Assembly: GCF_009827435.1 (NCBI RefSeq)
Contig: NZ_WTYM01000032.1
Span: forward strand, 1 to 64,000
Direction of reading: 5' to 3'
Length of the DNA: 64,000 nucleotides
Origin: Croceibacterium salegens
GTDB taxonomy: Bacteria > Pseudomonadota > Alphaproteobacteria > Sphingomonadales > Sphingomonadaceae
The notes under the pieces were generated by a model, which saw only the letters and a program-made list of their open reading frames with translations, was not told the DNA's origin and made no database searches. Shown piece after piece: positions 1 through 64,000 of this stretch. Both the position numbers and the translations under genes were made by a program. Each line of letters begins with the position of its first letter. The stretch's first letter is position 1.

Positions 1-351
1 GCCCACCACTCGTTCGCCGCTGAATTCGACCGTAACAAGCCGATCAAGCTGGAAGGCTCGGTCGTGAAGTTCGAGTGGGTCAACCCCCACTCGTGGATCC
101 ACATCAAGCTTCCCAACGGCCAGGTCTGGCGCGTTGAGGGCGGTGCCCCGTCGGCTCTGCTGCGTCGCGGCTGGAACAGGAACTCGCTGCCGGCCGGCAC
201 CAAGATCATCGTCCAGGCCTTCCAGGCCCGCGACGGCGATACCCGCGCCAGCGCCGCGGAAATCAGCTTCCCCGACGGCCGCGAGCTCTCGCTCGGCAAC
301 CCGACGACCGAAGCGGTCGCCGCCGCCGCCAAGCGCGCCGAAGGCAACTAA
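1..351 (+). CDS. DUF6152 family protein, 5'-truncated by the window edge
   Basis: The frame is open from the first base and ends in TAA at 349-351, so the start and any signal peptide lie upstream. The visible 116 residues begin AHHSFAAEFD and continue with VNPHSW, which I recognise as hallmarks of DUF6152. These are small, probably exported proteins of unknown function found in sphingomonads and relatives. The rest is a compact polar domain with no membrane segment and an Ala-rich tail. A rho-independent terminator follows at 403-432, so this is the last gene of its transcript. From memory, DUF6152 genes often lie near secreted proteins like those at 32390-34612, but no such partner is adjacent here. 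The family call is fairly firm; the function is unknown. Confidence 0.8.
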   Translation, partial: AHHSFAAEFDRNKPIKLEGSVVKFEWVNPHSWIHIKLPNGQVWRVEGGAPSALLRRGWNRNSLPAGTKIIVQAFQARDGDTRASAAEISFPDGRELSLGNPTTEAVAAAAKRAEGN

Positions 352-402
352 GCCGGATTATCCGCCCGCCGCGCAGGCTGCGCAGCGGGCGGATGCAGGA
401 GT

Positions 403-432
403 GCCGTGGCCGCCTGCGGCTGCGGCATTTTT
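403..432 (+). terminator. Rho-independent terminator after the DUF6152 gene
   Basis: The sequence folds as GCCG-TG-GCCGC, loop CT, GCGGC-TG-CGGC, with the two TG steps pairing as wobbles, and is followed directly by ATTTTT. It lies about 50 bp past the DUF6152 stop and 130 bp before the aldolase start. A second GC-rich hairpin without a T-run (TCCGCCCG...CGGGCGGA, 361-393) lies just before it. Confidence 0.75.
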
Positions 433-563
433 GTTGCCCGCCCGGCCTGCGAAGTGCCGCAGCGCCGGGTCCGATGGACAAGACTCGGGCGGCCTGCTCG
501 GCTAGGCTGCCTCGAAGCGAATCGCCTTCGCCAGCGGGGGTGAGGACAGGGAGTTATGGCACC

Positions 564-1442
564 ATGCCACTGGTGAATATGAAGCCGCTGCTGCGCCACG
601 CGATGGACAACGGCTATGCTGTCGCGGCGTTCAACCTGGTCGATTACGGTACGACGAAGGCCATGGTCGCGGCGGCCGAGGAACTCAACGCCCCGGTGAT
701 CTGCCAGACCAGCGCCAAGACCATCCAGTACTGGAGCCATCGCGAGATCGTCTCGTGGGTGCGCACCGTCGCCGACGATTCCGCCGTGCCGGTCGTGCTC
801 CACCTCGATCACTGCAAGGACCTCGCGATGATCGAGGCCTGCGCCCGCGAAGGCTGGACCTCGATCATGATCGACGCATCGAGCATGCCCTTCGATGAGA
901 ACCTCGAAGTCTCCAAGCGCGTGCGCGACATCGCCGAGAAGTACGGCGTCGGCATGGAAGCCGAACTCGGCCAGATCATGGGCGTCGAAGACGACATGCA
1001 CGTCGCCGAGGAGGACTCGGTCCTGACCGACCCCGAAGACGCCAGGGTGTTCTGCGATGCGCTCGACCTTTCCGCCTTCGCCTGTGCCGTCGGCACCGCG
1101 CACGGCTTCTACAAGGGCGAGCCCAAGGTCGATTTCGACCGCATCGAGGCGATCAACAAGGCGACCCGCACGCCGATGGCGCTACATGGCGGCACCGGCC
1201 TCTCGGACGATACCTTTGCCAAGGCGATCGCCCGCGGTAGCGCCAAGGTGAACATCTCGACCAACCTCAAGCACGTCTTTGTCGACAGTTTCGTCCAGTA
1301 CACCAAGGACAAGCCCGGCGACTACGAGCCGCTCCGCGTGATCGATGCGCAGTACAAGGCCTGCAAGGACCTGTTCGGCGGCTTCATCGAGAAGTTCGGC
1401 GGCAAGGACCGTGCTCCCGCTTTCATGGCGCAGCATGGCTGA
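564..1442 (+). CDS. Class II fructose-bisphosphate aldolase-like protein
   Basis: This 292-residue protein is a zinc-dependent class II aldolase of the FbaA/GatY/KbaY type, which reversibly joins dihydroxyacetone (phosphate) to an aldehyde. It shows the metal-site segment HLDHCKD near residue 90, an EAELG block near 140, GTAHGFYKG near 185 and the phosphate-binding HGGTGL near 215. The chosen ATG has GACAGGGAG about 10 bp upstream; an in-frame extension to 393 lacks family similarity. It opens an operon with a CbbY-like phosphatase, DhaL and DhaK. Because of these partners the natural substrate may not be fructose 1,6-bisphosphate: a ketose made from or cleaved to dihydroxyacetone is equally plausible. 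The fold is firm, the substrate is inferred. Confidence 0.85.
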   Translation: MPLVNMKPLLRHAMDNGYAVAAFNLVDYGTTKAMVAAAEELNAPVICQTSAKTIQYWSHREIVSWVRTVADDSAVPVVLHLDHCKDLAMIEACAREGWTSIMIDASSMPFDENLEVSKRVRDIAEKYGVGMEAELGQIMGVEDDMHVAEEDSVLTDPEDARVFCDALDLSAFACAVGTAHGFYKGEPKVDFDRIEAINKATRTPMALHGGTGLSDDTFAKAIARGSAKVNISTNLKHVFVDSFVQYTKDKPGDYEPLRVIDAQYKACKDLFGGFIEKFGGKDRAPAFMAQHG

Positions 1443-1449
1443 GGCGCGG

Positions 1450-2178
1450 ATGATCGAGGCACTGATCTTCGACTGCGACGGCGTGCTCGTCGATACCGAG
1501 CGCGATGCGCACCGGGTCGGCTTCAACAAGGCCTTCGGCGAATTCGGCATCGACGCCGAATGGAGCGTCCAACTCTATGCGAATCTGCTGCTCACCGCGG
1601 GCGGCAAGGAACGCATGAAGGTCTATTTCGACGAGTTTGGCTGGCCCAATGACAAGGTCGCCGAATACGGCGGCAGGGACGAGCTGATCGCCGCCTTGCA
1701 CAAGGAAAAGACCCGCATAACCTCGAAGCTCGTTTCGAGCCTGCCGGTTCGCCCGGGCGTGTTGCGGCTTGTCGATGAAGCGATTGATGCAGGTGTTCGG
1801 CTGGGCGTTTGCACCACTTCGAACCCGAAATTCATCGATGCCGTGCTCGACCTGTTCGGCCCGGCGCGGAAGGCGAAATTCGAGTTCGTCCATGCCGGGG
1901 ACGTCGTCTCGAAGAAGAAACCCGCCCCGGAAATCTACGAGCTGGCCAAGCAGTCGCTCGGCCTGCCGCCCGAACGCTGCGTGGTGATCGAGGACAGCCG
2001 CAACGGCCTGCTCGCCGCCAAGGGCGCGGGCTTCCCGTGCCTCGTCACCACCAGCACCTACACCGTCGACGAGGACCTGTCCGAAGCCGACCGCATCGTC
2101 CCCGAACTGGGCGACGAACCGAATATCAACGTGACGCTCGCCGACCTGGACGAGCTGGCCGCGGCCCACGCGGCCTGA
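1450..2178 (+). CDS. HAD-superfamily phosphatase, CbbY-like
   Basis: This 242-residue haloacid dehalogenase hydrolase has all core motifs. Motif I is FDCDGVLVDTE, with the nucleophile and general acid aspartates. The cap segment contains GGKERM, typical of the CbbY group. Motif III is KKKPAPEIY and motif IV is VIEDSRNG. CbbY proteins dephosphorylate sugar bisphosphates such as xylulose 1,5-bisphosphate, so a sugar-phosphate substrate fits the aldolase 7 bp upstream. The start at 1450 gives MIEALIFD, the usual family N-terminus; an ATG at 1435 overlapping the aldolase stop would add five residues. DhaL follows after 14 bp with GGGAGAGAG as ribosome site. The exact substrate is not readable. 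Confidence 0.85.
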   Translation: MIEALIFDCDGVLVDTERDAHRVGFNKAFGEFGIDAEWSVQLYANLLLTAGGKERMKVYFDEFGWPNDKVAEYGGRDELIAALHKEKTRITSKLVSSLPVRPGVLRLVDEAIDAGVRLGVCTTSNPKFIDAVLDLFGPARKAKFEFVHAGDVVSKKKPAPEIYELAKQSLGLPPERCVVIEDSRNGLLAAKGAGFPCLVTTSTYTVDEDLSEADRIVPELGDEPNINVTLADLDELAAAHAA

Positions 2179-2192
2179 GGGAGAGAGTGGGA

Positions 2193-2867
2193 ATGTCCGA
2201 TATTACCCAGGCGATGATCGAGAAGGCGCTGCAGACCACCGCCGAGACGGTCCTGCGCAACGAACACTATTTTTCCGACCTCGACGGCCTCGCCGGCGAC
2301 GGCGACTTCGGCACTTCGCTGGCCTCGGGCTTCAAGGCCATGAACCGCGAATGGGACGAGATCGACAAGAGCTCGATCGGTACGATGCTGCTCAAGATTT
2401 CGATGATCTGCTCTAAGCACGTTGGCGGCAGCTCGGGTCCGATCTGGGGCACCGGCTTCATGAAGGCCGCAATGCCGACGCGCGGCAAGACCGAGATCAC
2501 GCTCGCCGAAGCGGCCGAGCTGCTGCAGAGCGCCATCGACGGGATCATGGCCCGCGGCGGCGCCAAGCGTGGCGACAAGACGCTGCTCGATGCGCTGTTC
2601 CCGGTGCAGGAAGCCATGGCCGCACACTCCGCTGCCGGTGACACCGCCTCCGCGCTCAAGGACGCCGCCGCCGCCGCCGACGCAGCGGTCGACGAGACCC
2701 GCTCGCTGCGCGCCGGCCGCGGCCGCGCCAGCCAGGTAGGCGAGCGCAGCACCAACACCCCCGACCCCGGCATCGTCGCCATCGCCACCATCCTGCAGGA
2801 CTGGTGCAAGGCGTTCGGCGTGGAGAGCGCACCGACGGCCGAGGAAGTCAAGAAAGCCATCGCCTGA
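2193..2867 (+). CDS. dhaL: Dihydroxyacetone kinase subunit DhaL
   Basis: This 224-residue protein is the nucleotide-binding subunit of a two-part dihydroxyacetone kinase, which phosphorylates dihydroxyacetone held by DhaK. The DhaL fold is shown by the metal-nucleotide motif GDGDFGTSL near residue 36, the VGGSSGPIWGTGF block near 78, GDKTLLDAL near 127 and the GRASQVGERS turn near 180. The GDGDxGT form resembles the single-chain ATP-dependent kinases (GDGDCGTT) more than the PTS-linked DhaL of E. coli (GDADHG). No DhaM is encoded nearby, so direct ATP use is inferred. GGGAGAGAG precedes the ATG. DhaK follows after 28 bp. Confidence 0.9.
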   Translation: MSDITQAMIEKALQTTAETVLRNEHYFSDLDGLAGDGDFGTSLASGFKAMNREWDEIDKSSIGTMLLKISMICSKHVGGSSGPIWGTGFMKAAMPTRGKTEITLAEAAELLQSAIDGIMARGGAKRGDKTLLDALFPVQEAMAAHSAAGDTASALKDAAAAADAAVDETRSLRAGRGRASQVGERSTNTPDPGIVAIATILQDWCKAFGVESAPTAEEVKKAIA

Positions 2868-2895
2868 TTTCAAATTCGACGGAGAGGAAAGACCG

Positions 2896-3888
2896 ATGAA
2901 GAAGTTCGTCAACGACCCCGAACAGTTCGTACCCGAGTTCATGGCCGGCGTTGTCGCCGCCAATCCGGACCTGCTGGAAGCGATCCCGGAATTCCAGCTG
3001 ATCAAGCGCAAGAACGTCGATGCCAGCAAGGTGGCCATCGTCCAGGGTTCGGGTTCGGGCCACGAGCCGGCGCACGTCATGGCCGTCGGCCCGGGCATGC
3101 TGACCGCCGCCTGCCAGGGTCCGGTCTTCGCCGCCCCGCCGGTCGACGCCTGCTACGAGACGATCAAGTCAGTCGCGACCGATGCCGGCGTGCTGGTGCT
3201 GGTCAACAACTACCAGGGTGACCGCATGGCGTGGGACATGGCCTGCGAAATGGCCGAAGCCGACGGCGTCACACTCAAGCAGTTCTGGATCAACGATGAC
3301 GTCGCGGTGCAGGACAGCCTCTACACCGTCGGCCGCCGCGGCGTGGCCGGCAACTTCTTCGTTTTGAAGGCCTGCGGGGCTGCCGCGGAAGCCGGTGCCG
3401 ACCTCGATGCGGTCTATGCCATTGCCGACAAGGTCAACTCGAACGTGCGCACGATGGGCCTGGCGCTGACCAGCTGCATCCCGCCGGCCAAGGGTACGCC
3501 GATCTTCGACATCGGCGACGACGAGATGGAAGTCGGCGTCGGCATCCATGGCGAACCGGGCCGCGAGCGGGCCAAGATCAAGCCGGCTGACGAGATCGTC
3601 GAGATGCTGTTCGATGCCGTCGCCAACGACCTGCCCTACAACTCGGGCGACCGCGTGGCGCTGATGATCAACGGCCTCGGCGGCACCCCGCCCGCCGAGC
3701 TCTACGTGCTGTACAACAAGGCCGCGCAGCTCTGCGCCGATCGTGGCCTGACCATCGCCCGCAACTATGTCGGCGAATACTGCACCGCGATCGAAATGGC
3801 AGGCTGCTCGCTGACCCTGCTCAAGCTCGACGATGAGCTGGAAAAGCTGCTGGCCGCTCCGGCGACGACAGCCTGCCGCATCTTCTGA
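2896..3888 (+). CDS. dhaK: Dihydroxyacetone kinase subunit DhaK
   Basis: This 330-residue protein is the substrate-binding subunit of dihydroxyacetone kinase. Visible are the glycine-rich [10 protein letters not shown] near residue 56, the NYQGD segment near 105, the [12 protein letters not shown] block near 136 and [10 protein letters not shown] near 217. The histidine in the last block is the residue that binds the substrate covalently in characterised DhaK proteins. Length and N-terminus ([10 protein letters not shown]) match the family, and GAGAGGAAA lies 7 bp before the ATG. It is the last gene of the operon, with a strong terminator immediately downstream. With the aldolase and phosphatase it suggests a cytoplasmic dihydroxyacetone/DHAP branch. 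Confidence 0.92.
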
Positions 3889-3901
3889 GCCGCAAGGCTT
3901 G

Positions 3902-3953
3902 GCAACGAAAAGGGCCCGCCAGCCGGCAAGCTGGCGGGCCCTATCTTCGTTGC
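3902..3953 (+). terminator. Strong hairpin terminator after dhaK
   Basis: A perfect 12-bp stem GGGCCCGCCAGC / GCTGGCGGGCCC encloses the loop CGGCAA. It is extended by the outer arms GCAACGAA and TTCGTTGC. A-rich and T-rich flanks on both sides mean it could act in both directions. It begins 14 bp after the dhaK stop. Confidence 0.8.
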
Positions 3954-5230
3954 GCCTACTTATCGAGAACCAAAAACATTGCTGTCCACAAAATTCAGAG
4001 GCAGGCAATCCGCAAGCTAGAACGGCGCCTATGGAAACGTGCGCGGTTCTCTCGAAAAGATTATCCTCGCGCCACCCCATGAGGCCTTTGGAGGGGAGAG
4101 GAACGGCGATCATATGCGCCAGTTCGAAATCTATTGTAAATAGCAGTGCCTAGCCAAGCTCATCAATTAATGGCGCCTCGCCGATCGAATCGTGCGCATG
4201 ACATCAAACGATCAGCATTATGTTGAGCCGGGAGTAATCGATTGTAGAGGGCAATTCGATCGGATCTCCGATCCTGTTCAGTGTAAGCCGAGCTGAGAGA
4301 AGTGCATTCTTCAGGAGATTCGAGTAGGCTACCATCTGCCCTCCATGCCGGAATGCGCTTTAGTGATGGGTTGCACCCAGCTCGGTGCCCGGATCAGATT
4401 TGATTGGAACAACGTAAATTGTAAGGAATGAAGGATTAGCCTGCTCTATTAAACGACGATAGATTTGTTTCAAGATTATCGCAGCCAAGGGGGCGCCGTC
4501 TTGGATCAATGCTGTCCAGCTAGGTGGATCCACCGCAAGACTACACGTCAGCTCCTTTCTGCCGGCAACTCGAGTGTGGCCAAAACGACTGCTCGTCGGT
4601 GCCATGACATGAACTGCATCCCTGGCGAGGACGATGTCACCTGCGGGACATGCTTCTGCATTCCCTGCCACGGCCGCCTATGGTTCGATTTCCTCTGCTA
4701 TGACTGGTATGACTGGAGAGTCTCCGGCCACCAGTAGAGTTTTGCATACGAGGCACAAATCTATCTGCATCTGACGCTCGCGATTGAGCAGCACCTTACG
4801 TTACGAATCTTCGCTTGTAGCAGCAAAGAAGTCCACAACACCCGCGACAGAAAACCGAGGAAAGGCCAGCAGTTGCAGGCAGCTGAAGTATATAGCACTG
4901 AATTCACAGCACGGAATTCATGGTCGCAATACGATGGTCGGATGTCCAACTTGAAGCAAATCGATACGCAATGGGCGATATCTTCGCGACCTGTAACATA
5001 TATGCCAAATTTGCTTCTAGTGGAGTCAAAATCACCTCCTGCAGCGATCATTTATTACGCAAGCACGTCGTTCGTGAGCACCTTGATTCGAAAGCACCTA
5101 AGCAATGACACCTACATCGTTTACCAAGAATTCCGTCGTTTCAGTTACAAAGCGTACGATAGCCTTCGGCAAGTCCCTGCATTGCCTAAGCTCCTGTTCT
5201 AGAGTGCTTTAAATGAATAATCGACGACGG
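3954..5230. other. 1.3-kb intergenic stretch of lower GC with no recognisable gene
   Basis: Between the dhaK terminator and the 3' end of rsmB the composition falls clearly below that of the flanks, with many ATA/TTA runs. Both strands are littered with stops. The longest open frames (about 90-109 codons, for example 4360-4671 on minus and 4873-5202 on plus) have no family motif, atypical codon use and no convincing ribosome site. I see no tRNA, inverted-repeat boundary, integrase remnant or direct repeat. It may be decayed acquired DNA or hold an unseen small RNA. Nothing can be assigned. Confidence 0.5.
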
Positions 5231-6469
5231 TTAGTCGATCGCTAACCACCGCGCGATGAAGAAACCGTCAAGGCCTCCCTCGTCGGCGAGCATGCCCGGG
5301 TCGGTCATCACCCAACCCTCGGGTGTCGGCTGCAATCCGGCGGGCAGTTCCTCCGCACGGACCGGGTCCGGCGTCAGCGAAACGCCGTCGGCCTGCGCCT
5401 CGCCCTCGGCGCTTTCCAGCGAACAGACGGCGTAAACCAGCCGCCCGCCCGAGGCGAGCCAGGTGGCGGCGCGGGCGAGCAGGGCGGCTTGCAGTTCGGC
5501 CATTTCCTCGATGTGCCGCTCGCGAATGCGGTGAAAGACGTCGGGGTGGCGGCGGCAAGTGCCGGTGGCGGTGCACGGCGCGTCAAGCAGGATGGCGTCG
5601 AAGCGGTGCTTCGGTTCCCACTCCAGCACATCGGCGCGGACCGGCGAGGCCTTGAGACCGGTGCGCTTGAGGTTGTCCTTGAGCAGGTCGAGCCGCCGCG
5701 CGCTCATGTCGAGCGAAGTCACCTTCCAGCCCGCCGCGGCGAGCTGCAGGGTCTTGCCGCCTGGCGCGGCGCAGAGGTCGAGCGCGTGGCGCCCTTCACC
5801 CGGCCCGAGCAGGCGCGCAGGGATCGAGGCGGCAAGGTCCTGCGCCCACCACTTGCCTTCCTTGAACCCCGGCAGCTTCTCCACCGACGTCCCGCGCGGC
5901 AGGCGGACGTGGCCCGGCGCGAGCGAGAAGCCGCCCATCTCCAGCGCCAGTGCCGCAGCTTCGGCCGGGTCGCGCGTGGTCAGGTCGAGCTGCGGCGGGT
6001 AAGCGAGACCGGCGGCGATGGCCGGGGCCCGCTCGCCCCAGCGCTCGGCCACTTCGGGCGGCAGGGTCGGGACGTCGGGTAGCGTCACGCCCTTGCGATT
6101 GAGCGTCGAGAACACCCCGTGCGCCAGCCGCCGCGGTCCGCCGGCGAGCAGTTCGAGCCCGGTCGCCACCACCGCGTGCGGCGGGGTGTCGAGCCGTAGC
6201 CACTGCGCCAGCATCATGCGCAGCACCATGCGCGGCTTGGCATCGTCGGGCAGGCGCTGCTTCGTGGCGGAATCGATCAGGGCGTCGAGATCGACCAGCC
6301 AGCGCAGCACTTCGCTGGCGATGGCGCGGGCCAGCGCCCGGTCGGCGTGGTCGCGCAGGCCCTGCGTCGCCGCGCCTGCCGCCTGGTCGAGCGTCTCGCC
6401 CCGGCGCAGCACGGCATCGAGCAACTTGAGCGCGGCGCGGCGAGCGGGAAGTCCTGCGGTCTGGGGCAT
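5231..6469 (-). CDS. rsmB: 16S rRNA (cytosine-5)-methyltransferase, RsmB/Sun family
   Basis: This 412-residue protein has an N-terminal NusB-like RNA-binding region (residues 1-140) and a Rossmann methyltransferase domain. The SAM site reads LDLCAAPGGKT near residue 235. The two motif cysteines of RNA m5C methylases are in DAPCTATGTCRRHPD near 300 and VYAVCSLE near 350. The protein is expected to methylate a cytosine of 16S rRNA (C967 in E. coli). I chose the ATG giving MPQTAGLPARRAA because upstream codons up to 6565 run into the divergent DUF1674 gene and look non-coding. A 55-bp gap separates the two start codons. RsmB is the best match; a paralogous RNA m5C methylase is the alternative. 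Confidence 0.85.
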   Translation of the reverse strand: MPQTAGLPARRAALKLLDAVLRRGETLDQAAGAATQGLRDHADRALARAIASEVLRWLVDLDALIDSATKQRLPDDAKPRMVLRMMLAQWLRLDTPPHAVVATGLELLAGGPRRLAHGVFSTLNRKGVTLPDVPTLPPEVAERWGERAPAIAAGLAYPPQLDLTTRDPAEAAALALEMGGFSLAPGHVRLPRGTSVEKLPGFKEGKWWAQDLAASIPARLLGPGEGRHALDLCAAPGGKTLQLAAAGWKVTSLDMSARRLDLLKDNLKRTGLKASPVRADVLEWEPKHRFDAILLDAPCTATGTCRRHPDVFHRIRERHIEEMAELQAALLARAATWLASGGRLVYAVCSLESAEGEAQADGVSLTPDPVRAEELPAGLQPTPEGWVMTDPGMLADEGGLDGFFIARWLAID

Positions 6470-6524
6470 GCGCGCGGCCCTATCCGCGATTGCATCGCCG
6501 CGCCATAGCGGCCATCTTTCCGAC

Positions 6525-6683
6525 ATGACCAAGCGTGCCACAAAGCGGCCGGGGAAGTTCGCCAAGCCGGCCCACTGGACCAGCGAACCGCCGCCCGAGC
6601 CGAAAGCCGGATCGGACCACGAAGACCTGAGCCCGACGCGCTACGGCGACTGGGTCAAGAAGGGCATCGCGATCGACTTCTGA
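6525..6683 (+). CDS. DUF1674 protein (SDHAF4-like succinate dehydrogenase assembly factor family)
   Basis: This 52-residue protein starts MTKRATKRPG and ends with the signature SPTRYGDWVKKGIAIDF, which defines DUF1674. The eukaryotic member Sdh8/SDHAF4 helps flavinylated succinate dehydrogenase subunit assembly, and bacterial members are presumed to act similarly; that role is family knowledge, not visible here. The gene is divergent from rsmB and ends 9 bp before the convergent hemH stop. The C-terminal motif is complete, so this looks intact and full length. Confidence 0.85.
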   Translation: MTKRATKRPGKFAKPAHWTSEPPPEPKAGSDHEDLSPTRYGDWVKKGIAIDF

Positions 6684-6692
6684 CGCCGCGCG

Positions 6693-7718
6693 TCAGCCGA
6701 TCCACCCCGCCAGTTCGCGACGGACGAGCGCTTCGAGCATGTCCATGCCGACCTCCCCGTCATTGAGGCATGCCAGCGCGGCATAATACGTGCCGCCAGC
6801 CGCGAGGAACTGTTCGCGGCCGCGGATAGCCAGTTCTTCGAGCGTTTCGAGGCAGTCGGCGGAAAAGCCCGGGGCAGCGACGGCGAGGCGCTGGGTGCCC
6901 TTGCGCGCCTCCTCCTCGAGCACGGCGTCGGTCGCCGGTTCGAGCCACTTGGCGCGGCCGAAGCGGCTCTGGAAGGTGGTGACGAAGCGCAGGCCGGGCC
7001 GGTCCATCGCGGCTTCGAGGAGGCGCGCGGTCTTGCGGCACTGGCAATGGTAGGGATCGCCGAGGTGCAGCGTGCGTTCGGGCATGCCGTGGAAGCTCAG
7101 CAGCAGGACCTCGGGCGCAAAATCCAGCGCATTGAGCTGCGCGCCGAGATCGCGCGCAAGCGCAGCAATGTGCACCGGATCGTCGTGGTAGGCGGGGAGC
7201 GTGCGCAGCGCGGGTTGCCAACGCATTTCCCGCAACTTGTCCCCGGCCTTGTCCACAACCGTCGCCGTCGTCGCGCCGCTGTATTGCGGGTAGAGCGGCG
7301 CGAGCAGGATGCGCTCGCAACCCTCGTCCATCAACGCCTGCAGCTCGTCGCCGATGGCCGGCTTGCCGTAGCGCATGGCGTGGCGCACCACCGCCGCATC
7401 GCCCAGCCGTTCCTGCAGCATGACGGCCTGCCGGGCTGTGATTGCTGCAAGTGGGGATCCTTCCTCGGTCCAGACCTGCGAATAGGCATGGGCCGACTTC
7501 TTTGGCCGTGTATTCAATATGATACCGCGCAGTATCGGTTGCCACGCCAGTGCCGGAATCTCGACCACGCGGCGGTCGGAAAGGAATTCGAGCAGGTAGC
7601 GTTTGACCGACTTCGCATCGGGCCCATCGGGGGTGCCGAGGTTGACCAGCAAGACGCCCACGGCGCCGCTCTTCACTGCAGCATGATCGGGGGGAGGATC
7701 TTGGCTCTGCCAGGTCAT
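6693..7718 (-). CDS. hemH: Ferrochelatase
   Basis: This 341-residue enzyme inserts Fe2+ into protoporphyrin IX, the last step of protohaem synthesis. It begins with the family block VLLVNLGTPDGP, contains YSQVWTEEGSPL, has the catalytic-site histidine in LLLSFHGMPERTL near residue 200, and shows YPQYSGATT and a late APGFSADCLETLEE. The ATG overlaps the stop of the upstream molybdoenzyme gene by 4 bp (ATGA), so translation is probably coupled. It is the last gene of the mrp / iorB-like / hemH operon. Length and motifs are complete. Confidence 0.95.
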   Translation of the reverse strand: MTWQSQDPPPDHAAVKSGAVGVLLVNLGTPDGPDAKSVKRYLLEFLSDRRVVEIPALAWQPILRGIILNTRPKKSAHAYSQVWTEEGSPLAAITARQAVMLQERLGDAAVVRHAMRYGKPAIGDELQALMDEGCERILLAPLYPQYSGATTATVVDKAGDKLREMRWQPALRTLPAYHDDPVHIAALARDLGAQLNALDFAPEVLLLSFHGMPERTLHLGDPYHCQCRKTARLLEAAMDRPGLRFVTTFQSRFGRAKWLEPATDAVLEEEARKGTQRLAVAAPGFSADCLETLEELAIRGREQFLAAGGTYYAALACLNDGEVGMDMLEALVRRELAGWIG

Positions 7719-9988
7719 AGACTGCCCGATAGCAGCGGCAGGTGCCGCAGGCGAAGCCCGGTTGCCGAAAACAGCGCGTTGGCCACGGCCGGGGCGACCG
7801 GCGGCACGCCGATTTCGCCCGGATCGAAGGGCGGCGCTTCGCTGTCGATCAGTTGAATGGTGATTTCCGGGCAATCTTCCAGGGTCGGTAACTGGAGAGC
7901 CGCGAGACGCCCGTTGACGGGAAGCCCGCGCTCGTACTCGGCCGCCGAACTGAGTGCGAGGCCGAGGCCGTAGATGAGCCCGCCCTCGATCTGTTGCAGG
8001 GCGATGTCGCGGTTGACGACGCGGCCGATATCGACCGCGGCAAAGAGCTTGCTGACGCGAACCCCGCCTTCGCCGGCCCCGGCGGTTGCGACCAGCGCGA
8101 TGTGCCCCCCGCTCTCGGCATCGCCCATGCGGTGGCAGGCGATGCCCTGCCCGCTGCCGCCCTCGCCGCCGCCCCAGCCGCCGAGCTGAGCCGCGGCCTG
8201 CAGGCACTGCGCGAGGCGCGGACTGCCGCCGAGCATCGACATGCGGAAGGCGAGCGGCTCCTGCTCGTGACGATGCGCTACCTCGTCGACGAAGCTTTCG
8301 ACCATGAAGGCGGTGTAGCCGTGGGCGTTGCCGCGCAGGCGGCCGCTTGGCAGGCCGATCCTGACCGGCACCTGGTCGATCGCGACGTTGGGGATCGAAT
8401 AGGCCGGCATGAGCCCTTCGAGCACCATCGGGTCGGTCTCGTCCTCGACGTCGTCGATGGCGGCCCACGTAGTTCGGTTGTCGAACAGGCGGCGTCCGAA
8501 TTCCTGCGCGGCGGGTGGAACCGCGAGCCGGGCGCGGAAGGTGTCGATGTAGCCGCTCTCGCCGAGCCGGGCGCTGAGCACGGCGGAGACTGGCGGTCGT
8601 GGGCGCTCCATCAGGTGTTCCTGCCAGCGCGACCAGACGAGCTGGACCGGCCGCCCCGCCTCGCGGGCGATCAGTGCGGCCTCGATGGCGTGGTCGTGTT
8701 CGAGCCGGCTGTCAAAGCTGCCGCCCGCCGGCATCGGATAGAGCACGACGTCGTGGCTCGACATGCCGAGCGCCTTTGCCGCGGCCTTGCGCGCGGCTTC
8801 GGGGGCTTGAGAGGCGAGCCACAATTCGAGCCGCCCGTCCGCGAGGCGCGCGGTGCAGCTGGCGGTCTCGATTGCACCGTGCGCCGCAGGGAGGACGTCG
8901 TAGCGCAGCGCCAGCGACGGCTTGGTCATCTCGCCGTCTCCCTCGCCGCGCTCGGCCACCCGCTGCGGCTTGCCGTTGCGAACACCATCGTCGAGCGCAC
9001 CGGCGATGCGATCACTCTCGAGCGGGTTGGCGACCTGGAAGCGCGGGGCGAGCGCGCCCAGCGCCTGCTCGGCGGCCCACCAGGTCTCGGCGACGGCGGC
9101 GATCCAGCGCTTGCCCTTGACGACGTTGAGCAGCCCGGGCGTGCCCGCTGCCGCGCGCTTGTCGAAACTCGACAACTCGGCGCGGCTCAGCGGACCGTGG
9201 CGGATTGCAGCGTAGGCCATGTCGGGCAGGCGCACGTCGCCCGCGAACTGGTGGCTGCCGTCGACCTTGGACGGCAGGTCGAGCCGCGGATAGTCGGTCT
9301 GCAGGTCTTCGCTGTCGAGGAAACGCGCGCTCGTTTCGGACATGTCGTCGGTGCGCAGCGGCGGGCGCGAGGGCGGATCGTATTCCGCCGCCTCCGCCGC
9401 GAGTTCGCCGAAGGTCGCGCGCTTGTCCTGGTGGGTCACGAGCCCGGCGGACGTGTCGCATTCCTCCCAGTCGACGTCCCAGCGGTCGGCGGCGGCCATG
9501 CACAGCATCGCCCGCGCGCTAGCGGCGGCCTCGCGGCATGGCATTTCGTAGGCCGCGAGAGTGGTACCGTCGGCTGTGAGGGTGAAGCTTTCGTCTTCGG
9601 CCCAGCGGCGCAGCAGGAGGTCGTCCGGCTCGTCGGCCAGCGCGGCAATTTCCGGGCGCCACAACGGCGACCACTTCGCCGCCAGCGGCAGGTTGGCATA
9701 GGCCCCGCTGACCGGTGCCGGAACCGCGGCGACCTGACGCCAGTCGGCCCCGAGTTCCATCGCCACGACTTGCGGCAGCAGAGTGGTGACCCCCTGCCCC
9801 ATCTCGAGCTGCGGAACCGCGACGGTGATGACTCCGTCCTCGCCGATGGTCAGCCAGGCCCCGAAGGCCTGTTCGCCCGGCCCGGTCGGCAACTGCGCAC
9901 CGTAGCGGCGCGGGAATAGAGACCACGCGACAAGCAGGCCGCCGCCGACGGCCGCGCCGGCGATCAACCCGCGGCGCGAGACCCGCAC
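7715..9988 (-). CDS. Molybdopterin-binding subunit of xanthine dehydrogenase family (isoquinoline 1-oxidoreductase beta-like)
   Basis: This 757-residue protein is the large Mo-cofactor subunit of an IorB-type molybdenum hydroxylase. It starts MRVSRRGLIAGAAVGGG, a twin-arginine type leader, so a periplasmic site is likely. Family blocks include QLEMGQGVTTLLPQ near residue 60, RLRGNAHGYTAFMVESF near 550, and the C-terminal PGEIGVPPVAPAVANA, whose glutamate is the catalytic base position. IorB normally pairs with a [2Fe-2S] small subunit, but none is adjacent: upstream is an Mrp ATPase (3-bp gap) and downstream is hemH (4-bp overlap). The electron partner and substrate are unknown. An Mrp-type Fe-S carrier next door may help mature its cluster partner; that is inference. 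Confidence 0.85.
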   Translation of the reverse strand: MRVSRRGLIAGAAVGGGLLVAWSLFPRRYGAQLPTGPGEQAFGAWLTIGEDGVITVAVPQLEMGQGVTTLLPQVVAMELGADWRQVAAVPAPVSGAYANLPLAAKWSPLWRPEIAALADEPDDLLLRRWAEDESFTLTADGTTLAAYEMPCREAAASARAMLCMAAADRWDVDWEECDTSAGLVTHQDKRATFGELAAEAAEYDPPSRPPLRTDDMSETSARFLDSEDLQTDYPRLDLPSKVDGSHQFAGDVRLPDMAYAAIRHGPLSRAELSSFDKRAAAGTPGLLNVVKGKRWIAAVAETWWAAEQALGALAPRFQVANPLESDRIAGALDDGVRNGKPQRVAERGEGDGEMTKPSLALRYDVLPAAHGAIETASCTARLADGRLELWLASQAPEAARKAAAKALGMSSHDVVLYPMPAGGSFDSRLEHDHAIEAALIAREAGRPVQLVWSRWQEHLMERPRPPVSAVLSARLGESGYIDTFRARLAVPPAAQEFGRRLFDNRTTWAAIDDVEDETDPMVLEGLMPAYSIPNVAIDQVPVRIGLPSGRLRGNAHGYTAFMVESFVDEVAHRHEQEPLAFRMSMLGGSPRLAQCLQAAAQLGGWGGGEGGSGQGIACHRMGDAESGGHIALVATAGAGEGGVRVSKLFAAVDIGRVVNRDIALQQIEGGLIYGLGLALSSAAEYERGLPVNGRLAALQLPTLEDCPEITIQLIDSEAPPFDPGEIGVPPVAPAVANALFSATGLRLRHLPLLSGSL

Positions 9989-9991
9989 CGG

Positions 9992-10963
9992 TTAGCGGCT
10001 CCCTTCCCGGTCCAGCCATGCGGCTAGACGCGAGGCGATGACGGCGAAGGGCTTGCTCAGCGGACCGGGATTGGCTGCGGGTGGCTGGCCGGTGTCGCTG
10101 GCCACGCGAATTTCCATCGCCAGCGGCACGCGGCCGAGGAACGGCACGTCGAGCGCGCGGGCGGCCGCTTCCGCCCCGCCCTGCCCGAACGGGTCGGAGC
10201 TCTCCCCGCAGTGCGGGCAGACATAGCCGGCCATGTTCTCGACCAGCCCGACCACGGGCACGCCGACCTGGTTGAACAGGTCGATGGCCCGGGTGGCGTC
10301 GATCAGGGCAAGGTCCTGCGGCGTGGTAACGATGATCGCTCCGGCGGGCCGATGCTGCTGGATCATCGTCAGCTGCACGTCACCGGTGCCCGGCGGCATG
10401 TCGACCAGCAGCACCTCGGTTTCGCCCCAGTCGGCGCTCATCAGCTGGCCCAGCGCCTTTCCGACCATCGCCCCGCGCCAGGCGATCGCCTTGCCCGGCT
10501 GGATCAGCTGGCCCATCGACAGGAAGCGGATACCGAAATCGGTCTCGACCGGGATGAGCGTGTTCTCGTTGGCCCGCGGCTTCTGCTCGGCGGCGTCGAG
10601 CAGCATGACCTGGCTCGGTCCGTAAACGTCGGCATCGACCACACCGACCTTGCGGCCCGTTGCCGCCAATGCAACCGCGAGGTTGGCGGTCAGCGTCGAC
10701 TTGCCCACACCGCCCTTGCCCGATCCCACGGCGATGATCCGCCGCGTCGGCTTGTCGGCCATCAGCGCGACGCGAACCTCGGAAATGCCCTCCACAGCGC
10801 CCAGGTGCTGTCTGATATCCTGTTCAAGCGCCTCGGCGTCGGCCTTCGCCATGCCGGAGGCATCGACCACGAGCGTCGCCGCTCCGCCCCGCGCCAGCAC
10901 CTGCCTGACCCGGCCCGCCGCAGTTGGCGGCAAGGCTTCACGTATCGTAGTTTCTTCGATCAT
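9992..10963 (-). CDS. Mrp/ApbC-family iron-sulfur cluster carrier ATPase
   Basis: This 323-residue protein combines an N-terminal MIP18/DUF59-like segment (to about residue 70) with a P-loop ATPase. The deviant Walker A is GSGKGGVGKST near residue 80, the switch region is DADVYGPSQ near 107, and Walker B is LLVDMPPGTGD near 186. The VCPHCGESS CxxC that binds a bridging cluster is near 250. Such proteins bind and deliver Fe-S clusters in the cytoplasm. It heads a three-gene operon with an IorB-like molybdoenzyme and ferrochelatase. All catalytic motifs are intact. Confidence 0.92.
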   Translation of the reverse strand: MIEETTIREALPPTAAGRVRQVLARGGAATLVVDASGMAKADAEALEQDIRQHLGAVEGISEVRVALMADKPTRRIIAVGSGKGGVGKSTLTANLAVALAATGRKVGVVDADVYGPSQVMLLDAAEQKPRANENTLIPVETDFGIRFLSMGQLIQPGKAIAWRGAMVGKALGQLMSADWGETEVLLVDMPPGTGDVQLTMIQQHRPAGAIIVTTPQDLALIDATRAIDLFNQVGVPVVGLVENMAGYVCPHCGESSDPFGQGGAEAAARALDVPFLGRVPLAMEIRVASDTGQPPAANPGPLSKPFAVIASRLAAWLDREGSR

Positions 10964-11056
10964 TGGCGCGCGTGCTAGCGCAAGGTCCGGTTACGTGCAG
11001 CGAAAACTTGGCCGCGGCCCCTGTTTTTCCGGCATCGGCCACCTATAAGGGTTGTC

Positions 11057-12199
11057 ATGGAACACTCGAGTGGGTGGTTAGAGAGGATCGCGCTGGCAAT
11101 GGCGGGCAAGAAGAGCCCTTGGGGAAATCCGGCTGGCGGAGGCGACGGCGAACCTGAAGGCAACGACGGCAACGAGCCGCGGAGCGAAGACAAGCCGCGC
11201 GGACCGCGCAATCCGTGGCTGCCCGGTGGCGGCAGCGACCGGCCGCGCCGTTCGGCGAACATCGAGGACATCTTCAAGCATCGCGGGCCCGAAGGTCCGC
11301 GCCGTGGCGGCGGGGGCGGTTCGAACTTCCGCCTGCCGCAGCGTCCCGGCGGTGGATCGTGGTTCCCGGTGGCGATCGGCGCGATTGCGCTCGCCTGGCT
11401 GGCATTTTCGATGATGCACCAGATCCAGCCGAAGGAGCAGGGCATCGTCACCACCTTCGGCAAGTACTCGCGCACGCTGCAGCCGGGCCTCAATTTCACG
11501 CTGCCCTGGCCGTTCCAGCACGTCGACGTTCAGCCGGTGTCGCAGATCCGCATCGAACAGATCCCCGAAGGCGCCGCGCAACGCCTGATGCTCACCGGCG
11601 ACCAGAACCTCGTCGACCTGAGCTACCTCGTGCGCTGGAATATCAAGGACCTGAAGCAGTTCGAATTCCAGCTGCTCGATCCCGAAAGCACGGTGAAGGA
11701 AGTCGGCGAGGCCGCGATGCGCGCCTCGGTGGCCGAGGAACCGCTCAACCGGGTGCTGTCGGGCGCCGGGCGCGCCGACATCGAACTGCAGGTGCGCAAC
11801 CGAATGCAGCAGGTCCTCGACGCCTATCGCTCGGGCGTCGCCATCCAGGGCGTCGAAATCCGCAAGACCGACCCGCCGACCGAAGTGGAAGAGGCGTTCA
11901 AGGATGTTTCCGCCGCGCAGCAGGAAGCGGAGAGCTACGTCAACCAGGCCGAGGCGGTGGCCCAGCAGGTCCTGGCCCGCGCGCAGGGCGACGCGACGGC
12001 CTTCAACAAGGTCTACGAACAATACAAGCTGGCCCCGGAAGTGACCCGCCGCCGCATGTATTACGACACAATGGAGCGCGTGCTGCGTAACACCGACAAG
12101 ACCGTGATCGAGGCGCCGGGCGTGCAGGCCTACCTGCCACTCAACGAGCTGAACCGACGGGCCCAGACGGCACCCTCGAACACGCCGGGAGGCCAGTGA
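11057..12199 (+). CDS. hflK: Membrane protease modulator HflK
   Basis: This 380-residue SPFH/prohibitin protein forms, with HflC, the periplasm-facing complex that modulates the FtsH protease. A Gly/Pro/Arg-rich cytoplasmic N-terminus (to about residue 95) precedes one membrane helix (PVAIGAIALAWLAFSMM). Then comes the SPFH domain beginning QPKEQGIVTTFGKY, with a long Ala/Glu/Gln-rich coiled coil after residue 270. The ATG at 11057 has AAGGG close upstream; an alternative ATG at 11099 (MAGKKSPWGNP) has GAGAGGA upstream and cannot be excluded. Its TGA overlaps the hflC ATG. The gene order hflK-hflC-degQ is common in Alphaproteobacteria. Confidence 0.93.
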   Translation: MEHSSGWLERIALAMAGKKSPWGNPAGGGDGEPEGNDGNEPRSEDKPRGPRNPWLPGGGSDRPRRSANIEDIFKHRGPEGPRRGGGGGSNFRLPQRPGGGSWFPVAIGAIALAWLAFSMMHQIQPKEQGIVTTFGKYSRTLQPGLNFTLPWPFQHVDVQPVSQIRIEQIPEGAAQRLMLTGDQNLVDLSYLVRWNIKDLKQFEFQLLDPESTVKEVGEAAMRASVAEEPLNRVLSGAGRADIELQVRNRMQQVLDAYRSGVAIQGVEIRKTDPPTEVEEAFKDVSAAQQEAESYVNQAEAVAQQVLARAQGDATAFNKVYEQYKLAPEVTRRRMYYDTMERVLRNTDKTVIEAPGVQAYLPLNELNRRAQTAPSNTPGGQ

Positions 12200-13053
12200 T
12201 GGAAACCTTCTGGCATAACCACAAGATGAGCATCGTCGCGATCGTGGTGCTGGTCGTCGCGGCGCTTTCGACGATGATCGTCGTTCCGGAAACGAAGCAG
12301 GCAGTGATCGTCCGCACCGGTGAGCCGATCACGGTGGTCAACAAGTTCAAGCCGAACCAGCCCTATGGGCAGACCGGCGCAGGCATCTGGTACCGCATTC
12401 CGATGGTCGATACCGTGCAGTACATCGACAAGCGCGTGCTGACGGTCGACATGGACACCCAGCAGGTGCTCTCGACCGACCAGCTGCGCCTCAATGTCGA
12501 TGCCTATGCCCGATACCGCGTGATCGATCCGGTCAAGCTGGTCGAAACCGTCGGCACTACCGAGAACTTCGAGGCCCAGTTGGCTCCGATCCTCTCGTCG
12601 GTGGTCCGCCAGGAACTCGGCCGCCGCAGCTTCGCCTCGCTGCTCACTGCCGAACGCGGCACGACCATGCTCAACATTCGCAACAAGCTCGACACCCAGG
12701 CACGCGAATACGGCGCCCAGGTCATCGACGTGCGGATCAAGCGCGCCGACCTGCCCGACGGCACTCCGCTGCAGTCCGCCTTCGCCCGGATGAAGACCGC
12801 GCGGCAGCAGGAAGCGGCGACAATTCGCGCGCAAGGCCAGAAGAACGCCCAGATCATCCGCGCCGACGCCGACGCCGAGGCCGCCAAGATCTATGCCGAT
12901 GCCTATAACAAGGATCCGGGGTTCTACGATTTCTACCGCGCCATGCAGAGCTACGACCTGACCTTCGCCAAGCAATCGGGTGACGGCAGTGGATCGAGCC
13001 AGATCATCATGAGCAACGACAACGAATACCTGCGGCAGTTTCGCGGTCGCTAG
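12199..13053 (+). CDS. hflC: Membrane protease modulator HflC
   Basis: This 284-residue SPFH protein is the partner of HflK. It has a single N-terminal membrane helix (MSIVAIVVLVVAALSTMIVV) followed by PETKQAVIVRTGEP, the start of the SPFH domain. It contains VVRQELGRRSFASLLT, and ends in an Ala/Asp-rich helix and the DFYRAMQSY segment typical of HflC. The ATG overlaps the hflK stop as TGATG; a GTG one codon earlier would add one residue. Translation is probably coupled to hflK. Length is normal for the family. Confidence 0.93.
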   Translation: METFWHNHKMSIVAIVVLVVAALSTMIVVPETKQAVIVRTGEPITVVNKFKPNQPYGQTGAGIWYRIPMVDTVQYIDKRVLTVDMDTQQVLSTDQLRLNVDAYARYRVIDPVKLVETVGTTENFEAQLAPILSSVVRQELGRRSFASLLTAERGTTMLNIRNKLDTQAREYGAQVIDVRIKRADLPDGTPLQSAFARMKTARQQEAATIRAQGQKNAQIIRADADAEAAKIYADAYNKDPGFYDFYRAMQSYDLTFAKQSGDGSGSSQIIMSNDNEYLRQFRGR

Positions 13054-13170
13054 CGGTGGGACATTAAACCGAGGTTCAGCCAAACAGGCGTGAAAGACTT
13101 CGGGGACAGTTGTAGATTGTTGGGGTGCGATGCACCCCGGAACAAGAGGATTACGAAGGACGTGAAGCCC

Positions 13171-14697
13171 GTGCGCTACTCATACGGAATCACCTCGGCC
13201 CTGCTTCTCGGTGGAGCGGCAGCAACTCTCATCACTGGCTTTCCTGCCGGCGCCCAGGTGGCGCAGAACGACGATCGGGCGATGGACCGGATCGTGCCCA
13301 AGCAGGGCGCGCCCACGAGCTTCGCCGACCTGACGGCGCAGCTGCAACCCGCGGTGGTCAACATCGCCACCAAGCAGCGAGTCCAGGTCAGCCAGAATCC
13401 GTTCCAGGGCACCCCGTTCGCCGACCTGTTCGGCAACCAGGGCGGCGGCACTCCGGCGACGCGCGAGGCACAGTCGCTCGGCTCCGGCTTCATCGTCTCG
13501 GCCGACGGATACGTCGTCACCAACAATCACGTCATCACCGCCGACGGACAGGGCAAGGTCGAGGAAATCTCCGTCACGACCGCCGACGGCACCGAATACC
13601 CGGCCACGCTGGTCGGTTCCGACGCCGATTCCGACCTCGCGGTGCTCAAGATCTCCGGCAAGAACGACTTCCCGTTCGTGCATTTTGGCGATTCCAAGCA
13701 CGCCCGCGTCGGTGACTGGGTAATCGCCATCGGCAACCCGTTCGGCCTCGGCGGGACGGTGACGAGCGGCATCGTTTCGGCGGTCTATCGCGCCACCGGC
13801 GGCGGCGCCTACGATCGCTTCATCCAGACCGACGCCAGCATCAACCGGGGCAACTCGGGCGGCCCGCTGTTCGACATGCAGGGCAACGTCATCGGCATCA
13901 ACAACGCGATCTTCAGCCCCTCGGGCGGCAGCGTCGGTATCGGTTTCGCGATTCCCGCCGACACCGCCGAACCGATCGTGCAGAAGCTGATCAGCGGCGA
14001 GGAAATCCTGCGCGGCTACCTCGGGGTGCAGATCAACCCGGTATCGGAAGACTTCGCCGATGCGCTCGGCATTCCGGCCAATCGCGGCGAGTTCATCCAG
14101 CGCGTCGAGAAGGGCGAGCCGGCGGACAAGGCAGGCCTTCAGGCCGGCGACGTCGTGCTCAAGGTCAACGGCAAGGACATCACGCCGGACCAGACGCTGT
14201 CGTTCATCGTCGCCAATATTCCGCCGGGCACCCGCGTGCCGCTCGAATTCATCCGCAACGGAAAGCGCGAGACGGTCCAGCTGGTCGTCGGCCGCCGGCC
14301 CAGCGCCGAGCAGCTCGCCAGCCAGCGGTTCGACCCGAGCAACAACAACGACCAGCAGGATAGCCTCGCCCCGGCCGGCAGCGGCCTCGTCGAGCGCGCG
14401 CTGGGCATTCAGGCGCTTGCCCTGACCCCGCAAATCTCGCGCCAGCTCGGCCTGACCGAAGGAACCTCGGGCGTTGTCGTGACGGCGGTCGATCCCAATT
14501 CCGATGCGGCCCAGAAGGGCCTTCAGCGCGGGACGGTGATCTACCAGGCCAACTACCGTGACATCGCCTCGCCGAAGGACCTCGAAGCCGCGGTCAGCGC
14601 GGTCAAGTCGGAAGGCCGCGAGGCCATCCTGCTGCGCCTGCAGCCGCGCGGCGGCCCGACCATCTCGGCGCCGATCCGCTTGCGCAACGACAACTGA
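13171..14697 (+). CDS. degQ: Periplasmic Do-family serine protease (DegP/DegQ/HtrA)
   Basis: This 508-residue protein is exported and degrades or refolds damaged envelope proteins. A signal peptide (ITSALLLGGAAATLITG) is followed by a trypsin-like domain with the triad in TNNHVI (His), DSDLAVLKI (Asp) and NRGNSGGPLFD (Ser). Two PDZ domains follow, starting near YLGVQINPV and near LALTPQISRQLG. The start is a GTG with GAAGGA 10 bp upstream; a GTG at 13162 sits too close to that site, and 13090 would add a hydrophilic stretch before the signal peptide. It lies 117 bp after hflC, consistent with shared envelope quality control. DegQ and DegP cannot be told apart by eye. Confidence 0.92.
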   Translation: MRYSYGITSALLLGGAAATLITGFPAGAQVAQNDDRAMDRIVPKQGAPTSFADLTAQLQPAVVNIATKQRVQVSQNPFQGTPFADLFGNQGGGTPATREAQSLGSGFIVSADGYVVTNNHVITADGQGKVEEISVTTADGTEYPATLVGSDADSDLAVLKISGKNDFPFVHFGDSKHARVGDWVIAIGNPFGLGGTVTSGIVSAVYRATGGGAYDRFIQTDASINRGNSGGPLFDMQGNVIGINNAIFSPSGGSVGIGFAIPADTAEPIVQKLISGEEILRGYLGVQINPVSEDFADALGIPANRGEFIQRVEKGEPADKAGLQAGDVVLKVNGKDITPDQTLSFIVANIPPGTRVPLEFIRNGKRETVQLVVGRRPSAEQLASQRFDPSNNNDQQDSLAPAGSGLVERALGIQALALTPQISRQLGLTEGTSGVVVTAVDPNSDAAQKGLQRGTVIYQANYRDIASPKDLEAAVSAVKSEGREAILLRLQPRGGPTISAPIRLRNDN

Positions 14698-14710
14698 GCG
14701 CGGCTGGGCG

Positions 14711-16873
14711 CTACTGACCCGGCGTCGCGTTCCGGCGCGGCGTCGGCCGGTCCTGCGGCAGGTCGCCACCCGTCGCCCGTTCCAGGAAATCGTCGCTGGC
14801 GGCTTGGGGAGTCGGTGACGGAACGGCCGGCTGCGGGCGTGCCGGAGCCGGCTGCTGGCGCGGCACCGGCGTAGCGGTGCGATCATCCGGCAGTGTCAGT
14901 GCGTCGCGGTCGTCACCGGCCCGGCTGGGTTCGACCAGGTTTCCGTTCTCGTCGATGAAGTAGTAGTCCTGCGGATCGCCGTAGAGATACTCGTCGTCGG
15001 GCTCGAGCTGCCATTCGGGCAACTGCACGTCGGTATCGAATTCCTCGACCGGACGGTCGCGCACGGCATAGCGCATGTATGCGGCGAAGGCGCGTGCCGG
15101 CGCGGTGCCGCCCTGCAATCCGCTCACCGGCTTGGCGTCGTCGCGGCCCATCCAGACACCGGTGGTAATGCCGCTTGAAAAACCGAGGAACCACCCGTCC
15201 TTGTTAGAATTGGTTGTGCCAGTCTTGCCCGCGACGGGACGGCCGATCTGCGCCGCGCGGCCGGTGCCGGTGTTGACCGCGGTCTGCAACAGATCGGTGA
15301 TGCCCGCGGCAACGTAGTCGGGCACCAGTTGGTTGCTGCGCGCCTGCGCGTGCTGGTAGAGAACGCGGCCATCGGTGGTGGCGACCTTGACAATGCCGTA
15401 GGGTTCGACCGACCGGCCGCCGGCGGAGACTTCGGCGAAGGCACGGGTCATGTCGATCACCCGGGTTTCGGACGTGCCGAGAACCATCGAGGGGTAGGTC
15501 GAGATTGGCGTGGTAATCCCGAAGCGCCGGGCCATCGAGGCGACCGTGCCGAACCCGACCTCGTTGCCGAGCTGCGCCGCAACCGTGTTCTTGGAATAGG
15601 CGAAGGCCGCGCGGACGTCGATTGCGCCAGCGTAGTTGCTGCTGCGCGGTGTCCAACCGTTGATCGTGGTCTCCTCGTCATGCACCGTGGAATCCGGCGT
15701 GTAACCGGCTTCAAGGGCAGCAAGGTAGACGAACAGCTTCCATGCCGAACCGGGCTGGCGCACCGACTCGGTGGCGCGGTTGTAGTTCGTCGCGACGTAG
15801 TCGGTTCCGCCGACCATCGCGAGGATCGCGCCGTCACGGTCTAGGCTGACCATGGCGCCTTGCGCACCCGAAGGAACATTGGCCTTGATCGCCGCCGTGG
15901 CCGCACGCTGCATGCCGAGGTCGATCGTCGTCCACACCTCGATCGGCTCGTAGCTGTCGTAGGGCAGCAGGAGGTCGAGCTGGGGCAACGCCCAGTCGGT
16001 GAAATAGCGGACGGAGTTCTGCCCGCCTTCGCCCTTGATCTTGACGGTGTCGAGATCGACCGAAGCTTCGGAATGCGAGATCATCCCCTGTTCGCGCATC
16101 AGCTGCAGCACGACGTTGGCCCGCCCAACCGCGGCATCTACGTCGGCCGTCGGCGAATAGCGGCTCGGCGCCTTGACCAGGCCGGCGATGATCGCCGCCT
16201 CGGGGACGCTGAGCTCGGTCGCGGGGTGACTGAAGAACTTCCGCGAGGCGGAATCGATGCCATAGGCTCCGCCGCCGAAATAGACCTTGTTGAGGTAGAG
16301 CTCGAGAATCTGTTCCTTCGAGAACTTGGCTTCGAGCGCCATCGCCAACACGGCTTCGCGAAACTTGCGGTCGATCGTGCGGTTCGAATTGAGGAAGACG
16401 TTGCGGGCCAGCTGCTGGGTAAGCGTCGAGGTGGCGCCGAGCCGCCGGTCGCCCGTCCCCCAGACATAGACCGCGCGCATCAGCCCGATCGGGTCGACGC
16501 CGAAGTGCGAATAGAACCGGCGGTCCTCCACCGCGACCATCGCATCCTTCATCGACTGCGGAATCTCTTCCGATGTCAACCACTTGCCGTAGCTCGGACC
16601 GAGCACGACGATTTCCGTCCCGTCGCGGGCCCGCACGACGACGTTCTGCCCGTTCTGGCTGCTCATCAGCGACGAGTAATTCGGCATCGAACGCGCGGCG
16701 AAGAGTACCGCGCTGCCGAGCGCGATCACGCCGAGCAACGCCAGCGCGCCACCCCACACTATTCCGCGCCGCAGCCACAGGCGCCAGCCCGACTGCGTCT
16801 TTTCCCTTTCCGCGCGGCGGCTAGTTTCCTGCCGTTTCCGTTTTCTGGAGCGCTCGCCCCGCCTGATCGCCAT
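14711..16873 (-). CDS. Bifunctional penicillin-binding protein, class A (PBP1-type)
   Basis: This 720-residue protein polymerises and cross-links peptidoglycan. A basic cytoplasmic tail and one membrane helix (residues 35-60) precede a GT51 glycosyltransferase domain with EDRRFYSHFG, GATSTLTQQLARN, RKFREAVLAMALE and KEQILELYLNKVYFGGGAYG. The transpeptidase domain has the active-site tetrad SAWK in RQPGSAWKLF (many relatives have SxFK), SKN in YSKNTVA and KTGTTNSNKDGWF. The C-terminus (last 90 residues) is Pro/Gln-rich and probably disordered. The start is the ATG before a run of Arg/Lys; the divergent patatin gene begins 205 bp away. It could be called PbpC or MrcA by different pipelines. Confidence 0.9.
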   Translation of the reverse strand: MAIRRGERSRKRKRQETSRRAEREKTQSGWRLWLRRGIVWGGALALLGVIALGSAVLFAARSMPNYSSLMSSQNGQNVVVRARDGTEIVVLGPSYGKWLTSEEIPQSMKDAMVAVEDRRFYSHFGVDPIGLMRAVYVWGTGDRRLGATSTLTQQLARNVFLNSNRTIDRKFREAVLAMALEAKFSKEQILELYLNKVYFGGGAYGIDSASRKFFSHPATELSVPEAAIIAGLVKAPSRYSPTADVDAAVGRANVVLQLMREQGMISHSEASVDLDTVKIKGEGGQNSVRYFTDWALPQLDLLLPYDSYEPIEVWTTIDLGMQRAATAAIKANVPSGAQGAMVSLDRDGAILAMVGGTDYVATNYNRATESVRQPGSAWKLFVYLAALEAGYTPDSTVHDEETTINGWTPRSSNYAGAIDVRAAFAYSKNTVAAQLGNEVGFGTVASMARRFGITTPISTYPSMVLGTSETRVIDMTRAFAEVSAGGRSVEPYGIVKVATTDGRVLYQHAQARSNQLVPDYVAAGITDLLQTAVNTGTGRAAQIGRPVAGKTGTTNSNKDGWFLGFSSGITTGVWMGRDDAKPVSGLQGGTAPARAFAAYMRYAVRDRPVEEFDTDVQLPEWQLEPDDEYLYGDPQDYYFIDENGNLVEPSRAGDDRDALTLPDDRTATPVPRQQPAPARPQPAVPSPTPQAASDDFLERATGGDLPQDRPTPRRNATPGQ

Positions 16874-17078
16874 CCGTACCCGTCAGCTTCGCCGTTTGAA
16901 ATCGGTCCCGATTAGTCCCGACTTGGTCCCGCCGCCATGCATAAGCTAAACCGAACACCGCGTTAACGGTGCGGAGCAGCGCTATCCCGCCTTTTCGTAT
17001 GCCAATCGCCGCCAATTGCCTTCCACGAGCCGTTCGGCAAGCAATCCCGCCGGGGACAGTGCAGATCGAGGGGACACC

Positions 17079-18926
17079 ATGAGTACCGCAACCACATCGC
17101 CCGAACAGCCGTCGCTGCGCTATCGGACGGAGGATTTCGCCCATCCTCTGGGCGATTGCGACATGATCATGAAGGGCGGCGTCACCTCGGGTATCGTCTA
17201 CCCCTACACCGTGCTCGAGATTGCCAAGCAGTACCGCTTGCGTGGACTTGGCGGCACCTCGGCCGGGGCGATCGCCGCGGCTTTCGCCGCTGGCGCCGAA
17301 TTCGCCCGCCGCAACGGCGACCTGGGGGGATTCAAGCGCTTGCAAGAGCGGTGCGAGGAACTCCCGCGCATCCTCTTGTCGCTGTTCCAGCCAGATCGCG
17401 AGCTCAACCCGACCGTCAAGCGGCTCTACGCCGCGTACAAGAGTGGCGGCATCGCGACGATCCTACCGCGCCTCCTGACCGCAGGGGCGCTTGTCGGGGT
17501 GCTGATCGGCATCCTCGGCTGGGCATGGAGCCGAAACTGGGTGATCGGCCTACTCGCAGGGTTGTTAGCTGCCATCCTCGCGTTCGGCGTGGCAGTCTAC
17601 GGCAACTACGTGCGCCCGATCCACAAGGCGTGGAAGCAGTTACCCGACAACGGCTTCGGCATCTGTTCGGGCCTGTCCAACAGCGAGGGTGGACCGCCCG
17701 CGCTGACCGAATGGCTCCACGACGCACTGCAATACATTGCCTACGGCGACACGGCTGCGGGCAAGCCGCCGCTGACCTTCCGCGACCTGACGACGCTGCC
17801 GACACCCGATGCCGTCCCGATCGAATTGATGATGGTGACGACCAACCTGTCGATGCGTCGCCCGCACACCCTGCCCGACCTCGGCGTCAGGGCAGGGTTC
17901 GACCTGAATCGCTGGAAAGAACTGTTCCCGCCGCCGATCATCGAGCACCTCAAGGCGAAGACGACCCCATGGCCCGGACACGCCAGCAACGTGCGCTTGA
18001 TGCCCGGCGCGAAGCCCTCTCCCGACGCTGCACCTGGCACCTATCCCGAGGTGGGAGAACTCCCGGTCCTTGTCGGCGTACGGATGAGCCTCAGCTTCCC
18101 CCTGTTGTTCTCCGCGGTTGACCTGCTCATGGAAGACACCGAGCTGCCCGAGACACTCGCGAAGCTGGGAGCCGAACGCGCGTCCGGGGCGGGCGTGGAT
18201 GCGCTGAAGCGGGTTACCTTTTCCGACGGCGGGTTGAGCAGCAATTTCCCGATCCACCTGTTCGATTCGCCGCTACCGACCCGCCCGACATTCGCCATCA
18301 GCCTCGAGGAACTGCCGGTAAGAGGCGACAAGGTGCGCAAGCGTGTGGCGTTCCCTGGGGACGCGACGGAAACCGCCGGCGTGATGATCAAGGAGCTATC
18401 CTCGGTCAAGGAATTCGGTTGGCAGCTGGTCGATTCGGCCAAAGACTGGCAGGACCAGTTGATGTCCGAGCTGACCGGGCAGCGCGAACGTGTCGTGCGC
18501 GTCTACCTGACGTCTGAAGAAGGCGGGCTCAACCTGGACATGGATCCCAATCGCTCGCGCACGCTGATGGATTTCGGGCTCGAGGCCGGGCAGGAGTTCT
18601 GCAAGGGCAGCGAAAGCGGCGGGTTCGACTTCGACGAGCACCGCTGGCACCGTCTGGTGGTGCTCTACGATCACCTCGACCGGATGCTGACCAAGCTCGA
18701 CCAGGTCTGGACGCCGGCCTACCATGACTGGTTCGACACCTATCGCGCCAAGGTCAAGAGCTACGGCGTCATCGACCCGGCAGAGCGCGAGAATATCCTT
18801 GAAACCGTTAACGGACTCGTCGGAGCCTATCGCGGACTGTCCGAGCGCTACCCGATCAAGCTCGAACGGCGCGACGAGACCTTCCCCAAGAAGCGCGGCA
18901 AGATGGGCATCGGCCCGAAATACTGA
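17079..18926 (+). CDS. Patatin-like phospholipase with internal transmembrane pair
   Basis: This 615-residue protein carries a patatin lipase domain split by a long insertion. The oxyanion segment MKGGVTSGI and nucleophile elbow GGTSAGAIAA lie at residues 28-65. Two hydrophobic helices with a short WSRNW link (about residues 135-170) follow. The catalytic Asp is in FSDGGLSSNFPIHLFD near 395. Ser-Asp dyads of this type hydrolyse acyl esters of membrane lipids. The inserted hairpin suggests membrane anchoring. GAGGGGAC precedes the ATG well. It is convergent with msrB (3-bp gap) and divergent from the PBP gene. It belongs to the long bacterial patatins of unknown physiological role. Confidence 0.85.
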   Translation: MSTATTSPEQPSLRYRTEDFAHPLGDCDMIMKGGVTSGIVYPYTVLEIAKQYRLRGLGGTSAGAIAAAFAAGAEFARRNGDLGGFKRLQERCEELPRILLSLFQPDRELNPTVKRLYAAYKSGGIATILPRLLTAGALVGVLIGILGWAWSRNWVIGLLAGLLAAILAFGVAVYGNYVRPIHKAWKQLPDNGFGICSGLSNSEGGPPALTEWLHDALQYIAYGDTAAGKPPLTFRDLTTLPTPDAVPIELMMVTTNLSMRRPHTLPDLGVRAGFDLNRWKELFPPPIIEHLKAKTTPWPGHASNVRLMPGAKPSPDAAPGTYPEVGELPVLVGVRMSLSFPLLFSAVDLLMEDTELPETLAKLGAERASGAGVDALKRVTFSDGGLSSNFPIHLFDSPLPTRPTFAISLEELPVRGDKVRKRVAFPGDATETAGVMIKELSSVKEFGWQLVDSAKDWQDQLMSELTGQRERVVRVYLTSEEGGLNLDMDPNRSRTLMDFGLEAGQEFCKGSESGGFDFDEHRWHRLVVLYDHLDRMLTKLDQVWTPAYHDWFDTYRAKVKSYGVIDPAERENILETVNGLVGAYRGLSERYPIKLERRDETFPKKRGKMGIGPKY

Positions 18927-18929
18927 GCG

Positions 18930-19334
18930 CTAATCCTCGGGCTCGAAATCGAGCGCGGCGCTGTTGATGCAGTAACGCATGCCGCCTCGGTCGCTCGGCC
19001 CGTCGGGGAAGACGTGGCCAAGATGGCCCTGGCACGTGGCGCAGACCACTTCGGTCCGGATCATGCCGTGCGACATATCGCGGTGTTCCTCGACTGCATT
19101 GCTGTCGGCAGGCTTGACGAAGCTCGGCCAGCCCGAGCCGGAATCGAACTTGTCGTAGCTCTCGAACAGCGGCTGCCCGCACCCGGCGCAGCGATATTCG
19201 CCGGCCTCTTTGTTCTGCTCGTACTCTCCGGTGAAGGCGCGTTCGGTCACACCCTGGCGCAGGATGGCATATTGCTCCGGCGTCAGCCGCTCGCGCCACT
19301 CCGCATCGGACAGGTGGATTTTCTCATCGGGCAT
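18930..19334 (-). CDS. msrB: Peptide-methionine (R)-S-oxide reductase
   Basis: This 134-residue enzyme repairs methionine-R-sulfoxide using thioredoxin. It has the two zinc-binding CxxC pairs (YRCAGCG and [14 protein letters not shown]), the GSGWPSF block near residue 69, and the catalytic cysteine in [10 protein letters not shown] near the C-terminus. A perfect AAAGGAGG site lies 7 bp before the ATG. It stands alone, with a paired-hairpin repeat (19366-19506) just upstream. All functional residues are present and the length is typical. Confidence 0.95.
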
Positions 19335-19365
19335 GGGATCCTCCTTTGCTGGAGATATCGGGTTC

Positions 19366-19506
19366 AATTCCTCCCTTGCAAGGGGAGGGAGACCATCCGC
19401 AGGATGCTGGAGGGGCACGTTCGGCAAAGAATGAGCCGATGTGGCGATCATCCGATGGCGCCCCTCCACCACGTCGTGGTCCCCCTCCCCGTTCCGGGGA
19501 GGAATT
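19366..19506. repeat. Paired-hairpin intergenic repeat, CCTCCC family, copy 1
   Basis: The ends form a terminal inverted repeat of about 47 bp: AATTCCTCCC...GGGGAGGG...CTGGAGGGGC on the left and its near complement GCCCCTCCACCACG...GGGGAGGAATT on the right. Each end is itself a hairpin. A related element lies at 51071-51206. The right end supplies the TCA that is the GST stop codon read on the minus strand. Confidence 0.75.
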
Positions 19507-20177
19507 CAAGAGTTCGGATCGTTATAGCCCGGGGGCGGCGGCAGGCCTTCCATTTTTTCGGTCAGCAGCGGGCGGAAGCTCGGGCGGCTCTTCATGACCC
19601 GGTACCAGCCGCGCGCCTCGCCGTGTCCCGACCAGTCGATCCCGCCGAGGTAGTCGGCGACCGAGATCTGCGCCGCGGCAGCAAAGTCGGCGAGGCTGAG
19701 CTGCGCGCCGGCGATCCAGCGGCGGTTGTCGATCAGCCAGTCTATGTAGTCGAGATGCTCGTGCGCCAGACGCATCGCCTCGCGCAGGGTCTTACTGTCA
19801 GGCGAGGAACGCAGGACCAGCCGCTTCTTCATCCGCTCGTTGAGCAGCGGCAGCGTGACCTCGCCGAAGAACTGCTCGTCGAACAACGCCACGAGGCGGC
19901 GGATTTCGGCCCTTCCGGCGGCGGTGCCGAGGATCAGCGGCGCCTTGTCCTCGGTCTCCTCAAAGTATTCGCAGATCGCCTGGCTATCGATCAGCGTGAT
20001 GCCCTTGCCCTCGTCGCGCACAACGGGTGTGCGGCCGGCCGGATTGAGCGCGAAGAAGGCGTCGCTGCCTTCCCAGGGATTGGCGCGGCGTAGCTCGAAC
20101 GCGACGCCCTTTTCGGCCATCGCGAGGCGCACCTTGCGGCTGAACGGACAAAGGGGGAAGCAATGGACCTGCCACAT
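19506..20177 (-). CDS. Glutathione S-transferase family protein
   Basis: This 223-residue protein has a thioredoxin-fold N-terminal domain (MWQVHCFPLCPFSRKVRLAM, with NPAGRTPVV at the glutathione-binding cis-Pro region and DSQAICEYFEE) and an all-helical C-terminal domain with ISVADYLGGIDW. A cysteine and a serine (CPFSRK) sit at the catalytic position, so it could conjugate glutathione or act as a thiol transferase. I start at MWQVH because family N-termini begin there; an ATG four codons upstream is possible. Its stop overlaps the repeat at 19366-19506. The substrate is unknown. Confidence 0.88.
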   Translation of the reverse strand: MWQVHCFPLCPFSRKVRLAMAEKGVAFELRRANPWEGSDAFFALNPAGRTPVVRDEGKGITLIDSQAICEYFEETEDKAPLILGTAAGRAEIRRLVALFDEQFFGEVTLPLLNERMKKRLVLRSSPDSKTLREAMRLAHEHLDYIDWLIDNRRWIAGAQLSLADFAAAAQISVADYLGGIDWSGHGEARGWYRVMKSRPSFRPLLTEKMEGLPPPPGYNDPNS

Positions 20178-20247
20178 GGCGGGCCGCAATGCCGCATGCG
20201 GGGCGGCGCGTAAATAGCGCTGTGGACCAATGTCCTAGGTTATGAGT

Positions 20248-20607
20248 TCAGAGCCCCGATGCTTCGAGCGACGCGAGGCACCCGGGCATTGCCCTGGCCA
20301 GTGCGTCGTCCTTTGTGAGCGATTTGATTTCTTCCTTGAGCAGGGCCGAAACCTGCGCGCGGCTGAGCGAATTGCTGTCCATCAGCGAAGCCATGGCGCG
20401 CACGAAATATTCCATCCCGCGTGCCCGCAGTTCAGGAATTTCGCCGAGCGACTTGTCGCCATGTTCCTGCAAGTTGGCCGCTAGCGAGAATGCTGCCGAG
20501 CAGCGCACCAGCACCTTCTGGTCGGGCGTGAGCTGCGGGGCTTCCTGCGCCGAGACGCCGGTGGAGGCGGCAACGAGCAAGACGGAGGCAAGGAGAATCT
20601 TTCGCAT
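20248..20607 (-). CDS. Small exported protein of unknown function
   Basis: This 119-residue protein begins MRKILLASVLLVAAS and has a likely signal-peptidase site after VSAQ, so the mature form is a periplasmic protein of about 98 residues. It is mostly helical, with two cysteines (VRCSAAF and MPGCLASL) that could form a disulfide. I do not recognise the family. It lies 57 bp beyond the parA-like start and 70 bp from the GST start, all on the same strand. Clean codon usage and the signal peptide support a real gene. Confidence 0.7.
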   Translation of the reverse strand: MRKILLASVLLVAASTGVSAQEAPQLTPDQKVLVRCSAAFSLAANLQEHGDKSLGEIPELRARGMEYFVRAMASLMDSNSLSRAQVSALLKEEIKSLTKDDALARAMPGCLASLEASGL

Positions 20608-20664
20608 GGCGAGCGCCTATAGCAGCGCGATTGCCCCGAAGTGAACGCGCCGCGGGAACGTCTG

Positions 20665-21405
20665 TCAGGACTGGCCCATTTCCTCGAGCTTGCGTTCGAC
20701 TGCCGTCCACAGCCGCTCCATGCCCTTCGAGGTGTCGCTCCAGTTTGCGAAGGTCGGCACGGGCGCACGGCGCGCGGCGGCCTGTTCGCCCCAGGTGCTC
20801 GCTGGGATGACCGGCCAGCCCTGTGCGAAGCCCTCACGCGCTTCGCGGTGCAGGCGTCGGCGAGTGTCGTACATGGAAAGCACCGGCAGGACCGGGGGAT
20901 GCCGGTCGTGCCGCGCCAGTTCGGCCCGAACTTGCGCCATGGCCCGGGCGGAGAGCGGCGACGGCGGCAGCGGCAGGACGATGACATCGGCGGCGCGGAT
21001 GATCTGGTTGCTTACCTCGTTCATCATCGGCGGGCAATCGCGAATGATCCGGTCATAGTCCGACGAGAGGGATCGGCAGATCTTGCTGATCCGTTTGCGC
21101 GCAACGATGCGAACGAGCTGGACCGGCATCTCGCACAGGCTGATGTCGCCGGGCAGCATGTCAAGGTTGGGATAGCGGCTCGCGGTTATGAGCTTGCGCG
21201 GCTTGCCGTCGTTGCCGAACACGCTGATTGCCCGCGCTCGGCTGGGCGGTTCCTTGTCGAGCAGGTATCCCGAGCCACCTTGCGGATCAAGGTCCCAGAT
21301 CTGGGTACGATGGCCGGAAACCGACGCGCAGCGCCAGGCGAAGTCGACAGCGAGCGTCGTCTTCCCCACGCCTCCCTTCACGCTGTAAACAGCAATGACC
21401 GTCAA
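20665..21405 (-). CDS. Orphan ParA-family ATPase
   Basis: This 246-residue protein has the deviant Walker A KGGVGKTTLAVDFAW at the N-terminus, the WDLDPQGGSGYLL switch near residue 40, and a Walker B region IIRDCPPMMNEVSNQ near 120. It lacks an N-terminal DNA-binding extension. No ParB, parS-like site or replication gene is nearby, so it is probably not a plasmid partition gene. Related short ParA proteins position chromosomes, chemoreceptors or other cargos. The usual DxPP is DCPP here. The downstream exported protein is encoded on the same strand after 57 bp, but a functional link is not evident. Confidence 0.8.
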   Translation of the reverse strand: MTVIAVYSVKGGVGKTTLAVDFAWRCASVSGHRTQIWDLDPQGGSGYLLDKEPPSRARAISVFGNDGKPRKLITASRYPNLDMLPGDISLCEMPVQLVRIVARKRISKICRSLSSDYDRIIRDCPPMMNEVSNQIIRAADVIVLPLPPSPLSARAMAQVRAELARHDRHPPVLPVLSMYDTRRRLHREAREGFAQGWPVIPASTWGEQAAARRAPVPTFANWSDTSKGMERLWTAVERKLEEMGQS

Positions 21406-21506
21406 GGACCCGTTAACCGTCTTTCTCAGGTGTCAGGACTACCAAGGTATGGCGGGTAACAATCGGCCGAAAGGTCAGTGTCCCACGCCGCAACAGGCGG
21501 CGGCGA

Positions 21507-22421
21507 TTAGATCTCGCGGGCTTTCCGGCGAGTTTCCTTGAAATTATCGTGTCTTATCTTTTCGAAGGCCACGCGCTGCCCGTACCCCGTGTCGGCCGGA
21601 TAGTCCCGATAATCACCCAGGATCTCATCGAAAAGGACCCGCAGTTCGTCCTTGTGATCGGGGTGGGTGAAAATGTTGGTCCGATTTTCCCGGACCCCTT
21701 CGAGGATTCGCGCCCCGATCACATCGGGTTCCATGCCGAACTCGTGGATCCCGGCGAGTCGCTCGACCGCGGCCGGATCGACCGGCTTCATCGCGCCCTT
21801 GAGCTCGTCGGGGCGGACGTCGTCGCTGGCGTAGATCACGCTTTTCACAAGGCCGGGGTGAACAACCGAGACGCCGACGCCGTACTTGTACATCGAGTGG
21901 CGCAGCGAATAGCTGAGGCCGCGCACCGCGAACTTGGCGGTGTTGTAGATGCCGGGCGCGCCACCGGCGATGAAACTCGCCATCGAGGCCGTGTTGGTGA
22001 TGTGGCCGCCCACCTGCTCGCCCGCCTCGACGCAGGCCTTCATGCGCGGGGCGAAGGTCTGCACGCCGTTGATGACGCCTCCGAGGTTGACGCCCAGCAC
22101 CCAGTCCCAGTCGTCGTAGGAACTGTCCTCTATGGTCTGGAAGAGGTTGATCCCGGCGTTGTTGAACAGCAGGCTGACCGGCCCGAACTTCGCTTCCACT
22201 TCGTCTGCCGCCGCCGCGAATCCGGCGCGGTCCATGACGTTCAGCTGGACGCCCATGACCTCACGGTTGTCGAGCGTGGCCAGCGCCTTGTCGATCGCAT
22301 CCTGGCGGATGTCGGCAATGGCGACCTTGGCCCCGGCTTCGAGCAGGTTGCGCACGATGCCGATGCCGACACCGTTGGCACCTCCGGTGACAAACGCTGT
22401 GCGCCCGGCAATGTCGGTCAT
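21507..22421 (-). CDS. SDR-family NAD(P)-dependent oxidoreductase
   Basis: This 304-residue short-chain dehydrogenase has the nucleotide motif TGGANGVGIG near residue 12, NNAGINL near 92, and the catalytic Ser in NTASMASF with the YNTAK Tyr-Lys pair near 165. It lacks membrane segments and is cytoplasmic. Its ATG overlaps the stop of the NTF2-like gene 22418-22912 by 4 bp, and that gene overlaps a second NTF2-like gene, so the three form a tight operon transcribed away from the MFS gene at 23644. Such SDRs oxidise hydroxyl groups in aromatic, terpenoid or steroid catabolism. The substrate is not readable. Confidence 0.9.
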   Translation of the reverse strand: MTDIAGRTAFVTGGANGVGIGIVRNLLEAGAKVAIADIRQDAIDKALATLDNREVMGVQLNVMDRAGFAAAADEVEAKFGPVSLLFNNAGINLFQTIEDSSYDDWDWVLGVNLGGVINGVQTFAPRMKACVEAGEQVGGHITNTASMASFIAGGAPGIYNTAKFAVRGLSYSLRHSMYKYGVGVSVVHPGLVKSVIYASDDVRPDELKGAMKPVDPAAVERLAGIHEFGMEPDVIGARILEGVRENRTNIFTHPDHKDELRVLFDEILGDYRDYPADTGYGQRVAFEKIRHDNFKETRRKAREI

Positions 22422-22912
22422 GCCGCTTTCTCCGCTGCTGCATCCATCGCGATAACGGGGTTGACCGAGCCGCTTTCCCGGCCCGGCAGGAACTCGTTGC
22501 AGATCTTGCGCCGCTTGAAGAGCCAGCGCCCATCGACCCGGACGAGTTCATCTTCGTAAATGCCGAAGCTCGGCAAGGCGATCGAGCCGTCCGGCCCGCC
22601 GTTGGTCATTTCCCACCAGAAGCCGGTGTTCCAGGCAAGGTCGCCCTCGACCCGGATCACCTTCTGGTTGACCACATGGCGCAGCTTGGCCGGATTGCCC
22701 TGATGGTCCTTGAAGATTTCGCCGATCTTCGAAGCGAAGGTCCGCGCCTCGGCACGGATTGCCTCGCGTCCGCTTGCCACACCCATCGCCCAGTCGAGCT
22801 CGCCGTCCTCGGCGAAACATTCCGCGTAGGCGTCGGCATCGTGGAAATCCATGGCAAGTAGGTAGCGCGCCATGAGATCCGCGATCTCCGCCCGGTCAGA
22901 GGCGTAGCTCAC
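22418..22912 (-). CDS. NTF2-like / SnoaL-like protein
   Basis: This 164-residue protein is a single NTF2-like alpha+beta barrel. It begins with DRAEIADLMARYLLAMDFHDAD, has FAEDGELDW and a conserved C-terminal RWLFKRRKICNEF. The start is GTG, overlapping the upstream stop as GTGA; it aligns with the start of the mature domain of its exported paralogue 22909-23508, which supports the choice. Proteins of this type act as dehydratases, isomerases or ligand binders in degradation pathways. It lies between an exported homologue and an SDR in one operon. Confidence 0.85.
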   Translation of the reverse strand: MSYASDRAEIADLMARYLLAMDFHDADAYAECFAEDGELDWAMGVASGREAIRAEARTFASKIGEIFKDHQGNPAKLRHVVNQKVIRVEGDLAWNTGFWWEMTNGGPDGSIALPSFGIYEDELVRVDGRWLFKRRKICNEFLPGRESGSVNPVIAMDAAAEKAA

Positions 22913-23508
22913 CTTGCCAGTGCCGCGGCCGCTTCGTCCATCGCGCGGACGGGGTTCTCCGGACCCGAATGGCGATTGGGAATGAACTCGTTGAGCACGC
23001 GACGCTTGGCGATCAGCCAGCGGCCGGAGGCCTTGGTGAACTCGTCCTCGTAGAGGCCGTAGGTGCCCATCTTCATGGTGTCACCCGGGCCGTGGTTGGC
23101 CATCTCCACCCAGATCGTGCTCGCCCAGGCGTGGTCGCCTTCTACCCGCACCGAGCTTTGCAGGACCACGTGGCGGAGGATCGCGGGCTTACCGTCCTCG
23201 GTGTGATAGAACTGGCCGATCCGGCTGCTGAAGCTGGTCACCGCCTCGCGGATGGTATCGCGGCCCTTGTACGAACCGCTGGCGAATTCGAGTTCGCCAT
23301 CGGGGGCGAACGTGGCTACGTAGGAATCCCAGTCGAAGTAGTCGATGGCGAAGAGATAGCGCGCCATCAGGTCCTCGATTTCCGCGCGATCCACCGCGTA
23401 TGTTTCATCGTAAGTCTGCTGCGCATGGGCAGTGGTCATTGGTATTGCTCCGGCTATGGTCATGGCGGAAATGGCGGCAAGCACCCGTCGGGCGCTGGAC
23501 TTCGGCAT
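22909..23508 (-). CDS. Exported NTF2-like protein
   Basis: This 199-residue protein has an N-terminal signal peptide (MPKSSARRVLAAISAMTIAGAI, cleavage near TAHAQ) and one NTF2-like domain. The domain is closely related to the next gene: VDRAEIEDLMARYLFAIDYFD against SDRAEIADLMARYLLAMDFHD. GAGGGGAGAG lies upstream of the ATG, so I did not use the in-frame extension to 23598. One copy is cytoplasmic and one exported, which is unusual and suggests the same ligand is met on both sides of the membrane. It heads the operon divergent from the MFS gene. Confidence 0.85.
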   Translation of the reverse strand: MPKSSARRVLAAISAMTIAGAIPMTTAHAQQTYDETYAVDRAEIEDLMARYLFAIDYFDWDSYVATFAPDGELEFASGSYKGRDTIREAVTSFSSRIGQFYHTEDGKPAILRHVVLQSSVRVEGDHAWASTIWVEMANHGPGDTMKMGTYGLYEDEFTKASGRWLIAKRRVLNEFIPNRHSGPENPVRAMDEAAAALAR

Positions 23509-23643
23509 CGTTCTCTCCCCTCGGCGAAACGCGACGCCACAACTGGCGACAATTTTTCGCTTCGCCGTTTTGTAGTTGCCACTTACAAAAAGCTGCAAGA
23601 GAATTCACCGCCCGAACAAGGGACGGGGACCAGGGAGAACGCA

Positions 23644-25047
23644 ATGGCTATCGCTCCGACCGCCGGCGAGCCGTCTGTCACGACGTCCGAAACCGTCACC
23701 GGCCAACCCTGGCCGTCCGAGAGCCGCGGCTGGTTCGCACTGTTCGTCGTGGTCTTTGCGACCTTCGTGACGTTTTTCGACCAGACCGTGTTCGGGATGC
23801 TTTCCGAGCGCATGAAGCAAAGCTTCGGCATTTCCGATTCTACTCTCGGCCTGCTCCAGGGTCCGGTCACGGTCGTCGCCTACGTTATCGTCGGCATCCC
23901 CCTTGCGCGTCTCGTCGACATCTTCCCGCGCAAGTACGTTCTCGGCGCAAGCATCGCCGTGCTCGGTTCGATCATGGCGCTGGGCGGGCTGGCGCAAAGC
24001 TTTCGCCAGCTGGTCTTCACCCGTCTGTTCGTCGGGGCGGCGAGTTCGGCCAACGGTCCCGGATCCTATTCGCTGCTGGTCGATTCCTTCCGCCCGTTCC
24101 GTATTCCGCTGGTCTTCGCGCTGCTCCAGCTCGGCTTCATCGGCGGCACCTCGCTCGGCGCGATCATCGGCGGCCAGATGATCGGCTACACGTCGACATT
24201 ACCCGAAACGATATCGTTCCTCGGCCTGCCGATCTTCAACTGGCAGCTCGTCCTGCTGATGATCGGTGCGCCGGGCCTCGTCGCCGGCCTGCTCTATATG
24301 CTGGTCAAGGAACCGCCGCGGCGCAGCCCGCCCGAGGCTTCCGCCCTGACCGCACCCGACGCCCCGCTCGCCCGCAAGTTCGCCGCCTTCATGGGATGGG
24401 ATGCGCTCAAGGCAATCTGGGCCCGCAAGGCAGTGTTCCTGCCGCTGTTCGGGGCGCTGGCCATGTCGGCGATCGAAAGCCAGGGGCTGATCCCCTGGCG
24501 CGTGCCCTTCATCGCCCGCACCTATGGCTGGAACGAGGCGGAGATCGGGGCGCTGCTCGGCACGCTGTTCCTGTTCGCCATGCTGGCCGGGATCACCGTT
24601 GGTGGCATTTTCGTGACCTGGATGGGCAAACGCTACAAGGACGCAAACATCCGCGCGACGGCGATCATCTTCGTGTGCACCACAACCGTGACGATCGTCA
24701 CCCCGCTGATGCCAACGGCCGAACTGGCGATCGGCATGATGGCGCTGGGTACGTTCTTCGGCCTCGCCGGTGCGCCGGCGCAGAACGCGGCCATCCAGCG
24801 CATCGCGCCCAACGCCATGCGAGGGCAGGTGAGCGCCTTTTACCTGTTCATGTTCACTTTCTTCGGCGCGCTCGGCAGCTGGGTAATCGGCGCGGTCAGC
24901 ACCTACATCGTCGGCGACGAACAGCAGCTGTGGAAGGCGCTGCTGATTACCGGCGTCGCCTTCCTGCCCCTTGCCACCTTCCTGATGTGGCGCGGCATCC
25001 GTCCCTATCGCGAGGAAGTGGAACGACTTGAGGCAGTGGGCCTCTAG
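23644..25047 (+). CDS. MFS transporter, spinster-like
   Basis: This 467-residue protein has about 12 hydrophobic helices with a central cytoplasmic loop near residues 235-260. The first helix carries a charged FFDQTVFG motif. Loop 2-3 reads PLARLVDIFPRK, matching the MFS A-motif, and the pattern resembles the spinster-like group used for organic acids. GGGAGAA lies 6 bp before the ATG. The gene is divergent from the SDR/NTF2 operon (135-bp shared region) and is followed by a third NTF2-like gene, so it probably imports the compound used by the island. A second MFS of the same type is at 28492. Confidence 0.88.
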   Translation: MAIAPTAGEPSVTTSETVTGQPWPSESRGWFALFVVVFATFVTFFDQTVFGMLSERMKQSFGISDSTLGLLQGPVTVVAYVIVGIPLARLVDIFPRKYVLGASIAVLGSIMALGGLAQSFRQLVFTRLFVGAASSANGPGSYSLLVDSFRPFRIPLVFALLQLGFIGGTSLGAIIGGQMIGYTSTLPETISFLGLPIFNWQLVLLMIGAPGLVAGLLYMLVKEPPRRSPPEASALTAPDAPLARKFAAFMGWDALKAIWARKAVFLPLFGALAMSAIESQGLIPWRVPFIARTYGWNEAEIGALLGTLFLFAMLAGITVGGIFVTWMGKRYKDANIRATAIIFVCTTTVTIVTPLMPTAELAIGMMALGTFFGLAGAPAQNAAIQRIAPNAMRGQVSAFYLFMFTFFGALGSWVIGAVSTYIVGDEQQLWKALLITGVAFLPLATFLMWRGIRPYREEVERLEAVGL

Positions 25048-25128
25048 AAGTCCTCCGATGCCCCGTTGACTCGACTCCGCGAACCGCCGAAAAAGTAAGC
25101 AACACATACAAAATCTGGAGAGAGTCGA

Positions 25129-25887
25129 ATGTCTGAAACGAGCGTGGAATCGCTTGCCAACAAGGTTGCCGAACTCGAGCGACGCCTGACCAGGCGCGAG
25201 GACGAGATCGACGTTCGCAACCTGCAGTACCTATACGGCTACCTGATCGACAAATGCATGTACGACCAGGTCGTCGATCTCTTCACCGACGATGCCGAAG
25301 TGCGCTTCTTCGGCGGCGTGTGGAAGGGCAAGGAAGGCGTTCGCCGCCTCTACGTCGACCGCTTCCGCAAGCGCTTCACGCACAACACCAATGGACCGAT
25401 CGACGGCTTCCTGCTCGACCACCCGCAGTTGCAGACCATCGTCACCATCTGCGACGACGGGCGCACCGCCAAGCTGCGCGGCCGCAGCACGATGCAGGCC
25501 GGGCGGCACAAGGATTTCGAAGGCGACGCGCCGCACCTCAAGAAGCGCCAATGGTGGGAAGGCGGCCTCTACGAGAACACCTACAAGAAGGGCGACGACG
25601 GCAAGTGGCGCATCCATGTGCTCAACTACTTCCCGCACTGGCACGCCAATTTCGAGGACGGCTGGGCCAACACCGACCCCGAGTTCACCCCCTTCATCCG
25701 CGAGACCTATCCGACCGACCCGGCCGGGCCCGACGAACTGATCGACGAGCACTGGCTCTGGCCGATCCACAAGCTGCTGCCTTTCCACATGAAGCACCCG
25801 ATCACGGGTGAGGAAATGGTCGCGGAGCGCTGGGAAGGCGACGCCAAGAGAGACGCGGAACGGGCTGCCAAGAAGGCGGCGGAGTAA
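25129..25887 (+). CDS. NTF2-like protein with C-terminal extension
   Basis: This 252-residue protein has a short coiled N-terminus (VESLANKVAELERRLTRRED), an NTF2-like domain (residues 25-170, with YDQVVDLFTDDAEVRFFGGVWKG) and an unusual charged C-terminal extension ending in Lys/Ala repeats. No signal peptide is seen. It lies 81 bp after the MFS gene, with GGAGAG before the ATG, and is separated from the ALDH by a paired-hairpin repeat. A dehydratase or lyase role is possible by fold but not shown by catalytic residues I can identify with confidence. Confidence 0.8.
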   Translation: MSETSVESLANKVAELERRLTRREDEIDVRNLQYLYGYLIDKCMYDQVVDLFTDDAEVRFFGGVWKGKEGVRRLYVDRFRKRFTHNTNGPIDGFLLDHPQLQTIVTICDDGRTAKLRGRSTMQAGRHKDFEGDAPHLKKRQWWEGGLYENTYKKGDDGKWRIHVLNYFPHWHANFEDGWANTDPEFTPFIRETYPTDPAGPDELIDEHWLWPIHKLLPFHMKHPITGEEMVAERWEGDAKRDAERAAKKAAE

Positions 25888-25888
25888 G

Positions 25889-25970
25889 CGTCGTCCCAGC
25901 GGAAGCTGGGACTGGTTTCTATCCAGTGAAGCGCAAGAGGCGCGCGATCCCAGCTTCCGCTGGGATGACG
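25889..25970. repeat. Paired-hairpin repeat with CGTCA ends, copy A
   Basis: The left end CGTCGTCCCAGCGGAAGCTG and the right end CAGCTTCCGCTGGGATGACG are inverted copies differing at about two positions over 24 bp. Each is also a hairpin (CCCAGC...GCTGGG). It fills the gap between the NTF2-like stop and the ALDH start. The base at its right edge contributes to the GGAG that precedes the ALDH ATG by 7 bp. Its outer CGTCA/TGACG ends are shared with the elements at 30134, 46500 and 47798. Confidence 0.8.
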
Positions 25971-25980
25971 GAGTATCAGA

Positions 25981-27411
25981 ATGACCGACTACCCCTCCCT
26001 CCACATGATCATCAACGGCGAGAAGGTTTCCGGCGGTGGCCGGCGCACCTTCGACGTGATCAACCCGGTGACCGGCGAGCCGATCGGCGCGCTGCCGCTG
26101 GCCAGCGCCGAGGACCTCGACCGCGCGCTCGAAGTGGCGGCCGAAGGCTTCCGCATCTGGCGCCGCTCGACCCCGCAGGAGCGCGCCGCGGTGCTCAGCG
26201 GCGCGGCACGGCTGATGCTCGAACGTGCCGACGACATGGCGCGCATCGCGACAATGGAGCAGGGCAAGCCCTTCGCCGAGGCGAAGATCGAGCTGATGAT
26301 GAACGTCGGCCTGTTCAACTTCTACGCCGGCGAGGCGAGCCGCCTCTATGGCCGCGAACTGGTCCGACCGCTCGGCCAGCGCTCGACCGTGCGGTGGGAG
26401 CCCGTTGGCCCCGTCGCCGCCTTCGCGCCGTGGAACTTCCCGCTCGGCAACCCTAGCCGCAAGCTTGGTGCGCCGATCGCCGCGGGCTGCTCGGTTATCC
26501 TCAAGGCGGCCGAGGAAACCCCCGCCAGCGCGCTCGGCGTGCTGCAGTGCCTGCTCGATGCCGGCTTGCCACCTCAGGTCGCGCAGGCGGTGTTCGGCGT
26601 GCCCGACGAGGTCAGCCGCCACCTGCTCGGCAGCAAGGTCATCCGCAAGCTCAGCTTCACCGGTTCGACCGTGGTCGGCAAGCACCTGATGAAGCTCGCC
26701 GCCGACAACATGCTGCGCACCACGATGGAGCTCGGCGGGCATGGCCCGGTGCTGGTGTTCGACGATGTCGACGTGGACACGGTCCTCGATACCGCGGTCA
26801 TGGGCAAGTACCGCAACTGCGGCCAGGTCTGCGTCAGCCCGACCCGCTTTATCGTGCAGGAAGGCGTCTTCGAGAAGTTCCGCGACGGCTTCGCCGCACG
26901 CGCCAGGTCGGTCAACGTCGGCGACGGCCTCAAGGACGGCACGCAGATGGGCCCGATGGCCAACGCCCGCCGCCCCGAGGCAATGGACCGCCTGATCGGC
27001 AACGCCCGCGACAAGGGCGCCAGCGTCGACACCGGTGGCAAGCGCTTCGGCAACCAGGGCTACTTCTACGAGCCGACCGTGCTCAGCCAGATCCCGCTCG
27101 ACGCCGACATCATGACCGAGGAGCCCTTCGGCCCGGTCGCGCTGATCAACCCCTATGGCAGCGAAGAGGACATGATCGCCGAGGCCAACCGCGTCGATTA
27201 CGGGCTCGCCGGCTATGCCTGGACCAACGACGTCAAGCGCCAGCGGCGCCTCGCCGACGCCATCGAGACCGGCATGGTCGGCATCAACAGCCACATGATC
27301 GGCGGGGCGGACAGCCCGTTCGGCGGCGTGAAGTGGTCGGGCCACGGCAGCGAGGATGGCCCCGAAGGCGTTCGCGCCTGCATGGTGCTCAAGGCGTTGC
27401 ACGAAGGATGA
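25981..27411 (+). CDS. NAD(P)-dependent aldehyde dehydrogenase
   Basis: This 476-residue ALDH oxidises an aldehyde to the acid. It shows the PWNFPLGNPSRKLGAPIAAG cofactor block near residue 142, the FTGSTVVGKHL loop near 222, the general base Glu in MELGGHGP near 253, and the nucleophile Cys in NCGQVCVSPTR near 287. It also has EEPFGPVALI and a late GGADSPFGGVKWSGHG. It is closest in pattern to the succinate-semialdehyde/aryl-aldehyde group. Its stop overlaps the LigW-like start by 4 bp. In this cluster the substrate is probably the aldehyde released by the ThDP decarboxylase at 30240; that is inference. Confidence 0.92.
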   Translation: MTDYPSLHMIINGEKVSGGGRRTFDVINPVTGEPIGALPLASAEDLDRALEVAAEGFRIWRRSTPQERAAVLSGAARLMLERADDMARIATMEQGKPFAEAKIELMMNVGLFNFYAGEASRLYGRELVRPLGQRSTVRWEPVGPVAAFAPWNFPLGNPSRKLGAPIAAGCSVILKAAEETPASALGVLQCLLDAGLPPQVAQAVFGVPDEVSRHLLGSKVIRKLSFTGSTVVGKHLMKLAADNMLRTTMELGGHGPVLVFDDVDVDTVLDTAVMGKYRNCGQVCVSPTRFIVQEGVFEKFRDGFAARARSVNVGDGLKDGTQMGPMANARRPEAMDRLIGNARDKGASVDTGGKRFGNQGYFYEPTVLSQIPLDADIMTEEPFGPVALINPYGSEEDMIAEANRVDYGLAGYAWTNDVKRQRRLADAIETGMVGINSHMIGGADSPFGGVKWSGHGSEDGPEGVRACMVLKALHEG

Positions 27412-28463
27412 CCCACGAACTCAAGACCGGCGGCGATCGCGGCTACCTGCGCATCGCCACCGAGGAAGCCTTCGCCACCCAGGAGCAGCTCGATGCGATC
27501 ATGCGGCTGGTCCGCGAGGGCCGCGCCGACGAGGGCACGGTCAGCCTGTGGGGCTTCTACGGCACGAGCGCGAGCGAGCGCACGACCTTCATCCGCGAAC
27601 GCCTGCTCGATCTCGGCGAGCTGCGGCTGCAGGCGATGGACGATGCCGGGATCGACAAGGCAGTGCTCGCCCTGACCAGCCCCGGCACGCAGTCGATGCA
27701 CGACCCGGAAGAAGCCCGGCGCATCGCCCGCAACGCGAACGACCGGCTCAAGGACGCCTGCGAGAAGCACCCCGACCGCTTCTACGGCATGATCGCCATC
27801 GCCCCGCTCGATCCCGAATGGTCTGCCGAAGAACTGCGGCGCGGCAAGGAGGAGCTCGGCTTCCACGGGGTGCAGGTGAACAGCCACACCCACGGGCACT
27901 ACCTCGACGAAGAGCAGTTCGACCCGATCCTGCGCGCCTGCGCCGATCTCGACCTGCCGCTCTACATCCACCCGCAGGGCCCGCCCGACGGGATGATCGG
28001 CACGATGGTCGAGGCGGGGCTCGATGGTGCCGTGTTCGGCTTCGGCGTCGAGACCGCGTTCCACGGGCTGCGCATGCTGACCACCGGCGTGTTCGACCGC
28101 TACCCGGGTCTGCAGATGATGCTCGGCCACGGCTGCGAGGCGATCCCCTACTGGATCTACCGTCACGACTACATGCACCGCGCCGGCGTGCGCTCGAACC
28201 GCTATCCGCGGCTCAAGCCCTTGCAGCACGACCTGTTCCACTACCTGCGCAACAATGTGCTCGCCACAAACAGCGGCATGGCCTTCGAGCCGGCGATCAA
28301 GCTGATGATCGAGGTGATGGGCGAGGACCGCGTCATGTACGCGATGGACTATCCCTACCAATACCTGCCCGACGAGGTGCGCTGGATGGACGACATGGAC
28401 ATTTCGGCCGAACAGAAGAAGAAGTTCTTCCAGACAAACGCGGAGCGCTGGTTCAAGCTCTAG
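27408..28463 (+). CDS. Amidohydrolase-family decarboxylase, LigW-like
   Basis: This 351-residue protein closely resembles, from memory, 5-carboxyvanillate decarboxylase LigW of sphingomonads. Shared features are the N-terminal LKTGG..GYLRIATEEAF (with Glu19 at the metal-ligand position), VSLWGFYG, DKAVLALTSPG, LYIHP (metal His), DYMHRAGVRS.RY, MYAMDYPYQY (metal Asp) and the C-terminal KKKFFQTNAERWFKL. LigW uses Mn2+ to remove the 5-carboxylate of a lignin-derived hydroxybenzoate. Here the segment GHMGEA of LigW reads GHGCEA, so the substrate may differ. ATGA overlap with ALDH implies coupled translation. Non-oxidative decarboxylation of a hydroxyaromatic acid is the best inference; a hydrolase is possible. 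Confidence 0.85.
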   Translation: MTHELKTGGDRGYLRIATEEAFATQEQLDAIMRLVREGRADEGTVSLWGFYGTSASERTTFIRERLLDLGELRLQAMDDAGIDKAVLALTSPGTQSMHDPEEARRIARNANDRLKDACEKHPDRFYGMIAIAPLDPEWSAEELRRGKEELGFHGVQVNSHTHGHYLDEEQFDPILRACADLDLPLYIHPQGPPDGMIGTMVEAGLDGAVFGFGVETAFHGLRMLTTGVFDRYPGLQMMLGHGCEAIPYWIYRHDYMHRAGVRSNRYPRLKPLQHDLFHYLRNNVLATNSGMAFEPAIKLMIEVMGEDRVMYAMDYPYQYLPDEVRWMDDMDISAEQKKKFFQTNAERWFKL

Positions 28464-28491
28464 GTTCGAAGACTTTTTGGGAGAGAGGGAA

Positions 28492-30123
28492 ATGGCAACT
28501 ACGGCTGAGGCGGGAACGCCGACGCAGGCCGCGAAGGTCAGCCGCGCCGGCTGGTACGCGCTCGCGCTGGTATCGTCGGCGCAGGGGCTGAGCCTGCTCG
28601 ACCGGCAGATCCTGTCGATCCTCGCGCCCTCGATCCGCGCCGATCTCGGCATCGGCGATGCCGAGCTTGGGCTGCTCTACGGCACGGTCTTCGCGCTGTT
28701 CTATGCGTTGTTCTCGCTGCCGCTCGGCCGTCTGGTCGACGGCTGGATCCGCACCCGGCTGCTGGCGATCTGCATCCTCGGCTGGTCGGTCTTTGCCGGG
28801 CTTTCGGCCTTCGCCAAGGGCTTCACCCTGCTCGCCATCTCGCGCCTTGGCGTGGGCATCGGCGAAGGCGCGGCGCAGCCCGGCGCCAACTCGATCATCT
28901 TCGACACCTTCCCGCGCAGCCGCCGGGGCACTGCGATGGCCGCGATGGGCGTGACGACCGCGCTCGGCCTCGGCCTGTCGATGGCGCTCGGCGGGTTTGC
29001 GGCGCAGTGGTGGGACGCGCGCGTCGCCGCGGGCGGCGCTTCGTTCGGCTTTTCCGGCTGGCAGTTCGCCTTCCTCATCGCCGCATCGCCCGGAATCCTG
29101 CTCGCCGCGCTGCTCTGGCGTATGAAGGAGCCCGAGCGCGGTGCGATCGACGGCGTGACCTCGCCGCCCGACCCGCATCCGTTCAAGGCCAGTGCCGCAG
29201 TGCTCGGTTCGGTCACCCCGCTGGCCAACTGGTTCTACCTCTGGCGGCGCGACGCGGGCGCGCGGCAGTGGACGATCAACCTCGTAGGCCTCGCCGTCAT
29301 CCTGGTGTTCTGCTGGATCATGACCGGCGTCACGCAGTCCTTCAGCCCGCGCCCTCCGCTCCAGGTGCTCGGCCTTTCGATCGACCCGCACGTGCTGCAG
29401 TGGTTCGTCGTCGGCTTCGGGATGTTCGTGATCCTCAACCTGTTCCAGGCGCTCAAGCTGACCGACAGGCCGACCTACGCCGTGGTGCTGAGCCCCTCGC
29501 TGATCCTGCTGATGGTCGTCGGCGGGCTGCAGACCTCGATCAACTACGGCGTGATGGGCTTCACCCCCAGCTTCCTGATCCGCGAATACGGAATGGACCA
29601 GGCGACGACCGGCCTGCAGTTCGGCCTGCTCGCCGCCGCGCTCGGCTTCTGCGGGCCGGTGGTGGCGGGTCCGCTGAGCGACTTCCTCACCGGCAAGCTC
29701 GGCGCCCGCGGACGGGTGTGGCTCACCCTCGCCTCGCTCGGCATTTCGCCGTTCTTCGGCATCTGGACCTACAGCGCACCCGATCCGATGAGCTTCTATG
29801 TCCGCTTCTCCGCCTACAGCCTGATCCTCACGCTGTGGCTGCCGCCGATCTATTCGCTCTACTACGACCTCGTGCTGCCGCGCATGCGCGGGATCACCAG
29901 CAGCACTTACATCATCATCTCGACCCTGCTCGGGCTCGGCATGGGGCCGTACTTCGTCGGCATCGTGTCCGACCGCAACGGTGGCGACCTCGGGCAGGCG
30001 ATCATCTCGATCAACGTCGTCGGCCCATTCATCGCAGTGATCCTGATCTACGTCCTGACCCGCATCCAGCGTGACGAGGACTCGGTCCTCCCCCGCGCCC
30101 GCGCCGCCGGAGAACCCGTCTGA
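28492..30123 (+). CDS. MFS transporter, spinster-like, with extended central region
   Basis: This 543-residue protein has about 12 hydrophobic helices. The first reads GLSLLDRQILSILAP, with the charged DRQ motif of spinster-like MFS carriers, and loop 2-3 is LPLGRLVDGWIRTR. It is longer than the 23644 transporter because of an enlarged region between helices 6 and 7 (about residues 220-310), including extra hydrophobic segments. GGGAGAGAGGG precedes the ATG. It follows the LigW-like gene by 28 bp and ends 10 bp before a paired-hairpin repeat. Import of an aromatic acid is likely but unproven. Confidence 0.88.
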   Translation: MATTAEAGTPTQAAKVSRAGWYALALVSSAQGLSLLDRQILSILAPSIRADLGIGDAELGLLYGTVFALFYALFSLPLGRLVDGWIRTRLLAICILGWSVFAGLSAFAKGFTLLAISRLGVGIGEGAAQPGANSIIFDTFPRSRRGTAMAAMGVTTALGLGLSMALGGFAAQWWDARVAAGGASFGFSGWQFAFLIAASPGILLAALLWRMKEPERGAIDGVTSPPDPHPFKASAAVLGSVTPLANWFYLWRRDAGARQWTINLVGLAVILVFCWIMTGVTQSFSPRPPLQVLGLSIDPHVLQWFVVGFGMFVILNLFQALKLTDRPTYAVVLSPSLILLMVVGGLQTSINYGVMGFTPSFLIREYGMDQATTGLQFGLLAAALGFCGPVVAGPLSDFLTGKLGARGRVWLTLASLGISPFFGIWTYSAPDPMSFYVRFSAYSLILTLWLPPIYSLYYDLVLPRMRGITSSTYIIISTLLGLGMGPYFVGIVSDRNGGDLGQAIISINVVGPFIAVILIYVLTRIQRDEDSVLPRARAAGEPV

Positions 30124-30133
30124 TGCCTCGTTT

Positions 30134-30220
30134 CGTCATTGCGAGCATCGCGAAGCAATCCAGTGCGTTGCGCGATACCGCCCTGGATTGCCGCGTCGGC
30201 TTCGCCTCCTCGCAATGACG
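30134..30220. repeat. Paired-hairpin repeat with CGTCA ends, copy B
   Basis: The left end CGTCATTGCGAG...GCAATCCAG and the right end CTGGATTGC...CTCGCAATGACG are inverted copies; the left arm lacks about 8 bases of the right arm. The same sequence family recurs at 47798-47890. It lies between the MFS stop and the ThDP-enzyme start. After it comes AGAAAGG, the likely ribosome site of the next gene. Confidence 0.8.
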
Positions 30221-30239
30221 AGAAGAAAGGTCTGAATTC

Positions 30240-31778
30240 ATGCCCACCGTCCGCGATGCCGCCTTTGCCGTGTTCGAGCATTTCGGGGTCGACCGGCTGT
30301 TCGGCAATCCCGGCAGCACCGAGCTGCCGATGCTCAAGGGCCTCCCCTTCCCCTACGTCATGGGGCTCAACGAGGCGGTGGTCGTGGGCATGGCCGACGG
30401 TTTCGCCCGCTCGGCGCGCAAGCCGGCGCTGGTCAACCTGCACAGCGCGGCGGGCACCGGGCATTCGCTCGGCAACCTGTTCACCGCGTGGAAGAACAAT
30501 GCGCCGGTGGTCGTCACCGCCGGGCAGCAGGCGCGCTCGATCCTGCCCTTCGACCCGTTCCTCTATGCCGAGCGGCCGACCGAATTCCCCCGGCCCTACG
30601 TCAAGTACTCGGTCGAACCTGCCCGCGCCGAGGACGTGCCGCAGGCGCTGATCCGCGCCTTCGTCACCGCGCTGACGCCGCCGATGGGGCCGGTCTTCAT
30701 CTCGATCCCGGTCGATGACTGGGACCGCGAATGCGAAATGTCCGCCTTGCCCGAACTGACCTTGGATGCGGTGCCTTCGGCCACGGGCATCGAACGCATC
30801 TCGGCGATCATCGACGGCTGCGAGAAGCCCGCGCTGGTGCTCGGCACCGGCGTCGCCAATTCGCAAGGCTGGACCCATGCGATCCGCCTTGCCGAACGCT
30901 GCGGTGCGAGCGTGTGGACCGCACCCTACAACGCACGCGAGACCTTCCCCGAGGACCACCCGCAGTTCGCCGGGTTCCTGCCCGCCTGGCGCGACCAGAT
31001 CCGCGTCCTGCTCGATCCGTTCGACGCGATCCTCGTCGTCGGCGCGCCGGTCTTCACCTATCACGTCGAGGGCCAGGGCCCGCACTGGCCCGAGCACGCC
31101 AAGCTCATGGCGCTGTCCGACGATCCGCAGCACCTTGCCGCCATGCCTGGCGGCGGGGGTGTCCTCGGCGACGTCGGGGACGGGCTGGCGCAGCTCGCCG
31201 AGCGGGTCAACGCGCGCAAGTTCACCGGCAAGCAGCACCAGCTCAAGAAGCCAGCCAGGGAAATGACCGCCGCCTACGTGCTCAGCCGCGTCGCCAAATT
31301 GCGGCCGGAAGAGGCTATCATTGTCGAGGAAGCCCCGACCGCGCGCGGCCCGGAGCACGACGTGCTGCCGATCACCCGCGAGGGCGGGTTTTATTCCTGC
31401 GCCAGCGGGGGCCTCGGCTACTCGCTCCCCGGCAGCATTGGCGTCGCACTCGGCCAGGAGGACAAGGTCCTCGCCGTCCTCGGCGACGGGGCAGCGATGT
31501 ACACCATCCAGGGCCTGTTCGCGGCGAAGGAGGAAGCGGCCAACGTCAGCTTCCTCATCATGAACAACCGCGCCTACGCCGCGTTGACCGGCTTTTCCGG
31601 CGAATTCGGGATGAACCACGTGCCGGGCTGCGACCTGACCGGGCTCGATTTCGTCAAGATCGCCGAGGGCCACGGGGTCCCAGCCAAGCGAGTTGAAACG
31701 GTCGAGGAACTGGACTCGGCCCTCAAATGGAGCTTCGATGCGAGCGGTCCCACACTGCTCGACATACGGATTTCCTGA
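30240..31778 (+). CDS. ThDP-dependent decarboxylase, benzoylformate decarboxylase-like
   Basis: This 512-residue enzyme is usually auto-annotated as acetolactate synthase large subunit, but it matches benzoylformate decarboxylase (MdlC) better. The four residues that act in MdlC are all present: Ser26 in FGNPGSTELP, Glu45 in LNEAVVVG, His68 in NLHSAAGTGHSLGN, and the later His in APVFTYHVEG. The ThDP-binding block GDGAAMYTIQGL...NNRAYAAL is intact. The reaction would be decarboxylation of an aryl 2-oxo acid to an aldehyde, feeding the ALDH at 25981. Its stop overlaps the start of the DsbA-fold gene as TGATG. The substrate is inferred. Confidence 0.85.
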   Translation: MPTVRDAAFAVFEHFGVDRLFGNPGSTELPMLKGLPFPYVMGLNEAVVVGMADGFARSARKPALVNLHSAAGTGHSLGNLFTAWKNNAPVVVTAGQQARSILPFDPFLYAERPTEFPRPYVKYSVEPARAEDVPQALIRAFVTALTPPMGPVFISIPVDDWDRECEMSALPELTLDAVPSATGIERISAIIDGCEKPALVLGTGVANSQGWTHAIRLAERCGASVWTAPYNARETFPEDHPQFAGFLPAWRDQIRVLLDPFDAILVVGAPVFTYHVEGQGPHWPEHAKLMALSDDPQHLAAMPGGGGVLGDVGDGLAQLAERVNARKFTGKQHQLKKPAREMTAAYVLSRVAKLRPEEAIIVEEAPTARGPEHDVLPITREGGFYSCASGGLGYSLPGSIGVALGQEDKVLAVLGDGAAMYTIQGLFAAKEEAANVSFLIMNNRAYAALTGFSGEFGMNHVPGCDLTGLDFVKIAEGHGVPAKRVETVEELDSALKWSFDASGPTLLDIRIS

Positions 31779-32374
31779 TGATCGATTTCTGGTTCGCGAT
31801 CGGCAGCACCTACACGTACCTCTCAGTCATGCGGATCGACGAACTCGCCGCGGGCGTGGAAGTGCGCTGGCGGCCGTTCGACATCCGCCACGTCCTGATC
31901 GCGCACGACAACATCCCCTATGCCGGGAAGGTAGAAAAGTCGGCCTACATGTGGCGCGACCTGCAGCGCTGGTCCGATGCCTACGGCCTCTCTCCCCGCT
32001 TTCCGGCACCCTACCCGCTCGCCGATTCCCCGCAGGCCAATCGCATCGCCGCACTTGCGGCCGAGGAAGGCTGGGTTGAACCCTATGTACGGGCCACCTA
32101 CCGGCGCTGGTTCGAAGACGGACAGTGCGCCGGTGAGGAGCCGAACCTCTCGGCCAGCATCGCCGAGGCCGGACAGGACCCTGCGCGGGTACTTGCAGAG
32201 GCCAATTCGCCTGATGGCCATGCCCGCCTGCTGGCGGTGACCAAAAGGGCCATGGCCCTCGGCGTCTTCGGAGCCCCCACTTTCGCTGTTGGAGGCGAAC
32301 TGTTCTGGGGCAACGACCGGCTCGAGGACGCAATTGCCTGGGCCAAGTCGGGCGGGCTGGCCAGTCGCGGCTAG
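31778..32374 (+). CDS. DsbA-fold protein, 2-hydroxychromene-2-carboxylate isomerase family
   Basis: This 198-residue cytoplasmic protein has the kappa-GST/DsbA fold: MIDFWFAIGSTYTYLS at the N-terminus (Ser at the glutathione-activating position) and VFGAPTFAVGGELFWGNDRL near residue 165. HCCA isomerases use glutathione to isomerise an intermediate of naphthalene and related polycyclic degradation. Its start overlaps the stop of the ThDP decarboxylase as TGATG, so the two are co-translated. It may isomerise a ring-cleavage product of the same pathway; a general glutathione-dependent isomerase is the alternative. Confidence 0.85.
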   Translation: MIDFWFAIGSTYTYLSVMRIDELAAGVEVRWRPFDIRHVLIAHDNIPYAGKVEKSAYMWRDLQRWSDAYGLSPRFPAPYPLADSPQANRIAALAAEEGWVEPYVRATYRRWFEDGQCAGEEPNLSASIAEAGQDPARVLAEANSPDGHARLLAVTKRAMALGVFGAPTFAVGGELFWGNDRLEDAIAWAKSGGLASRG

Positions 32375-32389
32375 GACGCGGCCCGCGCC

Positions 32390-33502
32390 CTACCCTGGTG
32401 GAAACCTGTAAGGCAGCTCGATGTCTTCGACTTCGACCCCGTTCGCCTTGTCGCGTCGACGCGCCCGCGATTCATTGATCATGTAGCGAAGCTGCACGTT
32501 GCCTTCATGGCAGGCGAACTCGTACATCTTGTAGCCTTCGTCGCGGGTCCATTCGAGCCGGGCCGTCCATGGCGCGGTGAACACATCCGGATCGCTATAG
32601 GTGACGTCATAATTCATGCGCCCTTCGTCAAGCATGGTGAGCCGCTCGACCACCGTTGCGTTCGCGCTCGTTGGTGTGCCGCCAATCCTGACATAGGGGC
32701 TGGCTGCACGCTTGCTGACGTCGTGGGTTGCGCCATCACCGGCGATGATATTGGTCGTTTCAATCACCAGCGTATTGCCTTCCCAATGACCAATGCCCTG
32801 TCCCATCCATGTCCGGGTGACTGAAGGCCACCGTTTGGGCTCAGCATCTTCATCAATGATCGGAATGATGCGGGTCGACATCATCTCGTGCTGGATCACG
32901 ACAAAGCCTGGTGTCTGGAAGATGCGCACAGCGTTGTTGTTTTCTCGGAACGGAAACATCGTTGCAGGAAAGCCGCTGGTGACGCAGCGTTCATAGACGT
33001 CGAAATCCTGCATCCAGTCGAAGTTCTGCCCCTCGACAAAGCTATCACTATGGGCATCCTTCAGCGCCTGCGCTTCGGGCGTCAGGGCAGGAAAACGGCC
33101 GTTTGGCGGATCGATCAGCAGTGAGTTGCGTCGCCCGAAATCGGTCGATTCAAGCCATGCAGTAAGCCCCCTGGTGTCTCGGGCACGCCATTCGTCTGCA
33201 AAGGACTCTTCCAGCTTTCGCGCCTGCGCCAACCGCTCGGCATAGGCCTCGTCGCTCAGCCAGGCCTGGGTGCCGAACTCCTCGGCACGCTCCATCTGGT
33301 AGTCCATCTCGTTGAGCCGATTGAACGGCCAGGTGCCGCTGAAATCGGGGTCCCCCCAATCGGTGCGGGCCGGAACGTAGTCGGTCGCAACCGGAGGAAC
33401 TTGCGTGAGGCTCTCCGGATTCTGCTGCGCGCTAACTGCCAGGGGTACAAACGCAGCCAATGCGAAAGCGATTGCCGAGATCAGCGTCGTTCCAGCCCGC
33501 AC
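32390..33502 (-). CDS. Secreted protein of unknown function, paralogue 1
   Basis: This 370-residue protein has a signal peptide (TTLISAIAFALAAFVPLAVSA) and a mature part that starts with a Pro-rich linker and DWGDPDFSGTWPFNRLNEMD. Further blocks are EEFGTQAWLS, RNSLLIDPPNGRFPALT, CVTSGFPATMFPF, GIGHWEGNTLVIETTNI and FACHEGNVQLRYMINESRA. It contains two Cys. The next gene is a clear paralogue with the same blocks. The pattern is common in sphingomonads but I know no function. It is convergent with the DsbA-fold gene (15-bp gap). No catalytic triad or metal site is obvious; several His/Glu positions (FACHEGN, GHWEGN) are shared with the paralogue. Confidence 0.8.
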   Translation of the reverse strand: MRAGTTLISAIAFALAAFVPLAVSAQQNPESLTQVPPVATDYVPARTDWGDPDFSGTWPFNRLNEMDYQMERAEEFGTQAWLSDEAYAERLAQARKLEESFADEWRARDTRGLTAWLESTDFGRRNSLLIDPPNGRFPALTPEAQALKDAHSDSFVEGQNFDWMQDFDVYERCVTSGFPATMFPFRENNNAVRIFQTPGFVVIQHEMMSTRIIPIIDEDAEPKRWPSVTRTWMGQGIGHWEGNTLVIETTNIIAGDGATHDVSKRAASPYVRIGGTPTSANATVVERLTMLDEGRMNYDVTYSDPDVFTAPWTARLEWTRDEGYKMYEFACHEGNVQLRYMINESRARRRDKANGVEVEDIELPYRFPPG

Positions 33503-33538
33503 TTGCCTTCCCCTCTTTGCCTCGTCTTTCAGCGGAAC

Positions 33539-34612
33539 TCAGGGCGTCGCCTGCTCCACACCTGTTGCAGCCGCCGCATCGAGCTTTCGCTGGGCGCGGC
33601 TGGAATTGATCATGTGGCGCACTTGCGAATTGCCTTCGTGGCAGGCGAATTCGAAGAACTGGTAGTTCTCGTCGCGCACCCAGTCGAGCCGGGCGGTCCA
33701 CGGGGCCGAAAACACGTCGGGATCGCTGTAGGTGATCTCGTAGATCAGCCGGTCGGGGTCGAGCATGGTCAGCCGTTCGACCGCCTTCGCATCCGGCCCT
33801 ACCGGGATGGCCTGGTCGACGTCGTAGGTCGGCGAGGCGGCACGCTTGGCAACGTCGTAGGTCGCGCTGTCACCGGGAACGATGTTGGTCGTCTCGACGA
33901 CGAGGGTATTGCCCTCCCAGTGGCCGAGACTGCTACCCATCCAGCCGCGCACCGCGGCGGGCCAGTGCCCCTCCTTGCCCAGCGGGATGATCCGTGCGCC
34001 GAGCATGGCGCGGTCGATCACGACGTAGCCCGGCGACTGGAACACGCGGATGCCGTTTTCGTAAGGGAACGAGAACATCGCCGCGGGAAAGCCCGGACTC
34101 ACGCAGCGGTCCCAGATGTCGAGATCGGTCACCCAGTCGATCGGCTGCCCCTCGACCCAGCTGGCCCGGCCGGACTCGTGCCGGGTCCTGGCATCGGGCA
34201 GGAGCGCCGGGCGCCGCCCATCCGGCGGATCGATTATCATCGAGTTCCTGTGACCAATCTCGGTCCGCTCGATCCAGTCGGCGAGGCCCGAGGTGCCGTT
34301 GTTGCGAAGGTCCGCCGAAAAACCGCCGTCGGAATCCTGCGCCTTCTTCAGCCGTTCGGCGTATTCTTCAGGCGTCAGCCAGGCGCGAGTGCCGAACTCT
34401 TCCTCCCGCTCGATGGGAATGCGCGCTTCGTTCACGTGCTCGATCGGCCAAGTACCGCGCAGGTCCGGATCGCCCCATTCGGTCTTCGCGGGCACGTAGT
34501 CGGTCCTGACCGGAGAAACGCTGGCAAGGTCTTCGGGGGCTTCCTGTGCAACGGCCGGATACGGCTGCGCCAACAGTGCCAAGGGCGCCCAGACCATTCC
34601 GATACGCTTCAT
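33539..34612 (-). CDS. Secreted protein of unknown function, paralogue 2
   Basis: This 357-residue protein has a short signal peptide (MKRIGMVWAPLALLAQPYPAVAQ) and is co-linear with paralogue 1 throughout: DWGDPDFSGTWP becomes EWGDPDLRGTWP, GHWEGNTLVIETTNI becomes GHWEGNTLVVETTNI, and FACHEGN is unchanged. The ATG follows GGGGGAAG at a good spacing; an in-frame extension to 34738 would put a charged stretch before the signal peptide. It probably heads a two-gene operon (36-bp gap) divergent from the GMC oxidoreductase. The function is unknown; linkage to the catabolic island suggests a periplasmic role with the same substrate. Confidence 0.8.
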   Translation of the reverse strand: MKRIGMVWAPLALLAQPYPAVAQEAPEDLASVSPVRTDYVPAKTEWGDPDLRGTWPIEHVNEARIPIEREEEFGTRAWLTPEEYAERLKKAQDSDGGFSADLRNNGTSGLADWIERTEIGHRNSMIIDPPDGRRPALLPDARTRHESGRASWVEGQPIDWVTDLDIWDRCVSPGFPAAMFSFPYENGIRVFQSPGYVVIDRAMLGARIIPLGKEGHWPAAVRGWMGSSLGHWEGNTLVVETTNIVPGDSATYDVAKRAASPTYDVDQAIPVGPDAKAVERLTMLDPDRLIYEITYSDPDVFSAPWTARLDWVRDENYQFFEFACHEGNSQVRHMINSSRAQRKLDAAAATGVEQATP

Positions 34613-34763
34613 AGACTTCCCCCAAAGCGATTGCCCCGTAACCGTACCCAGGATCAATTCGATGGCACACGGTTTTCCGTGACCCGGGGAGTGCACTTTC
34701 CTAGGCTCATTTCCAAGCGAATCGCATGAATGTTGCATCCACGAGGCGCTGGAGGAGAGGAAA

Positions 34764-36422
34764 ATGGCGGCGGATCTCTACGCGGACTATGTCATCGTCG
34801 GCGCGGGCAGCGCGGGTTGCGTCCTGGCGGCGCGACTGACCGAGAGCGGCGAGCACAAGGTGGTCCTGCTCGAAGCGGGCGGCGACGACCGGCCGCTCAA
34901 GGAACCCGGCCAGTTCATGTCGAACATGATGATCCACACTCCGATCGGGTTCGGCAAGACGCTCAACGATCCTAAGGTCAACTGGCTCTACGACACCGAG
35001 GTCGACGAGGGCACGGGCGGGCGGCCGCACAAGTGGCCCAAGGGCAAGGTGCTCGGCGGTTCCTCGTCGATCAACGGCCTGCTCTACGTTCGCGGACAGG
35101 CCGCGGACTATGACGGCTGGGCGCAGATGGGCGCGCGCGGCTGGAGCTGGGACGAGTGCCTGCCCTACTTCAAGAAGTCCGAGAACCAGCAGCGCGGCGA
35201 AATCGACACCCACGGCGTCGGCGGCCCGCTGCAGGTCAGCGACTTTCCGGAAAAGCACCCGGTCTCCGCCGCGCTGATCGACGCCTGCGTCGAAGCCGGC
35301 ATCCCCTATCGCGACGATCTCAACAGCGGCGACCAGGAAGGCTGCACCTGGTTCCAGCTGACCGCCAGCAAGGGCAAGCGCAATTCGACCGCGGTGGCCT
35401 TCCTGCACCCGGCGATGAACCGCCCCAACCTGCTGGTCGAAAAGCGCGCCATGACCACAAGGATCATCTTCGACGGCAAGAAGGCGGTCGGCGTCGAGTT
35501 CATGCAGAACGGCGAGCGCCGCAAGGTGATGGTCGCGCGCGAGGTGATCCTTTCCGCCGGCTCGGTGGAATCGCCCAAGCTGCTCGAGATCAGCGGCGTC
35601 GGCCAGGGCGCGCTGCTACAGGATCTGGGCGTGGGCGTGGTCCACGAAAGCAGGATGGTCGGCGAGAACCTGCAGGATCACGTGATGATCGGCTGCCAGG
35701 CCCGCCTGCGCGAAGACTGGCAATCGATCAACCATCGCTCGACCGGACTCAACCTCGTCAAGGAAGTCGCCAAGTACGGCTTCGCCAAGACTGGCATCCT
35801 GAGCATGGCGGTGGCGCACGGCTGCGCCTTCGTGAAGACGCGCCCCGAGCTCGAACATCCCGACATGCAGATCCACATGATGGCGGCGAGCATGGACCTC
35901 GAGGTTCTCGCCACCAAGCAGGCGCTGCAGCTCGAGAAGGAACCCGGCATGGCGAGCAACCCTTGCCAGCTAAGGCCGGAATCGCGCGGCTCGATCCACG
36001 CGAAGTCGCCCGACGGGATGGTCAACCCGAAGATCGTGCCGAACTACTTCAGCGATCCGATCGACCAGGCCATGGCGGTCACCCAGCTCAAGGTCATCCG
36101 CAACATCTGGAACCAGCCGGCGATCCGACAATACATCAAGGACCCGGGCGATCCCTTCGGCGACACCGACGAGGCGATCTTCGAATACGCCAAGGTCGCT
36201 TCCGCTACGGTCTACCACCCGGTCGGCACTGTCGCGATGGGCGACGATCGCTTCCCGGTGACGCCCGACCTCAAGGTTCGCGGAGTGGAGGCGCTACGGG
36301 TCATCGACGCGAGCGTGTTCCCCAGGATCACCAGCGGCAACACCAACGCCCCGACGATCATGATCGCCGAGCGCGGCGCCGAGATGATCCTGCAGGATGC
36401 CAAGGTGGCGGTCGCCGCCTGA
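34764..36422 (+). CDS. GMC-family FAD-dependent oxidoreductase
   Basis: This 552-residue flavoenzyme oxidises an alcohol. The FAD-binding motif is VIVGAGSAGCVLAARL near residue 12. The GMC signature GGSSSINGLLYVRG is near 98, and the second signature SAGSVESPKLLEISG near 260. The catalytic His is in YHPVGTVAMG near 485 and the partner Asn in TSGNTNAPTIM near 528. It resembles choline/aryl-alcohol dehydrogenases. GAGGAGAGGAAA lies just before the ATG. It is divergent from the secreted paralogues and ends the catabolic island; a TadE relic follows convergently. The substrate is unknown. Confidence 0.92.
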   Translation: MAADLYADYVIVGAGSAGCVLAARLTESGEHKVVLLEAGGDDRPLKEPGQFMSNMMIHTPIGFGKTLNDPKVNWLYDTEVDEGTGGRPHKWPKGKVLGGSSSINGLLYVRGQAADYDGWAQMGARGWSWDECLPYFKKSENQQRGEIDTHGVGGPLQVSDFPEKHPVSAALIDACVEAGIPYRDDLNSGDQEGCTWFQLTASKGKRNSTAVAFLHPAMNRPNLLVEKRAMTTRIIFDGKKAVGVEFMQNGERRKVMVAREVILSAGSVESPKLLEISGVGQGALLQDLGVGVVHESRMVGENLQDHVMIGCQARLREDWQSINHRSTGLNLVKEVAKYGFAKTGILSMAVAHGCAFVKTRPELEHPDMQIHMMAASMDLEVLATKQALQLEKEPGMASNPCQLRPESRGSIHAKSPDGMVNPKIVPNYFSDPIDQAMAVTQLKVIRNIWNQPAIRQYIKDPGDPFGDTDEAIFEYAKVASATVYHPVGTVAMGDDRFPVTPDLKVRGVEALRVIDASVFPRITSGNTNAPTIMIAERGAEMILQDAKVAVAA

Positions 36423-36435
36423 CCGGGCCGGCCGC

Positions 36436-36732
36436 TCAGACCTGGTAGGCGCGCCGGGTGTGGCTCGGCTTGACCGGGCCGACGGTGAAGAACGCGAAGT
36501 TCAGCGTCTGGCTGTAGGTCATGATGATATCGACATAGGCCGAGCCGTTGTTGGTGCCATGAACAAATGTCGGGTTGCTGAGACCGGCGCTCTTGAGCCC
36601 GTATCCGCCATTCTTCACGACACTCGAGATCTGCGCATCGGTCGGCCGCGGGTAGATCGTGGCGTAGCGCGCGCCGCGCCTCGACCGCCTGTCCCAGTCC
36701 GGTCTATGCCGAACCGCCAGAACGCGACCCAT
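36436..36732 (-). pseudogene. Truncated TadE-like pilus assembly protein (relic)
   Basis: The 98-codon frame ends with a pattern typical of TadE-like pseudopilin C-termini: GARYATIYPRPTD, GSAYVDIIMTYSQTLNF and PVKPSHTRRAYQV. The N-terminal transmembrane segment and processing site that define TadE are absent, and the first 20 codons are Arg-rich and unlike the family. Upstream there is only 30 bp before the L,D-transpeptidase stop, so the missing 5' part is not nearby in another frame. I read it as a gene remnant. Translation from the ATG at 36732 is possible, but no function is likely. Confidence 0.55.
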
Positions 36733-36761
36733 CGAATGGTTAAGCCTGCCCCTACCTTCGG

Positions 36762-38147
36762 TTAGGAATCCTGCAGGTCGTCGACGATTTCAATGACCTT
36801 CTCATCCGAAACGCGGGCGCGGTTACCGACCCGTGGCTGGTCCAGCGCGGCAAGGACCGGCGCATCGCGGCCGTAGATGTCGTTAAACGATCGCAGGTTG
36901 CCGTCGATGTCGCGGCCCATGGTGAAGTAGGTGATGTAGACCGGCATGGTCTTGACCACCGGAACGCGCGTGTACTTGCGCGAAGTGGAGATCGCGACGG
37001 CCTCGTCCTTGGTTGCACCCTGCCCGAGAATCGCGATGGTCATCGCCAGTTCGAGCGCCCGCTCCGTGCGGATGCAGCCGTGGCTGAGCGCCCGGTTGTC
37101 CTGGTTGAACAAGCCGCGGCTCGGCGTGTCGTGGAGGAAGATCGCGTGCGGATTGGGCATGTCGAGCTTCATCATGCCGAGCGAATTGCTCGGCCCGGGC
37201 TGCTGCACCACCGAGACATAACCATTGGCGCCCCTGGTCGCGACGTAGCCGGCCGATTTGGCCCAGCCCGGATTGCCAAGGACCCTGGCGCCGAGCCCTT
37301 CGCCCTTCACGATCGATTGCGGGACGGTCCAGGTCGGGTTGAAGATCACGCCTTCGACCGTCTCGGCCAGTTGCGGCGTCGCCGTGCGGCCGGGCTTCCC
37401 GACGATCGTCTTGTAGGTGCGGATGATCTGGTCATTTACCGTCAGGCGCAGCTGCATCTCCGGAACGTTGGTGATCAGGTATTGTCCGCCGAGATCGCGG
37501 GCGAGCCAGCGCCAACGGTCCATGTTGGCGCGGATCATCTTGCGCTTCGCCGTGTTGCTCGCGGGCGTCGCAGCGAGCAACACCTTGAGCGCGGCATAAT
37601 CGGGATTGGTCGGGTCGAGGCCGGCAAGAGTCCCGGCGATATCGTGGCTCGCAAGCGCATCGGCCAGAACCTTGCCGGTCGGCATCAGGTCGGGATCGGG
37701 ATCGACCACGAACCACTGCTTGCGCGCTTCCATCGGCGTGCGTCCGTCACGCAGGTCCTCGACCAGCCAGCCGAACACCTCGCTCGCCAGTTGGTCGAGC
37801 TGGGGGCTGGCGCCGAAAGCAATGGCCTGGCGCAGCGCATCGGGGCGGTAGTCGCGCGAATCGAGCCCCTCGCTGTCGATATGCTCGATCGCATCGAGCA
37901 GCCCCTGCGCATCCGCGAGGGACCACGGCTGCACGACCGGGAATTGCGGAGCGGGTGGGAGGTCGCCCTGAATGACCGGGTTCGAAACGACTTCGACGGC
38001 ATCGTTTTCGAGCACGTCTTCGGCCTGGAAGGGGGCAAACTGTTCGGCGAAGCTCTGCTCGCGCGTCTGCTGCCGGGCAGCAGCCGGCGCGGCCGCAAGA
38101 ACTGCGGCGCCGGTAGCGAGGAGGAGTTTACGCGTCAGGTTGGTCAT
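36762..38147 (-). CDS. L,D-transpeptidase, YcbB/LdtD-like
   Basis: This 461-residue exported protein starts with a signal peptide (KLLLATGAAVLAAAPAAA), has a helical scaffold region (residues 75-220) and a YkuD catalytic domain. The domain is marked by YLITNVPEMQLRL near 240 and the active-site SHGCIRTERALELA with its Cys near 375, preceded by IFLHDTPSRGLFNQDNRA. Such enzymes make 3-3 cross-links in peptidoglycan or attach proteins to it. YcbB-type domain order is normal. A monocistronic unit is likely: the divergent EamA gene starts 163 bp away and the TadE relic is downstream. Confidence 0.9.
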   Translation of the reverse strand: MTNLTRKLLLATGAAVLAAAPAAARQQTREQSFAEQFAPFQAEDVLENDAVEVVSNPVIQGDLPPAPQFPVVQPWSLADAQGLLDAIEHIDSEGLDSRDYRPDALRQAIAFGASPQLDQLASEVFGWLVEDLRDGRTPMEARKQWFVVDPDPDLMPTGKVLADALASHDIAGTLAGLDPTNPDYAALKVLLAATPASNTAKRKMIRANMDRWRWLARDLGGQYLITNVPEMQLRLTVNDQIIRTYKTIVGKPGRTATPQLAETVEGVIFNPTWTVPQSIVKGEGLGARVLGNPGWAKSAGYVATRGANGYVSVVQQPGPSNSLGMMKLDMPNPHAIFLHDTPSRGLFNQDNRALSHGCIRTERALELAMTIAILGQGATKDEAVAISTSRKYTRVPVVKTMPVYITYFTMGRDIDGNLRSFNDIYGRDAPVLAALDQPRVGNRARVSDEKVIEIVDDLQDS

Positions 38148-38309
38148 TGTTTCCCATGCCCCAAGGCCGATGTGTGAAGATAACGCACGCGGCGGCGGAA
38201 TTGTGCCCGTTTCGCTTCATTCCATCAAGCATCTGGCCTTGCTGTGGGCTGAATCGATGAAACGCGTGCGCGCCATTGCCCGGCGCACGCAAAGGCGTAA
38301 AGGCCGGAC

Positions 38310-39194
38310 ATGAAGCCGCCGCGCGATTTGCTGCCGTTCCTCGTCACTCTGGCAGCCGTGGGGCTGCTTTCGCTTATGGACGCGGTGATGAAACTCGCGG
38401 CCCTGGCGGCAGGCACCTACGCGACCCTGGTGGTCCGTAACGGCTTCTCGCTCGCAATTGTCGGACCCGTCTACCTCGCAACGCGAAAAGGCCGGCCGAC
38501 GCGCCAGGTCCTGCGGTTGCACGCCTTGCGCGGCGTGGTCATAGCCGGGATGAGCTTCACCTTCTTCTGGGGCCTCACCCGGCTGCCGCTGGCCGAGGCG
38601 ATCGCGCTGAGCTTCACCGCACCGCTCGTCGCCCTGTACCTTGCCGCCGTGCTGCTTGGCGAAAAGATCGCGCGGGGTGCCATTGCCGCCTCGCTGCTCG
38701 GCCTCGCCGGGGTGCTGATCATCGCCTGGGGCCGGATGGACGGCCCGGCGGCGGACGAGGGAACAGCGCTGGGCATTGCCGCGGTGCTGGTCTCCTCGCT
38801 GCTCTATGCATGGAACCTCGTGCTGCAGCGCCAACAGGCCCTGGTCGCCAAGCCGGTGGAGGTGGCGACTTTCCAAACGATCGTTTCGGGCTTCGTCTTC
38901 CTCCTGTTCGCCCCATGGTTCTTCACCTGGCCGGACACGGCGTCGCTGCCGTGGATCGCGGCGGCCGCGGCGATGTCGGTCGGCGGGGCGATGTTGCTGG
39001 TCTGGGCCTATGCCCGGGCCGAGGCGCAGGCGCTCATCCCGCTCGAATATTCGGGGTTCCTGTGGGCCATGCTGTTCGGCTGGCTGTTCTTCCGCGAACC
39101 GGTCTCCGCACCGACGCTGGTCGGCGCCGTGCTGATTGTCGCGGGGTGCTGGATCGCTGCGCCGCGCAAGCCGCCGGAACTGACCGCCGCCTAG
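38310..39194 (+). CDS. EamA/DMT-superfamily transporter
   Basis: This 294-residue integral membrane protein has about ten hydrophobic helices in two EamA repeats. The first repeat ends near LLGLAGVLIIAWG and the second near LVGAVLIVAGCWIAAP, and each contains the EALALS/LIPLEYSG-type segment before its last helix. Family members export or import amino acids, nucleosides or other small metabolites. The substrate cannot be inferred. It overlaps the convergent small membrane protein gene by 4 bp at its stop. Confidence 0.88.
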   Translation: MKPPRDLLPFLVTLAAVGLLSLMDAVMKLAALAAGTYATLVVRNGFSLAIVGPVYLATRKGRPTRQVLRLHALRGVVIAGMSFTFFWGLTRLPLAEAIALSFTAPLVALYLAAVLLGEKIARGAIAASLLGLAGVLIIAWGRMDGPAADEGTALGIAAVLVSSLLYAWNLVLQRQQALVAKPVEVATFQTIVSGFVFLLFAPWFFTWPDTASLPWIAAAAAMSVGGAMLLVWAYARAEAQALIPLEYSGFLWAMLFGWLFFREPVSAPTLVGAVLIVAGCWIAAPRKPPELTAA

Positions 39195-39418
39195 TTCGGC
39201 GAGGGGCTCGGGACCTTGGGCGGCGCCGCGCTCGGCGTGGGAGTGGGTTCTGCCGAAGCGGCCTCCGAAAGGGAGCTCTCCTCGTCTGCGCTGTCCTCGG
39301 TCAGCCAGTTCCACACCAGCCCCGCCGCACCCCCGGCGAACGCCGCCAGCGCCAGGCCCAAGGCCATGACGAAGACGTGGAGCCGTACTGGCGGTCTGCT
39401 GGGCGATCCGAATGGCAT
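39191..39418 (-). CDS. Small single-pass membrane protein of unknown function
   Basis: This 75-residue protein has a short basic N-terminus (MPFGSPSRPPVRLH), one membrane helix (FVMALGLALAAFAGGAAGLVW) and an acidic then Pro/Thr/Ser-rich tail ending PPKVPSPSPN. The gene is divergent from acnA and convergent with the EamA gene. Weak ribosome site. Codon positions look coding and the N-in topology is sensible, but I do not recognise a family. Confidence 0.6.
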   Translation of the reverse strand: MPFGSPSRPPVRLHVFVMALGLALAAFAGGAAGLVWNWLTEDSADEESSLSEAASAEPTPTPSAAPPKVPSPSPN

Positions 39419-39595
39419 GGTGCGAGGTACCGAGTCCTGAGGGCTGGCCCCTAGCCGCTGCGGGGCTCCATTCCAATCCCGCCCCCTTGATTTTACGCCG
39501 CGGAACGCGCAGGGCCCCGCGTAAATCCGGCCCTTGCGCAGACGCGCGATTCCCTCCTCAGGTCGGACCCGACAAACAGGAAGGACCAGCCGTAG

Positions 39596-42268
39596 ATGAC
39601 TCAGGTCGGCAAGAACTCGCTCGGAACCCGCTCGACGCTCGAAGTGGGGGGCAAGTCCTACGCGTACTATTCGCTGGCCAAGGCGGCCGAGACGGTGGGC
39701 GACGTCAGCCGCCTGCCCTTCAGCATGAAGGTCCTGCTGGAGAACCTGCTGCGCTTCGAGGACTCCGGCTTCACCGTCTCGCAAGGCGATATCCAGGCAA
39801 TTGCCGACTGGCAGAACAACCCCGTCACCGGCAGCGAGATCCAGTACCGCCCGGCGCGCGTGCTGATGCAGGACTTCACCGGCGTTCCTTGCGTAGTCGA
39901 CCTCGCCGCCATGCGTGACGCCATCGCCCGGCTTGGCGGCGACACCAGCAAGATCAACCCGCTGGTTCCGGTCCATCTCGTCATCGACCACTCGGTAATG
40001 GTCGACGAGTTCGGTACGCCCAAGGCCTTCGCCAAGAACGTCGAGCTCGAATACCAGCGCAACGCCGAGCGCTACGACTTCCTCAAGTGGGGTTCGAAGA
40101 GCCTCGACAACTTCAAGGCCGTGCCCCCGGGCACCGGCATCTGCCACCAGGTCAATCTCGAACACATCGCGCAGTGCGTGTGGACAAGCGTCGACGAGAG
40201 CGGCGCGACGGTCGCCTACCCCGACACCTGCGTCGGCACCGATAGCCACACCACGATGATCAACGGCCTCGGCGTGCTCGGCTGGGGCGTCGGCGGGATC
40301 GAGGCGGAGGCGGCCATGCTTGGCCAGCCGGTCTCGATGCTCATTCCCGAAGTCGTCGGCTTCAAGCTGACCGGCAAGCTGGCCGAAGGCGTCACCGCCA
40401 CCGACCTCGTCCTCACCTGCGTGCAGATGCTGCGCCAGGTCGGCGTGGTCGGCAGCTTCGTCGAATTCTACGGCCCGGGCGTCGCCCAGCTGAGCCTTGC
40501 CGACCGCGCAACGATTGCCAACATGGCCCCCGAATACGGCGCCACCTGCGGCTTCTTCGGGGTCGATGAGAAGACGATCGAATACCTTGCGCTGACCGGC
40601 CGCGACGAAGAGCAGCTCGCCCTCGTCGAGGCCTATTCGAAAGCGCAGGGCCTTTGGTTCACGCCCGAGAACGAGCCGGTTTTCACCAAGACACTCGATC
40701 TCGACATGGCCAGCGTCGTCCCCTCGCTCGCCGGCCCCAAGCGCCCGCAGGACAAGGTCGCGCTCCCCGAGGTCGACGAGCTGTTCAACAGCGACCTGCA
40801 GAAGCTTTACGGCAAGAGCGCCCCGGCCCGCGTCGGCGTCGATGGCAAGGACCACGACATCGGCGACGGCGACGTGGTCATTGCCGCGATCACCAGCTGC
40901 ACCAACACCTCCAACCCCGACGTGCTGATCGCCGCCGGCCTCGTCGCCAAGAAGGCGCACGAGAAGGGCCTGAAGCCCAAGCCGTGGGTCAAGACCAGCC
41001 TCGCGCCGGGATCGCAGGTGGTCACCGACTACCTCGTCAAGGCCGGGCTGCAGGAGCATCTCGACGCCATCGGCTTCGACCTCGTCGGCTATGGCTGCAC
41101 CACCTGCATCGGAAATTCGGGCCCGCTGGCCGAGCCAATCTCCAAGGCGATCAACGGTAACGACATCGTCGCCGCTTCGGTGCTCTCGGGCAACCGCAAC
41201 TTCGAAGGCCGCGTTTCGCCTGACGTGCGCGCCAACTTCCTCGCCAGCCCGCCGCTGGTCGTCGCCTACGCGCTCAAGGGCACCGTGACCGAGGACATCA
41301 CAACCACCCCGCTGGGACAGGACCAGAACGGCGCCGACGTCTTCCTCAAGGACGTCTGGCCGACCACCGCCGAAGTGAACGAGATCCGCTCCGGCTCGAT
41401 CGACCGCGGCATGTTCCAGAGCCGCTATGCCGACGTCTACAAGGGCGACGAGCACTGGCAGGCGATCAACGTCACCGGTTCCGACACCTACCAGTGGCGC
41501 GCCGGCAGCACCTACATCGCCAACCCGCCCTACTTCGAGGGCATGACGGTGGAGCCCGCGCCGGTGACCGACATCGTCGAGGCCAAGCCGCTCGCGGTCC
41601 TTGGTGACTCCGTCACCACCGACCACATCAGCCCCGCGGGCTCGATCAAGGCGGATAGCCCGGCCGGCGAATACCTGCTCGGCCACCAGGTCGCGAAGCA
41701 GGACTTCAACTCCTACGGCAGCCGCCGCGGCAACCACGACGTGATGATGCGCGGCACTTTCGCCAACATTCGCATCAAGAACGAGATGGTCCCCGGCGTC
41801 GAAGGGGGCATGACCCTCTACGGCGGCGAGGTCATGCCGATCTACGACGCGGCCATGAAGCACAAGGCCGATGGCACCCCTCTGGTCGTCATCGCCGGCA
41901 AGGAATACGGCACCGGGTCGAGCCGCGACTGGGCGGCCAAGGGCACCAACCTGCTGGGCGTGCGTGCGGTCATCGTCGAGAGCTTCGAGCGAATTCACCG
42001 TTCCAACCTGGTCGGCATGGGCGTGCTGCCGCTGCAGTTCACCGGCGGCGACACCCGCGCAACTCTGGGCCTGAAGAGCGACGATGCTTTCACCATCCGC
42101 GGCCTCGCCGACATCAAGCCGCAGCAGGACGTCGAGGTAGAGCTGACCCGCGCCGACGGCACCGGGTTCACCTTTACCGCCAGGTGCCGCATCGATACCG
42201 CCAACGAGCTCGAATACTTCCGCAACGGCGGCATCCTGCACTACGTCCTGAGGAAACTCGCCTCCTGA
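39596..42268 (+). CDS. acnA: Aconitate hydratase A
   Basis: This 890-residue TCA-cycle enzyme interconverts citrate and isocitrate with a [4Fe-4S] cluster. The cluster cysteines are visible in [12 protein letters not shown] near residue 436 and [12 protein letters not shown] near 500. Other family blocks are [14 protein letters not shown] near 127, [13 protein letters not shown] near 211 and the C-terminal swivel domain with [15 protein letters not shown] near 770. AGGAAGGA lies before the ATG. The downstream oxygenase gene starts at the acnA stop codon, so the two are probably co-transcribed. Confidence 0.97.
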
Positions 42269-42975
42269 GCCTGCTGAGCCGCCTCGGCTTCGACAAGATC
42301 GCGGACGAGAGGGCTGATCCGGCCCGTCTCGCCGCGGTCGGGAAGAAAGTGCGGGCGCGGCTGCTGGCCGATCCGCGAGCCCGCCCGCTCGGAGGGCGCA
42401 AGGCGGACCTGTTCACGCTGCCAGGCTTCATCGGCGCGGACCGATGCCGCGAGCTGGTCGCGATCATCGAGGAGCGCGCTACGCCGTCGCCGCTGTTCAA
42501 CGACAGCCCGACCGGCCGCAAGGGCATCCGTACCAGCTCGACCCACTACTTCCGCGACGATCCGCGGGCGCTGCTGCTGGGCGAGCAGATCGACGCCTTG
42601 CTCGGCCTCGACCGGGCGAACGCCGAACCGATGCAGGGGCAGCGCTACTGCCTCGGCGAAGAATACCGCGTCCACCGCGACCATTTTCTCGAGGATCGCG
42701 AACACTGGCAGCGCGAACGCCTTCGCGGCGGGCAGCGCAGCTGGACGGCCATGATCTACCTCAACGAGGTGGAAGCCGGCGGCACCACCGATTTCCCCGA
42801 TCTCGGCCTGTCGATCCGGCCGGAAACCGGCATGCTGCTCGCCTGGAACAACATGGACAGGCGCGGCCGTCCCAACAAGGCGACGCGCCACGGCGGCAGG
42901 CCTGTCGAGGTAGGGTCCAAGTACATCGTCACCCAGTGGTACCGGCTTGAAGCGCACAACTGGGGCCCGGAATGA
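42265..42975 (+). CDS. Prolyl 4-hydroxylase-like 2-oxoglutarate/Fe(II) oxygenase, probable CTG start
   Basis: This protein of about 236 residues has a P4H-type double-stranded beta-helix: HRDHF supplies the first His-x-Asp iron ligands, TRHGGRPV the distal His, and [10 protein letters not shown] the basic residue for 2-oxoglutarate. [20 protein letters not shown] is the family core. The frame aligns with the paralogue at 43042 over the whole length. No ATG exists before the conserved N-terminus. The best start is CTG at 42265, giving [11 protein letters not shown] and overlapping the acnA stop as CTGA; the alternative GTG at 42184 lies deep inside acnA. Protein or small-molecule hydroxylation is inferred. 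Confidence 0.8.
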
Positions 42976-43041
42976 ACCCCACCGCGCACACGCGCCGGCG
43001 CGCTTAGGTCTTCATCAACCCGCACCTGCTAACACATCGGC

Positions 43042-43755
43042 ATGAACGCCGCCGTGCAGACACCGTCCAACGAGGACCTGAGCCGCCGCTTTAGCGACGC
43101 GACGAAGCTCGCCAAGCTGGGAGAACTCGTGCGGTTTCGGCTGGCGGGTATCCCGGAGGTGCAGAAGGTCGACGTCAGCGGTGCCGAACTGTTCCTCGTC
43201 CCCGGCTTCATGGACCCGAGGGACTGCCGCGAGGTGGTCCGCGTCATCGATCGCAAGGCGGAGCCCTCGACGCTCTATGACGGCCAGGGGAATGAAGGTT
43301 TCAGGACCAGCTTCACCCACCATTTCGATCCGGACGACCCGCTGACCGAAGACATCGAGCTCTACATTTCGGACCTGCTCGGGATCGACGACGACTATTC
43401 GGAAATCATGCAGGGCCAGCGCTACAAGCCGGGCCAGGAATTCAAGGCGCACCACGACTTCTTCCATCTCGGCGAGCGTTACTGGCGGGACGAGGCCCTG
43501 CGCGGCGGGCAGCGGACCTGGACGGCGATGGTGTTCCTCGACGAACCGCGCGAGGGCGGATGCACGCAGTTTCCGCTGCTCGACGTCACGATCCGGCTGC
43601 AATGCGGAATGCTGGCGATCTGGAACAACATGGACCTCGACGGTCGTCCCAACATGAAAACGCTCCACGCCGGAATGCCGGTGATAAAGGGCGTCAAACA
43701 CGTCATCACGAAGTGGTACCGCCAGGAAGCCTGGCGCCAACTCAACCCGCTCTGA
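43042..43755 (+). CDS. Prolyl 4-hydroxylase-like 2-oxoglutarate/Fe(II) oxygenase
   Basis: This 237-residue paralogue of the previous gene carries the same iron site: KAHHDFF (His-x-Asp), TLHAGMPV (distal His) and VKHVITKWYRQ. Shared core blocks are FLVPGFMDPRDCREVV, SFTHHFDPDDP, MQGQRYKPGQEF and WTAMVFLDEPREGG. The start is the ATG before NAAVQTPSNED. It follows the first oxygenase by 66 bp on the same strand. The two probably arose by tandem duplication with divergence. The substrate is unknown. Confidence 0.85.
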   Translation: MNAAVQTPSNEDLSRRFSDATKLAKLGELVRFRLAGIPEVQKVDVSGAELFLVPGFMDPRDCREVVRVIDRKAEPSTLYDGQGNEGFRTSFTHHFDPDDPLTEDIELYISDLLGIDDDYSEIMQGQRYKPGQEFKAHHDFFHLGERYWRDEALRGGQRTWTAMVFLDEPREGGCTQFPLLDVTIRLQCGMLAIWNNMDLDGRPNMKTLHAGMPVIKGVKHVITKWYRQEAWRQLNPL

Positions 43756-43780
43756 TCGTGATCTGCTGAGTAGCAAAGAA

Positions 43781-43811
43781 GGCGGCCGGCACCTTGGGAC
43801 TGCCGACCGCC
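43781..43811 (-). terminator. Rho-independent terminator of the PEP-CTERM gene
   Basis: Read on the minus strand, GGCGGTCGGCA, loop, TGCCGGCCGCC forms an 11-bp stem with one mismatch, followed by TTCTTTGCT. It lies 24 bp past the stop of the PEP-CTERM protein gene and may also end the convergent oxygenase transcript. Confidence 0.65.
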
Positions 43812-43834
43812 AGTATTCGGTCCCTCGCGACAGC

Positions 43835-45169
43835 TCAGTCTTCTGCGGACTTTCTGCGTTTTCGCCGACCGAAGGCCACTGCGGCACCAGCGCCGAACAG
43901 GAACAACATTGGCGGGGCAGGGACTTCAGTACCCGATGATGACCCGTGCGAAGAGCTGCTGCTCCCCGAAGAGCCACTCGAACTGGAAGAAGAAGAAGAA
44001 GAAGAAGAAGACGAGCTGCTCGAACTCGAGGTACTTGAGGTAATGTTGCCCGAAGTCGAACTGGAGCCTGAGGTCGACGTGCTTGTCGAGACGTTGCCCG
44101 AAGTCGAACTTGAGGTTGAACTGGATGAGGAGACGTTTCCCGAACTCGAGCTCGAGAGGTTTCCCGAGGAACTTGAAGTCGAGCTTACGTTACCCGATGA
44201 AGACGTCGTCGTGCTGGTTAGGCCGCCTGTCGAAGTCGAACTGGAAGTCGATGAACCGCCGGTCGAACTGGAGGTAGACGAACCACCGGTCGAACTCGAG
44301 GTCGAGGAACCTCCGGTCGAGGTCGAAGAGCCGCCGGTCGACGTGGAGCTGCCGCCAGTCGATGTCGAGCTCCCACCCGTGGAAGTCGAAGATCCTCCTG
44401 TCGATGTTGTCGACGTGAAACCACCGGTCGAAGTCGAGCCGCCAAAGCTCGAATTATTGATGTTGATGTTGATGTTAACGCCGCTTGTCGAGCCCGAGCT
44501 GCCCGAAGTCGAGGTCGAAGTCGAACCACCAGATGTGGATATTGAACCGCTGGAGGACGAAGTCGAACCGCCGGATGTCGATGTCGAGCCGCCCGAGGAC
44601 GAGTTCGATCCGCCGGAGGACGAAGTCGAACCGGATGTGCTTTGGCTTTGTCCCCCGCTGGTCGTTGTGGTGGTCGAGAGGCTCACGTTACTTCTGCCGT
44701 TAGAGCCGCCGAAGAAGCCCCCGAAGAAACCACCGCCGAAGCCGCCGAAGCCGCCCGAACCGCCGATTACCACCGGGGTACCGCCGCCACTGCTGCCGAC
44801 CATGCCGCCCTGTGGCGGCAGCGGCACGCTGACCGGGACCATCGCCATCTGCGGCGCGGCCTGCGAGTAGCAATAGGCCTCGCTGCGCGCCGCCATTCCG
44901 TTCGGGCCGAGTTCGCCCGGCTTGACCATGGTTTCGCCCGGCACGCATTCCAGCGTGATCGTCCGGCGGATACGCTTGACCTTGCGCGGGATCGTGCGCT
45001 CGGCGGTCTTGGTGTACTTCACGGGCGCGGCGCCCTTGGCGTACTTCCCTGCGTGATATTCCGGATTGCTGGTTGCGGGTGCCTCTGCGACGTGCACCGC
45101 ACCGCCAACGGCAACCGCACCGATCGACGCCGCTGCAGACAGTTTCGCGAGGGCCATACGTACAGACAT
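43835..45169 (-). CDS. Ser/Thr/Gly-repeat protein with PEP-CTERM-like anchor
   Basis: This 444-residue protein has four regions. Residues 1-30 are a signal peptide. A Lys/Arg-rich segment follows (VKYTKTAERTIPRKVKRIRRT), with two Cys in LECVPGE and AYCYS. Then comes a Gly/Phe-rich patch (GGFGGFGGGFFGG) and about 250 residues of low-complexity Ser/Thr/Gly repeats such as STGGSSTSTGG. The C-terminus reads VPAPPMLFLFGAGAAVAFGRRKRRK: a VPAP motif, a hydrophobic helix and a basic tail, the layout of sphingomonad PEP-CTERM sorting signals. Exosortase processing and surface or matrix display are inferred; no exosortase is in the window. Its terminator is at 43781. Confidence 0.8.
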   Translation of the reverse strand: MSVRMALAKLSAAASIGAVAVGGAVHVAEAPATSNPEYHAGKYAKGAAPVKYTKTAERTIPRKVKRIRRTITLECVPGETMVKPGELGPNGMAARSEAYCYSQAAPQMAMVPVSVPLPPQGGMVGSSGGGTPVVIGGSGGFGGFGGGFFGGFFGGSNGRSNVSLSTTTTTSGGQSQSTSGSTSSSGGSNSSSGGSTSTSGGSTSSSSGSISTSGGSTSTSTSGSSGSTSGVNINININNSSFGGSTSTGGFTSTTSTGGSSTSTGGSSTSTGGSSTSTGGSSTSTGGSSTSSSTGGSSTSSSTGGSSTSSSTSTGGLTSTTTSSSGNVSSTSSSSGNLSSSSSGNVSSSSSTSSSTSGNVSTSTSTSGSSSTSGNITSSTSSSSSSSSSSSSSSSSSSGSSGSSSSSHGSSSGTEVPAPPMLFLFGAGAAVAFGRRKRRKSAED

Positions 45170-45433
45170 GGTCGTTCTCTCAAGCTTTCCCGAAATTGCC
45201 TGACCCGCCTGGATTGGAGGGCACGGCGCATTCGGTTCCGGCCAAGAACAGCCAAAAAACCTTACCCAGCAATTGCGTTAACCAAGAAAAGTACCCTTAG
45301 GAGGACTTTTTTTGGGCCCGGAACGTCGCGAGAACCCGGGTTGTCCCACAGTGGCACCGAATGGCGGGCAATCGATAAGCTAAATTAAGGATTTGCGCGG
45401 GTTTTCCGCCTTTTTGCCATTGTCACCCAAGCC

Positions 45434-46471
45434 CTATTTGGCCTCAGGAGAATCACCGAACAGGCCGCCCTGGACACCCTTCGGAGGGGTCATTTTGAGG
45501 TGTTTCCAGCCCCCTTCGTTAAGACATCTTCCGCGCGCCGTGCGGGCCACCAGGCCGAGCTGGATGAGGTAGGGTTCGACCACTTCCTCGATCGTGTCGC
45601 GCGGCTCGGCGAGGCCCGCAGCGAGCGTCTCGACGCCCACCGGACCGCCGCCGTAGATCTCGGCGATCATGGTCAGATAACGCCGGTCCATCGCATCGAG
45701 CCCAAGCCCGTCGACCTCGAGCCGGGTCAGCGCGGCATCTGCAACATCGCGCGTCACGACGCCCGATTTCGCGACATCGGAGAAATCCCTGACCCGGCGC
45801 AGCAGCCGCCCGGCGACGCGCGGCGTCCCGCGCGCGCGCCGCGCGATCTCGCGCGCGCCCGCGGCATCTATCGCCAGGCCGAGCAGCCGGGCACCACGCC
45901 TGACGACCTCCTCCAGCTCCTCGACGGTGTAGAAATTGAGCCGCACCGGGATGCCGAAGCGGTCGCGCAGCGGGGTGGTCAGCAGCCCCTGCCGGGTGGT
46001 CGCGCCGATCAGCGTGAACGGCGGCAGGTCGATTCGCACCGAGCGCGCCGACGGCCCCTCGCCGATGATCAGGTCGAGCGCACGGTCCTCCATCGCCGGG
46101 TAAAGCACCTCCTCGACCACCGGATTGAGCCGGTGGATCTCGTCGATGAACAGGACGTCGTTGGGCTCAAGGTTGGTCAGCAGCGCGGCGAGGTCGCCGG
46201 TCTTGCCGATCACCGGCCCGCTGGTGGCGCGGAAGCCGACGCCCATTTCCTTGGCCACGATCTGCGCCAGCGTGGTCTTGCCGAGGCCCGGCGGGCCGAA
46301 GAACAGCACGTGGTCCATCGCCTCGCCCCGCCCGCGCGCCGCCTCGATGAACACCCGCAGGTTCTCGCGCGCCGCCTCCTGCCCGATGAACTCGCCGAGC
46401 GACTTCGGCCGCAGCGCGGCGTCGGCATCCTCCGGCTGGCGCTGGGGGGAGAGGGTGGGGTTATCGGTCAA
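45434..46471 (-). CDS. ruvB: Holliday junction branch migration helicase subunit RuvB
   Basis: This 345-residue AAA+ ATPase drives branch migration with RuvA. It shows [11 protein letters not shown], Walker [15 protein letters not shown] near residue 60, Walker [16 protein letters not shown] near 107, [19 protein letters not shown] with the arginine finger near 158, and the winged-helix C-terminus. The start is a TTG at 46471 with GGAG 8 bp upstream, giving [12 protein letters not shown]. The gene should follow ruvA directly, but a GIY-YIG cassette (46500-46902) separates them, so co-transcription must read through it. Confidence 0.96.
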
Positions 46472-46499
46472 CCAAACAGCTCCAAACCCGACACTTTTT

Positions 46500-46902
46500 C
46501 GTCACCCTGAACTTGTTTCAGGGTCCATCCCCCGGCATGCTCAGACTCATGCGTCAAGAGCGGCAACCATGCGTCTACTTGCTCACCAACGGGCTTTACG
46601 GTGCGATCTACATCGGCGTCACGTCGGACCTTCTCGGTCGGCTCGTGCAGCATCGCGAGGGGCTGATCTCGGGTTTCACCAGCCGCTTCAAGATTCATCG
46701 GCTCGTTCATTTCGAGATATTCGACACGATGGAATCCGCCATCGCGCGCGAGAAGCAGTTCAAGAACTGGCGGCGGCAGTGGAAGATCAACCCGATCAAT
46801 TCCGGGAACCCGCAGTGGGTTGATCTGGCGGTGGGGTTCGGACTGCCACCGCTGGCGCGGAGCGGACGGACGAATGGATCCTGAAACGAGTTCAGGATGA
46901 CG
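46500..46902. mobile_element. Compact hairpin-ended element carrying a GIY-YIG nuclease gene
   Basis: The ends are inverted repeats of 29 bp that match at 26 positions: left CGTCACCCTGAACTTG...GGGTCCAT and right ATGGATCCTGAAACG...GGATGACG. Each end is itself a hairpin (CCCTGAA...TTCAGGG on the left, TCCTGAA...TTCAGGA on the right). The interior is essentially one small GIY-YIG gene, whose stop codon lies in the right arm. It occupies the ruvA-ruvB gap, 20 bp from the ruvA stop and 28 bp from the ruvB start, opposite to operon direction. No clear target-site duplication is seen. Mobility is inferred. Confidence 0.65.
46549..46884 (+). CDS. Small GIY-YIG nuclease domain protein
   Basis: This 111-residue protein is a single GIY-YIG fold, as in the UvrC N-terminal domain and small UPF0213-type proteins. 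VYLLTNG and AIYIGVTSD give the paired motif strands. LLGRLVQHREG has the conserved Arg, and AIAREKQFKNWRRQWK the Glu of the metal site. All catalytic positions look intact. I start at MRQERQPC, the usual N-terminus; an ATG at 46537 would add four residues. The last residues and the stop are encoded by the right terminal hairpin of the enclosing element. It may nick hairpin DNA of such elements; this is a hypothesis. Confidence 0.85.
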   Translation: MRQERQPCVYLLTNGLYGAIYIGVTSDLLGRLVQHREGLISGFTSRFKIHRLVHFEIFDTMESAIAREKQFKNWRRQWKINPINSGNPQWVDLAVGFGLPPLARSGRTNGS

Positions 46903-46922
46903 GAGTGTAGAGGCGGTGGCCA

Positions 46923-47528
46923 TCACCCAGCCGCCCTCTTTAGCGCCACGCGGACCAGCTCGTTCAGCCCCGCGCCCTCGCCCAGTTCGCCTTGCGCGTG
47001 AGCGACGGCGCTCGCCGCCACTGCAGGCTTGAAGCCGAGGTTCTGGAGGGCCGACATCGCATCCGCCGCAACCGTGCCGCCCTTCGGCGTGACCACGCTG
47101 GCCCCTGCCAGCCCGCTGCCGGGCAGCGCGCCGGCCTTGTCCTTGAGTTCGTTGACGATGCGCCCGGCCAGTTTCGGCCCCACGCCCTGCGCCCTTGCCA
47201 CGGTCGCGGCGTCAGTCGCGGCGCAGGCGTCGCGCAGTTCGCCGGGCGAAAGCGCCGAGAGGATCGCCAAAGCAACCTTCGAGCCCACCCCCTGCACTTG
47301 CGTCAGCAGGCGAAACCAGTCGCGCTCCCCGGCCTCGGCGAAGCCGAGCAGGCGCATGTCGTTCTCGGAAACCTGCAGGTCGGTGAAGACCGTGCAGCCC
47401 TCGCCTACCTCGCCCAGTGCGGCGAGCGTCTTCGACGAGCAGTGGACGAGGTAACCGACGCCGGCGACGTCGATCACCGCCCAGTCGCTCCCCGTCTCGT
47501 CGAGCACCCCCCGGAGTTTCGCAATCAT
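46923..47528 (-). CDS. ruvA: Holliday junction branch migration complex subunit RuvA
   Basis: This 201-residue protein binds Holliday junctions and loads RuvB. It begins [11 protein letters not shown] with GVGYLVHCS in the OB-fold (domain I), has helix-hairpin-helix segments [13 protein letters not shown] and [19 protein letters not shown] (domain II), and a C-terminal three-helix domain with [13 protein letters not shown] that contacts RuvB. CAGGAAC precedes the ATG. The next operon gene, ruvB, is separated by the GIY-YIG cassette. ruvC, often upstream, is absent. Confidence 0.95.
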
Positions 47529-47936
47529 GCTTTGTTCCTGCCCGTTCGGCGCAGGTTTGGGAAGTGGCGGCGCGCCCGCTGTCCCCCAAAGTTCGGGCAA
47601 AGTTCAGTGCGAAACTTCGCTGAGATTTGCCGTCCAGCCGGTGCGCCAAGGTCACGCCGGGTTGACACATCTGACAGTGTCCTGGGGCAAAACTCCGCAC
47701 CGCCCTTGAAGCCATGTCGCGTGGGGTCGGATCGATGCGGCAGGCCGGTCATGCAGCGGTGCTGGCACAGGTTGGGGCCTGTAGGACAGCGAAACTTCGT
47801 CATTGCGAGGAGCGAAGTGACCATGCAATCCAGGGCGTTGTAGCGTGCCGCCCTGGATTGCCGCGGCGACTGCGTCGCCTCGCAATGACGAAGGGGAAGT
47901 GGACAGCGCGCTCGGTTTCGGCAAAAGCGTGCGCCC
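47529..47936. other. 408-bp divergent intergenic region between ruvA and aroC
   Basis: This region must hold the ruvA and aroC promoters. About a quarter is a paired-hairpin repeat (47798-47890). The remainder has no open frame with family similarity; in particular no ruvC fragment is recognisable. I could not pick promoter hexamers with confidence, and the sequence before the aroC ATG is a weak ribosome site. Confidence 0.5.
47798..47890. repeat. Paired-hairpin repeat with CGTCA ends, copy C
   Basis: The left end CGTCATTGCGAG...GCAATCCAG and the right end CTGGATTGC...CTCGCAATGACG are inverted copies. It belongs to the same sequence family as copy B at 30134-30220 and lies 0.9 kb from the GIY-YIG cassette, in the ruvA/aroC intergenic region. 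Confidence 0.8.
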
Positions 47937-49007
47937 ATGAGCTGGAACACCTTTGGACGGGTATTGCGCTTTACGACCTGGGGCGAAAGCCACGGGCCGG
48001 CGCTGGGCGCGGTCGTGGACGGCTGCCCTCCGGGCCTGACGCTGAGCGAAGAGGCAATCCAGCCCTTCCTCGACGCGCGCCGTCCGGGGACGAGCAAGTT
48101 CACCACCCAGCGCAAGGAGCCGGACCAGGTCCGCATTCTCTCGGGCACGTTCGAGGGCAGGACCACCGGCACGCCGATTTCGCTGATGATCGAGAACGTC
48201 GACCAGCGCTCGAAGGACTATTCGGACGTCGCCAAGGCCTATCGCCCGGGCCACGCAGACTACGCCTACGACGCCAAGTACGGCTTCCGCGACTATCGCG
48301 GCGGCGGGCGCAGTTCGGCGCGCGAAACGGCGGCGCGGGTCGCTGCAGGCGCCGTGGCGCGGCTGGTGGTCCCCGAAGTGACGCTGCTGGCCTACGTCTC
48401 CGAAATCGGCGGGGATGCGATCGATCATGCGAATTTCGAGGCGGCCGAAATCGGCAACAACCCGTTCTTCTGCCCCGATGCGGCGGCTGCCAAGCGCTGG
48501 GAAACGCTGGTCGACGACGCGCGGCTGGCCGGGTCCTCGCTCGGCGCGGTGGTCGAGTGCGTAGCGACCGGCGTTCCCGCCGGCTGGGGCGCGCCGATCT
48601 ACGCCAAGCTCGACGCCGACCTCGCCGCCGCGATGATGGGCATCAACGCGGCCAAGGGCGTCGAGATCGGCGAGGGCATGGCCGCGGCCCGACTGCGCGG
48701 CGAGCAGAACGCCGACCCGATGCGGCCCGGTTCAGACGGACCGGAGTTCCTCGCCAACCACGCGGGCGGCATCGCCGGGGGCATCAGCACCGGCCAGCCG
48801 GTCGTGTGCAGGGTGGCGTTCAAGCCGACCAGCTCGATCCTGATCGCGCAGGAAACGGTGACGCGCGAAGGCGAGGCGACCGAACTCGCCACCAAGGGCC
48901 GCCACGACCCATGTGTCGGCATCCGCGGCACGCCCGTGGTCGAGGCGATGATGGCGCTGGTGCTGGCCGACCACAAGATGCTGCACCGGGCGCAAGTGGG
49001 TCGCTAG
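47937..49007 (+). CDS. aroC: Chorismate synthase
   Basis: This 356-residue FMN-dependent enzyme converts 5-enolpyruvylshikimate 3-phosphate to chorismate, the last common step to aromatic amino acids. The three family signatures are visible: [22 protein letters not shown] near residue 12, the [12 protein letters not shown] block near 124 and the late [19 protein letters not shown] near 322. The ATG is the one opening [16 protein letters not shown]; its ribosome site is weak. It overlaps the convergent DUF1801 gene by 4 bp. Confidence 0.97.
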
Positions 49008-49438
49008 TCTGCATTCTCCCGGTCGGCCATGCCGAAGCGCAGCAGTTCTTCCAGTACGCCCATGTCGAGATCGGCAAGCGCCCGGAACTTTACGCAGTAC
49101 CCGGTCACCGCCGCCTTTCCGAGCCGACCGCCGAACGCTTCTGCCAGGTACTTCCGGTCGTCGAGACCCATGACGTAAATCGACAGGCCCGAGGTATTGG
49201 CGCTCGTGCCAACCCGGTAGAACGGTTTGCTGGTGCCGTTGGCGTAGCGGATTTCCAGTCTCCCGTAGCCGATGTTCGGGTTGGACACGACCTTGCCACT
49301 CTCGTCCTTGCCGTCGAGTAACCACAGGCTGCAGCCCGGCGCGATGGCCTGGATCGTGGCATGAAGCCGACGCAGGTCGTCCTGCTTGGCTGCGGGGAGG
49401 CTGGCGACGTAGTCTTCGATTTCCTGCTCCACGGTCAT
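49004..49438 (-). CDS. DUF1801 (YdhG-like) protein
   Basis: This 144-residue protein begins [14 protein letters not shown] and contains [14 protein letters not shown], then [14 protein letters not shown] and [32 protein letters not shown], the compact fold of DUF1801 and YdhG-like proteins of unknown function. It follows the enoyl-CoA hydratase-like gene by a single base on the same strand, so they form an operon. Its stop lies in the last codon region of aroC. No catalytic role is established for this family to my knowledge. Confidence 0.8.
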
Positions 49439-49439
49439 C

Positions 49440-50204
49440 TCAGCACCTCGAAAAGTCGGGTGGGCGGCGTTCCATGAAGGCGGTGAAGGCCTCGCGCGCT
49501 TCGGCGCTCTGCAGACGGTCGCGGAAGACCGCGCTTTCGGCCCGCGTCTGCGCAACAAGCGCTTCGGCGTCGCGCATCAGGCGCTTGGTTGCCACGAGCG
49601 CGCCGAGCGGCTTGGCGGCCAGACGAGTTGCCGCCTCGCGCGCGGCGGGGAGCACCTCGTCCTGCGACAGGACCGCGTTGGCGAGGCCCAGTTCGAGCAT
49701 CTCGGAGGCATCCAGCGCCTCGCCCAGGGCGAACATCGCGAAGGCGCGGACGTGGCCGATGTGCGCCGGCAGCAGCAGGCTCGACGCCGCTTCGGGCACC
49801 AGCGCGAGGTCGACGAACGGTGTGGTGAAGCGCGCGCCCTCGGCGACGTAAACGAGGTCGCAGTGCAGCAGCATCGTAGTGCCGAGGCCAACCGCGAGGC
49901 CGGGCACCGCAGCGACGATCGGCTTGTCGGCACGGGCCAGCGCCTCGACGAAGGGCAGCGCTTCAACCACATCGCTCTTGCCTGTCGCCACGGCAGCGAA
50001 ATCGGCGAGGTCGTTGCCCGCGGTGAAGGCGTCGCCCTCCCCGCTTAACAGCACGACACGGACCGCCGGATCGCCTTGCGCCGACTCGAGCGCCTCGCGC
50101 GCGGCACGGTACATCGCGTTCGAGAGCGCGTTCTTCTTGTCGGGCCGCGCGAAGGTGATCTCGCGCACCCCGCCGCTGTCCTCGATCCTGATGTGTTCGC
50201 TCAT
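49440..50204 (-). CDS. Enoyl-CoA hydratase/isomerase family protein
   Basis: This 254-residue crotonase-fold protein begins MSEHIRIEDSGGVREITFARPDKKNALSNAM. It has GEGDAFTAGNDLADF, the first oxyanion-hole loop, near residue 63, and PGLAVGLGTTMLLHCDLVYVAEGARF near 112. The catalytic glutamates of true enoyl-CoA hydratases are not clearly present; VPEAASSLLLPAHIG is at the second position. An isomerase or another acyl-CoA role is therefore possible. It is divergent from ahpC across a 210-bp region with TCGCAA boxes. Confidence 0.85.
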   Translation of the reverse strand: MSEHIRIEDSGGVREITFARPDKKNALSNAMYRAAREALESAQGDPAVRVVLLSGEGDAFTAGNDLADFAAVATGKSDVVEALPFVEALARADKPIVAAVPGLAVGLGTTMLLHCDLVYVAEGARFTTPFVDLALVPEAASSLLLPAHIGHVRAFAMFALGEALDASEMLELGLANAVLSQDEVLPAAREAATRLAAKPLGALVATKRLMRDAEALVAQTRAESAVFRDRLQSAEAREAFTAFMERRPPDFSRC

Positions 50205-50252
50205 CGGCCTCTCCGATTCCGGCCCGGCTTCCATGCCACGAAGCGCGCTCGA

Positions 50253-50331
50253 TTGCGACAATCGCAACACCTGTTGCGCTTTTCGAAAGTGTCACGCGAC
50301 TGATTGAAAATTTCGATATTCGCAATCGCAA
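50253..50331. promoter_or_regulatory. Candidate operator cluster upstream of ahpC: TTGCGA/TCGCAA boxes
   Basis: The divergent region holds a perfect inverted pair TTGCGA-CAA-TCGCAA (50253-50267) and a tandem pair TCGCAA-TCGCAA (50320-50331). The second overlaps an imperfect dyad, ATTGAAAATTTCGATATTCGCAAT (50303-50326) if written in two halves: ATTGAAAATTTC then GATATTCGCAAT. It lies 85-160 bp before the ahpC ATG. OxyR is the expected regulator of this gene set, but the boxes do not clearly match its consensus. Function is inferred. Confidence 0.4.
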
Positions 50332-50414
50332 CAAAGCACTTTGCTGCGCTGCAACACTCTCTATCTGCTGGCCGCGAGTTTTACACCCGAACCATCAACC
50401 GGACAGGAGAATTT

Positions 50415-50981
50415 ATGGGTATTATCGGCAGCACCATCAAGCTGTTCAAGGCGACCGCGTTCCAGGCGGGCAAGGACTTCTTCGAGGTCACCAATGAGGA
50501 CATCGCCGGCAAGTGGGCGGTGTTCTTCTTCTACCCGGCCGACTTCACCTTTGTGTGCCCGACCGAACTGGAGGACCTGGGCGAGAAGTACGCCATGCTC
50601 CAGTCGATGGGCGTCGAGGTCTATGCCGTGTCGACCGACACGCACTTCAGCCACAAGGCCTGGCACGACACCTCCGAGAAGATCGGCAAGTTGCAGTACG
50701 CCTTCCTCGGCGACCAGATGCACACGCTGTCGAACAACTTCGGCGTGTTGCGTGACGGCGTCGGTCTGGCGGACCGCGCGACCTTTGTGGTCGATCCCGA
50801 CGGCGTGATCCAGATCATGGAAATCACCTGCGAGGGCGTGGGCCGCAACGCCAACGAGCTGACCCGCAAGATCAAGGCCGCACAGTACGTCCGCGCCCAC
50901 CCGGGCGAAGTCTGCCCTGCGGCGTGGGAAGAAGGCGCCGAGACGCTGGCCCCCTCACTCGACCTCGTCGGCAAGATCTAG
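50415..50981 (+). CDS. ahpC: Alkyl hydroperoxide reductase subunit C (peroxiredoxin)
   Basis: This 188-residue typical 2-Cys peroxiredoxin reduces hydrogen peroxide and alkyl hydroperoxides. The peroxidatic Cys is in [18 protein letters not shown] near residue 47 and the resolving Cys in [13 protein letters not shown] near 168. It starts [16 protein letters not shown] with ACAGGAGA upstream; codons before that (to 50304) are not family-like. The reductase ahpF follows 235 bp downstream, separated by a repeat. Regulation by the boxes in the divergent region is possible. Confidence 0.95.
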
Positions 50982-51070
50982 GCCGGATACGGCCGCTTCT
51001 CCCAAGCGGCGGCCGCGAGACCCGGGGCGGCACCCTCTCCCCCCCAAAGCCGCTCCGGGCCTCCAACCAA

Positions 51071-51206
51071 AGTTCCTCCCCGTGCCGGGGAGGTGGCAGA
51101 CGCCGAAGGCGACTGACGGAGGGGACTCTCCGCAAGCGCCGGCGCTGGTGGAGAATCCCCTCCACCAACCTTCGAACGGCCCCCTCCCCGTGCCGGGGAG
51201 GAATTT
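51071..51206. repeat. Paired-hairpin intergenic repeat, CCTCCC family, copy 2
   Basis: The left end TTCCTCCCCGTGCCGGGGAGG and the right end CCCCTCCCCGTGCCGGGGAGG are near-identical hairpins that also form part of a longer terminal inverted repeat (CGGAGGGGA...TCCCCTCCACC). Same family as 19366-19506. It sits between ahpC and ahpF; GGAGAAG immediately after it is the ahpF ribosome site. Confidence 0.75.
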
Positions 51207-51216
51207 GGAGAAGACC

Positions 51217-52806
51217 ATGCTCGACGCGACCCTGACCCAGCAGCTCAAGACCTACCTCGCCAACCTGCGCGAGCCGATCGAGCTCGTCGCCACGCTCGGC
51301 GAAGGACAGAAGTCGGACGAGACGCGCGAACTGCTGACCGAGATCGCCGCGCTGCACGACATGGTCAGCGCCCGTTTCGATGGGACCGCCGCCCGCGCGC
51401 CGAGCTTCCTCATCCGCCGCGTTTCGGATGAGAATGCCGCGGTCGAGTTCGCCGGGCTGCCGATGGGCCACGAGTTCACTTCGCTGGTGCTCGCGCTGCT
51501 CTGGGCCGGCGGTCACCCCCCCAAGGTCTCCGACGAGGTCATGGCGCAGGTCCGCGCGCTCGAGGGCCAGTACGCTTTCGAGATGTACTTCTCGCTGTCG
51601 TGCCACAACTGCCCCGAGGTGGTGCAGGCACTGACCCTGCTGGCGCTCAACAACCCCGGCGTCACCGCCACGCTGATCGAAGGCGGGACCTTCAAGGACG
51701 AGGTCGAGGGCCGCGGCGTCATGGCCGTGCCCGCCATCTTCCTGGGCGGCGAGATGTGGGCCAGCGGCAAGATGGGCGTCGAGGAAATCCTTGCGAAGCT
51801 CGACAGCAACGCCGGCGCGCGAGCCGCCGCCAAGCTGGCCGAAAAGAAGCCGTTCGACGTGCTCATCGTCGGCGGCGGTCCGGCGGGTGCCGCGGCCTCG
51901 ATCTATGCCTCGCGCAAAGGCTTTGCCACCGGCATCGCCGCCGAGCGCTTCGGCGGACAGGTGCTCGACACGCTCGGCATCGAGAACTTCATTTCGGTCC
52001 CCTACACCGAGGGACCCAGGCTCGCTGCGCAGCTCGAACAGCATGTGGCTGAGAACAACGTCGACGTGATGACCCTGCAGGTCGCCGACAAACTGGTCCC
52101 GGCGAAGGTGCCCGGGGGCCTGCACGAGATCCGCTTCGCCAACGGCGGCAGCCTCAAGGCGCGTAGCGTGGTGCTCGCCACCGGCGCACGCTGGCGCCAG
52201 CTCGGCGTTCCCGGGGAGAATGAGTACCGCAACAAGGGCGTGGCCTATTGCCCGCACTGCGACGGCCCGCTGTTCAAGGGCAAGCGCGTGGCCGTGATCG
52301 GCGGTGGCAACTCCGGCGTTGAGGCGGCGATCGACCTTGCCAATATCGTCGGCCACGTCACGCTGGTCGAATTCGCCGACGGACTGCGCGCCGACCAGGT
52401 GCTGCAGGACAAGCTCTACTCGCTCAAGAATGTGACGGTGTTGCTTAGCGCCGAGACGACCGAGATCACCGGCGACGGCGGGCGGGTCGACGGCCTCGTC
52501 TGGCGTGGTCGCCATTCGGGGCAGGAACACCGCGTCGAGCTGGAGGGCGTGTTCGTGCAGATCGGCCTCGTCCCCAACACCGAGTGGCTCGCGGACAGCG
52601 GCATCGAACTGTCGCGCCATGGCGAGATCGTTATCGACCACAAGGCGGCGACGAGCCTGCCCGGCGTCTTCGCCGCAGGCGACGTCACCACGGTGCCCTA
52701 CAAGCAGATCGTCATCGCCATGGGCGAGGGCTCGAAGGCCGCGCTGTCGGCGTTCGACTACCTGATCCGCACCGAACCGGTGAACGACATCGCCGAGGCT
52801 GCCTGA
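51217..52806 (+). CDS. ahpF: Alkyl hydroperoxide reductase subunit F
   Basis: This 529-residue flavoprotein transfers electrons from NAD(P)H to AhpC. The N-terminal double-thioredoxin domain contains the SCHNCPE redox pair near residue 130. The pyridine-nucleotide disulfide reductase domain starts with [22 protein letters not shown] near 215 and holds the second redox pair in YCPHCDGPL near 347, plus NAD motif [14 protein letters not shown]. The ATG gives [11 protein letters not shown] with GGAGAAG upstream. A repeat separates it from ahpC, so polycistronic expression would need read-through. katG follows 171 bp downstream. Confidence 0.96.
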
Positions 52807-52928
52807 GCCGCCCTGCGATTAATCGAGTGAGTCGTTCGATAGGCGGTGATTGATTAATTCGCTCAACCTTATCGGACTATCTCGTTTCGGCCCCGGCTGG
52901 CCTCTTGGTAGTCTCCTCCTGTCACATA

Positions 52929-52948
52929 GGCACGGCATGAGTCGTGCC
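52929..52948 (+). promoter_or_regulatory. Hairpin in the katG leader
   Basis: The inverted repeat GGCACG...CGTGCC with an 8-bp spacer lies 29 bp before the katG ATG, within the 171-bp ahpF-katG gap. It may be a leader hairpin or a repressor dyad; there is no T-run, so it is not a terminator. The ribosome site GACAGGAG follows it. Confidence 0.35.
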
Positions 52949-52974
52949 CGCAAAACACGTCGACAGGAGAGTGA

Positions 52975-55170
<2,196 letters not shown>

Positions 55171-55220
55171 GCAGGTGCTACATTTCAGTCGGCCCCTCCC
55201 CCCCGGGCCGTACGGACGGA

Positions 55221-55248
55221 CCCCCGGCAGAGATGTCGGGGGTTTTGT
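55221..55248 (+). terminator. Rho-independent terminator after katG
   Basis: CCCCCGGC, loop AGAGAT, GTCGGGGG (one G-T pair), followed by TTTTG. It lies 50 bp past the katG stop and 17 bp from the convergent outer-membrane gene's stop. Confidence 0.8.
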
Positions 55249-55265
55249 CTTGGTCTAAAGGCGGC

Positions 55266-56459
55266 TCAGAACGCCTCCCCGATCCCGACATAGAAGGCGG
55301 CGCCGTCCTTTCCGTAAGCTACATCGACCCGCAAATTCACGTTCGCCTCCTTCGAGGCGAGATAGCGCGCGCCGATCCCGCCCGCGACAAGCACCTTGCT
55401 GTGCTTGAGCACGTCGCCTCCGCTCGCTGCGATGCCGCCCACGCCGAAGAAGGCCGCCATGCCGAACTTGCCCTTCAGGTGCCTGCGCCATTCCGCCTGG
55501 ATCGCCCAGGTCGCACGGTCTCGATAACGCCCGGCTTCATAGCCGCGCAGGTCGGCCCCGCTGCCGAACTGGCAAAGATCGAAATAGGGCGTGCTGCCCG
55601 AGGCGATACAGGCCTGGCGGCGAATGGCGAGGACGCTGCTCTCGCCGACCTTGAAATAGCCATTGGCGGCAAGGTCGAACCGCCGGTGATCGTAATCTCC
55701 GCCCAGCCAGCCGGTGCTGAACAGGTAGGTTCCCTCCACCAGCACGCCCTTGCTCGGGTTGTTGGAATCGTTGCGCGTGTCGAAAGTGAACGACGGGCCG
55801 ATCTTGAAGGTTTGGGTCCGCTGCTCGATCGTGTCGGGCACGAAATCGGGTAACTGGTCGTTGGGCAGGTCGATGCTGGCGGTGAGATCGAGGTAGGAAA
55901 TCCGCCCTCCGACGAGCACGTGGCTCAGGAATCCCTTCTTGAAGGGCCGGGTCTGCAGGTCGACATAACCACCGGCCGCGTTGTTGTGCAGCTTGACCGA
56001 GATTCCCGCCGACCCGGCATCCGCGCCTATGCCGTAGAAATCGGAATTGATGCTGGCAAAGCCGCCGACGGCCTTGAACCGGATCCGGTCGTCGGCCAGC
56101 GACATCTCGTGGAACCCACCCGCGAACCAGGTGCCGGAACTGGTGTATCCGGCACCGCCGCCGCTGCTCCATGCCTTGGGTCCGCCGTTCGGATTGTAAT
56201 AGAGCACCCCGAATACCGCGAGACCCCCGCCCAGCGAGGGTGTCGAGATCGGGATCGGGGCAATGATCATGTCGGACTTCCCGGCCATTGGCGCGGGGTC
56301 CTTCTCAGCCTCCGACATTTCCGGCGAGCGCGCGGTTTCCGCCTGGTCGATGGTCTCTTCGGTCACTTGCGACTGGGCCAGGACAGCGGATGGAAAGACG
56401 GCGAGGCCGATTCCGGCCACAAGCAAGGCGGCGCGACGCGTTCTGACCGCTATGTACAT
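55266..56459 (-). CDS. BamA/TamA-family outer-membrane beta-barrel protein without POTRA domains
   Basis: This 397-residue protein has a signal peptide (ALLVAGIGLAVFPSAVLAQ), a short Glu-rich linker and then a C-terminal barrel rich in alternating hydrophobic strands with Gly turns. GADLRGYEAGRYRDR near residue 322 is the conserved loop-6 RGY/RGF motif of Omp85 barrels, and the last residue is Phe after YVGIGEA, as in outer-membrane barrels. No POTRA domain is present, so it is not BamA or TamA itself. Length fits a 14-16-strand barrel. It is divergent from the hypothetical barrel protein 56545; surface lipid or protein transport is speculative. Confidence 0.82.
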   Translation of the reverse strand: MYIAVRTRRAALLVAGIGLAVFPSAVLAQSQVTEETIDQAETARSPEMSEAEKDPAPMAGKSDMIIAPIPISTPSLGGGLAVFGVLYYNPNGGPKAWSSGGGAGYTSSGTWFAGGFHEMSLADDRIRFKAVGGFASINSDFYGIGADAGSAGISVKLHNNAAGGYVDLQTRPFKKGFLSHVLVGGRISYLDLTASIDLPNDQLPDFVPDTIEQRTQTFKIGPSFTFDTRNDSNNPSKGVLVEGTYLFSTGWLGGDYDHRRFDLAANGYFKVGESSVLAIRRQACIASGSTPYFDLCQFGSGADLRGYEAGRYRDRATWAIQAEWRRHLKGKFGMAAFFGVGGIAASGGDVLKHSKVLVAGGIGARYLASKEANVNLRVDVAYGKDGAAFYVGIGEAF

Positions 56460-56544
56460 CGGGACAATCTATTGGCGGAAGGAGCCGTCGCCATAGGAAT
56501 AAACCCCGATATACAAGCGTTAATTAGCGTTGTTCGATGCAAGC

Positions 56545-57747
56545 ATGAACGGGGCGGCCATAATCGCGATTTTGGGATTGCCTTTGCTGGCCTGTGCATT
56601 ACCGGCGCATGCCTCTGAAACGACCGACACGCCGGTACCGGCTGAAATCAGGATCTACGGCCCGGTCGATCCCGAGCCAGATCAAGCGAACAAGGCCGGA
56701 GACCGTGAGGGGCCCCAACCAGCGAACCCGCCCTCTCCGCCGGTCGCCCAGCTATCCCGCGCATATGTGCAGTCGTCGCTCGTCTACGCCTTGCCGCCGT
56801 CGACAACCAAGGCGACCTATTCCTACGGCCCGGCCGATCCCCAGCCTGCGCGGTTGCCCCCCCCCGGAGAGGACGCGGCACAATCGGCGGCTGGCAGCAG
56901 CCCCGAGGAACCGGAAGACGACGGTCCGCTGTTTCCAATCTGGGGCAAGCAGGCGCGCGAGCGGGGGATCGTCCTCCTCCCCGCATTCGGGATGGCGGGA
57001 TTGGTGGTCGACAACCGGCAGACGCTTACCGGCGAGAACCTAGCCATCGCCCTGGCCAAGGGCGGCACTATCGCCAGCGACGCAAACTTGGCCGACCTGC
57101 CCTTCGTGGTACCGACCAAGCTCAAGTCCCACACGACCAATTATCAGTTCAAGGCGGACCTGTGGGTCTTCCCGTTCCTCGACGTATTTGCAACTATCGG
57201 CAAGACCAGGGGCAAAATGGATATCGCCGTCGACATCGATCTCGACGCCTTTGTCCCTTTCCCGTTCTGCCGGCCGGCAAAGCCGTGCGGGATCATCAAC
57301 CTGCCGTTCGAGGCGGATGTCAACAACACCACTTTCACCGGTGGTGCGATCGCGGCGTACGGATCGGACCACTGGTTCATCTCCGCCTCGGCCGCAAAGA
57401 CGATCGCCGTTGCGAAGAAGGACCGTTCCGACATCCAGACCACCGATCTCGGCGTGCGCGGCGGACCGCGATTCAACCTCGGCGGCGATGTGGTCCTTTC
57501 AGCCTACGTCGGCGCGGACTACTTCGACTTCAAAACTCGCGTGACCGGCCAGCTGGTGACCGGCCCGCTGTTCGATGACGGCGATCCGCTGGCCATGAAA
57601 TACGAGCTCGACCTGCGGGCATCGAAGCCGTGGGCTGCGATCATGGGCGGCAACCTGCAGTTTGGCAGGCACTGGACGATGCAGGGCGAATACAACCTGG
57701 GCCAAGGCTCCAATCGCTTTACCGTGAGCCTGACTTTCCGACCCTGA
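56545..57747 (+). CDS. Predicted outer-membrane protein of unknown function
   Basis: This 400-residue protein has a signal peptide (IIAILGLPLLACALPAHA) and a Pro-rich periplasmic stretch that repeats a motif: IYGPVDPEP near residue 38 and SYGPADPQP near 93. From about residue 145 it forms a likely beta barrel (RGIVLLPAFGMAGLVVDN, WFISASAAKTIAV, YNLGQGSNRFTVSLTFRP), ending RP rather than Phe. Two Cys in FCRPAKPCG lie within a probable loop. No known family is recognised. The start is the ATG at 56545; a TTG at 56530 would add five residues. It is divergent from the Omp85-like gene and convergent with smr. Confidence 0.7.
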   Translation: MNGAAIIAILGLPLLACALPAHASETTDTPVPAEIRIYGPVDPEPDQANKAGDREGPQPANPPSPPVAQLSRAYVQSSLVYALPPSTTKATYSYGPADPQPARLPPPGEDAAQSAAGSSPEEPEDDGPLFPIWGKQARERGIVLLPAFGMAGLVVDNRQTLTGENLAIALAKGGTIASDANLADLPFVVPTKLKSHTTNYQFKADLWVFPFLDVFATIGKTRGKMDIAVDIDLDAFVPFPFCRPAKPCGIINLPFEADVNNTTFTGGAIAAYGSDHWFISASAAKTIAVAKKDRSDIQTTDLGVRGGPRFNLGGDVVLSAYVGADYFDFKTRVTGQLVTGPLFDDGDPLAMKYELDLRASKPWAAIMGGNLQFGRHWTMQGEYNLGQGSNRFTVSLTFRP

Positions 57748-57750
57748 CCC

Positions 57751-58305
57751 TCAGCGCCGCCGCCGCAGCACGAGGTAGAGCGCGCCGTCGCCGCCGTGGC
57801 GGCGGTGGGCGGAGCGGATTGCGGCGATGTCGCTGCCGTGCGGCCCGGCAGCGAGCCAGTCGAGGACCTTGGCGCGGATCGCCCCGCGGCGCTCGCCACG
57901 GTCCGCGGCGGCGCCCGGTCGCGGCTTGCCGGTTATCAGCAGGATCACCCGCGCGCGCATCGCCTTGGCCTGTATCAGCCCACTGTCGAGTCGCCGGTGC
58001 GCCGCATCAAGCGTGTGGCCGTGCAGGTCGAGCGTAAAGTCGGGCGCCACCGCACCGCGCGCGAGCTTGCGTTCCCACGTCGTATCGAGCGGCTGAGCGG
58101 GGTCGCGCGGGGCGGGTGTAGGAGCAGGAACTGCGCGCGGTAGTGGCACACGACCCTTGGGCGGGCGCGGCGCAACGGGCGGTGGTACGGCCTCGACTGG
58201 CACCGGGGACGGAGCCGCCGCGCGCGGTCGCAACGGCTTCACCGTCGCAGCCAAGCGCGACCAAGCAGCCGCCTCCTCGGCGCTCAGCCCGCGCGGCGGT
58301 TTCAC
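57751..58305 (-). CDS. Smr-domain protein
   Basis: This 184-residue protein has a Pro/Arg-rich N-terminus (residues 1-85) and a C-terminal Smr domain: DFTLDLHGHTLDAAHRRL near 100, the LLITGKPRPG loop near 135 and GGDGALYLVLRRRR at the end. Smr domains bind or nick DNA or RNA. The start is GTG overlapping the mltA stop as GTGA, so translation is coupled. The gene order smr, mltA, tim44-like on one strand, divergent from secB, is widely conserved in Alphaproteobacteria. Confidence 0.88.
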   Translation of the reverse strand: MKPPRGLSAEEAAAWSRLAATVKPLRPRAAAPSPVPVEAVPPPVAPRPPKGRVPLPRAVPAPTPAPRDPAQPLDTTWERKLARGAVAPDFTLDLHGHTLDAAHRRLDSGLIQAKAMRARVILLITGKPRPGAAADRGERRGAIRAKVLDWLAAGPHGSDIAAIRSAHRRHGGDGALYLVLRRRR

Positions 58306-59516
58306 TTGCCGGTCAGCCGATAGACGGTGCCCTTGGGCAGCAGCAGCAGCGCGCGGCCGCGGGCGCTCATCCCGCCGGCGATCACCCGCGCATCGGCGCC
58401 GTTGCCCCAGAAGGTGTCGAACCGGTTGGCGCCCTTGATCGCCCCGCCGGTGTCCTGCGCGATCCACAGTCCGTCGGCCTGGGGGTTGTCCATGCCGAGC
58501 CAGACCGGCGCGCCAAGCGGCACGTAGTTGGGATCGGCTGCGACGGAACTCTCCCGCCGCACCGGCACGGAAAGCGCCCCCAACGGCCCGTCGCCGACAA
58601 TCTCGCGGAAGAAAATCCACGACTTGTTCTCGCGCATCAGCGCGCGGCCCTCTTCCGGATGCTCGCGCAGGTACTGCATGATGCCCTGCATCGTGCTGGC
58701 ATATTGTCCCGGCCCGTCGCCGAGCAACCCGCGATCGCGCATGACCCGGCCGATCGCGACGTATTCGCGTCCGTTCTGCCCGGCGTAACCGATCCGCATC
58801 ACGTTGCCGTCGGGCGCTCGCAGCAAGCCCGAACCCTGCACCTGCAGGAAGAAGAACTCGACCGGGTCGGCGGCCCAGGCGATTTCCAGCCCACGACCAG
58901 CCAGCGCGCCGTCCTCGATCTGTGCGCGGTCGTAGTAGAGGACGAACTTGCCGCTATCGTCGTAGCGACCGAGCGGCGGGCGGCCCGTGCGTTCCGCCTC
59001 GGGCATGTCATCCGGCCAGGCGCGGACGAGATCGGTGGGCAGGCCATAGACCGGGACATCGAAAGCCGATGAGCGGGTCCGCTGACCGGCGATTTCAGGC
59101 TCGTAATAGCCCGTGGCGAAGCTGCTGCCGTCGCCGATCTCGGCGGTCTCGAACCAGGTGCCGAAGAAGCTCCCGGCCTCGTTGTAGGACCAGGTCGAGG
59201 CGGCACGGCAGGCCGGTTCCCAGTCGCGCGCCTGTGTCAGCCCGCTGACGTCCTCGCGCTTGAGCAGCGCGGGACAGGATTCGACGAACCCGGCCAGCGC
59301 CGCCCCGGCGTCGCTTGCGGCGATGCCGAGCGAACCGATCGACGGGCCATGCCTGACGCCGAGGAGAAGCGCGGTGGGCGGCTGAGCGGGTGTCGGCGTC
59401 GGCGAGGGCCGGGGAGTAGGTCCGCCGGGCGGCACGATACCGGTACAGCTGCCGAGCAGGGCCATCGCGGCGAGTGCTACGGCGAACTGTCCGGTCCGCC
59501 AGCGCTTGCCCTGCAT
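58302..59516 (-). CDS. mltA: Membrane-bound lytic murein transglycosylase A
   Basis: This 404-residue lipoprotein cleaves peptidoglycan to anhydromuropeptides at the outer membrane. The N-terminus has a lipobox LLGSC near residue 24 followed by a Pro/Thr-rich tether. The MltA domain has FATGYYEPEI, GRPPLGRYD, EFFFLQVQGSGLL and a 3D domain with GLWIAQDTGGAIKGANRFDTFWGNG, whose aspartates form the active site. Its stop overlaps the smr start; the Tim44-like gene is 22 bp upstream on the same strand. Confidence 0.93.
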   Translation of the reverse strand: MQGKRWRTGQFAVALAAMALLGSCTGIVPPGGPTPRPSPTPTPAQPPTALLLGVRHGPSIGSLGIAASDAGAALAGFVESCPALLKREDVSGLTQARDWEPACRAASTWSYNEAGSFFGTWFETAEIGDGSSFATGYYEPEIAGQRTRSSAFDVPVYGLPTDLVRAWPDDMPEAERTGRPPLGRYDDSGKFVLYYDRAQIEDGALAGRGLEIAWAADPVEFFFLQVQGSGLLRAPDGNVMRIGYAGQNGREYVAIGRVMRDRGLLGDGPGQYASTMQGIMQYLREHPEEGRALMRENKSWIFFREIVGDGPLGALSVPVRRESSVAADPNYVPLGAPVWLGMDNPQADGLWIAQDTGGAIKGANRFDTFWGNGADARVIAGGMSARGRALLLLPKGTVYRLTGK

Positions 59517-59538
59517 TTAAGCCCCCCAGCTTGGCGTC

Positions 59539-60195
59539 TTAGTCCGCGTCGGTTTCGTCGAGCAGCCAGTCGGGCGCGGCAGACCGGGTGTCGCGCGAGA
59601 ACGTCCAGATGTCGCGGCTCTCGACCGCGTCGTCGAGCGAACCGGCCACCGGGTTTCCGTCCTTGTCACGGGTGACAGTGGCTATGTCGGTGACGAAGCG
59701 CACTGCGATCCGGGCGATCTGCCCGTCGAGCCGCGCCGAATGCACCGTCGTGTCCTCGATGCGGATGACGCGGTTGTCGAGCGTCAGACCTTCCTTAGCG
59801 CGTTCGTCGATAGCAGCGGCGAATCCGGCATAGACGTCCGAGTCGCACAGCCCGCGCAACTCGTCCTTGTCGCCGCGCCAGAAGGCCTCGAGGATCATGA
59901 CGTAGGCGCCCTTGGCCCCTTCGAGGAACGGCAGCAGGTCGAACGTCCGGTCGGCAGCAACGATGGCCGAAAGCCCGCGCTCGATGGCCGGCGGGAAGCC
60001 GGCAAGGTCGCGCGGAGTCGCCAGCTGCTGGCCGGCGTTCTGCGGCGCCGAAGTCGCCGCCCCGGTGCTCTCGGGGGCTTCGAAACGAGTCGGGATCGAT
60101 TCTTCCTCGTGCTCGGCCCGGCGCCCGAGCACCGAATAGAGCCGCAACCCAAGGAAGGCCGCGATCGCCGCGAGGATGACAATCTCGTAAATCAC
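59539..60195 (-). CDS. Tim44/TimA-family membrane-associated protein
   Basis: This 218-residue protein starts with one membrane helix (IYEIVILAAIAAFLGLRLYSVLG), a charged linker and a Tim44-like domain (residues 75-210) with AKGAYVMILEAFWRGDKDEL, FAAAIDERAKEG and the final DIWTFSRDTRSAAPDWLLDET. Bacterial members (TimA) are putative inner-membrane adaptors. It heads the operon with mltA and smr and is divergent from secB. The role in export is inferred from the neighbourhood and the mitochondrial homologue. Confidence 0.88.
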   Translation of the reverse strand: MIYEIVILAAIAAFLGLRLYSVLGRRAEHEEESIPTRFEAPESTGAATSAPQNAGQQLATPRDLAGFPPAIERGLSAIVAADRTFDLLPFLEGAKGAYVMILEAFWRGDKDELRGLCDSDVYAGFAAAIDERAKEGLTLDNRVIRIEDTTVHSARLDGQIARIAVRFVTDIATVTRDKDGNPVAGSLDDAVESRDIWTFSRDTRSAAPDWLLDETDAD

Positions 60196-60386
60196 CGTTT
60201 GGTCTGTCCTGTTCTCCCGGAAAATGGGCCCGGAATGTGATATGTCGTAATGATGCCCGAGTTAGTTACGAATTACAAATGAACAACCATGGAACGCTCT
60301 CGCCAGCAGACACCGTTGCGGCGCGGCCACGCGGCTGCTAGGCGCGCCGCCAATCTTATAGACATTCAAGTGAAAGAGCAGTTCCC

Positions 60387-60917
60387 ATGGCCGACGAAGG
60401 CGACGTCCTGACCGATCTCAATCCCGGCGCTGGCGCCAATGGTGCCGACACCGCTCCCACGGCGGGCATCATCTCGCAGTACGTGAAGGATCTCTCGGTC
60501 GAAAACCCGAAGGCCCCGGAAAGCTTTCAGTGGAACGAAGCGCCCGAGCTCGACGTGCAGTTCAACATCGGCGCCAACCCGGTGAACGACGAAGTCACCG
60601 AAGTCGAACTGAAGATTTCCTGCACCGCCAAGACCGCGCAAGGCACCGCCTACATCGTCGAGCTGTCCTATTGCGGACTCGTCGGCATGCGCAACATGCC
60701 CGACGACCAGAAGCACATGTTCTCCTACGCCGAAGCGCCTCGCTTCCTGTTCCCGTTCGCCCGTGCGGTGATCGCCGATGCGGTCCGCAATGCCGGTTTC
60801 GCCCCTCTGATGCTCGACCCGATCGACTTCCAGGGCCTCTACATCCAGCAACTCCAGCAACGCGGCGAAGCCGGCTTCAGCGGTGAAGGATCGATCACCG
60901 GAGGCGAGGCCAACTGA
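60387..60917 (+). CDS. secB: Protein-export chaperone SecB
   Basis: This 176-residue tetrameric chaperone keeps presecretory proteins unfolded and passes them to SecA. It contains QYVKDLSVENPKAPESF near residue 30, DVQFNIGANPV near 53, the Cys in IVELSYCGLVGM near 92 and the SecA-contacting FPFARAVIADAVRNAGFAPLMLDPIDFQGLY near 125, all typical. AAAGAGCAG lies before the ATG. It is divergent from the Tim44-like gene and is followed by murJ after 28 bp. Confidence 0.95.
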   Translation: MADEGDVLTDLNPGAGANGADTAPTAGIISQYVKDLSVENPKAPESFQWNEAPELDVQFNIGANPVNDEVTEVELKISCTAKTAQGTAYIVELSYCGLVGMRNMPDDQKHMFSYAEAPRFLFPFARAVIADAVRNAGFAPLMLDPIDFQGLYIQQLQQRGEAGFSGEGSITGGEAN

Positions 60918-60945
60918 GCCTCACTGCGCGCGCAGGCAGGGGCCG

Positions 60946-62559
60946 ATGAGCCTCGTCCGCAACGTCGGCACGATCGGCGGTCTCACCGCGGTGAGCCGGA
61001 TCTTCGGCTTTGCCCGCGACATGCTGATTTCGCGCGCGCTGGGTGCCGGTCTCGCGGCCGACGCCTGGCAGCTCGCCTTCACCCTGCCCAACACCTTTCG
61101 CCGGCTCTTCGCCGAGGGCGCGTTCAGCGTCGCCTTCGTGCCGATGTACACCCGTCGCCTGCACGGTGCCGAGGGCGAGGAGGACGTGGCTCGCCGCCAG
61201 GAAGAGGCCGACGCCTTCGCCGGCGATGTGCTGTCGGTGTTCGTCTGGGTCCTGCTGGGCTTTTCCGCGCTGTGCATGATCTTCATGCCCGGCATCGTCT
61301 GGCTGCTGGCGCGCGAATATCAGGAGGTACCGGGCAAGTTCGAGCTATCCGTCCTGCTCAGCCGGGTGACATTCCCCTACCTTGGCCTGATCAGCCTCGT
61401 GGCGATGCTCTCGGGCGTACTCAACGCGCGCTCCAAATTTGCCCCCGGGGCCTTCGTGCCGGTGTTCCTCAACCTCGTGATGATCGCCGGTATAATCATC
61501 GGCTGGGTGCTACGCGGCGAGCATGGCGACGACCGCATCGTCGCCTGGGCACTGGCGATTTCGCTTGCCCTCTCGGGCGTTGTGCAGCTCGCCTACATGG
61601 CCTGGGCGAGCCGCCGTGCGGGTGTCCGCCTGAAGATTTCCGCCCCGAAGTTCACACCAGAGGTCAAGCGTCTCGGAATGCTGATCCTCCCCGCCACTTT
61701 CGGCGCGGGCATCTACCAGGTCAGCCAGCTGGTCGACACCTTCTTCGCCACCAGCCTGCCGCAGGGCTCGCTCTCGCTGCTCAAGTATGCCGACCGCCTC
61801 AACCAGATGCCGCTGGGCATCTTCGGCATCGCGCTTGGTACCGCGATCCTGCCGATGCTGGCGCGGCACATCCAGAGCGACAACAAGTCGGAAGCGCAGC
61901 GCCTGCAGTCGAACGCGATCGAGATCGCCATGCTGCTGTGCCTGCCCGCCGCGGTGGCGCTGATCGTCTGCGCCGAGGCCTTCACCACCGGCATCTTCCA
62001 AGGCGGCAAGATGCGGCTCGAAGACACCGCAATCATGGGCCAGATCGTCGTCGCGCTGGTCTGCGGACTTCCTGCATACGTGCTCATCAAGGTGTTCCAG
62101 CCGGCCTTCTTCAGCCGCGAGGATACGCGCACCCCAGTGTTTGTCGCCGCCGGCGCGCTCGCGATCAACATCGCGCTCAATTTCTACGTCGTGCCGCGCT
62201 ACGGCATTGTCGGACTTGCCGCGGCAACGGCCATCACGGCCACCCTGAACGTCGCGACGCTCTACACGATCCTGCAGTTGCGCGGCTGGTACCACTTCAC
62301 CGCCAAGCTGGCCGGCCGCATCGTCCGCCAGCTTGCCGCAACCGCGATCATGGGCGCGGTGCTCTACTGGCTGACTCCGTCGCTCGAACCGTACTGGTCG
62401 GGCCATGCCGGGGAGCGCGTCTTCTCGCTTGCAGCGCTGGTTGTGGCGGGAGGCGTGAGCTTCTTCGGCGCGGCCTACCTCCTTGGGGCGCTCGACAAGG
62501 ATCTCATCGCCCAGCTCAGGCGCAAGCGCCCGGCGGCTCCGGTCGATCTCTCCGAGTAG
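60946..62559 (+). CDS. murJ: Lipid II flippase MurJ
   Basis: This 537-residue inner-membrane protein moves lipid II across the membrane for peptidoglycan synthesis. About 14 hydrophobic helices are visible. It starts SLVRNVGTIGGLTAVSRIFGFARDM, has RRLFAEGAFSVAFVP near residue 55, SRVTFPYLGLISLVAMLSG near 140, and LKYADRLNQMPLGIFGIALGTAILP near 280, all family hallmarks. The ATG follows GCAGGGGCCG 28 bp after secB. trpS lies downstream after 194 bp. Confidence 0.95.
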   Translation: MSLVRNVGTIGGLTAVSRIFGFARDMLISRALGAGLAADAWQLAFTLPNTFRRLFAEGAFSVAFVPMYTRRLHGAEGEEDVARRQEEADAFAGDVLSVFVWVLLGFSALCMIFMPGIVWLLAREYQEVPGKFELSVLLSRVTFPYLGLISLVAMLSGVLNARSKFAPGAFVPVFLNLVMIAGIIIGWVLRGEHGDDRIVAWALAISLALSGVVQLAYMAWASRRAGVRLKISAPKFTPEVKRLGMLILPATFGAGIYQVSQLVDTFFATSLPQGSLSLLKYADRLNQMPLGIFGIALGTAILPMLARHIQSDNKSEAQRLQSNAIEIAMLLCLPAAVALIVCAEAFTTGIFQGGKMRLEDTAIMGQIVVALVCGLPAYVLIKVFQPAFFSREDTRTPVFVAAGALAINIALNFYVVPRYGIVGLAAATAITATLNVATLYTILQLRGWYHFTAKLAGRIVRQLAATAIMGAVLYWLTPSLEPYWSGHAGERVFSLAALVVAGGVSFFGAAYLLGALDKDLIAQLRRKRPAAPVDLSE

Positions 62560-62753
62560 GGTTTCCCTCGCAGGCGATTATGGTAAGGGCCGTCCGATGG
62601 AACGGATGCCTGCCCTCGTGACATGCGCGCCGCCCCGCTTTGCGGTCCGCGGCCGGGCGGCCTGGCGATGGCTCGGCCAGGCTTGATCCTTGCTGCCCGG
62701 ATCCCGCGGGCAGTTCGCATCCCCGTTTTCCCAATTTCATGAAGGCCATTTCC

Positions 62754-63773
62754 ATGCGCGTTGTTTCCGGCATTCAGCCCACCGGCAAGCCCCACCTCGG
62801 CAACTACCTCGGCGCCATCCGCAACTACGTGAAGCTTCAGGACGATGCGCTTGCCGCAAACGGCGAATGCTTCATCTTCATCGCCGACCTGCACGCCATC
62901 TCCATGCCGCACGACCCGGTCGAGTTGCACAACTCGACGCTCGAGCTCGTCGCCACGCTGGTCGCCTGCGGTCTCGACACGTCCAAGACTGTCCTTTTCA
63001 ACCAGGCGCAGGTTCCGGCCCATGCCGAGCTTCAATGGCTGCTGTCGGGCACCGCGCGGATGGGCTGGCTGTCGCGCATGACCCAGTTCAAGGACAAGTC
63101 GGGCAAGAACCGTGAGGGCGCGAGCATCGCGCTGTTCACCTACCCGGTACTGCAGGCAGCCGACGTGCTGCTCTACCAGGCGACCCACGTTCCGGTGGGC
63201 GAGGACCAGAAGCAGCACCTCGAACTGGCGCGCGACATCGCGCAGAAGTTCAACAACGACTTCGCATCCGAAGACGACCCGGTCTTCACCCTGCCCGAGC
63301 CCTACATCCCGCCCGAAGCGGCGCGGATCATGAGCCTGCGCGACGGCACGTCGAAGATGAGCAAGTCGGATCCCTCCGACATGAGCCGGATCAACCTGTC
63401 CGACGATGCCGACACCATCATGAAGAAGGTCAAGAAGGCCAAGACCGATCCCGAGCCCTTGCCGCCCGAAGCAGCGGGGCTGGAAGATCGGCCGGAGGCA
63501 AAGAACCTCGTGGCGATCTACGGCGCCTTCAGCGGGAAGAGCGTGGACGAAGTGCTGGCCGAATACGGCGGCGCCGGGTTCGGTACATTCAAGCCGGCGC
63601 TAGGCGAATTGATGGTCGAGACGCTCTCGCCGATCACTGCACGCTTCAACGAACTGCGCGCCGACCGCGAACTGCTCGACGCCATCCTCGCGCGGGGCGC
63701 GGCCCGGGCACGAGACATGAGCGGGCCGACGCTTTCGCGCGCATACGCGGCGCTCGGTCTTGTGCGGGGCTGA
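62754..63773 (+). CDS. trpS: Tryptophanyl-tRNA synthetase
   Basis: This 339-residue class I synthetase charges tRNA-Trp. The HIGH-type motif is GKPHLGNYLGAI near residue 13 and the KMSKS motif is KMSKSDPSDMS near 203. VPVGEDQKQHLELARDIAQKFN near 147 is the family signature. The ATG giving MRVVSGIQPTG is preceded by GAAGG at good spacing; an ATG at 62739 would add five residues. It probably has its own promoter in the 194-bp gap after murJ. Confidence 0.96.
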   Translation: MRVVSGIQPTGKPHLGNYLGAIRNYVKLQDDALAANGECFIFIADLHAISMPHDPVELHNSTLELVATLVACGLDTSKTVLFNQAQVPAHAELQWLLSGTARMGWLSRMTQFKDKSGKNREGASIALFTYPVLQAADVLLYQATHVPVGEDQKQHLELARDIAQKFNNDFASEDDPVFTLPEPYIPPEAARIMSLRDGTSKMSKSDPSDMSRINLSDDADTIMKKVKKAKTDPEPLPPEAAGLEDRPEAKNLVAIYGAFSGKSVDEVLAEYGGAGFGTFKPALGELMVETLSPITARFNELRADRELLDAILARGAARARDMSGPTLSRAYAALGLVRG

Positions 63774-63923
63774 GGCGAAAAGCTCCTGAAATCGGTGGTT
63801 TTTGCCGTACCGGATGTTCAATCCCGGTTCAGGGCGTCATAGCTATGGTGTTGTCATAGTCGGCAGCAGTGCGCCGCGACTCAGGAGGCGCGCCGTGAGC
63901 CGAGCCTGTGGAGTACCTCGATC

Positions 63924-64000
63924 ATGTCGCCCGTTTCGTTTTCGCTGCGCAAACTGAAGATCGCCGCCGCCTCGCTGGCGCTGGCGCTGGCCGGGCTGGC
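63924..64000 (+). CDS. 5' end of a probable exported protein, cut by the window edge
   Basis: From the ATG the frame reads MSPVSFSLRKLKIAAASLALALAGL and runs off the end. The short basic region plus a hydrophobic core is a signal peptide. The ribosome site is weak. Nothing of the mature protein is visible, so function cannot be assigned. Confidence 0.5.
   Translation, partial: MSPVSFSLRKLKIAAASLALALAGL

Follow-up and report, generated by a model that had tools for sequence, protein, structure and literature searches.

In the 64,000-nt stretch of Croceibacterium salegens DNA analysed here (contig NZ_WTYM01000032.1, positions 1 to 64,000; hereafter the window), a 403-bp element (46500-46902) lies between the ruvB and ruvA genes. 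It was found that the element consists of a GIY-YIG nuclease gene bracketed by two inverted 29-bp hairpins. The features of the locus are listed below, together with two gene-less elements found in the same window, whose repeats (REPs) are of the type found at the ends of another cassette of this genome (L002).

30137-30217, no strand assigned: second gene-less outward dimer, of the same ATTGCGAG...GCAATCCA REP type as the L002 ends
45434-46471, minus strand: ruvB (PF05496, PF17864, PF05491), its start 28 bp from the left hairpin
46500-46528, plus strand: left CGTC-tagged REP hairpin; tag CGTC, stem ACCCTGAA/TTCAGGGT, loop CTTGT, tail CCA (from sequence, ssDNA fold and hairpin detector)
46537-46884, plus strand: GIY-YIG nuclease gene, 115 aa (PF01541, E 8.3e-15; motif residues; dN/dS about 0.28-0.56 among the orthologues at ruvAB)
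46874-46902, minus strand: right CGTC-tagged REP hairpin, inverted; tag CGTC, stem ATCCTGAA/TTCAGGAT, loop CTCGT, tail CCA (from sequence and ssDNA fold)
46923-47525, minus strand: ruvA (PF01330, PF07499), its stop 20 bp from the right hairpin
47799-47891, no strand assigned: gene-less mini-element of two CGTC-outward REPs, of the ATTGCGAG...GCAATCCA type that forms the L002 cassette ends; ssDNA fold -34.6 kcal/mol

The left arm reads CGTCACCCTGAACTTGTTTCAGGGTCCAT (46500-46528) and the right arm, on the minus strand, reads CGTCATCCTGAACTCGTTTCAGGATCCAT (46902-46874); they are identical at 26 of 29 positions. Folded as ssDNA, each arm forms an 8-bp stem with a 5-nt loop, at -7.1 kcal/mol (z -3.7) for the left arm and -6.1 kcal/mol (z -4.2) for the right. 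The pair 46500-46528/46874-46902 was absent from the output of the repeat search at default settings, probably because the three mismatches interrupt exact seeds. The frame of the nuclease ORF is already open from a TTG at 46513 within the left arm, and the ATG at 46537 is the likelier start. Its stop codon (TGA, 46882-46884) falls within the right hairpin arm. The gene is oriented against ruvA and ruvB, both of which are on the minus strand. A preliminary description of this DNA had already claimed an intact GIY-YIG gene between two 29-bp inverted hairpins with 26 matches, a stop codon inside the right arm, and a location between ruvA and ruvB antisense to the operon. All of this was borne out by the sequence, the fold, the coordinates and the Pfam domains.

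The 115-aa protein belongs to the GIY-YIG superfamily, as judged from the PF01541 match (8.3e-15) and from Y14, Y25-x-G27, R35, E72 and N91, which are invariant in alignment A1. An NCBIfam search with the protein assigned no family. Its sole PDB sequence matches are 1zg2 (6e-9) and 1ywl (1.2e-5), UPF0213/YhbQ-YazA GIY-YIG proteins of the same fold family that were deposited as hypothetical proteins.

What are the hairpins? CGTC-tagged REPs were defined by Di Nocera, De Gregorio and Rocco in 2013 by a CGTC tag, a stem of 8-9 bp, a loop of 4-5 nt and a CCA tail, and they were found mainly in alphaproteobacteria (PMC3733652). Both arms of the element start with CGTC and have an 8-bp stem, a 5-nt loop and a CCA tail; across the survey described below, the tag is CGTC in 251 of 293 hairpins. 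With their tag, an 8-bp stem opening with A, a 5-nt loop and a CCA tail, the arms fit the CGTC-2 REPs, which are described as having an 8-bp stem and a 5-nt loop (PMC3733652). The window-type (CTGAAC-type) REP is repeated modestly, with seven copies in the 3.64-Mb genome, two of which are the arms of the nuclease gene; the sister type of L002 has 51 copies in this genome, and the window type has 86 in another genome (G003). The preliminary statement that no element of this design had been described was too strong, since the ends belong to this published superfamily (PMC3733652). In the 2013 survey, the CGTC repeats showed no association with transposase genes; it was suggested that their mobilising elements had possibly disappeared, and their origin and spread were left open (PMC3733652). 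The same paper contains no mention of GIY-YIG, and a literature search gave no paper tying GIY-YIG genes to REPs or REPINs among the matches listed.

Recurrence and class matching of nuclease and hairpin

Is the pairing common? I surveyed 97 GIY-YIG loci, picked by protein similarity only and taken for the most part from a single genome for each genus of the family. The best inverted repeat across the gene scored at least 15 in 76 of the 97 loci and in none of 193 shifted controls, which never scored above 14; matched arms thus greatly exceed chance. Drawing on named genomes, viral contigs and plasmids then enlarged the survey to 216 non-redundant GIY-YIG loci. Outward CGTC hairpins lie on both sides at 119 of these 216 loci, compared with 1 of 828 shifted positions, and on at least one side at 171, compared with 31 of 828. 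When other ORFs served as the control, hairpins on both sides were found in 1 of 95. The pairing was also seen in Planctomycetes, Magnetococcales, Kaistia, Azospirillum and Neisseria gonorrhoeae. In the C. salegens genome itself there are three small GIY-YIG genes besides uvrC, and all three have inverted CGTC REPs, each pair being of another sequence type. It had been argued in the preliminary description that close homologues lacking such ends would speak against mobility. The outcome is mixed: most close homologues have the ends, but the strict hairpin detector found no hairpin at 45 of the 216 loci.

Several individual loci may be recorded here. The third small GIY-YIG gene of this genome (L004, G000:C22:63103-63291) has an internal TAG and CCCGTGCTCGACACGGG-type hairpins around it, and appears to be a decaying cassette. 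In Azospirillum lipoferum, a cassette lies between sufB and sufC (L297, 1366-1984). On a Planktothrix plasmid, the neighbours of a GIY-YIG gene are an MmeI-type restriction gene and the DISARM gene drmA, and no clear REPs accompany it (L298, 1169-2085). A more distant YhbQ-like GIY-YIG gene (L005, G003:C8:484384-484599) is framed by a different repeat, CGTTCGTCCTGAGCTTGTCGAAGGACG. No matched pair of arms lies across the gene in a set of Sphingomonas homologues with about 60% identity to the window protein (L196, L198, L200, L203, L204, L208 and L209); this set is possibly a domesticated branch. Separately, a 3.7-Mb Sinorhizobium meliloti record named pSymB carries gltA and lpxB and looks like a misnamed chromosome.

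The hairpins fall into two classes by their loops, CTTG and GNAN, and the GNAN-loop class fits the published CGTC-1 REPs (PMC3733652). Both arms of a cassette are of the same class in 107 of 109 classed pairs (A/A 65, B/B 42, A/B 2), even though the two classes occur together in genomes. In a tree built from 202 nuclease sequences, the loop class changes 10 times compared with a shuffled mean of 51 and minimum of 40, and the stem class changes 29 times compared with 89 when shuffled; all of these counts are inflated by relatedness. At least three copies of the window-type REP were found in 15 of 22 genomes with this nuclease type and in 7 of 58 without it (p 2e-6, by a statistic that ignores kinship). 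Some genomes have the window-type REP without the window-type nuclease. Class-matched arms, a class that follows the nuclease tree, and more REPs alongside the nuclease are what a recognition relationship predicts. Since the pairing recurs across many bacteria and the enzyme family tracks the repeat sequence, the GIY-YIG nuclease is probably the enzyme that had been missing for this class of repeats, which was believed to lack one. The home of the system is alphaproteobacterial, as in the published superfamily (PMC3733652); what differs is that a nuclease clade is paired here with each hairpin class.

A 2025 paper in Nature Communications reportedly describes Ssn, a family of site-specific single-strand GIY-YIG nucleases that cut ssDNA at a Neisseria repeat and modulate transformation; cassette mobility was reportedly not its subject. 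An action of Ssn on such a repeat would be a further reason to regard the design as less novel than had been claimed. The N. gonorrhoeae homologue, which may be the ssn gene product, shares 54.5% identity with the window protein; CGTC repeats flank its gene on each side, at distances of 221 and 278 bp from the core. Like the window protein, the Ssn nucleases have a single small GIY-YIG domain. The repeats of the Neisseria homologue are of the dRS3 type, and Di Nocera equated the Neisseria CGTC-1 repeats with dRS3 (PMC3733652). The window protein is probably an Ssn-type enzyme with a cognate REP.

Copies, deletions and empty sites

The cassette with CTGAAC-type REPs lies between ruvA and ruvB at 25 of the 46 loci with this REP type, in genera that include Novosphingobium, Erythrobacter, Sphingobium, Sphingopyxis and others. 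Within the genus, the site carries the cassette in four of five genomes. It is missing in close relatives that retain ruvAB (G001, G012, G013 and G017), while Sphingobium, Sphingopyxis and some others carry it in the opposite orientation. The dN/dS among the orthologues at this site is about 0.28-0.56; values below 1 indicate selection on the protein. A frameshift interrupts one copy (L013). A recent insertion of the window copy was rejected, since the ruvA-ruvB site is occupied in many genera. The ruvA-ruvB copy is an old resident, inherited mostly vertically and maintained by selection on the protein. The comparison with empty sites that the preliminary description called for gave a divided answer: the cassette is not fixed in all relatives, but it is common to many genera.

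Other members of the class bear marks of movement; the window copy bears none of a recent one. In one relative (G087), nine closely similar cassette copies with a unit of about 490 bp lie at unrelated loci (L133-L141). Five of them are full copies, about 95-97% identical, while two copies share one 47-bp internal deletion and two others share a 124-bp deletion. The shared deletions indicate that amplification continued after these copies had lost part of the gene. The amplified unit extends about 40 bp beyond the REPs to outer TGTCGGG..CCGACA palindromes; thus, another enzyme could have moved the unit, and there is no proof that it ends at the CGTC REPs. Compared with G001, in which the convergent genes on either side directly abut each other, the L002 cassette of C. 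salegens forms an insertion of 502 bp. Inspection of G087 and L002 by eye revealed no clear target-site duplication. Gene-less pairs are also present: among the 51 L002-type REPs of this genome there are 12 outward pairs arranged as in the cassette, two of them in the window.

One site on Sphingobium plasmids carries the cassette in seven strains and lacks it in four. In two strains with the empty site, it was found that a single hairpin, CGTCACCCCGGGTCAAGCCCGGGGTGACG or a near variant, corresponds to the outer halves of both arms joined together; compared with the outer halves at the occupied site, it is exact in TomTYG64 and has two changes in TomTYG74. The single hairpin may be an excision footprint or a target. 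It could also be a deletion footprint generated by slippage between short repeats, which needs no nuclease. The copies at unrelated loci in G087 and the occupied and empty sites of L002 (against G001) and of Sphingobium characterise the class as a mobile element. The preliminary description had proposed a minimal mobile unit, analogous to REPs with their RAYT transposases and with a different enzyme. For the class, this proposal is well supported by the cognate ends, the amplification, the non-autonomous derivatives and the empty sites; as a recent insertion of the window copy, it was not supported.

Explanations of the cassette and their meaning

I favour the explanation, with a probability of roughly two in three, that the element is an autonomous CGTC-REP cassette, in which the GIY-YIG gene lies between two inverted copies of the hairpin that its nuclease would recognise. 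The nuclease would bind its cognate hairpin when this is exposed as ssDNA during replication, repair or uptake, and would cut at or close to the CGTC tag. Since the hydrolysis of DNA by GIY-YIG enzymes involves no covalent intermediate, a strand transfer of the RAYT-like HUH type is unlikely. Instead, the cassette and its REPs may spread via the repair or copying of the cut, and solo REPs and mini-dimers would be non-autonomous passengers. A wider proposal is that the CGTC REPs form a mobile REP/REPIN system in which GIY-YIG nucleases of the Ssn type are the driving enzymes, each clade mobilising its own hairpin class by a hydrolytic cut and repair and thus by another route than the REP systems with HUH transposases; I regard this as tentative, with a little less than an even chance of being right. 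The likeness to REP-RAYT-REP units and REPINs lies in an enzyme gene between inverted REPs, in gene-less dimers and in the match between enzyme clade and REP class (the RAYT side of this comparison is partly general knowledge). The difference is that a hydrolytic GIY-YIG enzyme and a CGTC tag are found here, and a Y1 HUH transposase and a GTAG tag there. Thus, the cassette would work alike without being a member of that group.

An Ssn-type nuclease might instead act as a gatekeeper, cutting incoming or exposed ssDNA at REP hairpins and tuning uptake or recombination; the REPs would then be marks, and the cassettes would spread by homologous recombination and horizontal transfer. The flanking of the N. 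gonorrhoeae homologue (54.5% identity) on both sides by CGTCATTCCCGCGCAGGCGGGAAT repeats speaks for this explanation, which is conceivable at rather below even odds and is partly compatible with the cassette. Taken alone, however, it leaves the amplified deleted copies of G087 and the gene-less outward dimers unexplained. It is unlikely that the cassette spreads in a homing-like manner, the nuclease cutting a solo double-tagged hairpin and repair copying the cassette in, so that a hairpin ends up on each side. GIY-YIG is a classic homing-nuclease fold, and the empty site of TomTYG64 and TomTYG74 is one double-tagged hairpin made of the outer halves. However, a deletion between the CCCCGGG halves yields the same product, hairpins with two tags are rare (for the CTTG-loop class, 80 genomes contain 11), and the empty site of L002 in G001 has no hairpin.

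The concentration of the cassette between ruvA and ruvB (25 of 46 CTGAAC-type loci, in many genera and both orientations) and a dN/dS below 1 would also suit a domesticated nuclease that works with RuvAB on hairpins or junctions, the REPs being its substrate or regulatory elements. This seems quite improbable, because the gene is absent in the ruvAB-keeping relatives G001, G012, G013 and G017, other clades of the family lie elsewhere, and the orientation varies. REPs are typically close to gene ends (PMC3733652), so that a small intergenic gene could receive one on each side by coincidence if REPs gather there as terminators or stabilisers. Such a coincidence is disfavoured by the controls (1 of 95 other ORFs and 1 of 828 shifted positions). 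The class is moreover matched on both sides and follows the nuclease tree, and two of just seven such repeats in the genome frame the gene; I consider coincidence very improbable indeed.

The CGTC REPs span several phyla, and a clade-matched nuclease, along with the amplified copies and deletion derivatives of a single genome, makes the question of how these REPs arise and spread directly testable. If the cassette explanation is true, the REP/RAYT design would have been reached a second time, independently and with a hydrolytic enzyme. Many enzyme-hairpin pairs would then be available for single-strand-specific cutting.
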